NCBI GenBank assembly: GCA_945859605.1
Contig: OX243817.1
Span: 31,873,924-31,937,923 of the forward strand
DNA: 64,000 bases
Origin: Lumbricus rubellus
Taxonomy: Eukaryota; Annelida; Clitellata; Crassiclitellata; Lumbricidae
Reading direction: 5' to 3'
Positions 1 to 64,000 of this stretch are shown here, piece after piece. Made by a program: the position numbers and the translations under genes. Within the stretch, counting starts at the first letter, position 1. Each line of letters starts with the position of its first letter. The notes below the pieces were generated by a model. The model saw only the letters and a list, made by a program, of their open reading frames with translations. It was not told the DNA's origin and did not search any database.

Positions 1-2560
1 GCACAAAGTGAAAGATTGATGTATATTAGGTCTCTGTTCTGGCAGACTTGAGGTATATCTTTCTGGTCGTATTATATTGAACTCATCCTGATATCATTGT
101 GAGGCAATATAAGTGGTCCGTTAGAGTGGGTTGGGTGAGCAGTGGAAACGCCGAGAATTTGTGTGGGGGGATGCGTAATGTTTCCAGGGTTCCAAGCATG
201 GTGAGCAGCGGGAACACAAGCAATGTGTTCCCACTCAATTTAAACGGGCGCTATATAAATGCCATTCGTCTGCTTGTGGTCGTCTTCTCCGTTCTTTACA
301 CCGAATTACACCGAAATGACCTCTTGACACCTCGCTAAAATGTCCTGCACCGCTGGCCGTTTGCACTGCAACATCTTCCCTATGTGACCCGTTCGATGAT
401 TTTTTACTGAGTGTATTGGTTGTTGCTGTTTTAACAACACTGCCATTTCAACGATGATTAGTGTCGCCCTCCTCCTTTATCCAGGCTTGGGACTGGCACT
501 GGCAGAGTGAAACCTGTGGCGGAGTTCGAGTGTAGACCTATTTCTGCCACTGTCCGTTGTTTTCAGCCTTTTCTCTTGGACTACTTGCACTTGGAGCGAC
601 TCTGATTAGGTCTCAGAAATCCGTTAATACATTACTATACATTGTAGGTTATAATACAAAGCAATTTATTGCCTTGCCTGTGGTAGCTTAGTCAGAATCT
701 TGCAACTTTTCCTTTGATCAGCCTTTTTATGGTAAACTAAATTCCGTGTTAGAATAGTTTGAATGGCGGTGATGTGGTCCATCTAAGCCAGCCTGTATTG
801 TCAATCAGCCCTGATTAGGCTAATTAGGCTACTGATGCCTTAATTTGCCTACCCTGACCTTTGCCTTAGGCCTTTGAAGTGGGCATTTGTTAATCCAGTT
901 GGGGAGGTGCAAGCAGCGGCAACGGTATTTATGGAAGCTACTGATGCTTTGTAAGGGGCTTGAGCGGCCAGCGGCATGGGGCAAAATGGGCGAGGGTGGT
1001 CACTGGTCAGCTGCATGGGGCAAAACGGGGTGCATGGTGAGCTGCATGGGGAATGATGGGGCTAAACGGCAGCTGTAGCGATGACTTGTCTTTGATGTTG
1101 GACAGGTTCGATGACCTTCCTGTTTTTCATGCAGAGCTTTGCTAGATCACGAACGGCACTCCACAGAGCAGTGTCTGGCAATTGCAGATAGTAATGTGAC
1201 CAAGACATATTTAGATGTACAAATTGTACATGTGTATATATTTTAGCTGTAAGGCTATGTTTATGTAAGCTATTTCTAACAAAGCATTTCATGGGTTCTA
1301 AAATGTACTGGTGTTCAAGTGGTTTGGTTGATGCATGGATTGCCATTCAAGCAATGGGGAGGGATTGAGGTCCGTCTTGTGTCTTGTATTAGCATTGATA
1401 TTTCTGTTCCATTGTTACCTGAGTCAGACACATCTATGATGAGAACATTTACTGTACACTTTCCGATGATGTGGCAGTGGTGGGGCCACTCTGTCTCGTA
1501 TGTGGAGGGTCAGGAAATGATGTTGAAAACAGCTCACTCCATTTTTTCTGCCTCATTGGGCTGACGTTAGGGACTGCTGTTCTTTTAACATGCGCCACGC
1601 AAGTGCATGCCAAGTGCATTGGTAGTTATAGGGATTTAGAAGTCGTACGTTGTGTTATAGACAGAGACATAATAGTTATCCTATCCAATTTAATGAGCTG
1701 GTGGCGTAGAGTTTCAATTCCTAAAGAATGTCGTTAGACACCTTTAAAAGACGGTTAGCTTTTGTATAATTGTATACGCTAGGAAATCCGATATTGTTAC
1801 TTTCAGCTTAGGCCAACAAAGAACTGTTGGTTACGACACCTTTAAGAGAAGTGCTTGGGTTCTTATAAATATTTGGTCATTTAGTGCTCACATGGTTCCA
1901 AGGAGGGTCTTTAAGAATGTCAAATTCTCATCAACGACTGAATTTTTGGCTTATTCAGCAACATTCGTAACCTATCGTCTCTAAAATTTATAGAGCGCCT
2001 CTTGCAGCATACAATATTCAGAGGCACTTTCAGCACAAGCCATAGGGAAAATAAACGTCTTGAGAGAGCGAGAGTGCGCAGGGAAAAGGACATTCCATGT
2101 GGGGGACCTATAGCACAGCAAATACTCGGCTCTCAGTAAAGGCATACCGAATACGAACATTATGCAACGTATACATAGATTTTCATAATATTAATCATAA
2201 TGATAAATAGCAATTATTGCATTGGGCTAACTCAACCTATATAGGCCAATGAAAACGGCTTGAGAATTGACATGTAGGCCTACACTGAAAGAAAGTTTCT
2301 GTAGCTCCCTAATCAGCCAAGGCAAAAGAAAATTTTGTACTTACATCTATGGCCTTATGATTATGCTTCCAAGCTTTTAGAATGACTAAGAGGATATCTT
2401 ATACAGACATGTCTGATTAAAAGTGCTGTGAGTTTGTTGCCCATGATAGTCGTTGATGCACTGTTAGTGTCTGGTTGTTCTGGCTAAGTGCAAGTGTCTG
2501 CTCTTGGCAAGACATTAATTGTAAGAGTGTGAGTTGACCATAATTTTATGGTTCGTTATG
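1..2560. other. Intergenic, no gene recognised
   Basis: Short ORFs in this stretch have no recognisable domain, no convincing splice sites and no codon bias, so I call no gene. It holds one copy of a dispersed repeat (424-530) and a GGGCGCTATATAAAT-type repeat end near 244. Confidence 0.6.
424..530 (+). repeat. Dispersed repeat family 1, copy 1
   Basis: This roughly 105-bp unit recurs at 5474-5579, 43655-43733 and, inverted, at 42794-42858. All copies share a core of the form CTCCTTTATCCAGGCTTGGG followed by ACTGGCACTGGCAG. Three also share a downstream GTGGCGGAGTT-like stretch. It is probably part of a SINE or MITE. No coding potential. Confidence 0.7.
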
Positions 2561-2569
2561 ACAAGCTGG

Positions 2570-2748
2570 AAAGGAAACGGAGAGGAAGAATAGAGGAAGG
2601 ACCACGTGGAAGAGAAGAAGGAAGAGAAAGAGGAATAGGAGGAGGAGGAGGAGGAGAGGAGAAGAAGGAGGATGACAGGGACGGAGAAGGAGGAGAAGGA
2701 GGAGGAGGAGAAAGAGGAGGAGGAGAAAGAGGAAGAGGATGACAGGGC
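2570..2748. repeat. Purine-rich (GGA)n tract
   Basis: A nearly pure G/A strand made of GGA and GAA triplets. The ORFs over it on both strands are low-complexity (Glu/Gly/Arg or Pro/Ser/Leu) and are artefacts of the repeat. Confidence 0.9.
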
Positions 2749-2946
2749 AGGAGGAGATGAAGGAGTTCATGCGTAAGCCTACTATAGCTAAAAAATGAAA
2801 GAGAGGAAGGAGACAACCAAGTCTTCGATAGAATTAAATTAATGGTCACTTTCCTGGCCAGGGTATAGGTCTAACTTGAGTTAACAGTTACTGTGGCTTC
2901 GCATGAATTGCCGTCATTTGCTCCGCGTGGGTACAGCAATGCATGA

Positions 2947-2967
2947 GTATGTGTATGGTTGTGTCAC

Positions 2968-3000
<33 letters not shown>

Positions 3001-3119
3001 TTGTGGTTGTGTCACTGTGTGTGCGCACGGGGTTGGTTGTCTGTGTGTGTGTTTGTGTGTGTGTGTGGTTGTATGTGCGCGTGTGTGGTGCGTGTATTTG
3101 TGTGTGTGTGTGCGTGTGT
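2947..3119. repeat. Imperfect (GT)n microsatellite
   Basis: Interrupted GT dinucleotide array. The Cys/Val-rich and His/Thr-rich ORFs across it are repeat artefacts. Confidence 0.95.
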
Positions 3120-4260
3120 TGGAGGTCCAGCGTCATCTCGTGCCTTTGATGTGAGGTCGGCCCTTGCAGCCCCCCTCCCCCCTACCTAGAGGGCAAGAGG
3201 ACGCGGTGCCTATGAAGGAAGCGACCCATGCATAATATAAGAAAGAATTGTTTCATTCTGAACTAATTGACCCCAACAAATGCTTCTCAATAGTACTAAT
3301 TACTTTCCCCACAAACCCACCCCCCCCCATGAAACACTTTTACAACCACTTTTACAACCACTTTTACATCCATCCCCATTTCCGGCTCAACCAGCCTTAC
3401 CCTAGTCTGTATGTTGGGGCTTGAGTATTGGTTACCCTGCGTGAAGAACGGGTACATTAGTGAAGCCTCAACTGGGTCACTAATTTCTTCAACCCTGTCA
3501 TTAGTGGGGTCGCGGGTTATCTGTTTACATGGGGGGGGGGGGTGGCGTTATAATGCCCGCGCTGACCCTCGGTTATGGGTTTTATTGTCTGGCCTTGGGC
3601 CGACCATGACTACAATGGAAGATTGTTTTCGGATAGGAATCTCTTGTTGTTGCTGCTACGCCCTGGACCAGGTGGAAATTACACCTCGGACACAGCGATT
3701 ATGGATGGAATGAATGGAGAAACGCACGGGACATGATACGAAAGACTCCATGGAGTGGATAAATAGGTCTACTGAGGTATTGGAGAGAGAAAATTGTTGA
3801 TATTGAAGAATTACTTCAGCCGCAAAGCTATAGTTCTGTGCCCGGAGGATAAGGCATTCAAAATTAAATATCAAAGTCTCAGCTAAACTTAGAACAATTT
3901 AAACATCTAAATTAACAGTTCCTCTGTATTTATGACCAGGCAACCTCTCTTTGTCTGTGTGTCTGTCTTTGTGTCTGTGTGTCTGTTTGTGTGTCTGTCT
4001 GTGTGCCTGTCTGTTTGTCTCTGTGTGTGTCTGTCTGTCCACATGTGCACCCTTTGCTGCGCCTCCGGGCAGAGTAGGGGGCCACTAAGTAAAGTAGATG
4101 TAAAAGGAGACTAGTGGGAGAATTATACATGAAACGCTTTTAACAAGTACATAGGACATGATCAATATAAACTGAGGAGGAGAAGGATGAAGAAAATGAC
4201 AGACAGGCACTTTAGAAAGGTTCCTTAGAGGTGCTCAACAATTATTATATTGCTGATAAT

Positions 4261-4295
<35 letters not shown>

Positions 4296-4302
4296 GTGTG
4301 TG

Positions 4303-4337
<35 letters not shown>

Positions 4338-5106
4338 CTGTGCGTAGGCCTAAGTGATAGAAAGATGACCTATCAGTTCATTTATTTTTATTTTTAGCAG
4401 CCACAAAACAGTGATGATGATGTTGTTGCTGCTGCTGCTGATGATGTTGCTGCTGCTGATGCTGCTGGTGGTGGTGGTGGTCGTGATGACGACGACGGCG
4501 ATATCAGTTAATCAGTTTTGTTGTTGGATGTCTAATCTCGATTGTATTGTGCTTGTGCAAAATGTGCATGATGGCAAAATGCTATGCATACTTAGTTACA
4601 TGTAGTTTTATTTTTAACCAATACGGTTAATTATGCCCATTGAGGTTATATTGCAGAGAAAAAGCTTATTCTCGTTATCCCTACAGCCCAGCGTGAGTCA
4701 TACCAGAACCCTTGAGAAGCAGCATAGGCTGCACGCCTCCATCCTCCATAATAAAGCTTTTCCACAAAGCTCGTACTGCGACTTTTCCGTGGGGTCGATG
4801 ATCTGACCCAGGTGTACTAGAGAAAAGACAGGCCTGCGCAATGCTGAACGTTTGTTGATAGCGAATGAATTATACAACTGACTGATCTGCCGCGTGTGTG
4901 TGTGCCCTCTTGCTTCAGCCTATATCGCGCAGGTTTAATGCTCGAGCATTGCGTTCATTTGGCAGTTTCTGCTGGCCGCTCTGCGCCTTTTTCCCCGGTT
5001 TAAAAAACGGTGCAGCCGTGCAGTGGGACAAAATGACCCATCGACGGAGAACCGTCAAATTGATCCAGTTGTGAGTTCAGCCTTCAGCCTTAGGTTAAGG
5101 CGTTTA
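3120..5106. repeat. Intergenic stretch with several microsatellites
   Basis: Contains a GTCT/GTGT array (about 3951-4040), a (GT)n array (4261-4334) and a GAT/GCT/GGT triplet array (about 4411-4500). No gene is visible between them. Confidence 0.8.
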
Positions 5107-5249
5107 CAGGGTGAGAATATCCGGGGGGTTTCAACCACCAGTCTTCTTAGAACCCCATAGTAAAGTCTGTTTTTTACACCCCGACTTCAAGTGGATAATG
5201 GTCCAAACCCCCCCCCCCCCCCAGTTATTTTTTCACAATTCTCACACTG
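5107..5249. mobile_element. hAT-like MITE, copy A
   Basis: A 143-bp non-coding element with inverted ends (CAGGGTGAGAAT on the left, CACAATTCTCACACTG on the right). It resembles the 142-bp copy at 45077-45218 throughout: a G-rich left part, a 'TTCTTAG' core and a TTATTTTTTCACAATTCTCA right end. The flanking 8-mers do not match here, so the target duplication has decayed. Family placement rests on copy B. Confidence 0.65.
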
Positions 5250-5473
5250 CATGGGTGCTTCGTTTTGATTTGTTATGCGAACGTTTAGTCATAAACGTAA
5301 AATCTCTAATCTATGGAGATTCATTCTGTTGAGATAATTTTTAATGGGCCTAGCTTTGAGCGAGACCCATTTTCATGAATAGAAATAATAGTCATCTGAT
5401 ACGGTCAGCGAATAGCCTAATTATGTGTTTAATTAATTATTATTGTCGGCGGGACATTTTGTTTCTTTGTTAC

Positions 5474-5579
5474 ATGTTTTAACGACACTGCCATATCAAC
5501 GATGATTAATGTCACCCTCCTGCTTTATCCAGGCTTGGGACTGGCAGATACTCAGAGTGCAACCATTGGCGGAGTTCTA
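5474..5579 (+). repeat. Dispersed repeat family 1, copy 2
   Basis: Shares the CTGCCAT-ATCAACGATGATTA start, the CTTTATCCAGGCTTGGGACT core and the GGCGGAGTT end with the copy at 424-530. Confidence 0.7.
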
Positions 5580-6141
5580 CATTTTGTTTCTCTTAGTTGC
5601 CTGTTATGTACGGCGTATGCCCTGTAAGCAGAACTTGTGTGCGGGGTATGATGAGTTTCTGTGAAAGGCTGATTGAGTCGTCTACTGTTCTTCGCATGCA
5701 TGCAGCTGTTCGCTTAGCAACGAGTTGTAAGTGGAGAGCCATAATATCATGTATAAAGCATCTTGGTATTCGCCTGTATTGAGACTTCTGTTCTGTTCAC
5801 CTGTTCACCTTACCTGCCTGCCATGCTTCTGCTATATCTCTCTGACCCCATATTAGACTTCGACCTGCATGGCTTCTCCAGCTGACTATATAGGTTTTTC
5901 CATAGATCATAGATGCACGGGAAGTAGCCATCGATTTACGACTTGAGCATTGTGATAAGGACGTCATGGAAGTCAATAGACTATGGATAATGAGATAAGA
6001 TTATGGCCTTGCTAGGCTTGCTTCTGGATTGGTTTAATTGGCCCATTTCTGTGTGAGGGCTCTACAGAATTATGCAATCGGTGTGAGTTTTAACATTTTA
6101 CATAATATATACGCCAGATTGCCATGCCTATTGCCTAAATA

Positions 6142-6185
<44 letters not shown>

Positions 6186-6300
6186 GTGTGCATAATCATA
6201 TGTATCATATGCATATATAATATGTGTGTGACTGTGTGTGCACGCATATAATGTGTGTGTGTGTAATATATAGGCCTATATCAAAAATAAAGGTTTAGTT
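5580..6300. repeat. Intergenic, (TA)n and (GT)n repeats
   Basis: No gene seen. A (TA)n run covers about 6147-6180, and short GT runs lie at 6222-6263 just before the gap. Confidence 0.7.
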
Positions 6301-6500
6301 NNNNNNNNNNNNNNNNNNNNNNNNNNNNNNNNNNNNNNNNNNNNNNNNNNNNNNNNNNNNNNNNNNNNNNNNNNNNNNNNNNNNNNNNNNNNNNNNNNNN
6401 NNNNNNNNNNNNNNNNNNNNNNNNNNNNNNNNNNNNNNNNNNNNNNNNNNNNNNNNNNNNNNNNNNNNNNNNNNNNNNNNNNNNNNNNNNNNNNNNNNNN
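6301..6500. other. Assembly gap (200 N)
   Basis: Exactly 200 unspecified bases, flanked on the left by TA/GT simple repeats, which probably caused the break. The apparent ORF through it is meaningless. Confidence 0.99.
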
Positions 6501-6679
6501 AGTATGATAATTGTAGAAGAATGACTGGGGTCAGACGTTGATCTATGTGGACTTGGGGTGTATAATGAGGACTGTACCATGGTTAAGAAATACTAGGGGT
6601 GAACCCCATTTCCCTAACCTCGACAGTACTCAACCCACTGGGCAAGAGTGCTTGAAGATATATCTTGAGGATGCATTTA

Positions 6680-7679
6680 CACCGTGACTCAAAAAAAACT
6701 AAGCCAAATTGTTTTGCATATATCTCTAATACCTGATGACATATGAGGCTACAATTTTCCAAATATTTAGAGAAGTGGACCAAGAATATGATTCCAAAAT
6801 TTCATGAAATAAAGTTGAACGGATAAAAAGATATGAATATTTAAACTTCATATACCGAAATTGCAGTTTACAAGCAATTTTCTGTCAGATTCGATAAACT
6901 GTTTCCCTATTATCTCCAATGCCTGATGATTAATCATTCTAAAATTTTCTAGATATGTAGAGAATTGAACTACCAATATGACCCCAACAGTATGGTTTGA
7001 TAATTTAATTAAACAAGATGCTCAAAATGTCTCCCTCCTGCTTGCACGCAAGCCTGAGGGCGCTGGCGCCATTGCAATGGCAACAGCAACGTCGATTATC
7101 CTCTGGTTCAGGCCATCCCGCACTTCCAACAAGCGTTGCTTCAGATCGTTTATATCATGGATTGTTGTCTGGTAGGCTCGATCTTGCATCACGCTCCTCA
7201 TTTTATAGTCGACAGGATTCAAATCTGGACTGTTCGGAGGCCATAATGTGGGAGAAATGAAGTCTACACAATAACAGACTTGCTGAAAACTGAAATTTCG
7301 GGTGATGAAGTTGAAATATCCATATCCTTCTATCCCTTCACATTTATGACATGAAATTTTGGAATCCTATTCTTGGTTCAATTCCCTAAATATCTGGAAA
7401 AAGTTTTTATGATTACTCATCAGACATCAGAGATGTAAAAAAAATTGTTTGCCTTACTTTTTATTGAATCTGACAGAAAATTGCTTGTAAACTGCAATTT
7501 CGGTATATGAAGTTTAAATATTCATATCTTTTTATCCGTTCAACTTTATTTCATGAAATTTTGGAATCATATTCTTGGTCCACTTCTCTAAATATTTGGA
7601 AAATTGTAGCTTCATATGTCATCAGGTATTAGAGATATATGCAAAACAATTTGGCTTAGTTTTTTTTTGAGTCACGGTG
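6680..7679 (-). mobile_element. Tc1/mariner-type element, deleted copy 1
   Basis: A 1000-bp element with long inverted repeats that begin CACCGTGACTCAAAAAAA and end with the complement. It is flanked by TA on both sides (6678-6679 and 7680-7681), as expected for Tc1/mariner. The terminal repeat has an outer unit of about 220 bp followed by a diverged second unit (a similar CTGATGANTAATCAT block). The middle holds only the C-terminal part of a transposase. It is related to the copies at 50958-52330 and 54234-55442. Confidence 0.9.
7020..7265 (-). pseudogene. Mariner-type transposase remnant (C-terminal)
   Basis: Reading leftward, the minus strand gives the motif FISPTLWPPNSPDLNPVDYK, the region around the third catalytic acid of Tc1/mariner transposases (probably the Asp of NPVDY). 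A tail with QTTIHDINDLKQRL follows. The N-terminal DNA-binding half and the first two catalytic aspartates are absent, and the 3' end is out of frame relative to copy 2. It cannot encode a working transposase. Confidence 0.85.
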
Positions 7680-7681
7680 TA

Positions 7682-10600
7682 TAATTCATATAATTGGCAG
7701 ACGATGACAGGCTGATGAGCCAGAGAGTTTAGGCAAATTGCCTTGTAATAGAGAGAGGGTATACATGGGTTTCAGTGGCCACACTGATCTTAGGGTTTTC
7801 ACATGAGAATGTCCGTGCCTACTTATCTGATTGAAAACCAAACTGATCCGGTTGTCTTTGCTGGTCCTTATTTCAATAACCTCAATGACTCTGCTAGTCG
7901 ACCTGCACTCTCTAACCCAGTCTCATTCTGTTTGAAGTTTTTGAGGAATTTGGACGAGGGACAGTTGACAATTACTAACGTGGTGTATATGATACCATTG
8001 GGTAATCAAGCAACGGCAAGGATAACATCATGAACTAGTGAAGGTAAAATTGGGGACGATGGTGGAATTTCTTATCTTGGGTGGTCTGGGGAAAGGGTTC
8101 CAGAGACATAACAGTCTTGAAACAACTGTTGTATGTTTGTCCATTTTCTAAGCTGTTATCTTAGAGTGTTCTTCGGCTACAGTGTAAACATGAAATCAAA
8201 TATCACACAACTGGACACCGCTTCTTAGTCTCCCACCTTTCATTCATATGCCGCCACTTACAGAGTGGAGGGCTGATCTTGCCTATGTTGCTTTAAGTTC
8301 CATTGACCAGTATAATTATCTGTGATTTGTGTTGTTTTACTTCACTGTATATTAGTCTAAATGAGCAGAATATACATGGACTGTACACTGTACAGCATAT
8401 CAATGTACAGCACTAAGCCTACATTCTACATATCTTGCAAACATGCGTACATGTACGCACATGTACACGAAAATACTCGGATACATGCATACAAATAATA
8501 CATAAGCTTACTCATTACTCGCATACAGTTTTATGCATCCATGGTAATCAGTGCGTCCACTCCCCTTGTTGCACAAGTGTTCTGCTTGGTCATGTGATTT
8601 TTCGGCTTGCACTTTGCTTGAACCTGTGCTTTAAAATTTTCACTTACCCTATGTTACATATGCATGAGTGAACAATGAACATTGCTTACATTCATACATA
8701 TATAGTCTATGTATACATTTGGGGCGTAACCAGACCTTCTGCCCACTAGTTTTGTTTCAACTGAGTGCCTGTGACTTAGCTTCATCTGGTCCTGTAGAAA
8801 TCTTGGGAACTGTTGCTAATTAAATATGAAGTATTGTTTTTTTCTCGCAACCCTATAGCTGCTCACCCTTTACCCTGCTCCATTCATAATAAGAGAGAGA
8901 GAGGGTAGGTGATACAAAGAACAACCGGTGTCAAGTGACTCCTTGGGGCAGGCAAATAACAGCTCTACGATTGATACATTGGATGAAAAAACAAAGTCTC
9001 AGATGGTACAGACGGGGGAAAAAATTGGAAACTGGGTGGAAGATAAAGGATGTGGTCGCTGCTGTTGTTGTTTCTGTGCTTGAAGAGATAAGAAATGAAA
9101 TTAAGTAGATTATAAGATGAGGATTGTCTGCTTTTGAGCGATGTATGTTTGCCAGAGATAAGACTGGAAGATGAAGTGTGAAGGGGAAAGAGATAGCACA
9201 GAGCAGGGATCATCCCCCATCAAATCTGGATCAACACCCCTCCCACCTACCCCCCTGATCAGGTGATTCATTGTTTTGTTCTCTGACAAAGGCCAGCTCC
9301 ATATATACAGACCAGAACCAGGTTCGCTCTAAGTGGTATTGTAAATGAATTCTGCCACTGAAATCCAAAGGTCATCCGCGGTCAGAGATTCTGCTGCTGG
9401 TGCCTAGCCCTTCTAAGGTCGTCTGCCAGAGAGGCTTAATGTTTCTGGTGGTGCCTTCCTATACATCCAGCCTGGCAGAACCTGCTTTGTCTGGAGCACC
9501 TGTTTGTCTAATCTCCCTCATCCAATAGCTTAATAATAATTGCAACAACAACAACAACCACGATGATGATGATGATAGTGATGATGTTGATGATGATGAT
9601 AATGAGGAAGAGGAAGAGAAGGAGGAGGATGATTGATGATGAAGAGGAGGAGGAGGAGGACGAGGAGGAAGGTGATGACGAGGAGGAAGGTGATGATGAG
9701 GATGAAGATGGAGACGATGATGAAGATTGATGATTTTGATGATCTTGATGATGGTGATGATTATGATGATTATGAAGGAGAAAAAGATGTTAATTTATAA
9801 TTATAACACCGGTGTTAAACAAGCAAGACCCTAGAAAATGGCCTTGTATGTATACGTGAGCGAAAAATTAATGGCAGTCATGTGATACTCTAAAAAGGTG
9901 GTCTTAAGCTGTGAATTGAATGTCCATAGAGATTTTTCATTCTTTCTGTGATCAGATGAACTGTTCCATTGAGTTTGGCCAAGATACATCTAGGGAAAAA
10001 ACAGTTGCTTAACCTTCACTCGTAGAAGACTCCAGGCGGACATGTGACTTATTTCTCCTATGTACTCTGATTTATCACTTTGACTTCTTGTCAACTCTAT
10101 GAATTTTTAAAACACTCATAAAGTAAGGTGGGCGATGTAAAAGTTGGTCTAAACAGGTCAGAAGTGTCAAAGTTTCTCGCACGCAAAAGACTTTCGTAAT
10201 TGTATTATTTCCGCAATCTTACAATTTCTTTGACAACCAAAATCTAAGTTGCAAGAAGCATCTGAGACACTGACGTTTAGTTAGAAACAAAAGATGATGG
10301 AGTAAGTGTGCCTCTATAGTCTAATGACAAAGTTCAGACAGTACAGAGGTTGGAATTAAATAAAGGATAAGAGGAGAAGGAGGGTTATTTTGAAAAGATA
10401 ATACACATTTTGCATGCAATTCATCGAAGTAATATAAACTTTCAATAAGTATGTCAAATTGGGTCAGTGTTCACATTTGGCGATACCGAAATCGTAATCC
10501 AAATTTCTAGAACGCTATGCAAAAGTCAAACGCAGGGCACGAGCTTATTCACGAGCACAAAAGCAGTCGTTATATATGGTGAGACAAAGATAAAAGCTAC

Positions 10601-10904
10601 TGCCTGAAATATACAGAGCTATTTAGACACTAAACACAGATCAGTTGTAATCTATGTTTTCATAAATAAGTTCATTGGAAAGCCGTAACTCAACAACTCA
10701 TTTTAGACACCTCTAAATCATTTTTATCTGAAATTACATTGCTGTAAATTGTTAAACTAGTATAGTTTGTAGTGATGAATAAAGTGGATTGGTAGAAATT
10801 TTAAGATGAGTAAAAGTGATTAATGATTATCTATTACCACTAAACTTCCATTATTAGTAATTTACTTCTATTGCTGTATACTGTTTTCTTACTATACTTT
10901 TGGG
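7682..10904. other. Intergenic, simple repeats, no gene
   Basis: An ORF of 76 codons (7803-8033, plus) has no recognisable domain and I do not call it. A GAT/GAG triplet array covers about 9541-9775. Nothing else is supported. Confidence 0.6.
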
Positions 10905-10990
10905 GCACAGTATCCGGTTGGTAGAGAGCTAGCCATGTAATGCAGGGGTACAGGTTGAACCTTCTGTAAAGCAGTTACTGTGTAGGGACC
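10905..10990 (+). repeat. Possible decayed tRNA-derived SINE
   Basis: A tRNA-like head: ATCCGGTTGGTAGAG resembles the pol III A box, and about 30 bases later CAGGTTGAACC resembles the B box. There is no complete cloverleaf, so this is not called as a tRNA gene. Confidence 0.35.
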
Positions 10991-11612
10991 TTTAGCAATT
11001 CTCACTTGCATTTGCTCAGAGGCATTGAAGATTGCCATTAAAAACTAAATAGGGATGCTTAATATATGCATAATAATAATAATCATATTAATAGGCCTAG
11101 TAATATACAGTTAATGTTTAAGAGGCTTACCTTGGAGCAAATTTTGAAGTAAATGAATGAAATAAAATACTAATAAATGACTAAATAACTCATAACTGTA
11201 TTAAAGTAGAAAGGACTTCACAAATGACACGATCGTCTTCATAAGTTCTCAGATGAAGGCATCCTTTGTGGTCAATAAATCTGAAGAAAAAATAATGACG
11301 CACCCATGTGGGAACGACGCCTAAGTAGGTCTACACGTCTAGGTGTTTGGTCATTGTAAACACAAACTGAGAATGAAGTAATGGAATTCCGTAGATAAGA
11401 TTAGATGAGAATAAGAAACCTTCTGTGAAAATCTTGTAGGCAGCCTTGAACCCTCTCGCCATCCGATATCTGTTCAGTTGCCAGAAGAATTCGCGTTGCT
11501 GACTGATAGGCGCAGATAAGAAACGGAATAGTCCTGACAGAAACTTACCAGTCCACTAGTTAACTTGTTAAACCTAACACTGAGCAAGCCGTCTGGTCTT
11601 CGTAGGACTGGT

Positions 11613-12825
11613 GCTAAAAAATTCCTAATTTATTTACTGCGATGTGTTACTTTCATCTATTGCGTATCTGGGTTTTTCGTGTTTTGTTTTTAAATCGACG
11701 CCTTAAGGTCAACTGCCATTGCAGTGACCTTTAAATGGCATGACACCCATTCGAATGGGTAGAGGGTCACTAGGGTGTGGTGAAGGATCTCACCTGATCA
11801 ATTCATTGATAACAAGCAGAGTTGAGGTAGTCATACGGTTTTATGGGAAAAGGTATATATTTGACTTTATTGTAGCAATTTCAAGCTTCTCTTTCCTGTA
11901 TGCTTTCAAGGGAGTTTACTAGCTTAGAAGTGAAGCATGTGAATGTAATGTAGAATTGCAAGTACTGGGTTACTTGTACCCAGTACTTTTAAAATGACTG
12001 TGCCGCCATGCATATTAAGTGCATAATTTACTGCAGGAAGTTGATACAATCTATTCAGTGTTACAAATGTTGCAAATGGTGCTGCTTACAAAGCATACCT
12101 CTGGCTCCCTATGAACAAACTCCACGGTCTAGATATAGTCAGTTGAAAAAGTCAAATAGAACAGTTAATTGTCTTTCATTTGGTCCACAAACAAAAGTTT
12201 TGAATTCAAATGATAAAATCTCTAAAAAGGTGAAAGCTTTAGCTGTCCAAAGTTAATGTTCTAAGTTCCTTGAAAGCAAGCAGGAAGCTTAACTTGATAT
12301 TGTAACATGAACTGGCAGTCTTGATTTTGGTGCTGCATGCAAATGGAGCCTAGCACTGCTTGGCTTGTACACAATGTCTGACTGAAGCACATGTGAACAA
12401 CAGAGTATATTATACAGCTACAATTTTTTAGCCAATTAGTTGTACAGTTAATGCAGGGCAGAGGTTTCTTGGAGATTTTGACTCTCTTGTGGTCAGCTTA
12501 GCTTTGATGAGTATATACGCAGTGCGCACTGATCATAGTTATGCTGTTAGAAGATGGACATGTATTGAGGACTTGAGGGAGAAGACTGGCCAATGAAAAT
12601 TGAAATCCATGGCTGCCTGGCTATGCTAGCTATGCTAGCCTTAATAAGCGAATTCTCTTTCAATCTAAACTAAAAGAGAAAAGTTTGTTACAGAGTTTTA
12701 TTAGGATAGGATAAGGTCTCTGCAATAGCAGCTGTCCTTAAGATGCCACTTTAAAAACAAAACACGAAAAGCCCAGATACGCAACAGATGAAAGTAACAC
12801 ATCAGAGTAAATAAATTTGGAATTA
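11613..12825. mobile_element. Unclassified 1.2 kb element with ~105-bp inverted repeats
   Basis: About 105 bases at 11621-11722 reappear inverted at 12721-12824 with roughly 85-90% identity by eye. Shared blocks include GATGTGTTACTTTCATCT and TTTTCGTGTTTTGTTTTTAAA. The 1 kb between them has no recognisable transposase; its only ORF of note (12008-12256, plus, 82 codons) matches nothing I know. I could not find a target duplication, so the superfamily is open. Confidence 0.6.
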
Positions 12826-13317
12826 GCCTACCTAAGTTATCCTATAGGATACTAGTTTTAGGATCCATTATGTAGGCGTTCAGCATTTCATAGTAGAAAT
12901 ATCAAGATCTGCAGAGTGCTGGATGACTTGAATCTCGATGGGGTGTGAAGTTGTGATGGTGGATACGAACTTGTGATTGATGTGTAGTCTGGAAGGCATT
13001 CAATTTAAGAGAATAGAGGTGGAAGAGTGCAGGAAAGGAAAGGGAAGACAGAAGAGCTGACCTGTTGTGGCCTGGCTCCGTTGAACATTGGACATCTCAG
13101 AGGATGATACTGGTTTGGGTTGAGGGGGGGGGGTAAAATGAGGGGGAGGGGTGTGCTTGTGTTGATGGCATTTGAAGGAGAATGAAACCAAATGTGCACT
13201 TAATGACTCCCCAGAAAATCCATATCATCAGCATTCATACCCTGATGGACCAGCAGCACCATCAGCAGCACCAGTGAGGATCCATCAATCACCGCATTCT
13301 AAGTCTCTGTCATTTAC

Positions 13318-13377
13318 TGTCCCTTTGTCTCTTGCACTGTCTCTCTGTCTGTCTGTCTTGTTGCCTCTATCTCTGTC

Positions 13378-13420
<43 letters not shown>

Positions 13421-13535
13421 TTCTTTCTGTGTGCCTTGTAATGTCTTTCCTCATCCTAGGATTGCCTTATGATGAGAACGTCATCCTTCCATAATTATGT
13501 GTCAGCACACGTATGTCTGTCTGTCTGTCTCTTTC
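13318..13535. repeat. (CTGT)n/(CT)n microsatellite region
   Basis: CTGT and CT arrays at 13318-13430 and again near 13511-13535. Ser/Leu/Cys-rich ORFs here are artefacts. CTGT-rich sequence continues more loosely to about 14000. Confidence 0.9.
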
Positions 13536-14028
13536 TCTGTTTGTCTTTGTTTGTTTGCTTATCTGTCTGCGTGTTTCTTTTTAATTTTTTTATCTAAAAA
13601 TCAGTTATTCCTGTTTTAACTTTTCTTTCCATGTCTCTCTCTTCCTGTCGCCTCTTTGTTTGCTTATCATGTCCTGTGGAAGCCGCCCGTCCTGAAGCTA
13701 ATTGACAATGGAGACAGTATACAATAACTGCTGTCCATCAACTTCTGCATTCCTCCTCATGTCTGCCTCCTCCTTTGTCTCTGTTTCTGCATTCTTATGT
13801 CTGTCTGCTTCTGGTTTCTGTCTCTTTCTAATATAGTAGGTACATGTATCTTTGTCTGTCTAACTGTCTGTCTGCCTGTCTCTGTCTATGTGTGTCTGTA
13901 GATATAAGATTTTCCTTTCAGTCTTCATGCTTGTCTCTTTTGTTGTTTCTGTCCTTCCCTCTCTCTTGTTCTGTCTGTCTGTCTGTCTCTATTTCTCTCT
14001 ATATTTATATACATATATATATATACAT

Positions 14029-14312
14029 GCGACCTGGTGGCGGACCGGTAACGCGTCGGCTCACGGAGCGTGAGGTTGCGGGTTCGACTCCGGGTAACGA
14101 CCTTGGGCAAGTTGTTCACGCACACGTGCCTCTGTCACCAAGCAGTATAATTTGGTACCGGCGTACGCTGGGAAGTAAACGGCAAGTCCTGCGATACACT
14201 GGCCCCGTGTCCAGGACCTTAATTGGGACTCGTCCATTGCCGGCTCAAGGGCCTAGAAAAGGAGATGAGCGCCTCACCAACGGGCCTTCGGCCCTGGGAT
14301 GTCTTTACTTTA
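14029..14312 (+). mobile_element. tRNA-derived SINE
   Basis: The tRNA-like head has an A box (TGGCGGACCGG, about 14037-14047) and a strong B box (GGTTCGACTCC, 14081-14091). The body follows with CCTTGGGCAAGTTGTTC, a block often seen just after the tRNA part of animal SINEs. A GGGCC-TTC-GGCCC hairpin (14282-14294) sits near the 3' end. The copy is bounded by TA-rich simple sequence on both sides. Confidence 0.85.
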
Positions 14313-14389
14313 TATATATACATATATATTATAATCTAGTATATATATATATACATATATATTATAATCTAGTATATATATATATACAT
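14309..14389. repeat. TA-rich tandem repeat at the SINE 3' end
   Basis: Two tandem copies of a TA-rich unit of about 30 bp ending in ATAATCTAG follow the SINE directly and may have grown from its tail. Confidence 0.75.
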
Positions 14390-15556
14390 TCATTGAATGA
14401 ATGAATATGTATATATGTATATCGAAATGTCTTGCTGTGCATTCCATTCTTTCTGGATCCGTCTTTCCATCTATTTTTCTCAGCAGGTGACTTCGACTTC
14501 TTTTGATGATCATGATGCAGTTCATCTTGTGAGGAGGTAGGAAGTGCTGTGTGCCAATAATATTTTCGCAATCGTTTTTTCCCGCCTAAATATTCAATGA
14601 ATGTTGGATGAATACATTTTGATGCCACATCGTCTGCAGCTGACCATTTTTCATAGAACAAGAATATGAAGAAATAATGAGAACAGTTGGAGAGTAAGTC
14701 CGGTCCTAGTTTCATCAAACTGGATTCAGACTGCAATCTCCCATTATTGTATGTTATCTGTATCTAATGTCCTCTTAGATGTTTCTTTGAGGCTGAATAG
14801 TTGTGGCTAAATCATTCCCAAGTTCTTATTGTGGCATGTTTGTTTGTCTGTTAGCTTTTGAACTTCAAACTCTATTGGCCCATATATGTTTCAACGCTTA
14901 GATTGTTTTTCTGCCCTCGTTGGACGTATACTATCGTCAAACTTGCACCTTGTAACTTTAAATACTGACGGAGAGTTATACACGAATACCAGGATTCTTT
15001 GCATAGTTAGAGTTGCAGTCATGTTATGGAAGTATAATGGAACACACTACAACAAGTTTCACTGTGTTTTGAAATACTTTTGATTTGACAACTATTGTTC
15101 CAGTTTAGCAAGTTCTGTGAGCAAAGTTTGTGTTTAGAATGACAAGACTTTGAAGAATGATGTTAGAAAAAGTTAGTATTAGTATTAGTTACAATCACTG
15201 ATTGAGTTGTTTAGGGGAATCTGATTGTAAAGAGGAAGATGCAATCCCCCTCCCCCATCATGGGAGATCAGATAATTAGGGACACTGGTCACCCTATCAG
15301 TTACGGGCTGCTATAGATATGTTTGCTTGGGTGCAGGAATTTCAACCCTCCTATCTGATATGATACTATTACTAACCACTAGACTAACACATCCCTGGTC
15401 ATTTGCAAGTGGTCAAAGTTTATAATTGCCAGACAAAATTTAATGGTCAGTGAAACAAGAGGAGCTTCATCAGACATGCAGTGGCTGAGTGCAGACATTA
15501 ATTTAGAGAGTAATTTTGAATATTTTAAACAGGTCCATGTCCACTGAGGTCCGGCA
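14390..15556. other. Intergenic, no gene recognised
   Basis: A 124-codon minus-strand ORF (14362-14736) partly runs into TA repeat and shows no domain. Nothing else is supportable. Confidence 0.55.
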
Positions 15557-15696
15557 CCTCTGTGAACCTTTGTGAACCTCTGTGTGCCTCTGTGAGCCTC
15601 TGTGAGCCTCTGTGAACCTCTGTGTGCCTCTGTGAACCTCTGTGTGCCTCTGTGAACCTCTGTGTGCCTCTGTGAACCTCTGTGAACCTCTGCAAT
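15557..15696. repeat. 10-bp minisatellite, about 14 units
   Basis: Tandem CCTCTGTGNN units in which the last two bases vary among AA, TG and AG. The minus-strand ORFs across it (His-Arg-Gly-Ser-Gln-Arg type repeats) exist only because the period is 10 bp without stops. Confidence 0.95.
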
Positions 15697-16012
15697 CTGC
15701 ATAAATAAACGGTCAACTGATTCGTATAATTCAACTTGCGGATCAGTAGAATTACAGTATTTATGTTGATTAATTGCAACCTTTGAAAGAAAAGTGAACT
15801 GACCCAGATCTCGATGGCGTCTCATTGGCTGACTAACACTGAATTATAATTAAACGGAGTCAATGTCATTGCTACGGATGATCAGTTTTGTTGAGTTGAT
15901 CCTGGAGATGATCAAAGTGTGGGTCTCAACCTTAACATGTCCATTCAATAGATAGGGTGAGGTAGAATGGGAGGAGAGTCGTGTGAAACTAAGAACTATA
16001 TTTTGATCTTAT

Positions 16013-16335
16013 CGTATGTTGATGTTATTATATATTTATATGTGATTATATCTTGATGTGTTTATAGTTTGATGTGTTTGTTGATGTGATTATATTTCGA
16101 TGTGATTATATTTTTATGTCTTTATATTTTGATGTGAAGATTATTTGGATGTCTTTATATCTGATGTGATTATAATTATCTTGATGTGTTTATAGTTTGA
16201 TCTGACTAAACTTTGATGCAATTATACTTTGATGTGAATGTGATTATATTTCAATGTAATTTTACTGTGATGTGATTATATTTTGATGTGATTATAATTA
16301 TTATCTTGGTGTGTTTATAGTTTGATATGATGTAC
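16013..16335. repeat. Degenerate TTTGATGTGATTATA tandem repeat
   Basis: About 300 bp of imperfect units of roughly 14-18 bp related to TTTGATGTGATTATA, with inserted partial units. An old minisatellite without coding function. Confidence 0.85.
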
Positions 16336-17869
16336 ACTGTACAGGAATGTTTTGATGTAACTGGGTGCATTGTGTCACCCTGATTTGTCTCATTAGACGA
16401 AGATTAGGCTATTGACTATGTTTCATAATAATTGTCACCTGTTATTTCAATAAATACCTAATTTGCTCCTGATTTCATTCACCATAAATTATGCCATTTA
16501 CTGTTAAGCAGGGAATTGAGGTACTTTTTGGTTTGTTATTTGAGGAAGACCAGTCTTTAGAATCTAGAAGAATTTTTCATTGGAACTTGGAACTATTGTT
16601 ATCATGATTGCAATGTCACGATCATTATCATCATCATTCATCACTTGTGTTGTTGTTGTCATCATGATGACCATTATCTTGCTGTAAATTCCGGCTAATT
16701 CATCCACGTCTGGATCTCTGTTAAATGTAAATACCTGTTCCCCAGACAGGGTTATGACTTCTAATGAAGGGTGCCAACTATTGAATGGTTTAATCTCCAG
16801 GGGGTAAACACACCCGTTTCCCCCATGGGTCCTTGGTGATTTCAGTTGGTTATATATAATGTCCCACATAAATCTTGACCTTTGCCCAGTAAGGAACTGT
16901 GGCTAAACTAGGACGTACATGAATGTTTATCATTATACTTGCTGATTCTGATTGGTTAATGTGAGTGTAATGTCTAGTCTGACCAGAGACAATTAGACAG
17001 CATGGCTAATGTTGGCTAATGTTCGTCTGGAGAATGAATGACGGCTCACAGAACTCCACTCAAACTTAGATAAACCATCCAAGAAATACTTCTACATAAC
17101 ATCAAACAACAACAGCAGTTATAATCATGGTAATAATAATAATAATAAGAATAATAATAATAAAGCCGTTGCATTTCGAGGCACATTCACACAGTTGCTC
17201 TGTGGTGAGGACAGCTAAATAGAGAACAAAGAACTTTTTGTGCTGTTTCTTGTGAAAATGTTATGTTTAATAAATGATGATAATAATAAATAATAATGAT
17301 AGCAATAATAATAGATTATAATGATGATGATTATAATTATTTCTTTAGCATGAAGTGCTATGCCTGAGATGGGAACAATGTTACTCTGGAATGGCATCTT
17401 CATGGTCAAGATTTGATTGGGTAGATGTGCTGAATGGTTATTATTTTTTATTAGTGGTGGTGGTGTTTGTGGTGGTGGTTGTGGTGGTGGTGGTGGTGGT
17501 GGTGATGGTGGTGACCAGAGGAAAAGAACTGCTTCAGGTTAAAAATACTAAAATTGTTGTGATGCTGTAGGAATGAATAGTTCTACTATATAATTGACTT
17601 CTGTGTGTAGGCCTATATAGAAGCTGAGCCATAATATTATGTGATTAGGCCTACTGTCTTCCGAAGGTGAGTAAATCCACAGTGGTAAAATCCCCCAACA
17701 TAACTAAGCTATTACTAACGAGAAATTGTTTTATCTAACCTGCCGACATAGAAGCAGTTTAAAACTCATTGAATGCCATTTTTAGTTTCGTATTTCTTCC
17801 TTCTTAAGTTTCAAGTCTTTTATGTTCAAATTTGCTCTCGTTTCATATATATATTTATCGTCAGATGAT
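16336..17869. repeat. Intergenic with AAT and GGT repeats
   Basis: Short (AAT)n runs near 17131-17163 and 17278-17340, and a (GGT)n run at 17454-17514. No gene recognised. The 101-codon ORF at 16564-16869 (minus) runs through ATC repeats. Confidence 0.7.
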
Positions 17870-18840
17870 GGGGCTCCGACTGGTTGCAAACAACTGGCAA
17901 ATGTTTAAACTGACGTTCTGCTAATTGGCCGCAGCACCGGATGAAATCTGGTTCGGGTTGTGGGAAGACAGACACCTGAGAACCGTCCTAAGTCAGGGTC
18001 TCTCTTCAACAGCGGTGGCGGTAGAACTGTTGAGAAGGGTTTGGGATTAAAGAGTTGAACATTGGATCTCTCTGTGTTCATTGGATGCGGTGAAACCGGA
18101 GTCCGTGGAGTTACCACTGGAGTAGCCGTCAACACATGCCGCTCATTTCCATACTAATATACTTTATATTATTCTCTACGACCAAACATAGTAGGTCTAC
18201 CGGTTGAAATACGAATACACTCGGGGATCGACTAATATAATGCTGGAACTATTTGTTTGGCTTCACTCGATTTAACTGAACACTCTGGAATTCATTCACA
18301 AATTATTGTGGTTAATACGTAAAGACAACAGTGCGGCGGAATGATTCTCTTGGGGGCACATTTCACTCTCTCTCTGTGGCTCACCGCCGCATACTCCCTT
18401 CTCAGTGGACTCTCCAATTGCCGTCGGCGTTTTTGATACACCTATCTGGTTGCTGCTCGCGGATCAAGGACCGGACCGAGTAGAGCCAAAGATAGGAAAC
18501 GTTCTGGACTTTGTTGCTGCCTTATTATACCGGGGTGATACCGTTCATTCATTCGGAACTCTTTACACTTCAACGTTTTGTTTTAATAAATTGACAACGT
18601 TTCTGTTAGGCTACAGTTTGAAGGATTGCTACTTAGCACGTGTTTTCGAACACCTCATATTCCTTTATATAAGGCCTATCGCCCCAATCTAAATGAGCCT
18701 TTTGAGCGGCAGCTGAGCAAACAAGGAAATAGATATGACGGCACATGCAGACTGAAGGCCCTCCCCCCTACTCCTATCCCCGGTCCAGCCTACGGCGTTC
18801 CAATCTGTAACCGTCCGAATCCGTGGGCTTTGTAATCCTC
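17870..18840. promoter_or_regulatory. CpG-richer block upstream of the protocadherin
   Basis: Clearly richer in CG dinucleotides than its AT-rich surroundings, and ends about 1.7 kb before the protocadherin start codon. It includes two short ORFs (18405-18692 plus, 17905-18135 minus) without domains. It could be the promoter and a 5' non-coding exon. No transcript evidence is visible. Confidence 0.35.
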
Positions 18841-19387
18841 ACAAGTAGCATGGTTATCTCAACGGGTCATCCTGCTCTAGTTCTTGCTTCCCTAGTTTTT
18901 GTAGATAATGTGAAGATTATATGTCAGTTTTGTGATAAGCACTGAGCCTAGTACCGACCAAGGCAGGAATGACTCAGTCTAAAAGGTGTTGTGGTTTCTG
19001 TATGGCTATGGCCTCTTTCAGTTGTATAATCGCTTCTTTGTTTCTTTGTTCAATGGAACTTTTTAATGCAAATGTTGAGGTTTTTCTGTGTCAACCGACC
19101 ATAATTATGATTTCAACCCTGTAGCTTACATTTTCAATGGATTTGATGATCCAGTGATATCCTTCACTCACCCTGCCCAATAGCCCGAGATTCAAATCTC
19201 TAAAATAGTCCACCATCAGTATGCTTGCCGGCATCCCTACTGAGTACTGACAGACGTAGGAGCCCAAACATAGGGGCAAGAGGGGAAGAGGCACTTGCAC
19301 CCCACCACCATTGGATATATTTTAAATACTACTTGTAGGGTTTTAATAAATCTCTTCCCACTAAAGCACTATACGGGTACCTGTAGT

Positions 19388-19388
19388 A

Positions 19389-19459
<71 letters not shown>

Positions 19460-19460
19460 A
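19388..19460. repeat. (GATT)n microsatellite
   Basis: Near-perfect tetranucleotide array of about 18 units. Confidence 0.97.
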
Positions 19461-19840
19461 CTGTTTGAATTACATGCTTCTTGTGAGCAAAGAGGAATAG
19501 ATCATTACACAGAACATGTGAATGAATCAAGTAGGCCTAATATTAAAGCTAAGTTTAAATTGACCTACAGTAGGTACATTTTCTAGAAAACTATACTGAG
19601 GTAGTTTCGTGCTAGTGGACCTGATCAGTATAATGGACCTGATTTGTGCCAGCCTTGTCTGTAGGATACTTCGGAAGTGTATTTGATAGTATTGTCATTG
19701 ATGTGCTCATAGGTAGGAGGGGTTGTTCAAATCAATGTCATGGCAGACCTTTGGTTTAGATTTCTACTACACGTGCGTCCCTAGCTAACTCGGCTATGAT
19801 GAGTACACTTATTATTATACAATGATGACGATGAGAAGAT

Positions 19841-19985
19841 TGGTTGGCGAGGGAGAGGACTGGCCACCCGCCCACATAATTATGCAGAGGTATTGTCTGT
19901 TATAAGTCAATGGCAGACACTTAGAAAAGTGAGTCACTAACAGTTCATACCCATGGCTACCTATCATGGACCAGCTGTAGCTTCA
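19841..19985 (+). repeat. Dispersed repeat family 2, copy 1
   Basis: Shares GCGAGGGAGAGGACTGGCCA and a later TTCATACCCATGGCT block with 47569-47690; a decayed relative lies near 12557-12627. Probably part of a SINE. Confidence 0.6.
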
Positions 19986-20553
19986 GGGACTCTTTCTTTT
20001 CTTCTTGTGTCATAGCTGTGGATTGCCCCACCCTCCCCATGCACAAAAATAACCATCATATACTGTTGGCAACAACCTTGTTATAACATCTGAAACATGA
20101 ATAGTCTAATTTGATATTTCGTTTATCAGTCACTTTAAGTGAGCTGAGTGATTGAAAGCAGGTTTTGAACTGGCAGAGCAGTGTAGCATCTAAGCCTAGG
20201 GCAGATACAAACAGCAGGAACAGCACGTTTTATAAGTCTTTTAAGAATGGACCTATAGGTGTTAGTTTAGTTGGCAAATACTATAAATTCAGGCTGTTTG
20301 CCCAATAGTCATTACTATATAATATTAAAGAAAATTATAGTCATAATGTGAAACCATGACAAGCACCCGTGTGACTGGTTTTGATATCAGACTTCTAGCT
20401 TTTAAAATGATCACATTATGTTTGGTTGCTTAAGTAGTGGGATAACTACTGTATCAGAAGCCGAGATATTGAGTAACGGAGTTGTTTCAACCTTTGTTTC
20501 GTTTAGGTAAAGCTGGTTTTTACTGCCGCCATCCGATGACACCATAGGAGAGA

Positions 20554-23253
20554 ATGTTGAAGCAATGCGACATCTGTTTGTATGCAGTGATGTTGTCACT
20601 GCTCCTCTGCTGCTCAGTGACCCCCTCCCTCACCTCATCCTTCGCTGCTCACGATAGAGTTCTCCTCTACAGCATAACAGAGGAAGTCCCTGCGGACACT
20701 TTCATTGCTAATCTCCTCATCGACTCTGGATTAGCGACGAAATATTCGCCAACCATCCATCCAAAACTCAGCTTTGTCTTCCTCAAAGAGATTCAACATC
20801 TCGAGCTGTTTTCTTTGGATGAGCGCAACGGGATCTTAAGAACAGGTCGGACTATTGACCGAGATGTTGTCTGTCCTGGACAACTCACCTGCATGGTCCG
20901 CTTGGATCTGGCCGTCCAACCATCCGCTTACTTTGAAGTCGTCAAAGTCGAGGTTTCCATATTGGATATCAACGATAACAGCCCGACTTTTGAGGACGTC
21001 CGATTTCATGTTGTCATTTCGGAAAGCACTCCACCTCTCGACAGGTTTCCTCTTCCCTGCGCCACGGACGTGGACAGCTTCGCCAACGGAGTTGTCGAAT
21101 ACCGACTCCTCTCCGTGACGAGTCACTTTCAACTGGACGTGAAGAACGACTCGATGGGAAGACCAAAAGATGTCTATCTTGTTCTACTGAAGGAACTGGA
21201 CCGTGAAGAGAAGGAGCATTACGAGCTGTTGATGGCTGCTTACGACGGTGGGGTCCCTCGCAGATCGGCCGTTCTCACAATTGCCGTTCAAGTGGGCGAC
21301 GTCAACGACCACAGTCCGAAGTTTGAGCAGCAGACGTACAACGTCAGCGTCGCCGAGAACATGGCGATCGGTGCGACGGTCGTGCGACTGTCGGCCGCCG
21401 ACGCCGACATCGGTCCGAACGGTCACGTTCGATATCGGTTCTCGCAGCGAAGCGCCGCAAATTATGGAGATCTATTCGTAATTGACCCGGAAAACGGCGA
21501 TGTCGTTCTGCTGCAGACGCTCAATTATGCGTCGCAGAACGTCTACAGTCTGGGAGTAATCGCCGAAGACCAGGGCGAGTACTCGGTTCCTGCGTTGGCG
21601 GCTCTTATCATCACCGTCAATGACATAAACGATCATGCGCCGCAGATCATAATCGATGCGCTGAGTGCGAGTGGGTCGGTAGAAGTGAGGGAGAATGCCG
21701 ACGTGGCTACGTTCGTCGCGCACGTTTCCACCTTCGATAAGGACGGAGGCGATAACGGATTGGTGAGATGTTCGATCAATAACATCAACTTTAAATTGAT
21801 TCAGATCTACGATGGTGAATACAAACTCGTGACGGCCAGGGCTTTTGACCGCGAGGCGATGCACCGCTACGAGGTCGTCATACGGTGTCACGACATGGGC
21901 GAACCACGAATGTTCGTCAACAAAGCCATCATTGTGAACGTTGCGGATGTCAATGATAACCATCCGGTGTTCACGCACAGTGTGTACAATGCGTCCGTGC
22001 AGGAGAACCTTTCGTGGGGTAGCTTCGTCGTGAGGGTCAGCGCCCACGATCCTGATGAAGCGGCCAATGGGGAGATCGCCTACATGTTGGATAGCGATGC
22101 CGATCAACGCTTTCACATCGACCCAGACACGGGTGTCATCACAACACTCGCGGGGCTTGACCGTGAGACATCAGAATTGGTGGAGTTTCACGTTCTGGCT
22201 GCAAACAAGGGCGAACACAGTCTGGTGTCACGTGCGAAGATACGTGTCCACGTCACGGATGTTGACGATGAACCACCGAAGTTTCTCAGCGAGAAGTACG
22301 CGTTCGATGTATTCGAGAATCAACCGCCGAGAACGGAGGTTGGTCAGGTGATGGCGATGGATCGGGATCTATCTCCGTTCAACGCTTTTGTGTTCGTCAT
22401 CCGAAACAGTAAAACGTTCGCGGTCGATCCGAAATCCGGAGTCATCTACACGAAGAGAACGCTCGATCGAGAATCGGAGAGTCGGTTTGAGGTTGCGATC
22501 GAAGTTCAGAGCAGCACGGTTATAATAAAGCGTAATATTGCGATCGTTTTGATAAACGTGGTCGACACGAACGATAACGCTCCGAACATCACCTTCCCGA
22601 ATGACGTCAACCGCACGGTGATTGTCGGCTCACTGCTCAACGTTTACGAAGTCATATGCACTGTGCAGAGCCACGATTCCGATGTCGGGGTCAACTCCGT
22701 GCTGTCCTACGAGATTCTCAATGCGACGAATCTATTCGGCATCGAACCGGCCACCGGACAGGTTCGCCTGCTGAAGGAACTCATATCCCACGTCAACGAG
22801 ACATTTGTGCTGATTGTAAAAGTGTCCGATGGTGGCCAGCCATCGTTGTTCTCCACGGCCACACTATATGTTATGATCGTTGACGGACATCATCCGGCTT
22901 TCGGTGGATTTCCCCGAACGCAGAACCAGTGGATTTGGTTGGCCGACATGAGACTTCTGATCATCGCTGGAATCACAGCCATCTGCTTCGTGTTGATTGT
23001 TCTTCTCGTGGCGGCCATCTTGTTGGTGCGACGAAGGAATAGTCAACGTCGAGCAAAGACACGGTTGGCGATGGCGATGATGAAGAACAATGCGACATCG
23101 GTGGATCATCATCATCGAGATGAAGGAGCGGCGAAGGATGATGAAGATGATGCGGATTCGTTGAATCGGATGAAGATGATGATGAACGACGGGAAGATGG
23201 TTCGCATGAAAGATATTTCGTACACGGAACTCAACTCTGACGTACCGTCTAAT
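20554..23253 (+). CDS. Protocadherin, large first coding exon (delta-1-like)
   Basis: Encodes a calcium-dependent cell-adhesion receptor of the plasma membrane. The start is the first in-frame ATG before a hydrophobic signal peptide (residues about 8-31). Seven cadherin repeats follow, six closed by Ca2+-binding linkers: DINDNSP (138), DVNDHSP (249), DINDHAP (357), DVNDNHP (465), DVDDEPP (569) and DTNDNAP (671). The seventh ends in VDGHHP just before a transmembrane helix (about 801-825) and a basic stop-transfer. EC1 carries the protocadherin CX5C loop (C107-C113). A single exon for the whole ectodomain is typical of protocadherins. Exon 1 ends after exactly 900 codons at a consensus donor (AAT|GTAAGT). 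The reading frame runs on for 28 codons into the intron (to 23340), so a short read-through isoform is possible. CG content is far higher than in the flanks. Confidence 0.95.
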
Positions 23254-26200
23254 GTAAGTGATTCTCTTACAGTACACTACTTCCTCAAGATCAGTTCAAA
23301 TATATATTTATATATCAAATACATTCAAATATATATATAAATATATATATACTGTAAATATGCATATTTTATATATATATATATATATTTAAATCGTCTT
23401 GGTTGCATTTTTCAATCATCTTGGAGTTTTTTGCATGTACAAATTGCATATGAAACAGTGTATACGAGTATTATTATTTCCAATGAACTATATAGGAACT
23501 AGAATGCTCGTTATGTCTTGTCATGCACTATTAGCTTCTTAAATGTCCAATTCCGCTGGGGTTCGTTTTTCCAATTCATGGAAATTTTTCTCAGTTTTGG
23601 GAACTACCTTCTAATAATGAGTGTGGAGCCCACAGGCAGTTTCCCTAAAATGGTTAAATATTATCAATAATTGTTTACCAAAGACACCTCCGATCATACG
23701 TTAAATCTAAGTTGCTTTATCTCACCTCGTACTTAGGCAAACAAATTATATACCAAATATCCAACACAATAAAATGAGATATATAATATTATATACATGT
23801 ATATATAATTCTTATAGATATCTATATGTGTGTCAGAGATCTATAGAATAGTTAATGTAGGTGGATGATTTGAAATCTAATATAATCTGTAGGACATATA
23901 GAAGAACTGTGTGCACAAATACCTAAACTGTTGGCGTCAGAACATCAGAGCTCTTAATAATGTAATGCTTAAGAGATGAAAACTGCCGACATGTAAACAG
24001 ATCGGCAGAATACAGTGACTGATTATACCGCCCTCCTTCCTTCAGTTCTGAGCGTCCATGGTGTAGTTGTTATTGAGTTGCGTCATGTAAGCTTAGTGGT
24101 GCTGAGAGTTGGAAGCCATTGAAAGATATGCTAACAAGGCAGAGTTGAGTTGAGTGCTGAGCTATGACTTTTTGTTTACAGAACCGTTTGTCAAACGGAT
24201 AAACCAACAGCATTTGAAGATAACGATGTAGGAAACGTTAGAATAGTCTAATTCTGTAGTTGTCAGTGAAAGCTTTTGAATAGTCTATTTCTGTGGATGT
24301 TAATGAAGACGTGGGTGTCATTTACAGGTGAATTAACTTGCCCTCTGGGACTGTGGGAGTATAATCTGCAGCTTAACTCTTTAAATGCATATTGTGATTA
24401 AAGCTGTGACACCTTGAGTTTCAGTAAACATATGGGTCAAAATTACAGGGCAAATGATGAATGAAACTTGACAATACCGGATGAAGACTGCTTTTCTGCT
24501 GAATAAAAACTACATCTTAGATTGGCATTGGAGTACCTAACTACCTCTTAATTACACTAAACTATAAAGATATTCTTTGAGCTGTTAATGAGTAAGAAAA
24601 GATAAAAAATTTGGCATCATCAAAAGACATTTTTATGCTAATGAGTAAGAAAAGACATAAATTTTAGTGTCATCAGCACAGAAATGATACCTGGCAGATA
24701 ATGACTACCAGGCAGTGTACCTATTGGTGTGCTAGATTCTATAAACAACAGAACACCAGATACTTGTGAAATACCACCTGTTAACATCACCACCCGTTGA
24801 CATAGCACTGGACCAACAAATACAGCTTACTTACTTAAAGCCATACAGCACCATGCATTGGCAGAGGTAGGTAGCAAACGATTGAAGAGCAAGACAATGG
24901 AAAGGAGGGTGGACCAGGGTGGCTCATAAAAAATGTTTACAAGCAGTACCTGGGCATTCATTGCCGGAAGTGGAACTGCAGCCATGACCTCAATTGACCT
25001 GAGGTGGGGCTGGGTCATTAGGTCACATAAACCTGCTGTGATAAACATGGAAAGAAAAGAAAGTCTCCCACCAATTGCGTAGTGCTGAGAACCACTCACC
25101 ATTGGAAAAAGGTTGGAGGAGTATTTTATCAGAAATTAATGCTGGTTTATCAATCTCTTGAAGACTGAAACAACCTTATAATTATAGAATTATATATATA
25201 TATATAATTATATATATAATATATGTGTGTTTATATATACTTGCTGACTTATTACAGGCAAGTAGACCTACATATATAAAATGAATGCCCACAAAAGAAG
25301 GCATGGGATGTTGGAGCATAATTCTGAAGACAAAAAACATTTAGTTGGTCTATTATAATTAATCTATATACCGGTACCGGTCTATTGCACGGTTACTAAA
25401 TGAAGATATATCTCAGTTTATCTCTCTCTCAAGTTTGGTGACTTTTTAGACTTCCCTTTGCAAATTGAATTGATAAACTTTGAGACAGCAGCCATGCTTA
25501 TCTATAAAATGGCTTCATTTTTTGCACTCGTTGTAAAGTCGCTTTCAGTATAAAACCATTGTAGTTTAGAGTCTTAGAGGCTTTAGACCTACTTCTGTGT
25601 GCATTGGGTAGACGCCAACGTGACAGGATACAGCATCAAACACCTAAATTTTTATACTTTTAGGTTTATGCGAGAAAAGATTGCGGTAATTTGTTCCATG
25701 GTTCAGATAGGCCACGAAAACCTATCCAATGTACACAATGCTTTAAATAAAACAAGCAATTAATTAATTAAATAAATCTTCAAAAAGCCGTTTAAGACAA
25801 CGCAGGGAATTTCTGTTTGTTCTCTCAAGGAGAAACCTTCAAGCAATTGCCTGTTTTCTTTTGTAACAACACTAGCAGTGCTTTCTCTGAGGAAAGCTAT
25901 TGTTGGAAGTATGGTAACATGCTTGCACAAAGATCAGAGGGACGAAATTTCAATAATTCCCCCCCCCCCCCCACTGCCCTATAAGTTTGACTCAGTCTTT
26001 AACTCTTTAGATGGGGGGGACTTTAAAATGAGTACAGAACAGTCAGTACATTGCAGATTCATCTAATTCGACTCCTGCCAAGCTTGGAATATCATCAGAA
26101 AACTGTCAAAATGCAAGCAGACGCTGAATACAGTGGCTGGATTATGCAGGCGTTATTTTTTTTATTTGGAAAGGCGCTATGCAATGCATTTAATGTAATA

Positions 26201-27071
26201 ATGAAATCTGTTTCTGCTATTGATTCATTCATTCATTATAACATAACATAACATTTTTTATTCGGTAAATGGATATTATATAGCACCTTTAAAGGTTACC
26301 ATATACTGAGAAGTGCAATATCATGTAATTTGACTGCATTCCTACCCGTCAGTATGAACTAATAAAACGACTATTTATAATAACATCGATTATTACTAAT
26401 GATTGTGGCAAAATCATTCTTTTCTGATTAGAACCTGTCATAATAACATATGGGTAAAAAATCAGCCAGCGGCATTTGGCACTTGTTAGTGTCCACACGG
26501 ATTAATCCGCTATTTACTTATTTGACCTAAGGCCAGAAAACAGATGTAATTTACTCAGCGGAAAGGAAACGACTTTAAAGTCTTTCCTGTCAGCAAATAC
26601 TTGGCTCAGATGATTTATAAAAACCTGTCTGTTTGTCTGTCTGTCTTTCGGTGTGTATCTATGTGTGTGTGTGTTGGTCTGTCTTTTTTCCTTACTGTGT
26701 GTGTCTTTATGCAGGCCTAGGTACTCTTCTTACAGTAGTTGTTTTAACCACTGATTCTGTATGTTTGTCTGTCTCTCTGTCTTTATACATATAGTATGTA
26801 TATTATATATATATATATATTTGCTGTATATTTTGGTTTGTTTGGTAGCTTAAGTATGCAAGTGAAATATGTAAGTATTCAAGATTGCTTGCATGTCTAC
26901 AGTGCATGCATTCCAGTCTCTACATTTCTCCAGATGTATATAATAATTTATTATGTGCAAATACTTAATATATTTATTATATATACCCATACCTGCCTCT
27001 CTGTCGATTTATCTATAATCTATAATCTATGTGTGTGTTTCTGTGTTTGTGTGTGTGTGCATAATCTTCAC
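23254..27071. other. Protocadherin intron 1, left part
   Basis: Opens with the GTAAGT donor. It contains TA-rich repeats (23300-23390, 25185-25235, 26796-26820), CTGT runs near 26630-26650 and a poly-C run near 25960. No ORF here has a domain, and no further exon was recognised. Confidence 0.6.
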
Positions 27072-27077
27072 ATAATG
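27072..27077. repeat. Polinton target-site duplication, left
   Basis: ATAATG directly precedes the element's AG terminus and is repeated exactly at 35871-35876. A 6-bp duplication is the Polinton/Maverick signature. Confidence 0.95.
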
Positions 27078-27182
27078 AGTAGTAAAGGAGATCATTTTCT
27101 GGACCACTCAAAACAACAATTAAGCTAATTGAAAGTGACAGCTCTGTAAAGGTCCTTTTCCAAACCACGTCAAAACAAAATG

Positions 27183-27381
27183 ATTAATTACTTCTTTGAT
27201 CTATATAGGAAACAGCCTGGTCTAGGAAAATGCTGACTAATCACTTCTTTGATGTATATAGGAAACAGCCTGGTCTAGGAAATAATGCAATAGCAATTAT
27301 TGTTTTGATTTACATATGATTAATTACTTCTTTGATGTCACTGGTCCAGGAAAAGAGACTGGTTTAGGAAATAATGCTGAC
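27183..27381 (+). repeat. Three subterminal direct repeats in the left TIR
   Basis: Three related units of about 52-63 bp (27183-27236, 27237-27288, 27319-27381), each with ANTCACTTCTTTGAT-like and CTGGTCTAGGAAA-like blocks. All three are mirrored in the right arm. They are candidates for integrase or replication-factor binding. Confidence 0.8.
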
Positions 27382-27448
27382 GCTACATTTCCTTTGATGA
27401 TGAATAACACTCTTATGGGTGCATCTCCCTTACAGACAAACCAACATT

Positions 27449-27514
27449 CCTGTCTGTCTGTCTGTCTGTCTGTCTGTCTGCCCGTCTGTCTGTCTGTCTG
27501 TCTGTCTGTCTGTG
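27449..27514. repeat. (CTGT)n array inside the TIR
   Basis: A tetranucleotide array with one CCCG interruption, present at the same place in both arms (right arm about 35419-35489). It was therefore part of the element before insertion. Confidence 0.95.
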
Positions 27515-27946
27515 TGACCTCTTTGTATACTGCAGATGTGTACAATAAATTATTATTCCTTCTCAAGGCATTGCGCCCCCTAGCTCCCGCCAGCACTCTT
27601 GGACACTGTGCAATAAATTATTATTATCAGAGACGGCCTTTGAGTGTATTCAACCTTTAATTGTTGATGCACACGTGAACCGATATAGCATGTGGCATGT
27701 CTCAAAGAAGCACCACGAATGATCAAACATAACGGTCTTATGCGGCGCGCACCGTTCGAATGATCTATAGACCTTTAATGCAAAGACGCTTGTCTCATCA
27801 CACACCCTTTTATCGCATACATCTGTCTATATGCACCTCAATTCGCTTGGACAGTAACACATTACCACATACGCATTGCACGCACGAATAAATGTCACAA
27901 CAAAGTATTATCCATTCTTATTCATGTATTATACATTCTTACCTCT

Positions 27947-28150
27947 CTTCCTCCACACCCTCCTTTTCTCCTCTTCCTCCACACCCTCCTTTTCCCCTCT
28001 TCCTTCACACCCTCCTTTCGACTCTCTTCCATCACACCCGCCTTTCGACTCTCTTCCTTCACACCCTCCTTCCGACTCTCTTCCTTCACACCCTCCTTTC
28101 CCCCTCTTCCTTCACACCCTCCTTTCCCCACTCTCTTCTCCCACACCTTC
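27947..28150. repeat. Pyrimidine-rich minisatellite in the Polinton
   Basis: About eight imperfect units of 22-26 bp around CTCTTCCTTCACACCCTCC, between the left TIR and the protease gene. ORFs on both strands across it are artefacts. Confidence 0.9.
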
Positions 28151-28252
28151 CAAATACTCTTATTCGCATTCTTAGCCTCGCCTTTTAAATCATTGCAGCA
28201 AATTCATTCACGCACGTTGTAAAGAACACAAGGCTTTTAAATTGAATCAACA

Positions 28253-28705
28253 TTATTTATTAATATCATGCAAAAACCTATGAACTAAAAAGTCGTTTAA
28301 TCCAGTGTCTCTTGTAAAATTGTTGCAAACTGCATTTATATTAAGTCCTCTACTTCGATGTAATGCATAAAAAATACAATAATGCCCACAAAATCTACTT
28401 ATTAAACTCTGAATTTGATTATTTGTGTAAATCCAACGAGTACAATGCTTGTGTAGAAATGTTCTGAAAGGCGCGTCTGGTGGATTCCCCAATGAGTCGA
28501 AGAACTCTCCATAATTTGGGCTTTCGATATATAACACCACCCAGTGGATACCAGGCCGACCGTACGTGTCTGTATTGCATACGAATATAGCGGGTCTATT
28601 TGTATTAATCCACTTGGGTAGACGATTGCATGCAAAGACTCCCACGAACATGGTCGCACATCTGGGATCTCTTCGTAGAATATTTTCTATCGTAATGCCA
28701 TCCAT
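28253..28705 (-). CDS. Polinton adenain-like cysteine protease (PRO)
   Basis: A 150-residue protease of the adenovirus endopeptidase/Ulp1 clan, which matures capsid proteins in adenoviruses and probably in Polintons. Visible active-site residues, in adenain order, are His54 (GIHW), Asp70 (FFDSLG), Gln99 and Cys106 (FCGHYC). The seven-residue Gln-to-Cys spacing matches the known family pattern. It is the last gene of the minus-strand cluster, six bases after the capsid stop. AATAAA overlaps its last two codons (28256-28261) and may serve as the poly(A) signal. No frame damage. Confidence 0.9.
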   Translation of the reverse strand: MDGITIENILRRDPRCATMFVGVFACNRLPKWINTNRPAIFVCNTDTYGRPGIHWVVLYIESPNYGEFFDSLGNPPDAPFRTFLHKHCTRWIYTNNQIQSLISRFCGHYCIFYALHRSRGLNINAVCNNFTRDTGLNDFLVHRFLHDINK

Positions 28706-28711
28706 CTTTCT

Positions 28712-30034
28712 CTAATTGTTGTAGTCGAATATTACGTTGCGTGATCTGTCAATCTCGAGAATATTTTCAAATTCTGCAAATGCTATGACATTTATTGTAG
28801 CTTCCAACGCCTGAGAGAACTTCATATCCACCCGCACATTTCCCGATTTGACTAAATTGAAGTGGTCGCCCTCTGCCAAGTCAGGAGTTAAATCGAATGC
28901 ATACAAACAATATCCATTCGCATAATCTTCTCTGGAGATGTCGTTATCGTCGTTTCTCTGCCATTTACCAGTGCCCATGAAGAGCGAGGCATAGGCATTC
29001 ACAAACTGGCCAGTTGCAAAGTTAGTTTCCAGGGGTTTTATACTTTGCTGCTGACCGTCCAGATATACTTTTAATTGAGACAAGTTCATGTGTTTGAAAT
29101 TGTATGGGCTTTTGGTGTAGGTGCCATTGAATGCGTCGTTGTCAATGCATCCAAACACGATGCGCGTCGGAAGTTGTCCAGAGAAGAGGCTTTCTTGTGT
29201 CACGTCCAAATTTCCTCTAGGAACCGTAAAAGTCTTGCAAACAACTCTGCGAATGGGAAATTTCAGATTTCCAATCTCCAATGCTTTAGCATGAGCAAGA
29301 AAGACAGAGGGACTTAGTCTAACTTTTCTTACATACAATTTGCACTCTAATATTTTTACTTTGTATGTGGGCCCCACAGCCGAAGACATAAGACAGAATG
29401 CATCCTTATTACGCACGAAGCGAATTTTTATATTAATGTCGTTTGGCAAGAAGCGTTCCTGAAAGAAGAGATCGCTGTGAATACCGCCCAACATATCGAC
29501 CACACGTCCTTCGTCGGTCAGAGCACTGCGCTTCTTGAATCCAATGTTTTCACCAGCATCGTCGTGCGGATTAGCTTCCTCAAAGCGTCTGGCAGTGTCC
29601 TTGTAAAATAATGCAGAGGTGAGTTGAGAATTTTTGCTTGAACTGCCATAACTTAGTAGAGTTTCCAAGTAGCTGCGGTACGCATACGTGTTGTTTGACG
29701 CTGTGACCAATGTATCGTTTAAAGTGATGTCTACCTCAGAAAATAGACTGTGCATGAAAAGGTTGACAGGACCAACGTGATCGCCAGCATCTGTAGCATC
29801 ATTATTCGCTCGCACAATAGAGGCTCTGACGTACAGTTGAGTGTTTGACAGATCTAGATAGTCTTGTCCGGTGCCAGTAATGCTAAATTCTATAGGTGTA
29901 CCCTGTGAAATGGTTGCTATTGGATTATATTCCACGTACGAGCCGGCTTCTATGCTTGTCTGCGTAGCAGGCACGCTAAACAGGTCCAGTTCGCTCTTTG
30001 CACACTCGCAAGACTGAGGATGAACGAATGCCAT
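28712..30034 (-). CDS. Polinton major capsid protein candidate
   Basis: A 440-residue protein beginning MAFVHPQSCE. The start at 30034 is chosen because it falls one base after the previous stop; an in-frame ATG at 30049 would add five residues and overlap it. Similar proteins are common in invertebrate genomes, often labelled F54H12.2-like, and travel with Polinton integrases and ATPases. The length and beta-rich pattern fit the double jelly-roll major capsid role, but the fold is inferred, not seen. Uninterrupted frame, no signal peptide or membrane helix. Confidence 0.75.
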   Translation of the reverse strand: MAFVHPQSCECAKSELDLFSVPATQTSIEAGSYVEYNPIATISQGTPIEFSITGTGQDYLDLSNTQLYVRASIVRANNDATDAGDHVGPVNLFMHSLFSEVDITLNDTLVTASNNTYAYRSYLETLLSYGSSSKNSQLTSALFYKDTARRFEEANPHDDAGENIGFKKRSALTDEGRVVDMLGGIHSDLFFQERFLPNDINIKIRFVRNKDAFCLMSSAVGPTYKVKILECKLYVRKVRLSPSVFLAHAKALEIGNLKFPIRRVVCKTFTVPRGNLDVTQESLFSGQLPTRIVFGCIDNDAFNGTYTKSPYNFKHMNLSQLKVYLDGQQQSIKPLETNFATGQFVNAYASLFMGTGKWQRNDDNDISREDYANGYCLYAFDLTPDLAEGDHFNLVKSGNVRVDMKFSQALEATINVIAFAEFENILEIDRSRNVIFDYNN

Positions 30035-30035
30035 T

Positions 30036-30440
30036 TTAAACTGTTCCAAATATGTCTTCCTTGATTCTTTTCTTATTTCTTCTCAGCAATCTCTTACGTC
30101 TTTTTCGCCCGCTGCCACTCTGCGTATTAAAATCGTTTGAACTTGTAAACGCCTTTATACCTTCTGGGACGCGACGCTTGGCCGCGTCTACGAACTGTCC
30201 GCCGTCGGCGACATCGTTGGCAATCTGGAGTCCTGTTCTCAGTACCTGTTTGCCAAGCGCTTTAGCACCAGTCTGTATAAGTGGCCACGCATTTCTAAAG
30301 AGTCCACCAAGAAAACTACCCAAGCCGTGACCGCGCTGAAGACGAGCGCCTTGAAATACAGACATACCATTGCCACTCTGTTGCATATAATAGTCTTCGT
30401 ACGCCGATCGGCTAGCATCACAGCAATATGGTTTCTTCAT
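30036..30440 (-). CDS. Polinton pVI-like minor protein candidate
   Basis: A 134-residue protein starting MKKPYCCD. The ATG overlaps the upstream TGA as ATGA, so I prefer it to an upstream ATG at 30491. It has a Gly-rich amphipathic segment (GHGLGSFLGGLFRNAWPLI) followed by an Ala/Lys helix, and a strongly basic C-terminus (GRKRRKRLLRRNKKR). This resembles membrane-active and DNA-associated minor proteins such as adenovirus pVI. The analogy rests on composition and position, so the function is inferred. Confidence 0.6.
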   Translation of the reverse strand: MKKPYCCDASRSAYEDYYMQQSGNGMSVFQGARLQRGHGLGSFLGGLFRNAWPLIQTGAKALGKQVLRTGLQIANDVADGGQFVDAAKRRVPEGIKAFTSSNDFNTQSGSGRKRRKRLLRRNKKRIKEDIFGTV

Positions 30441-31261
30441 TGTAAAAGGTAAGGTATCTTGCAATGCCGGAAGTGTAGTGTTAGTATGCACTTTCCGCTT
30501 TCGAATGGCACAGGCGAGCCAGTGTCGGTCCTTATATCTATCTCGATAGAGTCGAAATTCTTCTGCTGTAGCGGTACGTAGATGGGCTTTTCGTAATTCG
30601 TACGCACGCTGTCGCCGCTTTTTCCACTAACGTTTACGATCCTCAGCAAGGGAGCCTTCGTGTCGCCCACTGGCACTTGCTCGAGAACGTTACAATAAAT
30701 ATACAGAGACGAAAATCCACGATTTACATCACACGCATTAGAGCCCATGAATTCAAAAACGTAATCCTCGTCTTCATCGTAATTGAGAATTGGATTCTGA
30801 CGCGCAGCAACACCCAACATTGAACATATGACGGGCGAAAACTGTACGCTCGCACCCCTGTTCATATCACCGTTGAGTCGCTTCGTTACAGGATCGTAGC
30901 TAAACTTTGGAAATTCTGCAATGTCCAACTCGTCCGCAACTTGAAATATAAATTTGTTTATAGAATCGATAAGATTTTGTGCAGTTTCGTAATATCCAGC
31001 AGGCAAACGGGTCGTTCTATGCATGGTCCCTGGTAGTATGTCGCCATTTTCCGAAAACACTTCATGTGTATACGATATTCTACTGTCGTTTCTATCTAAA
31101 TTGGTCCACGTATGAGGATATTGAATTTCCAATAAAGCGACTTCCCAGTCACCACTTAGAGAAATGGAATTCTCCAATCTTGAGATAAAATTTGTTATCG
31201 TATTTTGGGGATAGAATTGCATAGAACTGTTGCTTGGTAAGGTGAGATAGAAATGGGCCAT
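30437..31261 (-). CDS. Polinton penton-like minor capsid protein, copy B
   Basis: A 274-residue protein beginning MAHFYLTLPSNSSM. It belongs to a family found beside Polinton capsid genes, probably the minor (penton-like, single jelly-roll) capsid protein. The N-terminal block (YP-NT---F---LEN-ISLSG-WE-AL-E-QYPHTW) and C-terminal block (YVPLQQK-F--IEI--R) align with its neighbour, copy A, which ends two bases upstream. The two are tandem paralogues of clearly lower overall identity, so the duplication is old. The reading frame is intact. Confidence 0.7.
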   Translation of the reverse strand: MAHFYLTLPSNSSMQFYPQNTITNFISRLENSISLSGDWEVALLEIQYPHTWTNLDRNDSRISYTHEVFSENGDILPGTMHRTTRLPAGYYETAQNLIDSINKFIFQVADELDIAEFPKFSYDPVTKRLNGDMNRGASVQFSPVICSMLGVAARQNPILNYDEDEDYVFEFMGSNACDVNRGFSSLYIYCNVLEQVPVGDTKAPLLRIVNVSGKSGDSVRTNYEKPIYVPLQQKNFDSIEIDIRTDTGSPVPFESGKCILTLHFRHCKIPYLLQ

Positions 31262-31263
31262 TT

Positions 31264-32124
31264 TTATATGTTGCTACACTGTCTGAAATGAAGTATAACG
31301 AACGACTTCCCATGCTCGAATGGTATGGACTTGCCATTGTCACCTCTCATATATATTTCTATAGCGCCGAAAGTCTTTTGTTGAATCGGTACATATATTG
31401 CATTTCTGTATATAACATGCATGGTGTCCCCGCTTTTGCCGTCTATATTAACTACGCGTAGCAAAGGCGCTTTCGCATCGCCAAGCGCTACAGATTCCAA
31501 AATGTTACAATACACGTACACGTGTGAAAATGCTGGATTTATATTGCAGGTCATATCAGAAATCCATTCCTTGTCGGGCATCTCGTCCCACGCTTTGACA
31601 TAATCTTCGTATCGACTTTCGTGTACATAGTGGCCGTAATCGAAATTTTCGATAACTTTCTGATTTTCTCCTATACCAAAAATATCGCACAGATGTGAAG
31701 AGAATCCAATACTTGTAGCGAGATTTATTTTACCTGTGAGTCTTTTGGTTACTTTATCGTATTTAAATTTTGGGTGACGGACGAGCGAATGCAATTTGGT
31801 CGCAGACTCTATTTTCGAGTTCACCGCATGAACTATATCCTCCAGGCTTTCGTAATAGCCAGCAGGAATATGACACAATTCTTGTATAGAATACCACTCA
31901 TCTTTGGGATTTGTTCTTTTAGGAATATGGTTATACATAAAGTCGCCCTGTCCACTTTGCACATTGTACCACGTGTGTGGGTATTGCAGCTCTATCAAAG
32001 CAGCTTCCCATCGACCAGAAAGGGAAATGTCATTTTCCAATTTCGTTGTAAAGTGCGCAGTTGTATTGCTGGGGAAATGGGACATGGAAGAATTGCTTGG
32101 TAAAGTTAGATAGAAGTGCGCCAT
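31264..32124 (-). CDS. Polinton penton-like minor capsid protein, copy A
   Basis: A 286-residue paralogue of copy B. The ORF is open back to 32220 but inside the integrase 3' end. The ATG at 32124 is chosen because it gives the same MAHFYLTLPSNSSM start as copy B. Compared with B it has an extra segment of about 20 residues in the middle (near EDYVKAWDEMPDKEW). Whether one copy forms pentons and the other has another vertex or surface role cannot be told from sequence. Confidence 0.7.
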   Translation of the reverse strand: MAHFYLTLPSNSSMSHFPSNTTAHFTTKLENDISLSGRWEAALIELQYPHTWYNVQSGQGDFMYNHIPKRTNPKDEWYSIQELCHIPAGYYESLEDIVHAVNSKIESATKLHSLVRHPKFKYDKVTKRLTGKINLATSIGFSSHLCDIFGIGENQKVIENFDYGHYVHESRYEDYVKAWDEMPDKEWISDMTCNINPAFSHVYVYCNILESVALGDAKAPLLRVVNIDGKSGDTMHVIYRNAIYVPIQQKTFGAIEIYMRGDNGKSIPFEHGKSFVILHFRQCSNI

Positions 32125-32173
32125 TGTCGTTACTACTTGCATGCGTGCTCTGACAGACTGCAAGAATGTGAAG

Positions 32174-33208
32174 CTAAAGGCTGAATATATCGTGTGTCCA
32201 AGAGTTGAATTTAGTGTCATAGCCTTTCCACTTTACAAAGTATTCAGTCTTACCGCGCCGCTTACGGCTTTTCAGAATTTTATCAACCGTGTAAACATCG
32301 TCATCCTTTAAAATTCTCTGCAACTCAAATTCGTAGAATTTTCCCTTTATCTGTTCACCAGCCAAATCTTCGAGTTCGTACGTTACTGGATCGGTAGGCA
32401 CACGCCTTATAATTTTAAAAATTTCAGTCGACCATGTTGGTAAATATCCTTTTTGAAAAGCCATCCTAGCCTTTACTATTCTGACCTTGTCGTTCACTTC
32501 ATATTTCCAATCGGGCGGGCGTTTCTTTTCACCATACAAACGTTTGATAATACTATTTTCATTTTCCTTAGAAACCTCAATGGGGGCCATGCCTATGCTT
32601 CTATGGTGCGTGTGGTTGTACGAATGTACGAGGTCTTGCAAAATGTCTATGTACCTATAAGTATTCTTATAAGTAAAGTATTTCCACATCTTGGACTTGA
32701 GAGTTCTATTGAAACGCTCAACTATAGAGGCCTTTATGTCGCTATTTTCAGATGTGTAAAAGCGAATGGCATTTTTGCGTAGCATATTTTGAAAGTTTTT
32801 ATTAAGGAACTCTGTTCCCTTGTCAGTTTGCAGATTGGCTGGCTGTTTGTCGGTAAGAATGATGGAAAATGCCTCAGTCAGGTCCACACCGGACTTTGAT
32901 TTAAGGGGTACCACCCAAGCATATTTAGAAAATACATCTATACAGGTTAAAATATATTTATTTTTATCATTATATTTCGACAATGCTGAAAGATCGGCCA
33001 GATCGGCCTGCCAAAGATCGCAAATACCAACAGAGAAAGTCTTTCGTCGCCTAAAGTTCAATCTAACAGGTTTATGTAACGTGTATGCATCTTGTTTGGT
33101 CAGCCAATTTTTAACATCTTTTTCTTTAAATTGTCCATTAGCATGTCTCTGAAAGGATGACACGCCTGCAAAGCTGCCAGGTGTCTTTGGATCAAAGTAC
33201 GACTCCAT
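32174..33208 (-). CDS. Polinton DDE integrase with chromodomain
   Basis: A 344-residue retroviral-type (rve) integrase that would join the element's ends to target DNA, making the 6-bp duplication. Catalytic acids are visible as Asp69 (WQADL), Asp129 (QTDKGTEF) and Glu164 (VERFNR), with 34 residues between the last two. A C-terminal chromodomain (about 300-344, with EYFVKWKGYD and an NSW motif) probably binds histone tails and guides insertion. No N-terminal HHCC zinc finger is evident. All catalytic residues are intact, so it could be active. Confidence 0.95.
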   Translation of the reverse strand: MESYFDPKTPGSFAGVSSFQRHANGQFKEKDVKNWLTKQDAYTLHKPVRLNFRRRKTFSVGICDLWQADLADLSALSKYNDKNKYILTCIDVFSKYAWVVPLKSKSGVDLTEAFSIILTDKQPANLQTDKGTEFLNKNFQNMLRKNAIRFYTSENSDIKASIVERFNRTLKSKMWKYFTYKNTYRYIDILQDLVHSYNHTHHRSIGMAPIEVSKENENSIIKRLYGEKKRPPDWKYEVNDKVRIVKARMAFQKGYLPTWSTEIFKIIRRVPTDPVTYELEDLAGEQIKGKFYEFELQRILKDDDVYTVDKILKSRKRRGKTEYFVKWKGYDTKFNSWTHDIFSL

Positions 33209-33222
33209 CGATATTCAAAAAA

Positions 33223-33876
33223 TCAGTAAGTTATCCAACTCGACAGACTTTGTTGTTTTCCACGAATGTTCTTTGGAGTAAGTGTTGAGGATTCTTCGAT
33301 GGGGCTATTAATATACATCCAACGTTCTTGATTTCCTATCAACTCGCGAGGTATGTTTGAGTCTTTCAGAGCTTCTGCCAAGAGTCTCCAGCCGGTGGGT
33401 GGAGAAGCCGTCGTACGTTTCCTCATCAGATCGTTGACCAAATCGACCATGTGAGTTTTCGGAATAGTTGCATCCTTCAAAATAAGTTCACCTTTAGAAG
33501 TCCAAGACACGTCGGGATTGCTCTTCATGTGCGACAAGAGTCTAGCAGCTTGAGTTTTCCATTTCTTTGGTACCGTTTCCAAGACTTGCGTCTCTATACT
33601 GCTGCTGCTGCTAGATTTGCTGGGGTCGCCCGCTTCCGCCGCTTCCACTGCACCTTCTTTGGAATCGAACTTGGTAACTATGCTGGGCTTGTCAATGTGT
33701 AAGTATCGATTCAAGCTGTTGGTGTACAGTTTGGCTTTATCATCGTCTGGAATATTCCTATGCAGAATGTCGTACATCTGTGTATCCAATTTAGACAATG
33801 TTTTGTCTAGCATAGTCTCTTTCCATTTTTCTATCTGTCTAGGTTCCACCAAAACCATCTTCTTTGTGTGTTCCAT
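33223..33876 (-). CDS. Polinton-associated conserved protein, function unknown
   Basis: A 217-residue charged, mainly helical protein beginning MEHTKKMVLV. The N-terminal half (PRQIEKWKETMLDKTLSKLD) looks coiled-coil. A Ser run (about 93-99) separates it from a C-terminal domain with W-KTQAARLLSHMK and PPTGWRLLAEAL. Related proteins accompany Polinton capsid genes in other invertebrates, but I know no established function. It starts one base after the preceding gene's stop and ends 14 bases before the integrase start. Confidence 0.7.
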   Translation of the reverse strand: MEHTKKMVLVEPRQIEKWKETMLDKTLSKLDTQMYDILHRNIPDDDKAKLYTNSLNRYLHIDKPSIVTKFDSKEGAVEAAEAGDPSKSSSSSSIETQVLETVPKKWKTQAARLLSHMKSNPDVSWTSKGELILKDATIPKTHMVDLVNDLMRKRTTASPPTGWRLLAEALKDSNIPRELIGNQERWMYINSPIEESSTLTPKNIRGKQQSLSSWITY

Positions 33877-33877
33877 A

Positions 33878-34207
33878 CTATATTTTATTGCTTAGCAATG
33901 TGCCCAGAAAAGAAAGCACAGGAGTCAGTAATGCACCTATGAAGCCACCAGTCTGTACTATACGCTTTTTGATTTTTCTTCGAATCTTTTTCGATGCAAG
34001 TTTTCTCAACTTGTGTTTGAATCGAGCGAGTCTTTTCTTCTGACTCTCTTTCAAAGGCACCGTGCCTTTTAAAATGTTGAGTGCACACTCGCAAAGACAG
34101 CAAAGCAGAGAAGAATTACAGTCTTTCAAAATCTGTTTCCTTACTTTAGGCGAAGACTCTTTAAGCAGTCTGAGTTTCTCAAATTTCTCCTCTATGGTTG
34201 CAGACAT
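33878..34207 (-). CDS. Polinton small basic core-like protein
   Basis: A 109-residue protein starting MSATIEEKFEKL. This ATG is preferred to one at 34309, which would overlap the ATPase gene. There is a short Cys cluster (LLCCLCECAL), then a Lys/Arg-rich stretch (about 65-90), then a hydrophobic C-terminus (QTGGFIGALLTPVLSFLG). The pattern recalls adenovirus core or minor peptides such as pX/mu, but that is analogy. A TATAAAG lies about 35 bases upstream. Confidence 0.65.
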   Translation of the reverse strand: MSATIEEKFEKLRLLKESSPKVRKQILKDCNSSLLCCLCECALNILKGTVPLKESQKKRLARFKHKLRKLASKKIRRKIKKRIVQTGGFIGALLTPVLSFLGTLLSNKI

Positions 34208-34240
34208 TTTGAGTGAATGAGAGATGAGAGTCTGTGAGGA

Positions 34241-34247
34241 CTTTATA
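34241..34247 (-). promoter_or_regulatory. Possible TATA box upstream of the core-like gene
   Basis: On the minus strand TATAAAG is followed about 25-30 bases later by a TCATTC initiator-like motif and then the ATG at 34207. It lies in the ATPase 3' end, so it could give that gene its own start site. Confidence 0.3.
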
Positions 34248-34248
34248 T

Positions 34249-34863
34249 TCATTTCCTCATATATACGTAATGCACCTCGCCCGGAAAAATATTTGTTCTC
34301 AGCCGGCAACGTTCGTCAGTTTCTGGTTTCAGATCGATCAAAAGATAGCCGAAAGGTGCCATTGTTGCATCGTGGAATGCTTCTATCATAAAATTGGCTT
34401 TGCCTGGAAACATCTGTCGTGCTAATATTGCAACCTGCGTGCTGTCTCTAACATTTTTGAAAAGAACAAAGTAGTGGGCATTCAGGCTGATGGTTCTTGT
34501 ATGCTTGCCACTGTAGAAAAGATTTTGCGTCAGGTAGAGTATAGAAACGTTCATGTGATGACTAATTTTGGTGAATAAGTTTGTAACCCTCTGGTCAGTT
34601 TCGCTCATAAGGTCGTCTAGCACAAGTAGAGTCTTTTGCTTTCCATCGAAAATATTCAAGTCGGGCAATCCTTCGTGAAATTGAACTTGTGTGTATTTGT
34701 CGAAAATTTCTTGGTAAATGCCATAACACCATATAATTTTTTCTATACCAGGCTTGACCATGTATTCTAAATGATCTATAAAACGTAAAGTGAATTTCGT
34801 CTTTCCACAACCGCTGGGGCCGCTGATTATAGTAGAGAATGGATGTATCCAAGTTGCATCCAT
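34249..34863 (-). CDS. Polinton A32-like DNA-packaging ATPase
   Basis: A 204-residue P-loop ATPase of the FtsK/HerA superfamily that probably pumps DNA into capsids. Walker A is GPSGCGKT (residues 15-22), Walker B is LLVLDD (about 93-98), and a YLTQNLF block fits the downstream polar sensor of A32-type ATPases. Length is usual for Polinton ATPases. It lies 38 bases after the RING gene and 41 before the core-like gene. Confidence 0.9.
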   Translation of the reverse strand: MDATWIHPFSTIISGPSGCGKTKFTLRFIDHLEYMVKPGIEKIIWCYGIYQEIFDKYTQVQFHEGLPDLNIFDGKQKTLLVLDDLMSETDQRVTNLFTKISHHMNVSILYLTQNLFYSGKHTRTISLNAHYFVLFKNVRDSTQVAILARQMFPGKANFMIEAFHDATMAPFGYLLIDLKPETDERCRLRTNIFPGEVHYVYMRK

Positions 34864-34901
34864 AATGAATAGTAAACGTCTTTTGTCGTGTTCTCTCCTT
34901 T

Positions 34902-35222
34902 TTATGCCATGTATATTCTAACAGTTCCAAGGATGCGCTCGCAGCAAGAGGGGCAGTGTGTTGCAATGTCTGCACAAGGCTCACACATATTTATATGTGC
35001 ACATGGAAGAGATAGTATTTGTACTTGTCTTTCTTTACAGACTTTACAAATGACAGACTTCTTTAGATTTTCGTTGTCAAATTTCAGTTTCAAGGTATTA
35101 TACTTTACATGTTTTTCGTTCTCACTTTCAACGCTTTCCTCATCTTCACTTTGGCACATACAGCAGTCACATTTGTAGTTTCCACACACGTCCATTTCAC
35201 ATTTACTAATAGTCGGACACAT
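34902..35222 (-). CDS. Polinton RING-finger protein (putative E3 ligase)
   Basis: A 106-residue protein. The C-terminal RING (about 59-95) reads C-x2-C ... C-x-H-x3-C-x2-C-x6-C-x2-C (CKVC, PCAHINMCEPC, CPSC), the C3HC4 layout of IAP/Mdm2-type E3 ubiquitin ligases. The N-terminus has a separate Cys cluster (CDCCMC) and an acidic stretch. It lacks a BIR domain. It is the first gene downstream of the right TIR, and may act against host defence or apoptosis, but that is inference. Confidence 0.85.
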   Translation of the reverse strand: MCPTISKCEMDVCGNYKCDCCMCQSEDEESVESENEKHVKYNTLKLKFDNENLKKSVICKVCKERQVQILSLPCAHINMCEPCADIATHCPSCCERILGTVRIYMA

Positions 35223-35279
35223 GTCAACCGTTCTTTAGAATATAAAATTAATAATGAAATGCCATGTAATGAATAGAGA

Positions 35280-35287
35280 CTTTTATA
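35280..35287 (-). promoter_or_regulatory. TATA box of the Polinton gene cluster
   Basis: A consensus TATAAAAG on the minus strand, about 58 bases before the RING start codon and just inside the right TIR edge. It is well placed to start transcription of the co-directional genes. Confidence 0.5.
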
Positions 35288-35316
35288 TTGATGCAGCATG
35301 TTGCCGCCATATTTTC

Positions 35317-35421
35317 ATTTATTGCACAGTGTCCAAGAGTGCTGGCGGGAGCTAGTGGGCGCAATGCCTTGTGAAGGAATAATAATTTATTGTACACATC
35401 TGCAGTATACAAAGAGGTCAC

Positions 35422-35455
<34 letters not shown>

Positions 35456-35870
35456 GGGCAGACAGACAGACAGACAGACAGACAGACAGGAATGTTGGTT
35501 TGTCTGTAAGGGAGAATAGGGAGATGCACCCATAAGAGTGTTATTCATCATCAAAGGAAATGTAGCGTCAGCATTATTTCCTAAACCAGTCTCTTTTCCT
35601 GGACCAGTGACATCAAAGAAGTAATTAATCATATGTAAATCAAAACAATAATTGCTATTGCATTATTGCCTAGACCAGGCTGTTTCCTATATACATCAAA
35701 GAAGTGATTAGTCAGCATTTTCCTAGACCAGGCTGTTTCCTATATAGATCAAAGAAGTAATTAATCATTTTGTTTTGACGTGGTTTGGAAAAGGACCTTT
35801 ACAGAGCTGTCACTTTCAATTAGCTTAATTGTTGTTTTGAGTGGTCCAGAAAATGATCTCCTTTACTACT
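35317..35870 (-). repeat. Polinton right terminal inverted repeat
   Basis: 554 bp, inverted relative to 27078-27618, ending in ACT at the outer edge. It includes the CAGA array and three subterminal repeats. The homology stops abruptly at 35317. Confidence 0.95.
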
Positions 35871-35876
35871 ATAATG
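35871..35876. repeat. Polinton target-site duplication, right
   Basis: ATAATG, identical to 27072-27077. Confidence 0.95.
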
Positions 35877-36361
35877 TCTATGCAGATTGGCTGTATAATG
35901 TACATACACCTTCTGGAACGCATGTCATTGTGTGTGTGTGTGCCTATAGTTATGGATTTACTGTTGTGTAAAGTAGATACTTCCTGGAGGTTTTTTCGAT
36001 CTGTCCCACATGCAGCTGTTTATATTGCCTGGAATTAACTAGATGTAAATGCTATTGTATACGTAGTTAGACATACTGTATGGACACACTTGTGTCTGGT
36101 TTTTTGCGTGGAATGTATTCAGCTTTTGTGCTGTATTATGTATGTGGATTGTGGAGCAACCAGTAGTGTATTTTTGTTGCAGTAGTCACTGTCTTTTTTG
36201 TTCTTCATTGATCATTTCCCTCCCTGTACGCCTGAAAGATTATTGTTCTTGGAAAACCAATCTTACAAGATTTGTCTACCTTGCTATTAATATGACATTT
36301 ATTGCGAATTTCTCAAAAGCAGTAGTTAAAGAAATGCAGCAGATGTAAAACGTTGAATTTA

Positions 36362-36785
36362 GGCCAAAAAAAAAATATGTTGTGTTTCCGGTAACAGAGC
36401 TAAAAAAAATTGGGTAGGTAGGTCGGAAATTTTTTTTTTTTTGTAAAATATTTTTATGCAGTGACTAACCGAAAAAGTATACCCCACTAGTCTTTTTTGC
36501 ACGCTGAAACAAAGTACGTGTTCTAAGCAAGTATAAACTGCCTATTTCCCGACTGTCTGCACCTAAAACTGCTCTAGAAACAGTCCTATTAATTTCATTT
36601 TGTTGACGTCTCTTATGTTATGTCAATACAAATGTTTTTAAAAAAATTGAGGAAAAAAAAAATTTAAATTTTTTTTTGGAGAAAAATATTTTTTTTTTTT
36701 TAAATTTTTTTACAAAAATATTTGGGTCGCGGCCCTAAAAATGGGTCGGTCGCGTTACCGGAAACACAACAATTTTTTTTACGCC
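36362..36785. mobile_element. PIF/Harbinger-like MITE (424 bp)
   Basis: Inverted ends share TGTTGTGTTTCCGGTAAC (36378-36395, inverted at 36754-36771), with A-rich outer parts and GGC termini. TTA flanks both sides (36359-36361 and 36786-36788), the 3-bp duplication typical of PIF/Harbinger. The interior is A/T homopolymer with GGGTCGG motifs. No ORF. Confidence 0.75.
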
Positions 36786-37639
36786 TTAGCTTTTGACCTG
36801 AAGTATGGTATTACTATAATAGTATAATAGGCAATCCTTTCTATGGGCAATCCTTTCAAAATTGATCCGGAATTTGTTCTTTTGTTGACATACAGACAGG
36901 GCACACACCAGCGTGCATGCCCAATGGCAGCAGATTTTTACCCCAAAATAATGGGTACACTGCAGGTTTTGTTGTTGTCACTTGGAGAAAATAAGAACTG
37001 ACTATGATTATGCTGGTATATGGGTTGAGTTCAAGTAAGGCAAAGTCTACAATGTTCTAAAACGTACCGGTATTTAATTTAATCCCTTAACCGTGATCCC
37101 CGAGTTAACTCGTCCAAATTTTACTAAGAATATTTTTATTACACGGAAAAGGGGTTAAAGGCGATGTAAAACAAAACGATGCTGGAAGGAAGTTGAAAAG
37201 AAGACTTTGAGGTTTACGATCAACTGATATGATGGCATGGCAAACATAAGGCTACCCAACTGTAACTTGTCAATGCCTCGCTTGATGAAGGTTATGTCTA
37301 GTAGTTCCATGTAAGGTCACGCTGGTGTCTGCAAACAGCAGACATCAATTCTGGTATTGCTGGAAAAGATGCCGAAGTTGTCTTTAGCTGAAGGTGGGCT
37401 TATGGAAGGCATTATAATGTGGAGTGATGTATGTATAAGCTATTCCGTAATGCAATTATGGTGGTGTGATGGGTGTATGACATATCACCTTTCATCACTA
37501 TCACCATTCGCAACTGGAGAAGACTTTAAAGTCGGCACCTGTTATAACTGGTATCACCCAGTGTCTGATATTTTGCAATCCTCATCATGGTTTCACTGAC
37601 TGGGCCTCCTCTTCCTTCATCTTTTTCTTCTTGCTATTT

Positions 37640-37760
37640 CTCTTCTTCTTCTTCTTCTTCTTCTTCTTCTTCTTCTTCTTTTTCTTCTTCTTCTTCCTCC
37701 TCCTCCTCCTCCTCCTCCTCCTCCTCCTCCTCCTCCTCCTCCTCCTCCTCCTCTTTTTCT
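37640..37760. repeat. (TTC)n(CTC)n array
   Basis: A TTC array passing directly into a CTC array, a long polypyrimidine tract that could form triplex (H-) DNA. Confidence 0.97.
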
Positions 37761-38468
37761 TCCTTTCTTAATTCCTCCCCCTCTTCCTCATCCTCTTCTT
37801 CATCCTACATTTCTTCCTTTCCTTTTGCTCCATCTCTTCTTTCTTCTCTTCTTCCTCTCCCTCCTCCTTCTCTTCCTCTTCGGCTCTTAATTCCTCTGCT
37901 CCATTCCCTCTCTTTTCATCAGAAGTCAGTCTTGGTTTGCTTATGCTTATGGTATATCAGCTCAACACTGACAACAGCTGCAGCAGCAGCAACAGCTGTG
38001 CAAACATTAGCTCAGGAAGAAGACTATATTATACTTATTCCTAACTTCCCCTTCATTTTAAAGTTGATTTTGTATATCGTGCAATTAGCACTTACCCACC
38101 CACCTTTCCCATGTACACACACAACACAAACACACACACACACGCACGTATTCATACATTTTCATTCATCTTCATTTAATGCAGTGATATTTTCATTAAC
38201 GATAAGTGAAATTAGAACTGAAAATATTGATTTCCGTTAAGTATAACTATAACTGTAACTGAAATTATTTTAAGAACGAAAACTGAAATAGAACGGAAAT
38301 TGAGCACACCGAACTGAAATTAGAATAAAAACGAAAATTAATTCTCGAACTGAAATTAATGAAAAAAATTGAAATTTTAATTGACAGTTTTTCCGATGCA
38401 GCTGTGTTTGTTTAAAAGATGCACAATCATACTTTCTGACTTACAACTTTTGTATCTTTTGCCTAACA

Positions 38469-39221
38469 CAGTGTTACTTAACCAGTGTTCGACCGAACCC
38501 ATGGGGTTCGATGAGCCTGTGCCAGGGGTTCGGCAGAGGTCCTCTGAAATTATTATATAGGCCTACATATTCAGGGGCAGTGAGTGTGAGTGAAAAATCA
38601 TTTGCTATTGTTTCCAAACGGCAACAACAAAGAACACATTAAGATACAATTGCAAATTGGTAGTGTTGGTCAGGCCCGGATTAACCACGGTGCTGATTGT
38701 GCTGCAGCACAGGGCCCCGAGTTTCGGTGGGGCCCCCAAATATTATTGTAAAAGTAAAAAATAAATAAAGTGAGAATTTAGAAAGGAAACAGTGCAAATT
38801 GCAATGAATTATGCATAGCAAATTAGCAATCATAGCTATGACTAAATATATAACCAAACAATGTCATAGTATATGATGACGTCACGTTGTTCTATCTACT
38901 TCTTATGTGCTGTAAAGTATAACAAATTATGTTTCGGGTTATTGTATGTCTGCCTGGCTTCTTAAAATTGTAAGGGGCCCCGTCATTCAATCAGCACAGG
39001 GCCCCCAAAACTGTAGATCCGGGCCTGGTGTTGGTACGGTCAACTGCTAGTAGTTCATGCATTGAATGTATTAATAATTTATTGTATCACATGTTGGTAC
39101 AATTTTTTATTTCCTTTTGTTCCGACTAGTTAAAAAATTATTGCTCAAACTTGATGGGTTCGGTGAGTGGTCATGGATTTCTCTTGGGGTTCGGCTCCCT
39201 TGAAAAGGTTAAGAACCACTG
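38469..39221. mobile_element. hAT-like element, host of a nested insertion
   Basis: The ends are related inverted sequences: CAGTGTTACTTAACC left, and complement CAGTGGTTCTTAACC right. They are flanked by an 8-bp near-duplication (GCCTAACA, 38461-38468; GCCTAGCA, 39222-39229). Both subterminal regions contain GGGGTTCGG motifs. It is non-coding, and about half of its length is the nested element at 38671-39027. Confidence 0.75.
38671..39027. mobile_element. Nested hAT-like MITE (357 bp)
   Basis: Terminal inverted repeats CAGGCCCGGAT...ATCCGGGCCTG with an exact 8-bp duplication GTGTTGGT (38663-38670 and 39028-39035). GGGGCCC motifs lie near both ends. No coding capacity. Confidence 0.9.
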
Positions 39222-41984
39222 GCCTAGCATGTGCTTTATTACGGTTAGTTTAAAAACAATTTTTCATTTGGACTTCCCTGTAAATTTATAATTTTCAACT
39301 TCGCGATAAGACTGGAAATCACTTGGCTAAATGATGAAAATAATGTATTGGACTTTTTAAGTAGGTTTGCTGCGAGGAAATAGAAAAATAAATGTGCTTA
39401 GGCCTATCCATGCAAGGCTTCGTGGATCTAGCCTACCCTCAAATGGAGGGCTGTGGAACTACATAATATGATAAAATTTTAACATTTTACCTTTGCGCCC
39501 ACAGAATATAAAATTCTACTAAAAAATATATTAAGAAACGGACCAGGCAAAATCATGGGTGGCTGAAAACTTTCATGCGACTTGGCCTAATCCGAGTCAG
39601 TGACTTCACCACGGAGAATGGGAGAAAGCATGAGTGCTCCAGAAAGACGCAAGCAAAAGAACTGAATTGAGAACTGAAATTATTTCGAAAACTGAATTAG
39701 AAGTATAACTGAAATTTTTTGAAGAACTGGAACTGAATTAGAACTGAAATTGAGACCATCCGAACTGAAATAGAAGTAAAACGGAAATTATTTCCTGAAG
39801 TAAAATATCACTGATTTAATGTCAAAGTAATGCAGGAATGTAGGCCTATTTCATGTCGATGTAAAGAAGTCAAGCTGCAGTTAAGTATGTCTGCGGTTTA
39901 TTTGGCATTACTAGCTCTGGTTTGATTAAGTTTGTTATAATAGTATAGTAATAATAATAATAATTGTAATCATAATTGTAATCATAATGGTAATGATAAT
40001 AATAATGTTGATAGTAATAATAGTGACTTTTATATGGTGCCGTTTTGAACACTAAAAGTCTGATAGGATGTCACCGATTTATTCAGATGATGGGCAACAA
40101 GTTTAGTCTCATGCTTTTTCATCTGCAAAATAGATGAAAATGGTAGTTAAAAGTCTTAGACTTACAAAAAAATTTGCGGCAGTATAAGAGCAGTGAATGC
40201 CTTAATGGCATGATTCCGCATGAATGACGAGGACTGATTTTCCAGATGCCATGCCTCCTCTGCTCACATCAATTCAACTCAAGCACATCCGTCGATTTTC
40301 CAGGAATGGATCTTAACTGCTTTGCAGATCTATTGCTATTCCTGATGTTTGTATCTCAAGATGCTTTTCCAGATTTCCTTTAGTCACGCATGTTTAGACC
40401 TGTGATACAGTTAAGTTCGAGGCCCTTACATTCTATGAGTCTGGAGTTTTTAAAGGTGCTATATGAGATGTCAAGCTTTCTAATAGAGTAGTAAAAGAGC
40501 TGCTCCCTTATATGACACACCAGGTGGGAGGAAAGGCCTCATTGTCAGGATTAATAATAAGGACTTACAAATGATTACTTTAAGTGGTTTAATCACCGGG
40601 TTTCTGATGAATAATGTTTAGATCAGGTCTTTGTTATGTTAGAGGGGCATGCACTTGAGCATTGGTCTGGTTGCAGAGGAGTATAGTATCCATTGTCTTC
40701 ACAGGTAATTGCCGTGTTCATTGGTGAAGAATAGATGCTGAATTGTACAGTGACAGGTAATGACCAAGGTGATCATCCAGGGCCCCAAAGGGGGGTCTTT
40801 GCCTCTGATGCTGCTGGACTGGTAGAAGGTGTGGAAGTGGACTGGGGTAATACCAAGGCACAGTTGGGGTGCTGGTATGTCAAGGTGCTTAGGGTCAGAC
40901 AGGTGTAGATAATGGGTTGGGCAATTAGCCTCAGAGCTGTGAATAATTTGAATTAGGATAGGGACGGTCCACAAGGATATTTCACTGGGGCACTGTGGCC
41001 AAACCAGAATTGGGCAAAGGGAAGATCTGTGTAAGCAGAACCGAGCACTATACATGTACTTTCCCATTTTGACGATTCTTTTGTTTCTTTTATGTTTTAT
41101 GGTATTTTTCTTCATAACTAACTGTTAAAATAATGCTTCCATGACCAATGACCATATTGGTATTATAGGTCGATTGCGAATCCCTATAGGGTAGCATTTA
41201 TGGGCAATACTTTTGTCAAGTACAATCACTCAAACGCACCATGTAAGTTATTTGGTAACTGACTGTGGGGGTGTATTTAGGGAGTTTCGTGTTCAATCAC
41301 CAAAATGGATTATTTCACAATTTTTAAAGCTAATTTTGTGTATTTTGTAACCATGTCGTTGGAAAATCCCTGCAATGGAAACCCCCCCCCCCCACTTTTC
41401 CTGGCTAAACTTTTGGGTGACTAAGTATATTTAAACAAGCCTTTATCAGTATTGGGCCCAAAACTAATGAGTCCTGACCCGATTCTGTCAAATGGACTGG
41501 GTTAGAGCCTCATAAAGTACAAAGAAGGCCTATGTGAATAATCTACTGGGATGATGGCAAAATCAAGTATTCAACGCCAATGACTTTGCACATAATCAGT
41601 GTGAGTGTAGGCAACTCAAAGACATGTCCATAAAATCAGATGGGGCTATGTCGACCCCTACCCCATTCATCTAAATGTGTCTTTCACATCCATGGGCTCA
41701 GTGGGGTAGCCGCTTGTGATGAATGCACCCAACTTTCTGCTCATCATTAATAAGTCATCTCTGAAGAGACATCGTTTTCTCCAGACATCATTTACCAGTT
41801 GTATACAGACACAGCAGAAGCAGTAGAAGAAAAGCCCAAGTCATTCACAGATGTCTTAAAGATCTTTTTATAATGTCATGTCTACAGAGTATATTATATG
41901 ATGTCCTGACTACTGAGATTGGATTGCCTAATAACAAATTCACAGTGCGGCTGTCAGTTTTGGCAGTGATATGGACATTTAGCG
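39222..41984. other. Protocadherin intron 1, continued
   Basis: AAT-type repeat at about 39945-40022. A 138-codon minus-strand ORF at 40699-41115 has no recognisable domain and a His/Pro/Ser-rich composition, so I do not call it a gene. A poly-C run lies at 41382-41393. Confidence 0.5.
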
Positions 41985-42256
41985 TATGTATATATATACA
42001 TATACATGTATATAATTATGTATGTATGTACATTGGTGTGTATTGTGTAATGTGTATATAAATGTTAAATGTATAAATATATATACATATATTATACATA
42101 CATGTATATTATACATAATTTTATATGTATATTATATGTACCCAGCATATATATATATATATAATTTAATATTCATATATATGTAATTTAATATATATAC
42201 CGGGTACATATTTAAATACATATATATATATATATATATATATGCATATACACATA
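41985..42256. repeat. TA-rich repeat tract
   Basis: Long degenerate (TATA)n/(TATACA)n tract. Confidence 0.9.
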
Positions 42257-42644
42257 CGTAATTGCAAATGTAATGTCATTTGAATGGCTTCTCACTTGTT
42301 TCCAGGGGTGTAGTCAGATCTTAGAAAGTGTGTGAGGTTATGGCAGGGCTTTGAGAAATTTTCCATTTTTAACAAGCTTTGCTCAACCCCCCCCCCTCCC
42401 ACCCCGGAATGAAACCTCGACGAATTTGAACAAATTGTGTGGGTTATATTTTTCAGATTATGATGGTTGAGGCCACTCATGGTATAACACCACTGTTTGT
42501 TTTCTCAGTGTTTTCAAATCAGTTTTGATATCTTCTTGCAAAGAAGTTGTCTTGCTAATAATGTTTAGTGAAATTTCACAAGTCAACTGTTATACTAAAA
42601 AGCCTAGAATGCCATTGTCATTGAGATCTGAGACAATGGCTGGA

Positions 42645-42712
42645 CTGGGAGCGCCTCTGAGTGAACTTCTTGAAGGGGTGCTATATAAATTCTTGAAATG
42701 AATGAATGAATG
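42645..42712 (+). repeat. Shared SINE 3' tail, copy 1
   Basis: GGAGCGCCTCTGAGT, then TTGAAGGGGTGCTATATAAAT, then a GAAT repeat. The same tail is found inverted at 43856-43922, 47757-47810 and 58227-58290. Confidence 0.7.
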
Positions 42713-42793
42713 TATGAATTGTTGTTCGTGATTAAATAAATATTTATAGACCACGAGAAATTAACTGTGCTATGCACTCTGCCAGTGCTATGC

Positions 42794-42858
42794 ACTCTGC
42801 CAGTGCCAGTCCCAAGCCTGGATAAAGGAGGAGGGCATCGCTAATGGTCTTTGTTACC
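42794..42858 (-). repeat. Dispersed repeat family 1, copy 3 (inverted)
   Basis: The reverse complement carries the CTCCTCCTTTATCCAGGCTT core and the GGGACTGGCACTGGCAGAGT end of the copy at 424-530. The GCCAGTGCTATGCACTCT segment before it is itself duplicated in tandem. Confidence 0.7.
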
Positions 42859-43654
42859 ACACAGTGAAGTTGCTATTGCTATTGCTATTAAACTGCAAAT
42901 TCCACCAACTGTGCTATGTCTGTGTAATGGCCACTTAAATAGTGTCTTAGCAAGAAACTCATGATGGCGCTTAACAAGACTATCCAACTGATGAATGCTA
43001 TCTGAAATAATTATGCAGAAGTGATACAGTGAAGTCATTTCTTTTGTCTTTTTCATTTGCTATTGGAGCAAAAGAAACAATTGTTTTTACCAGATACCTT
43101 TTTATAGCCTATAATATAGGAGATGGTCTTCTTGGTCTGTTTCATCTTCACCTTTATTCTTACGGGTTGTGATGATTGTCTCACGAAGTGGCACTATATA
43201 AATTTACAATTACTATTCTGCTTTGGAATTCCCCACAGACTGTTTCTTTATCCCGCTTTAGTTTGTCATGTTGAATTAATTGCTGCCATGCACAGGAGTT
43301 AGTGCACCATATTTGTGACTCAGTGGCAGATTGCTTGTGTGGTGGTTGACTCTGCTTTGGTTGATGTGACTGTATTGACAATCCTGTCGTCAGGACTGTT
43401 TGCACTGCTAAAGAAAGGAATCAAAGTAGTATTTTTTACTTCATTCAGTACCATTACACCCGGAACTCGGCTGAGGTATGGTAAAGTTCATTGAGGACAA
43501 AATCGTTTATCAGTTAAAAATAATGCTTGGGGTATCTAGAAAGGTCATCCGTGTTGTTAGCTGGAGAGCCATCTGGGCCGCCATGAACAAACCTAGAAGG
43601 ATTCGAAGAGCCATGTTTTTTGCACTAATAGGACTACTTGGACTGAAATAATTG

Positions 43655-43733
43655 TCTAACACTGGCAGTTGACGTCGCCATCCTCCTTTTTCCAGGCTTG
43701 AGACTGGCACTTCTGGCAGTGGCGAAGTTTGGA
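43655..43733 (+). repeat. Dispersed repeat family 1, copy 4
   Basis: Has CATCCTCCTTTTTCCAGGCT, TGAGACTGGCACT and the GTGGCGAAGTTTGGA end of the family. Confidence 0.65.
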
Positions 43734-43855
43734 CTAAAGTCGAGGAGAGGAGCAGGAGGAGGAGGAGAATAAGAGGAAGGGGAATGGAGAGGGAGGAGAG
43801 AGGGAGAGCCCCAGCTGATGGAATCCCACACGGTCATTTGACCCATGAAAATAAC

Positions 43856-43922
43856 CACATTCATTTCAAGAATTTATATAGCGCCCCTTCAAGAAATCCA
43901 CTCAGAAGCGCTCCCAGTCCAA
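43856..43922 (-). repeat. Shared SINE 3' tail, copy 2
   Basis: The reverse complement carries GGGAGCGCTTCTGAGT and GAAGGGGCGCTATATAAAT, ending toward 43856. Confidence 0.7.
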
Positions 43923-45076
43923 TCACGTTGCGAGTCCTTCGACGGCGTCGCTTTTGACTTCAGAACAGACAAGCAATTGTTATCATAACTAGACCTACCT
44001 ACCTCACGGCTACAGCAGATGTTATACTATTGGCTGATGCGAACGGACGAGTGGTCCACATCAAATGAATTGTATTATTCAAGTGAGTCATCATCATAGC
44101 TGCAAGTAGCCATGAAGTGTGATCGGCCGTATATGAGACGTTGTGGCGCTTCAAGGTGTCGCGAAGTTCAAGGGCCCCTCTTTGTTGTTTGCCGCCGCAC
44201 CCAATTCTATTAGCCCGTACCTTGTTGAGACTAATGACTATAGGCACTGGAGAGTCGGCTGTTGCAATGGACAACTGCAATTATTGTTTTTCCGCTCTAC
44301 AAAGCTTCTTCATCTAATCAGGAAACACGCATCCAAGTAGACTTCACTGGAAAGTTATGGTGATAGTTTCTCAGATCTTCCGAAAGGTTTATGTGATTGT
44401 AGAGAGCAGCACCAATAATTCCTTTCCGATTCTAAGTGTAGGACTGTATATAATTCAGAACCGTCATGATACTTTCCGATATAATAATATAATGTATATT
44501 ATGTTCAGAATAACTGCGATACGCACGCCTTCTCAAGTCTTTGATCTGCTGTGGCCACTTGGTTCTTCTTCTTTCGCTTGAGTATCGTATTCTCATCGGA
44601 GTATAATATTTTCACATTTTGATGCTGTGAAGTGACGTTCGAGTGCGCAGGCAGCTTGGTGTTATTATAGGAACTTCATCATGGCTCAGATTTTGTTTTC
44701 GTTTATGAGTAGATTCTTGATTTGGAACTTGATATCGACTGTCATATTTCATTAAAAATTCTGATGGAATTTTCCGTGGAATATTCTCCGTTTTCATTTG
44801 CTGTACTCAATTTGTTTGTTCTTTTTGGATTTGCTAAAGCGTTCGATTAGATCATTAGTAATCTGACTAAACGTGTTCTCGATTGCTTTTACGTTATGGC
44901 AGCTGTATGAGCAATCTGTCGGATTTCAGATCATTACCAGTTTCAAATACTATGCAGATGAAATTGAATGGTGCTATATAAATGTCTACTTTACATTACG
45001 TTTGTCCCTCCTTTCGGCCTATCTGTCTGTCTGTTTGTAATTCTCTATCTCACATTCTACCAAGTAAGTGCCTGTG

Positions 45077-45218
45077 CATGATGAGAATTGTGCGGGGGAT
45101 TGAGGGGGTTCAACCCCAGTCTTTCTTAGGGCTCCATAACAAAGCTTTTCACACACCATCTCCACACGAATCATAGATCAACCCTCCCTCAAGTTATTTT
45201 TTCACAATTCTCATACTG
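45077..45218. mobile_element. hAT-like MITE, copy B
   Basis: 142 bp with ends CATGATGAGAATTGTG and CACAATTCTCATACTG, and an exact 8-bp duplication TGCCTGTG (45069-45076 and 45219-45226). Related to copy A at 5107-5249. Confidence 0.85.
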
Positions 45219-45579
45219 TGCCTGTGTGTATGTCTGTATATATTACGTTTGTATGTATGTCTGCATATGAGAATAGTACAGGAGGCACTGTGACACTTTT
45301 GCAGTATTGGCGGCATCAGAGACATATGATACCTAAAAGATTTCCAAAACTACTCTCCATGTTTCTCAATGGCAATGAAAGTTGTGAACAACCATCAGAT
45401 ACCCACCGGATATTATACATAAATGAAATTGCTTTTGAATGACGTGTTACACATCTGTCGATAGATTCACACACCCCCTGACCCCCTCCAACCCCCTTAT
45501 TCCCCCTACCCCTTTCACCCCCACCCCACCCCGATGGGCGTTGGGAACATATTGCACGATCATTGATAACTTTTTCTTC

Positions 45580-46320
45580 TCTACGGCTCCTTGCAACGAC
45601 GGAGACGACGACGTTTCGTTGGCTGTCAACGAGGCCGCTAAGTAATTGAAAGTGCGACGACGATCATCAATTGAGGCCAACTGACAACAACACCCAACCA
45701 CACCGACCAGAATTATTTATCTTCACCAATTCTCGTTCACGGCTCGCTGCCCCGCGGTCGCCGCTGATTGGTGTGGTTGCAGAGCGGATCCGATGCGAAG
45801 TTCGTTCCGACGGGGGTCCACGTTTGGCACAGCTTAGTATGGTGAATTCTAAGTAGTTGTTGTTGCCTTGATATCAAACTTGATTAGAACTAGCATTTTA
45901 GTTAATCGAGAAATGTAAGCAGTCCCTTTGTGCTTTGTAATGACGCTTAAATATGTAGATTATTAAAATAAAGTTTAAATTTTACGAATTACATGTAAAT
46001 GGCAACAAATGCTGTAGAGATTGTCGGATAAAAAAGCCCTAATGTGACCCGCTCTCGGTGTTTGAATTTCCGGACTGTGTTTGCCGGGGGATCTGTTTTA
46101 TCTTGACACCGTCAACAGTGTGGGTTTTGGAGGGACGGATGGGCGGGCAGCGTTGGGTTAAGCCGATCGGTGTTGAGCATGACGTATGACCGGGTGGCGA
46201 TTGGCCGAACAGATCCGGGTGGCATTCCGAGTGATCTGTCAGAGGGAAATTGAAGGACAACCATCGAATCGTCGTCGACTGTTCAATTCGTTCCGACAAA
46301 ATCTAACTCGTTTCGTTCGC
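45580..46320. promoter_or_regulatory. CpG-rich block inside the protocadherin intron
   Basis: Two CG-dense stretches (about 45590-45850 and 46030-46310) stand out in AT-rich intron. They include inverted CCAAT motifs (GATTGG near 45765 and 46199). It lies 2 kb before exon 2, so it may be an internal promoter or an enhancer. No exon is recognised in it. Confidence 0.35.
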
Positions 46321-47568
46321 AATTGTTCCTGACAAACAGAGCTTTTTAGCATGCAGATCTACACAAAATGTGCCGTTCTAAATGCGTTTGTGCAGTTGGA
46401 GAAGCACTTGTGTGCAGTTGACAATAGTTTAAAAAACCTCATTTTCATCCGATTGAGAGTAATTTGTTGCCATAGAGGATGGGAAGGAAAAACGGATTTG
46501 TGCAGCTCTAAAAATTCCTCTTAAAAATACATTGCTCACAAAGTGCAATTAGGATGCCATGGTGCCACTTTGCTAAAGCTGTCCTCTCTTCTTGATCATT
46601 CTAATGCTCAATTGTAAGGGTTCTGGCGCCTACATGATTTTCTGATTGTGTTCGTTTATTTCTTTGTTTTATAGCGCAGCTCTTTTTATAGCTAGACCCT
46701 GTTGCAATCCTTTGAAGAAATTAAATTACCTGTATAGTAAATTCTTGTTATTTATTGATAGGCTGTCCGCATCTCAGTCTCTTCAAAGATGTAGACCATA
46801 TTTGCTGATTTCACATAGGCCTAGATATTGAATTTACATAATGAGGAGCATCAGAGAGCAATGATTGTGTTCTAAGGACGGTCTGTTGTCATTGCCCGTG
46901 CATTGCAAGAGACTTTGAACAAATTGAACATCCTACGTCGCAAAATGACTGCAGGCTACACCAATCAACCAGCAGGCTCCTGATTGCAGATGCCATTAGA
47001 TATGATTTTATTTATGCCGTGATTTCATTCCGTTTTGTTTGGTCTGTCATTTTGTGTTCTTGCCATCATCTTCTGTTTATGTGATATTTGTCGGTTTGGC
47101 AGTTAAGCATGAATTTTCTTTTGGAGTTATTTTATGTTGCCAGAAGTAGCAGCTCTCCTGGAGTCGATAAATGATCCATCATATACACCAAGCAGATAGT
47201 ATTTACAGTTGAAATGTGGCTTATGAAATCGGTGACTTGTTCCAGCATAGTTTGCCCTATAGCCAGCCCTGCACCGTTTTTCCATCTGCCTGAGGGTCTT
47301 GGAAGATTTTTAAAGGCTCTTCATAAATGTTACATGACATAACAATGGCATGAAGACAATAAATCATGTTGCACCAATTCCAGCTGTTGTGCTTCTGGTT
47401 CAAGTCTTCACTAAGCTTTTATTACTCAGTCTCTGATAATTCATTCATTCATTCATTCATTCAGAGCATTTATAAATGCGTATTATTTAATGTTCCTGTT
47501 TCACCTGCGACTGTTAACCAACTCATCTTTAATAAATACACTTAACCAACGTACACTGATGGTGGGAG
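46321..47568. other. Protocadherin intron 1, no feature
   Basis: Only a short CATT array (47441-47462) was seen. Confidence 0.6.
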
Positions 47569-47690
47569 GATGAGACAGCGAGGGAGAGGACTGGCCACCT
47601 GTTCTTCGATGCTGAGACTGAAAGAAAAATGAAGCCGTTGACACTTCATACCCATGGCTGTCTCAGTGTCTTATGGCTATATCTCTTAGG
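47569..47690 (+). repeat. Dispersed repeat family 2, copy 2
   Basis: Shares GCGAGGGAGAGGACTGGCCA and the TTCATACCCATGGCTG block with 19841-19985. Confidence 0.6.
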
Positions 47691-47756
47691 AATTCCTTCT
47701 TAATTGGGTATTTCTGTACTTGGTGTAGGCCTATCTCTTGTGTGTTTCTGCACTTG

Positions 47757-47958
47757 TTGTAGCGCCCCTTCAATCTCCGTACTCAGAGGCGCTCCCGACT
47801 ACAGCGCGGACACTGCATACCCCGAAACCCTGAGCAATTGCAAGTGAAGAACTTGCCCAAGGTTCCTACACGGCGACTTGAGATGGATTAGACTCATTAG
47901 AGCCTGTAACCTTTCGGCTGCAAGGCAATGGAACATACCCACTATACCACCGCGCCCC
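47757..47958 (-). mobile_element. tRNA-derived SINE with the shared 3' tail
   Basis: The minus strand begins GGGGCGCGGTGGTATAGTGG (A box TGGTATAGTGG). A weaker B-box-like AGGTTACAGGCTC follows, then AACCTTGGGCAAGTTCTTCA. It ends with GGGAGCGCCTCTGAGT and GAAGGGGCGCTA, the tail also seen alone at other sites. Confidence 0.8.
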
Positions 47959-48112
47959 ACGTCTTGTGTATCCTAGCTGTTCATTCGATTTGCTGCATGG
48001 TTTTATTCAATGAAGAATTGCTTCACAGATTGTAACACTTAAATGATGATGATGACGTCATACGACCTCATTACAACCTATTTATGAATCGAGCCGTTCA
48101 TATTTGGAGATA

Positions 48113-48225
48113 TTTTATTTAAAAGATAAGATAAGATAAGAATATTCTTTGATAGACCAATTGCTATCCGCATTTTGGTGTTTATACAGACATGGTATAA
48201 TAAACAAATGTACATCATTTCTATA
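48113..48225 (-). repeat. Possible retroelement 3' end with TTATC tail
   Basis: On the minus strand a CTTATCTTATCTTATC tail ends a segment with ORF-like sequence (48115-48306). It is only 150 bases from the exon 2 acceptor. The parent family was not identified. Confidence 0.3.
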
Positions 48226-48371
48226 TCCAATCAATGTCAAATGTTTTAAAATATCACAAAATCCTAAATCCAAAAACCAATATGAATATGTTCTTTTAAT
48301 GGCCATGATTAAATAAGGTAATAATTAGGTAATAAGTTCTCAGATGATCTGTCTGGTTATATTTCTTGCAG

Positions 48372-48603
48372 ACAAGCCACCACCATCTTCCGGCAAGAAC
48401 CGGCTGCAGCAGCAGCAGCGGCATCAGCAGCAGTGGACAAGGAATGTCATTGCAGGTGCGCCAAAATCTGATTGGTTGTCCTCCTCCTCCGCCACCTCCA
48501 CCGACCTTTGACCCTGACACAGACAGTGGATGTGCAGATGTGTCACACTGCAATGATGACCTCAGCAGTGGATCCGATAGATCCAGCAAAGATGTTGAAA
48601 CAG
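48372..48603 (+). CDS. Protocadherin exon 2 (cytoplasmic tail)
   Basis: The acceptor is a pyrimidine tract with CAG (TATTTCTTGCAG|ACA) and the donor is CAG|GTAGGC. The exon enters in phase 0, matching exon 1's end, and leaves in phase 1, matching exon 3. It encodes 77 residues: a Ser/Gly-rich part, an eight-Pro run, then TFDPDTDSGCADVS and an acidic/Ser segment (DDLSSGSDRSSKD). The DP-DSG motif resembles the conserved tail of delta protocadherins. The tail is cytosolic; the Pro run is a candidate SH3/EVH1 ligand. Confidence 0.8.
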
Positions 48604-50902
48604 GTAGGCCTGGTAGGCTGCAATGCATGGTAGGGTGGGATAGACTAAGGTTTATCAGGCAGTTAGCCGTTTGGAATTTGGAGGCACCCTTGTAGCGGTA
48701 TGGACACGTTACGGTGCCATATAAATTGTCGCTGTTATTATTATTATTTTATTAGTATTATTTTATTATTATTATCATTATTATCATTATTATTATCATC
48801 ATCATCATCATCATCATTATTATTATTATTTTTATTAATCATGATCTAAACTAGCCTACAATACTTTTTCAACATGAAACATCCTATTTACCATCAACAG
48901 TAGGCCTACAAAGCTGTTGGTATACAGGGGCTTATCCATATAATTATTATGTATACGCCAAAAAATTGTATTTTTGACACCCTTCTCTCCCCGTTGCAAT
49001 CTGTGTATTCTGTGGAGCCCCCAATGCGTAGGCCTACGTACAAATAAGCTCTTAAAACCCCCCTTTTAAAGGTAATTAGCTAAAGTCATTTATAAAACAG
49101 TTATTGTGTTGCTATTTGTTTTGATAAGCATCTTATTTGCTAGCTAACATTTGTTAACTGTTAGGATTTACTGTTTAGATGGGAACAACAGAATTTAATT
49201 ATAATGTAGGCCTAATAGAAATGACTAATACTATAGGTAATGCAGAATTATACATAGGCTAATTTGGATGTCATAATTAGACATCTATTTTGCGCACATT
49301 CTTTTTGTTGAGACCCATTACCCGCCGCACGCACCCGTTCGCAAATTGTGTAAATCCGATGTCCCCCTCCCCTCCATACGTACTATATGTACAGCCCTTA
49401 ACTATGCTGTTCTATTTCAGTGTAACTTTGAAGCCTCGCAATTGTTTCTAAAAGACTATTACCATTTGCATAAATCAGTTTATCGGTGCTATGAAAGAAA
49501 CTAGGTATAGTTATCCCACCTTATCAGCATCGTTTTTTGCATTGCAAATCGATTAGTGTAAGCTGCTTTTCTTTCATGAACTGCAGTCGTTATTAGGTTA
49601 AAGAGTCAAAGAAAAGCGTCTTAAATTAATTGTAAAATTGGTTTTGTCCGTTTCTTCCGAAATATCTTCTACCATCCCTGAGGCGCCGCACGCTTCTTGA
49701 CAAGATACAGACGGGCTGAATCACTCTAATGCTTCTTAGACTGCACTAGACTTTTAGTATAGATGCCGTCGTTAGTGCTATATAAATTGTCTGTTATGTT
49801 AAGATTATTTCTCATGAGTATAGCTTTGAAAGCAAGCGGCCCGGTGACTTTCTGCAGGGCATCGATGATAAGACGGATTGCTTGAGGTAACTTAGAGACC
49901 TCTGCCAATACTTAACCTCCATCGTGAGTTGCTTTATTGAGCCCTGAAGGAAGTCTATGGGCAGGAGCAACGAGGGTGGGTTGGACGGGGTAGAGGGGGT
50001 TTGGGCGGGGTGGGTTGGAGTGGCAGGGGGTGGGTTGGAGGGGTAGGGGGTTGGACGGGGCAGGTGGGGGCTGGTCGTGAGTAACTGCGGGGTTTCCGGA
50101 AGCCAGACAATTACGGTATGTTCACTGTTGTGATGCAGTCTGCCTTCAAACGTCTTCACTTTCGTTGGCCACTGTATCTAGATCCCTCTACTCTTAATGT
50201 CTGGTAAAAGGAGATACTAATGTGAAAATATACACTTTGATGAGGCTATGCATATAATATGAAAAATTCGTTCATTCCCATGGAAAACTGTTCAGGCAAT
50301 AACTTTAATAATAAAACTGAGCAAAAACTTCCTATTACCCATTTGTTTCTGTTTATTGCACATTTTTGGATCTGTTAGACAACAGTCTTGTTTATCAGCA
50401 GGTTTCAAGAAAACTTTCTATTTAATTACAATACAATTGTATTTGATATCTGTCTCCGTCGAAAGTTCAGAAGTGTGCAGCACATGACCATACAGCAGCA
50501 CATCAATAATAGTACAAGTGGAAGAATTTGCTCCATAGGTCCTTTACAGAGTGATTACCTTCGTGGAGGCTGCAATGCTAACTCTATATGCTACAGACAG
50601 CCTTAGTGGAGCATGCTATCCATCTGGCCACCATGCCCCACATAATACATATATGTATTTATATATTTGTATATATTATATAGACCTACAGCCCTATATG
50701 TATGTAAAATATATATATAATATATGTATATATTATATATATTTTTACATACATATAGGCCTCTATACATACAATTCCTAGATATATGATATATGTATAA
50801 TGTATATATATAAATGCATGCATATGCGTAATGTATTTTGAATTGCTATGATCTTGAGGTAGACGAAAGTAGGGCTTCGTGTGTGGCTTTGCACAACCGG
50901 CT

Positions 50903-50942
<40 letters not shown>

Positions 50943-50957
50943 ATATATATATATATA
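48604..50957. other. Protocadherin intron 2, left part
   Basis: Opens GTAGGC. It holds an ATT/ATC array (48734-48838), a GGTGGGTTGG-rich stretch near 49975-50065 and TA-rich tracts (50640-50760, 50904-50957). No exon seen. Confidence 0.6.
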
Positions 50958-51372
50958 CACCGTGACTCAAAAAAAAGTAAGCCAAATTGTTTTGCATATA
51001 TCTCTAATACCTGATGACATATGAAGCTACAATTTTCCAAATATTTAGAGAAGTGGACGAAGAATATGATTTCAAAATTTCATGAGATAAAGTTCAACGG
51101 ATAAAAAGATATGAATATTTAAACTTCCTATACCGAAATTTCAGTTTACAAGCAATTTTCTGTCAGATTCAATAAAAAGTAAGCCAAACTATTTTTTTTA
51201 CATCTCTGATGTCTGATGAGTAATCATAAAAACTTTTTCCAGATATTTAGGGAATTGAACCAAGAATAGGATTCCAAAATTTCATGTCATAAATGTGAAG
51301 GGATAGAAGGATATGGATATTTCAACTTCATCACCCGAAATTTCAGTTTTCAGCAAGTCTGTTATTGTGTAG

Positions 51373-51985
51373 ACTTCATTTCTCCCACATTATGGCCTCC
51401 GAACAGTCCAGATTTGAATCCTGTCGACCATAGGCGTAGGGGACATTTCAGCGTTGGGGGGGGCAAAAATGAGACTTTTGCCCGAAATTTTTTTTCGTCC
51501 GGCCGAAATCTTAAGAAAAATTTCCGTTACGTTTGCCCGAAAATTCTGACGACTTTTTTCTAGTCATCCGGCCGAAATCTTCTGAAAATTCCCGTTACTT
51601 TTTGCCCGAAAGCTTTTTGTTCGGGCAAGTCTGATTTTTCGGGCAAGAAGACCCGAAAAAATATAAAAAAGTAAAATTTTTTAATTTTTATTTTATTTTT
51701 CCGGGTCTGCTTGCCCGAAAAATCAGACTTGCCCGAAATTTGGGGGGGGGGCATTTGCCCCCCCCCTGGACCCCCGCCTCCTACGCCTATGCTGTCGACT
51801 ATAAAATGTGGAGCGTGATGCAAGATCGAGCCTACCCGACAACAATCCATGATCTAAACGATCTGAAGCAACGCTTGTTGGAAGTGCGGGATGGCCTGAA
51901 CCAGAGGATAATCGACGTTGCTGTTGCCATTGCAATGACGCCAGCGCCCTCAGGCTTGCGTGCAAGCAGGAGGGGGACATTTTGA
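51373..51985 (+). pseudogene. Mariner-type transposase remnant, interrupted
   Basis: Before the MITE the frame reads to a DLNPVD-like motif, and it resumes after the MITE with DYKMWSVMQDRAYPTTIH. Only the C-terminal part of a transposase is present, so it is dead even apart from the insertion. Confidence 0.85.
51429..51791. mobile_element. Nested hAT-like MITE with TTGCCCGAAA repeats
   Basis: 363 bp with CATAGGCGTAGG termini and an exact 8-bp duplication CTGTCGAC (51421-51428 and 51792-51799). Copy 1 of the mariner shows the same site unfilled. The interior carries about seven TTGCCCGAAA motifs in both orientations and a strong hairpin (51624-51655 with 51707-51738). Confidence 0.93.
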
Positions 51986-52330
51986 GCATCTTATTTAATT
52001 AAATTATCAAACCATACTGTTGGGGTCATAATTATTGGTAGTTCAATTCTCTACATATCTGGAAAATTTTAGAATGATTAATCATCAGGCTTTGCAGATA
52101 ATAAGGAAACACTTTATTGAATCTGATAGAAAATTGCTTGTAAACTGAAATTTCGGCATATGAAGTTTCAATATTCGTATCTTTTTATCCGTTCAACTTT
52201 ATCTCATGAAATTTTGGAATCATATTCTTGGTCCAATTCTCTACATATTTGGAAAATTTTAGCTTGATATGTTAACAGGCAATAGAGATAAAAGAAAAAC
52301 AATTTGGCTTACTTTTTTTGAGTCACGGTG

Positions 52331-54233
52331 TATATCTGTGATCAGAACTGTGCATATGTATATATCTGCATGTGCGCTGCTGCTTCAATACACTTTGTAT
52401 AGCACTTTTTATGTACCTCACACGAGTGCTGCCCAATTATCGTAGCGAATGCAGTTAGAGATACAATTGTTGGAAAATGTTGACTTCAAGCCGCAGTTAA
52501 TCAGCCTTTTATTCTCAGATAAAATCAACAAACAGTCTGGCGAGGCATGTCTATGGTGTTACCAGACACTTTAGACCCACATCTGGTCATCGAAAGTAGT
52601 TCTCTTTTCGCTGCAATTTTCATTCTTCATCATAGAATGTATTTAGTCTAGCATTTAATGCTTGGTTGTTCTAGGAATTGAGACTTATCCGTTAATATGT
52701 TAAAGATGCAATATTTGTTACTGATGAATTCATCAGTTTTAAATCTTACTTAGTTCATCAACACACTGCTGTGAAGTTCTAAGACCACCGTTATAAAGTT
52801 GCTGACGGTAGAATGTTGATTTGCTTTAACTACAAGGATTAGTGTTGATTTTCATTTAGAGTGATGCTAGTGAGCAATGGTGCATGAAGAATTAGTTGAG
52901 CTAGAGCTAGTTGATAGTGGGGTACGGTGGCCGATTGGTTAGTGGTTGGCCTGTAACAGGGAGAGTAGGGTGTTCGACTCTTGTCCGAGACAGTTAATAT
53001 GTAGGCCACTGTATACATATGGATCTCGAGTAGGGTTCTAGGGTAGCCCACTTTGCTCACAATTGCTCTGCGATTATATTTGCATCAGCGACGTCGAGGT
53101 GTGGGCACTTCTGAACTCTATAAGAAGAGCGATATCAAAGTGCATTTATATTGCTTTTTGTATTTTGTACTTTATAAAACTATATTTATTGAGCAGGTGT
53201 GTTTGCTGTTAATGTGTAGAAAAATCTGTGAAATTTGTTTGCAGTTGATACTAAGAGGTTTTTTTAAAATAAGCTGAAGACTAGAAGAGGTCAGTAAGAG
53301 CCAATCCCATGTGAACACCTGTGATTTTTACGACCTCTCAGATATCACAAAGAATTAAAACAAACCTCATCCAGGCTATTCACATCTGGCCAGCAGTGGC
53401 AGCTGAGCAAGAAGAAATCAGATCCTATGCTGTAAATCAGGATTTGAGCTTGCAGGTTTTGAAGTTACGGGCCATGTAAATACTGCACTGGGCTATGGGG
53501 CGTATACTGTTTCAGTTGACCTTGCATGGTTCATGGTTTAAACCCATACCTTCAGCTGCTTGTGTCAACTCAATATCCAGGTCACTTCATCTGTAAAAAT
53601 GGCAGAATTGACCCAAGAATATTAGAGGCACTTTTCAAACAAATGATTTCAATTGTATGCATTACGAAATCAATAACTTCATTAAACCGTACGTTTGCCA
53701 CATTACAACCATTTGGCACTTTGAGAGGTTGCCAAGAGGTGCTAGGGCCTTTTATATGAAGTGTCGTAAAGCAATTGAACAGCATAACATTAATATAATG
53801 AGAAAAATTTAAAACAAAACTTTGCTTTGAGACAGTGTCGTGCATTCAAGACAATGCCTGACAATGAAAACTAATAAGTTCCTCTTCTGTGGGATACAAA
53901 TACTTTTTGCTTTGAGACAGGGTTCATTACACACCCACCCCTTTGCCTGGCAATGAAAACTAATAAGTTCGCTTTCTGTGAGATACACGGCCCGACGACT
54001 ATCGTGATCTTGATCCTGCAAATGGTGTAAATACTTCTGCGATCATCGACTCCTATTCTTCGCAGTTAATGATTAGAGTCCGTCCACTCTATTCTATTCT
54101 ATTCTATTGTATTCTATTGTCCGCTTTAGTCCACTGCTTCATAAATGGATCAGCGGGTGTATTCAAATAACAAGAGATGGATGATATTACGACCAGACGA
54201 TTTTTGCATTACGATAATATATATATATATATA
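52331..54233. other. Protocadherin intron 2, middle part
   Basis: No exon recognised. A TATTC array lies at about 54092-54119. The pair of GAAAACTAATAAGTTC segments at 53866-53881 and 53956-53971 marks a local duplication. Confidence 0.55.
52918..53035 (+). mobile_element. tRNA-derived SINE fragment
   Basis: A-box-like GTGGCCGATTGGTTAGTGG (about 52927) and B-box TGTTCGACTC (52971-52980) lie at about the normal spacing, but no cloverleaf closes. The 3' limit is uncertain. Confidence 0.6.
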
Positions 54234-55442
54234 CACCGTGAGTCAAAAAAAACTAAGCCAAATTGTTTTGCATATATCTTTAATGCCTGATAACATATCA
54301 TGCTAAAATTTTCCAAATATTTAGAGAAGTGGACCAAGGATGTGATTCCAAAATTTCAAGAGATAAAATTGAACGGATAAAAAGATATGAATCTTTAAAC
54401 TTCATATGCCTAAATTGCAGTTTACAAGCAATTTTCTGCCAGGTTCAGTAAAAAAGTAAGCTAAGCTGTTTTTCTTATATCTCCAATGCCTGATAATTAA
54501 TCATACCAAATTTTTCAAGATATTTAGAGGATTGAACCAAGAATAGGATTCCAAAATATCATGCCATAAATTTGAACGGATAGAAAGATATGAATATTTA
54601 AACGTAATCTCCAGAAATTTCTGTTTTCAGCAAGTCTGCTATGGTGTTCGTTGTGGTTTCGATGCTTGATAGTTCCCAGTTTTGGTCTTCAGGGATCCTG
54701 GAGTAAAATTAACGGAGTATATTATCGCAATATTCTGCTGTCACAACATCTTCCAACTGTTATCAGAAATCTATAGCACCAGAAGGCTGTTTTCTTTTTC
54801 AACAGAACAGCGCCAGCCCACAGAGCCAAGAAAACCATGGAAATGCTGACAAGAGAGACGCCAAACTTCATTTCTCCCACATTATGGCCTCCGAACAGCC
54901 CATATTTGAATTCTGTCGACTATAAAGTGTGGATCGTGATGCAAGACCGAGTCTACCAGACAACAATCCATGATATAAACGATCTGAAGCAACCAACGTT
55001 TGTTGGAAGTGTTGGAAGGCCTGGACCAGAGGATAATTGTTGCGTAATGCATGGCGCTAACGCTTCCAGGCTTGCGTCCAAGCAGGAGGAGGACATTTTG
55101 ACCATCTTAATTAATCAAATAATCATACCATACTGTTGGGGTCATATTGTTAGTTCAACTCTCTACATATCTGAAAAAGTTTAGAATGAATAATCATCAG
55201 GCATTAGAGATATAAGGAAACATTTTATTGAATGTAACAGAAAATTGCTTGTAAACTGAAATTTCGTCATATGAAGTTTAAATATTCATATCTTTTTATC
55301 CGTTGAACTTTACCTCACGAAATTTTGGAATCATATTCTTGGTCCACTTCTCTAAATATTTGGAAAATTTTAGCGTGATATGTTATCAGGTATTAGAGAT
55401 ATATGAAAAACAATTTGGCTTAGTTTTTTTTGACTCACGGTG
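54234..55442 (+). mobile_element. Tc1/mariner-type element, copy 3
   Basis: 1209 bp with ends CACCGTGAGTCAAAAAAA and complement, flanked by TA (54232-54233 and 55443-55444). It retains about 200 bp more of the transposase region than copies 1 and 2, and is more diverged. Confidence 0.9.
54795..55105 (+). pseudogene. Mariner-type transposase remnant, longest copy
   Basis: Includes the second catalytic region (APAHRAKKT, where the expected Asp codon reads as Asn next to a frameshift) and the third (VDYK). About 36-37 codons separate them, compatible with a DD37D (maT-like) transposase. Frameshifts and substitutions make it non-functional. Confidence 0.8.
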
Positions 55443-55539
55443 TATATATTTATATGTATTTATATATATATATATAGCCTATATTTATATATTGCGTTAA
55501 TATAAATATATATATTAAGGCAAGTCTTTCAGTTTCATA

Positions 55540-55740
55540 ATTAACGGCGGAGAGGCGGCTTTGGACGCCTACCGCCCGGCTGGCAAGGAAGAGTCTTGAG
55601 TCTCGACTCGGAGGTGTGGGGATGGGGCGAGGGAGAGGGATGGAGAGGGTGGGTGCGAACTGCGATGTCCCGTAGACTACTTTATGCAGGAATTGCCTTC
55701 CAGCGACGAGCAATATTGGACGCGTTCGTTCGTTTGTCCG
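55540..55740. promoter_or_regulatory. CpG-rich patch before exon 3
   Basis: A short CG-dense stretch (GGCGGAGAGGCGG, ACCGCCCGGCTGG) about 0.8 kb before exon 3, in AT-rich intron. Possibly regulatory; no exon frame fits. Confidence 0.25.
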
Positions 55741-56559
55741 TCAAAAAGAACAAATATGAAAGAAACTGGAAATGAAATGAAAGCGAGAAAGTAGAAGAGT
55801 ATACGGACGAACGTCATAACATGCCAGGGATCCAAGGGATCATTCATTCCGTGATGGTCGTTGCTTTGACGCTGCTGCTGCTCGCTTGGTTCATCAACTC
55901 GTTTCCACTCCTGTCATTCCTATGTCTGAATGGAAACATTAATTACAGTTTTTGTACAAAAAGAGCATGGCAGAGAAGTGTGTAACGGCATTTCAACATT
56001 AGCTTGCTACTGTGAGGTAGTCACAATGCACAATATCATGTTGTATAGGCCTGGCCTACATCACAATTTTGTGTGTATGAGTTGCGCATAAAAGCAGGAT
56101 CTCTGGTCAGGTTCTGAGACTAAGATATCCAAAAGGCGAAAACTAGACTAAAATAAACCTATTATTAAGCCCTATTTATTATTATTATATTGTGTTATCT
56201 GCAATTTGTAAGGTGATTCTCTCTTAACTTCTTTTGAAACTTTCTAGACTAAAGTATAGCATAATCACCCCCAACGTTGTTTATCTTTGAGGTCAAAGGG
56301 AGGTCACCTCATTTCCGCTTCAACATTTTTAGTGGGTCTTGCCTTAAGTGTATAGTAGCTATGTACCAATGCTTTCATCTTAAATGTTTGCATGTGCGTG
56401 AGTTTACTTTGTTTGCAAAAGTCGCTGTAATATTCAAGTTGCCATGGAAGATTTAGATACAGTAGGCCTACATTGTATGTATAGCCTACAATGAATTGTT
56501 GGGAATGGAATTATTTCTGGTTATCAGTTTCTATTTCGCATTTTGTTGATTGTTTGTAG

Positions 56560-57062
56560 TTCTTGGTGCAAAAGATTGTTTGTCAACTTCCGACAATCAT
56601 CACAATCATCGTCTTCCAACATCATCAGCAGTTGTCATGACTACGGGTGGTTGTCATTACCTGCCAAACGTCACAACAGACAACAACCATAGAAGCGACG
56701 CCAGACTGTCTGCTGCTGCTGCTAGTCAGCCTCCTCCTCCTCCTCCGTATTCATCCTCCGCTTTCTCATCTTCCTCCTCGTCCTCTCCAAATTCGTCTCT
56801 TCTTGGCTGCAATCGAAAATCTGTACGATTTGCCGATGATAAGTCGGCTGAGGCAGCAGTGGCACAGAAATTCGTTAATTTAAGCGATTCCAGAGTGAAC
56901 GAAGGAGGGATGAAGAGAGATGGAAAGGATGAGACAGGCAGTGACAGAGAGCAGAAAATGCAAACAGACAATGAGAGAGCCAGGATTCAGACTTTCATTC
57001 ATCAGTACCCAAGTCACACGGCCATGACGACGTTCCTTCCTGAAGGCGGAAGTCTAGTCTGA
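56560..57062 (+). CDS. Protocadherin exon 3 (terminal, cytoplasmic)
   Basis: Acceptor TTGTTTGTAG|TT; entering in phase 1, it rebuilds a Val codon with the last base of exon 2 and runs 166 codons to TGA. Features: Pro and Ser runs, then RKSVRF (56814-56831), which matches the PP1-docking pattern [RK]-x-[VI]-x-F. The protein ends GSLV, a class I PDZ-binding sequence. Delta-1 protocadherins are known for an RVxF-type PP1alpha site in their tail (CM3). Other exons may exist in alternative transcripts. Confidence 0.8.
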
Positions 57063-59148
57063 AGCTCTCCCTCATCAAATCTTCTTCCTCCTCGTTGTTA
57101 TCCTCATCATTGTTGTCATCATCATCATATACCTCTCTTTTCTTGCTTTCAGTCTGTCCACTTCTCTTTTTTCTCCTCCTCATCTTTTCCACATTCTTAT
57201 TCATGCCTTATTTTCTGATGAGCACTCTCTTTTAAGTCTTTCTCCTCCTCCTCTTCGTCATACTCTTTCTCTTGCTGTTAATTTCTTAATTCTTTTCTCA
57301 ATTTTTCCCTTTGTATTGCACTCTCTTGTCATCATTATTGTCTTCTTCTTCCTCCTCTTCACTGTCTGCACATTTGTTACTTCCTATCTCCCTCTCACCC
57401 TCATCATCTACCTCTTCTTTCTCATCATATGTACGTGTATTCATCAGCTGGACTTTTTGAGTGTGATTCTCACTTATTATTACTATTGATCCTTTCTTAG
57501 TGTTCATATTGATACTACTATATATGTACTGAATCATCAGTCTGAATGTATACATTACATAGATATACACACAGACCTCAGAAAACTGTTGGACTTGTGT
57601 AAAGAGTATCCGATAAATTTATGGTACAGATGAGTTTAATCGTGTGTGATCTTTTTCAATCGACTGTCATGGCAACAGAAGAGACAGAGACAGACAGACA
57701 GACAGACAGACAAAGACTGGGCCACATGGAACGACACGCAAAGACTGAACGGCTTGCAAGCCAGACCAGTGTCTGTTTTACGGGACACCGCTGCCACTGA
57801 TCTAATGTGTGTTGCGGGAATTAATTTTATGAGTTTTTGAGTTCGTGTAGTTTCTACCGTTCGCTGTTTTACGGTGTTATCGTTCTTCATCATTTCCTGC
57901 TTTTCGATTTGTTAATTTAGCGTGAGAACATTTCATTGCTGAAATTATTTGCAATTTCATTGTGTAGTTGTGTAGAGGAAGGACTTCATGGATGTTTTTT
58001 ATCTGGCCATGTAGCGTCGTTTGCAAAAATTTGGTGTAGCCGAGTATACATGCTGATTATCATTCATAAGAAGTGCATTTGGATGGTACTAGTTCTGTGA
58101 TGGCTCCAAATGTGGTAGGGCCTACCATTATTTAGTGAAAACTAATTGGAATTGAAACTAGAATGGGAAAGGAAACCAATCAGGACCACTCTACACTAAC
58201 CCAAATAATTTTAAGTTCAGTTATATCAATCAATCAATCGTAATTTATATAGAGCTCCTTCAAGGTACCTACTCAGAGGCGCTCATATAGCAAATAGACA
58301 CCAACGCTTCAGAGCTGGATTAAATTTCAACGCTGCAACTGTCTTACTCATTTGTGTACAATGTTGTGCTACTCAGCATATTTCTATGTTCTTGTAGGCC
58401 TACCTTTGCCAGTTTGTTTACTTATCTATCATAGGCTGTTTCTTTTTTGTGTGTCAGTGCAATGACCTTTGTGTTCTAGAAGACCTATAATTTCGGCACA
58501 TGTGAGTCTGTGGTGTGCTGACTGTTCAAACATACCTCATATACATTAGACATCTGAGCGTTAGAAGTTGTTGTCATTTATTATTATTGTGCTGTTTTAG
58601 GATCATAGGGTGCTTTTTATATGAAACAATTTTTAAGTGCAAAATTAAAGGAATGGTTTAGAGCGCAATATGAACACATTGAACAGGGTACAAGATGTAC
58701 ACTGTAAAAGGTTTAGTATGTAAAGTTACTTCAATTATTATGATCATTATTATTATATTATTATTATTAATTATTATTGTTGTTATTATTATTATTAGTT
58801 CATTGCTACTATTATTGTTATTATTATCACCATAATCATCGTTGCAATTTTTTCTCAAGGTAGGCTAGTTGTAGGCCTAATCCCTTGATAGGCCTATGTG
58901 AATTTAATTACCGGTATTAATTATTTTAAATGCTATTACTTCTACTGCTACTAAACTTTTAGTGGTAGTTGATAGTATTTAACATGTTGGACATATCAAG
59001 AAAGTGATCTGCAGCCATTTAAGCTTTAATAGTTTGTGAAGTGATTTCGATTTTTTTACCTCTACGTTCGGATGCAAGTTCTGGTTTTCCTCTTATCGTT
59101 ATTATTAGATGCACTATCAACGTTCAGTCTTACTAGTGTAATGACCGC
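57063..59148. other. Protocadherin 3' UTR and intergenic DNA
   Basis: Pyrimidine-rich TCCTCC/TCTT sequence after the stop is probably 3' UTR. The apparent minus-strand ORFs (Glu/Asp-rich) are its shadow. A GACA array (about 57674-57710) and an ATT array (58734-58830) follow. No certain poly(A) signal near the stop. Confidence 0.5.
58227..58290 (-). repeat. Shared SINE 3' tail, copy 4
   Basis: The reverse complement has GAGCGCCTCTGAGT and GGAGCTCTATATAAAT, then an ATTG array, like 42645-42712. Confidence 0.65.
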
Positions 59149-59150
59149 AT

Positions 59151-59165
59151 TCACGAGAGGGCGCT
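59151..59165 (+). promoter_or_regulatory. CTCF-like motif
   Basis: TCACGAGAGGGCGCT fits the CTCF core (CCACYAGRGGGCGC-type) with about two mismatches. It lies between the protocadherin and the Ig gene, where a boundary would make sense. Single motif, so weak. Confidence 0.25.
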
Positions 59166-60313
59166 AGCGGAATAGACTTCTTTAAATGACGTTCTGTCCT
59201 CCTAGCGAGTAATGTACAGTGGCGTATTCCATGTGAAGGATGAGCTGGGCGACTGTCCCGAGGTAAACATGATCCCTCGATTATTTCAACACTATCGATA
59301 AAAACAGATTTGTCTAGACTTCGTCAAGGTCCAAGTGTATTATTATCATCATCATTATCATCATCATTATTATTTCATGCGTTGTGGTAGTTGTTGCGTG
59401 ACTTAATGCATCCTCTGTGTAGGCTGTTTGGGTAAATGAGACAATGAGACATTTTATCGAATGTTTTATTATCTGAATTAATTATTAATTGTCGTTTTTA
59501 TTTCTACTGTCGTCAGAAGACTGCAAGTAATTGTAATCAAGGGCTTCGGCAGTAGTTACGGGTAAGAGTGTTTTGAGCCAATGCGAAAAATGGTCAACAC
59601 AGCTTTTAACTAATGGTAGAAACTAGAAATGTTGTTTTTGAAGTTTGCTGGATGGGAAGTCATCTGGGGACTCCGTTACGAAGTCAAGGGGGAAATAATT
59701 TTGCACAAAACTTGCTCTATTAAATGTTGACGAAGAAAAGAAAACCTATTTGCACCACATGTCAAAACTGTTTCCATAGTCAAAATTGTCGACTCCTTTT
59801 TATTGTACATGAACGAAGAAAATGTATAATAAACAAATCCATTGTTCATTCTTTCTGAAATAAGTCAATCTTTTGTCGATTTTAAATAATTTTCTTTCAA
59901 GATTAGTTAAGCACAAACAAGTTAGACTAATTAATTATTAGAGACCTGTTGATCAGCCTTTTGGTTTTTCGTTTGCTCAGTTGTGAAGTACAAGTTGTTC
60001 GTTCGACTTTGGTAACCTAACTTTTTAGTAGTTACGTATCAAACGTAATCTGTACAGTGTACAGTGTACTGGACTTTGAGTACTTAATCATGATTCAAAC
60101 AGTACTGAACTTTGTTTGGACGTACTTAATTGTGAATCAAACATGGAAAGTGTTGATCTTTTGGCAACTTTAACTAATTATGAATAATTATAACATAAAC
60201 AATACTGAGTTCTAAATTTGTTTTGTTCAATACAGTACAATAATTATCCTGAACGGTAGGTCACTCTTCAAAACGACATTCCTCATGTTCTTGACGTATC
60301 TCCAACTCCAAGA

Positions 60314-60362
60314 CACGTGACAATATTTAAAGTATGACGTCATCGAAACATGAATGACGTCA
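60314..60362. promoter_or_regulatory. E-box plus two CRE palindromes
   Basis: CACGTG (60314-60319) and two perfect TGACGTCA sites (60335-60342 and 60355-60362) 20 bp apart, two helical turns. Candidate bHLH and CREB/ATF sites. Confidence 0.4.
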
Positions 60363-60414
60363 TCCGATCCAAACAATCGCAAAGACTGACGTTTTCGTAC
60401 AGCAAGAAGAGTTA

Positions 60415-61345
60415 GGGGTCATTGCATAATTACGTAACGCCGAAAATGACCGTTTTTGACCCACCCACCCACCCTGTAACGCTTCGTAACGTTTGCCTTG
60501 ACCCACCCACCCACCCTACCCAGCGTTACGTAACGATTGCTACGAAAATCAGTTGAGAATTAGGTCTAGGCCTATTATTGGCCTATGTGAGCGCGTAACT
60601 ATAATTCATATTTTCATAGCGAATTTAATATAGTATAAGCGTACATGTTAATTATAATTTGACAGTAGACTAGGCTTAAAATCTACACAATGTTTTATTT
60701 ATATAAATAACCGTCTTGCGTGAACTGCAATTTTCTTAAATTTTACCGCAAGAATAAAATTTTACACTGCTGAAAAGTTTCATGGACTAGGCCTAAATGG
60801 CTCATTAAGAGGAGCTAGGCCTATTTATTTCCTTAGGCTGGGCGCCCCACTTACTAATATAAATATTGCCGAGTTTGCTGAGCATTAATTTGAAATGTTT
60901 AGATTTTGTCCACTATAAGTAAAACATGCTTCAAAGTGGTTCTTCGATGTCAGGAATTCATTGGGAATTGGGCCTGCCACGTTGTTCCGTTGGAAAAACT
61001 ATCCAACCAATTCGAATAGCGGTTTCCGGTTCGCACAAACGGGAGAACAAAACTGACCTGGCATGTAGTTGATGTCTACTATACCGGATCTTAGTCAGAT
61101 AAATAGACCTACTTCGGTTAAGTTTTAAATCAATGTCACGAAGTTTAAACTTCGATCACATCATGTGCACATACAAAATGTCTGAAGCGTCATTCGATGG
61201 CAATTTAACATTCATTAATAAATTTTTTTCAATGCGTTACGTAACGTTCAGCTTCCCCCACCCACCCACCCCCGTAACGTTTCGTAACGTTTTCAATGAC
61301 CCCACCCACCCACCCTCGAGCGTTACGTAATTATGCAATGACCCC
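60415..61345. mobile_element. PIF/Harbinger-like element with CCCA arrays (931 bp)
   Basis: Inverted ends GGGGTCATTGCATAATTACG and complement, flanked by TTA (60412-60414 and 61346-61348). Inside each end are CGTTACGTAACG-type palindromes and two (ACCC)n arrays (near 60460, 60500, 61255 and 61300). The arrays run in the same direction at both ends. No transposase is visible. Confidence 0.75.
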
Positions 61346-61348
61346 TTA

Positions 61349-63510
61349 CGTTTATGTAGCGCAAAGTTTTGACCATTGTGGTCGTATTATTTAATTAATT
61401 GTCAAGACGATTATTTTTGTTTTTGTAAAAAAAATAAGTCGCCAGGTCCTTGTTAGTTTGCCCACAAGAACCCCATAATTATAGAACTTTCGTTGCCTTG
61501 GGGAACGTTACTATTTATTTCCACATCTTCTAATAATAATTATTATTAATTAGACCCTATACCAAGGTCTATATAAAATGCCATGCCTTGAAACGGTTTC
61601 AGTTAAACATTGTCCAATAATATTGTAGAATACCGTAGTTTGTTAGTCGCCACAGTTTAATGGTCAAGTGACAGCGCTGATTGGGTGGCCTAACTGTGCC
61701 AGACACTCGTTTGTACACTGCCCCCTAGAGATGCCTAGGTTGAACACTGGGCCTAGGCCTTCATCTTCTTCTTTGCCTTCTCGGCCATTTCATTTTGAAG
61801 AAGCAGAGAAAAGAAAAGCAGCTAAATGGTTGAATATAAAATATAACAGATTAAAGAGAGAAATACAGACAAACAGACTGACAAACAGACAGACATAGGC
61901 TACATACATTGTAAAAGCACACACAAGCAAAGAGGAACAAGTCATAGGCAAACTAAGAATGAACGAAGATTAGCTAATAGACCTACATGTAGCCTACTGC
62001 TGTAGGATTCGGAATATTTTCTTCAGAGATAGGCCTACTTAGGCCTATAATTTTATTAATTATGTTATTCATGTAGGCTTACTTTCCTTTTATACCGGTC
62101 GGCTTTGGTCTTTAATTAGGACTGCTCATTACAGGCGACTATAATTAGGCCTACTTAGCAATTTGTCGTCACACGAAGCTATACCTAAGTAGGCCTACTA
62201 ATATCTAATTTATAACAGCTTTCGTTACTTGTGTTTGTGTAGGCCTAATGATCATAATTGCTAAGTAGACTATACACTGCATACAGGTCTAATTTATATA
62301 TTGTGTCACCTGCAATATGAATATACAATTTATTAGGCCTGTAGACTATTATTATTATTATTATAGGCCTTGTGTGAGCACAAATATATTTAGCTATAGG
62401 TTGTTTGTTTGTCGGCCTCATTGGTTAGACAGGTTAGTTTTGCACTGCGATCCATGTTATTGATAACTGGCGCTAAAAATACTCCGTGAATTCGATTTGC
62501 GAATATTTCAGCAGTGACGGTTTTCTACTTTTGGAGTATGTCATCGAAAGGAATGTTTGAAGCTTTCTTTCTGTGTTCAGTAGCTATAGACCTATTTCAC
62601 TGTAAGTTTTGGCTCTATCCAGTCAGCCATCATAATTATCGTGCGTGCATGTAGGGCAAATCATTTTTGGCCATCACTGTGGCTGAGAATCAGACACTTT
62701 GGAGAAATTTAATAAACTCATTGTGCAACGAGCCCATTGGTGAAGTAGGCGATGAATGATGATGATGTAGGGCAAGTGAGGTAGGTGTTTAACCAACGGT
62801 AACATATAGTTATGCTTAGGGCATCAATGGTCTCGTGATTAACATGCTGGACCGTCAATTCTCCTCTCAAGGTCAGCAACTTGGCTCGATGTTTTTTTTA
62901 TCCATTTATACATTCCGATAAAAATTACTGATGTCCCTAAATCCCGGCCTCCGTAGCCTATCATCATCTTCTTTGGTTCCTCATGCTTATAGGATATATC
63001 TAGTCTCTTTATTGAGGACCATGCTGTTTCATGAGCAACGCTCAAATTCGCAATACCGGTAAGTGGTAACTATTCATGTGAAATCAGACGTCATCTTAGG
63101 CATTCCACTACGAATATCACAGAGTAGGCTTAGAACCTTAGAGCATACACTGAAAATTTAGCTTAGATTTGGCTTGTAGATTTTTTCAATGCAGTCTGGA
63201 CAGATTGTTTCAAGTAGGCCTACTTCCTAAATTTTAGTTGCACTATAATACTTCGTTTACCTTTTGGCGATGGTATTTCGTAGCGTCTACATTGTGGCGG
63301 CTTTTGAAAACATATTTCTTGGTTAACTGGGAGAAGGAGGCCTACGATAATATTATAATAGTTATTTAGCCTAGGCCTATATATTGAACTTTTTAGTACT
63401 CTCTAATATATTTGAGTCAGTCTATTTTACACCGGTCTAGGTCACAGGTTTTGTCTTGGATAGTTCATAGTAGGCCTACTGTTTTCATGCAATATCATTG
63501 ATCTTTCCAG
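61349..63510. other. Intergenic or 5' intron of the Ig gene
   Basis: No exon recognised. Dense in the palindrome TAGGCCTA (61980-62420 and 63210-63480). It ends with a pyrimidine-rich acceptor, CTTTCCAG, at 63503-63510. Confidence 0.5.
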
Positions 63511-63969
63511 TTCGTGATTGCTCGTCGGTAATTGAAACACGGAACATAGCCGCAGTGGTTGGTCGGACAGTCGATATGATATGCGGAGAAGAAGGAGAAG
63601 GATTAAGGGCGGTAGGATCAGGAGTCGCAAAGGGTGAAAAAGCAAGAGAAAGGGAAGGTGGGCGACATCTCATCGTGGGTGCCGTGGATTGGTATCACAT
63701 TCCGCTCGGTAAAGTTCGTCCGATCTACCTTGGACAAAACAACGTTACTGTGGATAATCAGCGCACAGAGGATGGTTTGAAACGGAAGAAGAGGGCTCTC
63801 CACCGAAGCAGAGGAGATTCTGTTGCTGGTCAGTTGTATATCGTCCACATCAATTCCGTTCAGAGCAGAGATGCTGGTCGGTACGAATGTCGCGCGGAAG
63901 AGGAAGTGAACGATGGTGGAGAAGTTGTCGTTCAAATTGTTTCCTTCGCGTCACAACTTATCGTTCTCG
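63511..63969 (+). CDS. Immunoglobulin-domain exon (partial gene)
   Basis: Encodes an extracellular Ig domain of a membrane or secreted protein. Markers are the first Cys (MIC, 63582), the core Trp (DWYHIP, 63690) and DAGRYEC with the second Cys (63888-63890), a classic V/I-set pattern. Acceptor TTTCCAG|TT and candidate donor CTCG|GTCAGT make the exon phase 1-1, usual for Ig exons. About 35 residues separate the first Cys from Trp, roughly 20 more than usual, with a charged Gly/Arg/Glu/Lys-rich insert. Upstream (signal peptide) and downstream exons were not found; the gene continues past the window. Confidence 0.8.
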
Positions 63970-64000
63970 GTCAGTTGTTGCCTTTCATCCACTAAAATAA

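What the first reader, a model, noticed from the sequence alone, without database searches (positions are those of the whole stretch)
27078..35870. Intact, young Polinton with capsid, integrase, protease and ATPase genes but no DNA polymerase B
Both termini, the 6-bp duplication and ten open genes are present in only 8.8 kb, yet the polymerase that defines Polinton self-synthesis is missing. Genes run from 28253 to 35222 with gaps of 0-49 bases. The remaining internal spaces (27619-28252 and 35223-35316) are far too small for a polymerase. Known Polinton theory has PolB copying the excised element, so this one must use a host polymerase or a helper, or have a different replication route. It could be a parasitic or satellite-like lineage that keeps its own capsid.
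Basis: partly seen in the sequence, partly recalled or inferred. Interest (0 to 1): 0.93.

Follow-up and report, generated by a model that had tools for sequence, protein, structure and literature searches.

The report
Polinton split into two complementary elements
A virus-like mobile element in an animal genome carries the genes for making a shell and for inserting into DNA but not the gene for copying itself, and that missing copying gene sits in a separate, similar-sized element with the same ends, as if one virus genome had been split in two.

Summary
Window 27078-35870 is an 8,793-bp Polinton-type insertion with near-identical terminal inverted repeats (TIRs), a 6-bp duplication and ten ORFs on one strand, including integrase, ATPase, capsid protein and protease, without PolB. 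It is not a one-off deletion. In the host assembly (787 Mb), 8 two-ended copies of 8.76-8.86 kb have our capsid and/or integrase gene under these TIRs. Four other two-ended insertions with the same TIR tip (9.10, 9.10, 9.21, 16.7 kb) have an open 1,176-1,196-aa PolB. The one read in full (16.7 kb, in two halves) has no match to our ten proteins. None of 27 TIR-bounded copies has both in the capped lists. Sampled genome-wide, 128 capsid/integrase and 108 PolB places give 1 pair within 25 kb (0.88 expected by chance), while 85 of 117 integrases have a listed capsid gene within 12 kb. The TIR goes with the matching subfamily: 10 of 13 integrases of our family, 0 of 104 others; 4 of 6 nearest PolBs, 0 of 33 others. 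Integrase and PolB show purifying selection. Best reading: a bipartite Polinton, a replication element and an integration/morphogenesis element acting on shared TIRs. A third content class (~8 kb) is largely unread.

The parts
27072..27077 (.). target site duplication ATAATG (left)
27078..27618 (+). left terminal inverted repeat, starts AGTAGTAAAGGAGATC
   Evidence: the 16-nt tip occurs at 57 exact places in the assembly
27619..28252 (.). left inner space, no coding match; its first 293 bp are also present (93.5%) at the inner edge of the right TIR of the 16.7-kb PolB copy
28253..28705 (-). adenovirus-type cysteine protease (PRO), 150 aa
   Evidence: Pfam Peptidase_C5 E 4.8e-5, 23.5 bits against a cut-off of 21.3
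28712..30034 (-). major capsid protein (MCP, double jelly-roll), 440 aa from the likely ATG
   Evidence: 2362 relatives at E<=0.001, best 120 listed; model mean pLDDT 66, Foldseek matches PBCV-1, Sputnik and mavirus MCPs, best E 2.4e-13
30036..30440 (-). small basic protein at the PW position, 134 aa from the likely ATG
   Evidence: tblastn match at the same position in L003, L004, L009-L012
30437..31261 (-). penton-like protein b (PX position), 274 aa
   Evidence: tblastn to the gene at the PX position of other Polintons, e.g. L004 38%; no PDB sequence match
31264..32124 (-). penton-like protein a (tandem paralogue), 286 aa from a likely internal ATG
32174..33208 (-). integrase (rve core + chromodomain), 344 aa
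   Evidence: Pfam rve 7.4e-11, Chromo 1.4e-9
33223..33876 (-). orphan at the PZ position, 217 aa
   Evidence: 94 relatives; mostly helical model, no PDB match at E<=0.001
33878..34252 (-). small basic orphan at the PM position, 124 aa from the likely ATG
34249..34863 (-). packaging ATPase, 204 aa
   Evidence: Pfam Pox_A32 5.9e-5, 23.1 bits against a cut-off of 22.8; 53-54% to L002/L004
34902..35222 (-). RING-finger protein, 106 aa, next upstream of the ATPase, where PolB stands in four other Polinton loci
   Evidence: Pfam zf-C3HC4_3 1.2e-7; compare L004, L009-L011
35317..35870 (-). right terminal inverted repeat
35871..35876 (.). target site duplication ATAATG (right)

Best explanation
The element is one half of a bipartite Polinton. 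Element 1 (this one, ~8.8 kb) encodes integration and particle formation: integrase, packaging ATPase, capsid proteins, protease. Element 2 (~9.1 kb, same TIRs) encodes replication: an open ~1,190-aa PolB and, in the copy read, a PC4-like protein (PC4 binds single-stranded DNA; recalled). Each would act in trans on the shared TIRs: PolB starts copying at the ends of both, the integrase joins both to host DNA with 6-bp duplications, and the ATPase/capsid may package either. Together they add up to ~17.9 kb, a normal Polinton length. Shown: separate elements, same TIRs, same TSD length in the copies checked, complementary gene sets in what was read, purifying selection on integrase and PolB. Inferred: cross-use of the enzymes, packaging, co-transfer.
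For: (1) 27 two-ended copies with this TIR (26, one): 8 with a listed MCP and/or INT (8,762-8,855 bp), 4 with PolB (9,095; 9,100; 9,210; 16,749 bp), 15 with neither in the capped lists, 0 with both. In the four PolB copies the distance from PolB 3' end to the TIR tip is 1,560, 1,560, 1,565 and 1,561 bp (coordinates). (2) The 16.7-kb PolB copy matches our TIR over 331 nt at its left end (97.9%) and over the whole TIR at its right end (95.8%); TSD TTGGTT. (3) No tblastn match (E<1e-3) of our ten proteins in either half of that copy, nor in 30 of 30 PolB loci L070-L099, which reach about 1 kb past the PolB 3' end, the side on which the ATPase stands in L004, L010 and L011. (4) 128 capsid/INT and 108 PolB places: 1 pair within 25 kb, 0.88 expected by chance; linkage control: 85 of 117 INT have a listed MCP within 12 kb. 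(5) TIR places lie within 7.5 kb of 10 of 13 family-A INT, 0 of 23 B, 0 of 39 C, 0 of 42 D, 12 of 15 family-A MCP, 4 of 6 PolBs at 97-100% identity and 0 of 33 at 80-90% (P 1.8e-4). One of the 10 rests on a TIR match without a tip match, so 9 of 13 by tip alone; without the PolB that was found through its TIR, 3 of 5. (6) dN/dS: INT A against B 0.11-0.14 over 18 copies; PolB 0.115-0.129 against 9 loci of the ~88% group, 0.04-0.06 against 20 of 21 loci of the ~80-84% group, where dS is saturated (one not computable). (7) In 4 of 4 related loci that extend more than 1.5 kb upstream of the ATPase, PolB stands next upstream on the same strand (in L009 with one 364-aa frame between), so the all-in-one order looks ancestral.
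Against: Only one PolB element was read in full, and it is ~7.6 kb longer than the 9.1-kb ones; those are known from PolB coordinates plus, for C93, 1.5 kb at one end. Gene lists are capped (INT 117 scored of 2851, MCP 96 of 1472, PF03175 91 of 1619, PolB 39 of 93991) and chosen by similarity, so an unsampled all-in-one Polinton acting as helper could exist, and a divergent PolB inside families B-D would be missed: those were not measured end to end and their TIRs were not read. Fifteen copies with this TIR have neither set, so TIR sharing alone does not prove a two-part system; passengers also share TIRs. The PolB is only 30% identical over ~190 aa to the PolB of L004, whose integrase is 47% identical to ours, so the halves may have different origins. 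Two of 6 nearest PolBs and 3 of 13 family-A integrases are not near a TIR place. Some copies carry stops (INT in C15:21120702, MCP in C20:10521375).
Confidence: 0.7

Rival explanations
1. Satellite or parasite: the 8.8-kb element (and perhaps the PolB element) depends on an all-in-one Polinton that encodes everything and lies elsewhere in the genome or in an infecting virus.
For: Samples of INT and PolB places are capped, and one search had 2851 first-look candidates, so more divergent complete Polintons could be present.
Against: None of 27 TIR-bounded copies has both sets in the capped lists; the PolB copy with the matching TIR that was read lacks our genes.
Confidence: 0.15
2. Ordinary internal deletion derivative of a full Polinton, recently amplified.
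For: PolB is what is missing against the usual gene set (PMC8097293 section 7).
Against: 8 two-ended copies of nearly the same length; a RING gene stands in place of PolB; INT dN/dS ~0.12 between families A and B speaks for a functional lineage; no full-length parent with these TIRs was found among the copies classified.
Confidence: 0.05
3. The PolB element is an unrelated transposon that captured the TIRs by recombination; the capsid element replicates with a host polymerase.
For: PolB is distant from the PolB of related all-in-one Polintons; linear elements could in principle be copied by host repair synthesis (inference).
Against: The TIR is found with one capsid family and one PolB subfamily, both kinds have 6-bp TSDs, and PolB is under purifying selection.
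Confidence: 0.1

Closest known systems
Polinton/Maverick (Eupolintoviridae), vertebrate type
   Same: AGT-AGT/ACT-ACT ends, 6-bp TSD, TIRs of hundreds of bp, integrase, ATPase, protease, MCP, penton-position genes; genes on one strand as described for Xenopus (PMC8097293, section 7 read)
   Different: 8.8 kb against 12.7-24.6 kb for intact vertebrate elements; no PolB; RING gene in its place; tandem pair of penton-like genes
Adintoviruses (PolB + Hexon + integrase viruses; PMC11071296, passages seen)
   Same: virion gene set and chromodomain integrase; duplicate Pentons are noted in some adintoviruses
   Different: the definition needs PolB in the same genome. The passages describe related genomes lacking recognizable PolB and integrase, but no split Polinton
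Bidna-class parvoviruses (segmented, PolB-bearing; PMC11071296 passages)
   Same: a polymerase of adintovirus type in a virus group with up to twelve segments
   Different: parvovirus capsid and NS1 instead of the double jelly-roll capsid set
Tlr elements and Polinton-like viruses (PMC4028283, PMC11071308, passages)
   Same: capsid and ATPase, in Tlr also integrase, without a standard pPolB
   Different: they carry a helicase or polymerase-helicase fusion instead, on the same molecule

Membership tests
Polinton/Maverick | TIRs with AGT-type ends and a 6-bp TSD | tested here: met
   ends as in PMC8097293 section 7
Polinton/Maverick | rve integrase | tested here: met
Polinton/Maverick | C5-type protease and packaging ATPase | tested here: met
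   (both just over the Pfam cut-off); both match the genes at the same positions in L004
Polinton/Maverick | double jelly-roll MCP | tested here: met
   (model of moderate confidence, pLDDT 66)
Polinton/Maverick | penton (minor capsid) protein | tested here: inconclusive
   two paralogues match the gene at the PX position of other Polintons; no fold tested; no PDB sequence match for one
Polinton/Maverick | PolB in the element (one of the four core genes in PMC3671162, passage) | tested here: not met
   PolB found on separate elements with the same TIR
Polinton/Maverick | size 15-20 kb (PMC4028283) | tested here: not met
   8,793 bp
Adintovirus | PolB with N-terminal OTU-like domain plus recognizable Hexon in one genome | tested here: not met
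   no PolB in the element
Bipartite / segmented virus genome | components share terminal sequences | tested here: met
Bipartite / segmented virus genome | complementary essential genes | tested here: met
   only one PolB copy was read in full
Bipartite / segmented virus genome | components replicate and spread together | not testable with these tools
   needs particles, extrachromosomal DNA or expression data
Deletion derivative of a full Polinton | full-length parent with the same TIRs | tested here: not met
   0 of 27 TIR-bounded copies have both gene sets in the capped lists; 15 of the 27 are unread or read only at their ends

The most novel reading that the evidence does not exclude
A multipartite Polinton virus: at least two, possibly three, genome segments of ~8-9 kb with common TIRs, each a separate provirus, perhaps in several parallel lineages of one animal genome. 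Segment size would be set by one capsid, and segments would meet by co-infection or co-residence. This would be a double jelly-roll dsDNA virus with a split genome that also behaves as a two-part transposon.
Probability: 0.55. Interest if true: 0.95.

Novelty: new variant of a known kind. Interest (0 to 1): 0.9.

Why it matters
Polintons are described as self-synthesizing elements because polymerase and integrase travel together. Here they appear to travel apart while sharing ends, which makes replication in trans, and multipartite life in a double jelly-roll dsDNA lineage, directly testable. It may also explain PolB-less capsid-bearing Polintons elsewhere, and suggests that searches requiring INT and PolB close together on one contig (as in PMC8097293 methods, passage) would overlook such elements.

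Tried and rejected
Early guess 'cephalopod host', from a single-exon cadherin gene and simple repeats: not tested, dropped; the host is an unidentified, probably animal, genome with a 787-Mb assembly. Viral-contig scans with MCP, INT, their alignments and a penton-like protein (none; one weak locus, not examined). Genome contigs with the MCP alignment: none; with the INT alignment: 30 loci, of which L002-L016 were examined and the 15 weak ones (25-31% identity) were not. Fold of the 217-aa orphan: no match, so no sign that it replaces a polymerase. PHROGs: no match for the MCP and penton-like proteins, transposase families for the integrase. Papers: nine searches showed no split or bipartite Polinton in the titles and abstract starts listed; the passages of PMC12567637 holding 'bipartite' concern other viruses. 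The library holds only open-licence papers, and the paper that named adintoviruses is not held. Repbase was not available.
Full report
What is there. Window 27078-35870 is an 8,793-bp insertion with TIRs of 541 and 554 bp (538 of 554 alignment columns identical, 3 mismatches, 13 gap columns), termini AGTAGT//ACTACT and a 6-bp TSD ATAATG. Ten ORFs run on the minus strand: RING (34902-35222), ATPase (34249-34863), two orphans, integrase (32174-33208), two tandem penton-like paralogues, a small basic protein, MCP (28712-30034) and protease (28253-28705). Pfam supports RING, ATPase, integrase with chromodomain, and protease. The MCP has no Pfam match, but its model (mean pLDDT 66) matches double jelly-roll capsid proteins of PBCV-1, Sputnik and mavirus. 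PM, PZ, PW and PX are names by position only, after PMC8097293 section 7 (read). No PolB is present.

What related Polintons look like. A scan of prokaryote genome bins with the integrase alignment returned 30 loci. I examined 15 (L002-L016), which I read as eukaryotic DNA in bacterial bins (inference). The four with more than 1.5 kb upstream of the ATPase (L004, L009, L010, L011) all have PolB next upstream on the same strand, confirmed by PF03175 (4 of 4; in L009 a 364-aa frame lies between). The order PolB-ATPase-(PM-PZ)-INT-PX-PW-MCP-PRO is therefore the likely ancestral one, and here a RING gene stands where PolB should be.

The host genome. The window lies at G000:C7:31873924-31937923 in a 787-Mb assembly. 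A 323-bp TIR query scored 40 of 91 candidates, all at least 98% identical. The 25-nt TIR tip with up to 3 mismatches has 59 matches against 0 for the reversed control. Paired by coordinates these give 26 two-ended copies, 27 with one. Eight have a listed MCP and/or integrase of our family and measure 8,762-8,855 bp (six have both listed, two only the MCP). Four have PolB: 9,095, 9,100, 9,210 and 16,749 bp. Fifteen have neither in the capped lists, nine of them 7,516-8,512 bp long. None has both. In the four PolB copies the PolB 3' end lies 1,560, 1,560, 1,565 and 1,561 bp from the TIR tip (coordinates). TSDs of 6 bp were verified in 5 copies: the window, C21 and C15 (capsid type), C20 (third type), C7:25885432 (PolB type). 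The ends of the C15 and C21 copies that were fetched match our element's RING, ATPase, protease and MCP pieces at 100%. Some family-A copies carry a stop (integrase at C15:21120702 and C15:18522470, MCP at C20:10521375).

The PolB element. The 16.7-kb copy was read in two halves. It has an open 1,192-aa frame and, next to it on the other strand, a PC4-like ORF (PF02229, E 4.7e-22). The frame carries LDCNNLYG, KLMNNSIYGKT and TDTDS (seen in the translation; their meaning as PolB motifs is recalled). PF03175 was found by the genome search (84 bits), though the plain Pfam scan did not report it and gave only an Endonuclease_7 match below its cut-off; PMC5803895 (passages) lists an endonuclease VII domain in moth Maverick POLB. 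No tblastn match of our ten proteins was found in either half, and of its 22 frames of at least 100 aa the 17 given to Pfam showed no integrase or capsid domain. Its left end matches our TIR over 331 nt (97.9%), its right end over the whole TIR (95.8%) plus 293 bp of our left inner space (93.5%). In the 9,095-bp copy, 1.5 kb next to one TIR is 98.2% identical to the 16.7-kb copy and matches none of our proteins, which suggests that the longer one is a 9.1-kb element with about 7.6 kb inserted (inference).

Is the split general? The integrase query found four families: A 98-100% (13 places), B 92-94% (23), C 86-88% (39), D 78-81% (42). Thirty PolB loci, all the loci given, had none of our ten proteins beside PolB; they reach about 1 kb past the PolB 3' end and do not show the far 5' side. 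Of 128 distinct capsid/integrase places and 108 distinct PolB places, one pair lies within 25 kb (C5:22253163 and C5:22263331), 0.88 expected by chance; 85 of 117 integrases have a listed MCP within 12 kb, showing that real linkage is seen. The limits are that all lists are capped and selected by similarity (INT 117 scored of 2851, MCP 96 of 1472, PF03175 91 of 1619 with 89 matches, PolB 39 of 93991), and that elements of families B-D were not measured end to end.

Matching of ends. TIR places lie within 7.5 kb of 10 of 13 family-A integrases and 0 of 104 others, of 12 of 15 family-A MCPs, and of 4 of 6 PolBs at 97-100% identity and 0 of 33 others (P 1.8e-4). One of the 10 rests on a TIR match without a tip match (9 of 13 by tip alone), and the reference PolB was itself found through its TIR (3 of 5 without it). 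The exact 16-nt tip has 57 places (control 1 and 0). The ends thus go with one capsid family and one PolB subfamily, as expected if the two are partners. The TIRs of families B-D were not read.

Selection. Integrase dN/dS between families A and B is 0.11-0.14 (18 copies). PolB dN/dS is 0.115-0.129 against 9 loci of the ~88% group and 0.04-0.06 against 20 of 21 loci of the ~80-84% group, where dS is saturated (one not computable). Both genes have been kept functional over the divergence of the families.

Reading. The simplest account is a Polinton whose replication module (PolB, PC4-like) and integration/morphogenesis module are on separate elements of nearly equal size with common ends, used in trans. 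That the enzymes act across elements, that one capsid packages both, and that they travel together are inferences. The chief rivals are an unsampled all-in-one helper, or a PolB transposon that borrowed the TIRs. The PolB and integrase histories may differ: integrase is 47% identical to L004 while PolB aligns at only 30% over ~190 residues, so the partnership may have arisen by joining a PolB element to a Polinton that lost its own PolB. In the integrase tree (52 rows) the window's families A and B group with metagenomic proteins P0001 and P0002 (100/98 support), inside a set of 40 rows that leaves out the PolB-linked loci; the root is drawn at the midpoint and several MAG rows have long branches. 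Whether the metagenomic relatives are also split is unknown.

Literature. PMC3671162 (passages) lists PolB among four core Polinton genes; PMC8097293 (section 7 and passages) gives 12.7-24.6 kb and PolB in the first gene module; PMC4028283 (first part and passages) names PY as MCP and PX as penton; PMC11071296 (passages) reports related genomes lacking both PolB and integrase, duplicate Pentons, and segmented bidna-class viruses. The nine searches showed no split Polinton in the titles and abstract starts listed.

Noticed in passing
G000:C20:28524521-28532378, C2:3878132-3885987 and seven more of 7.5-8.5 kb: Copies with the same TIR and no PolB, MCP or integrase in the capped lists; in the one whose ends were seen (C20) the TIRs are at least 1.8 kb long (97% over 1,823 columns). 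Could be a third segment or passengers; the middles are unread.
   Followed up: partly
own-genome families A-D: MCP is far more conserved between families than integrase (family B 98-99% against 92-94%; family C mostly 95-98% against 86-88%), which may mean strong constraint or exchange of capsid genes between families.
   Followed up: no
window 30437-32124: Tandem pair of penton-like paralogues, where L004 and L009-L012 show a single gene at that position; L003 has a second copy beyond the protease.
   Followed up: no
L100:971-1477 and 8 of 30 PolB loci: PC4-like ORF beside PolB on the opposite strand, 85-89% identical between PolB subfamilies.
   Followed up: partly
window 20548-23340 (+): Cadherin-repeat gene in one open frame of 930 codons (Pfam Cadherin E 5e-92), about 3.7 kb from the insertion.
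   Followed up: no
L002-L016: Contigs filed in bacterial genome bins with Polinton-type integrases, most of them with further Polinton genes, probably eukaryotic DNA in the bins.
   Followed up: no
G000:C2:54059788-54077346 (17.6 kb), C6:5885044-5908761 (23.7 kb): Two long TIR-bounded copies with unread content.
   Followed up: no
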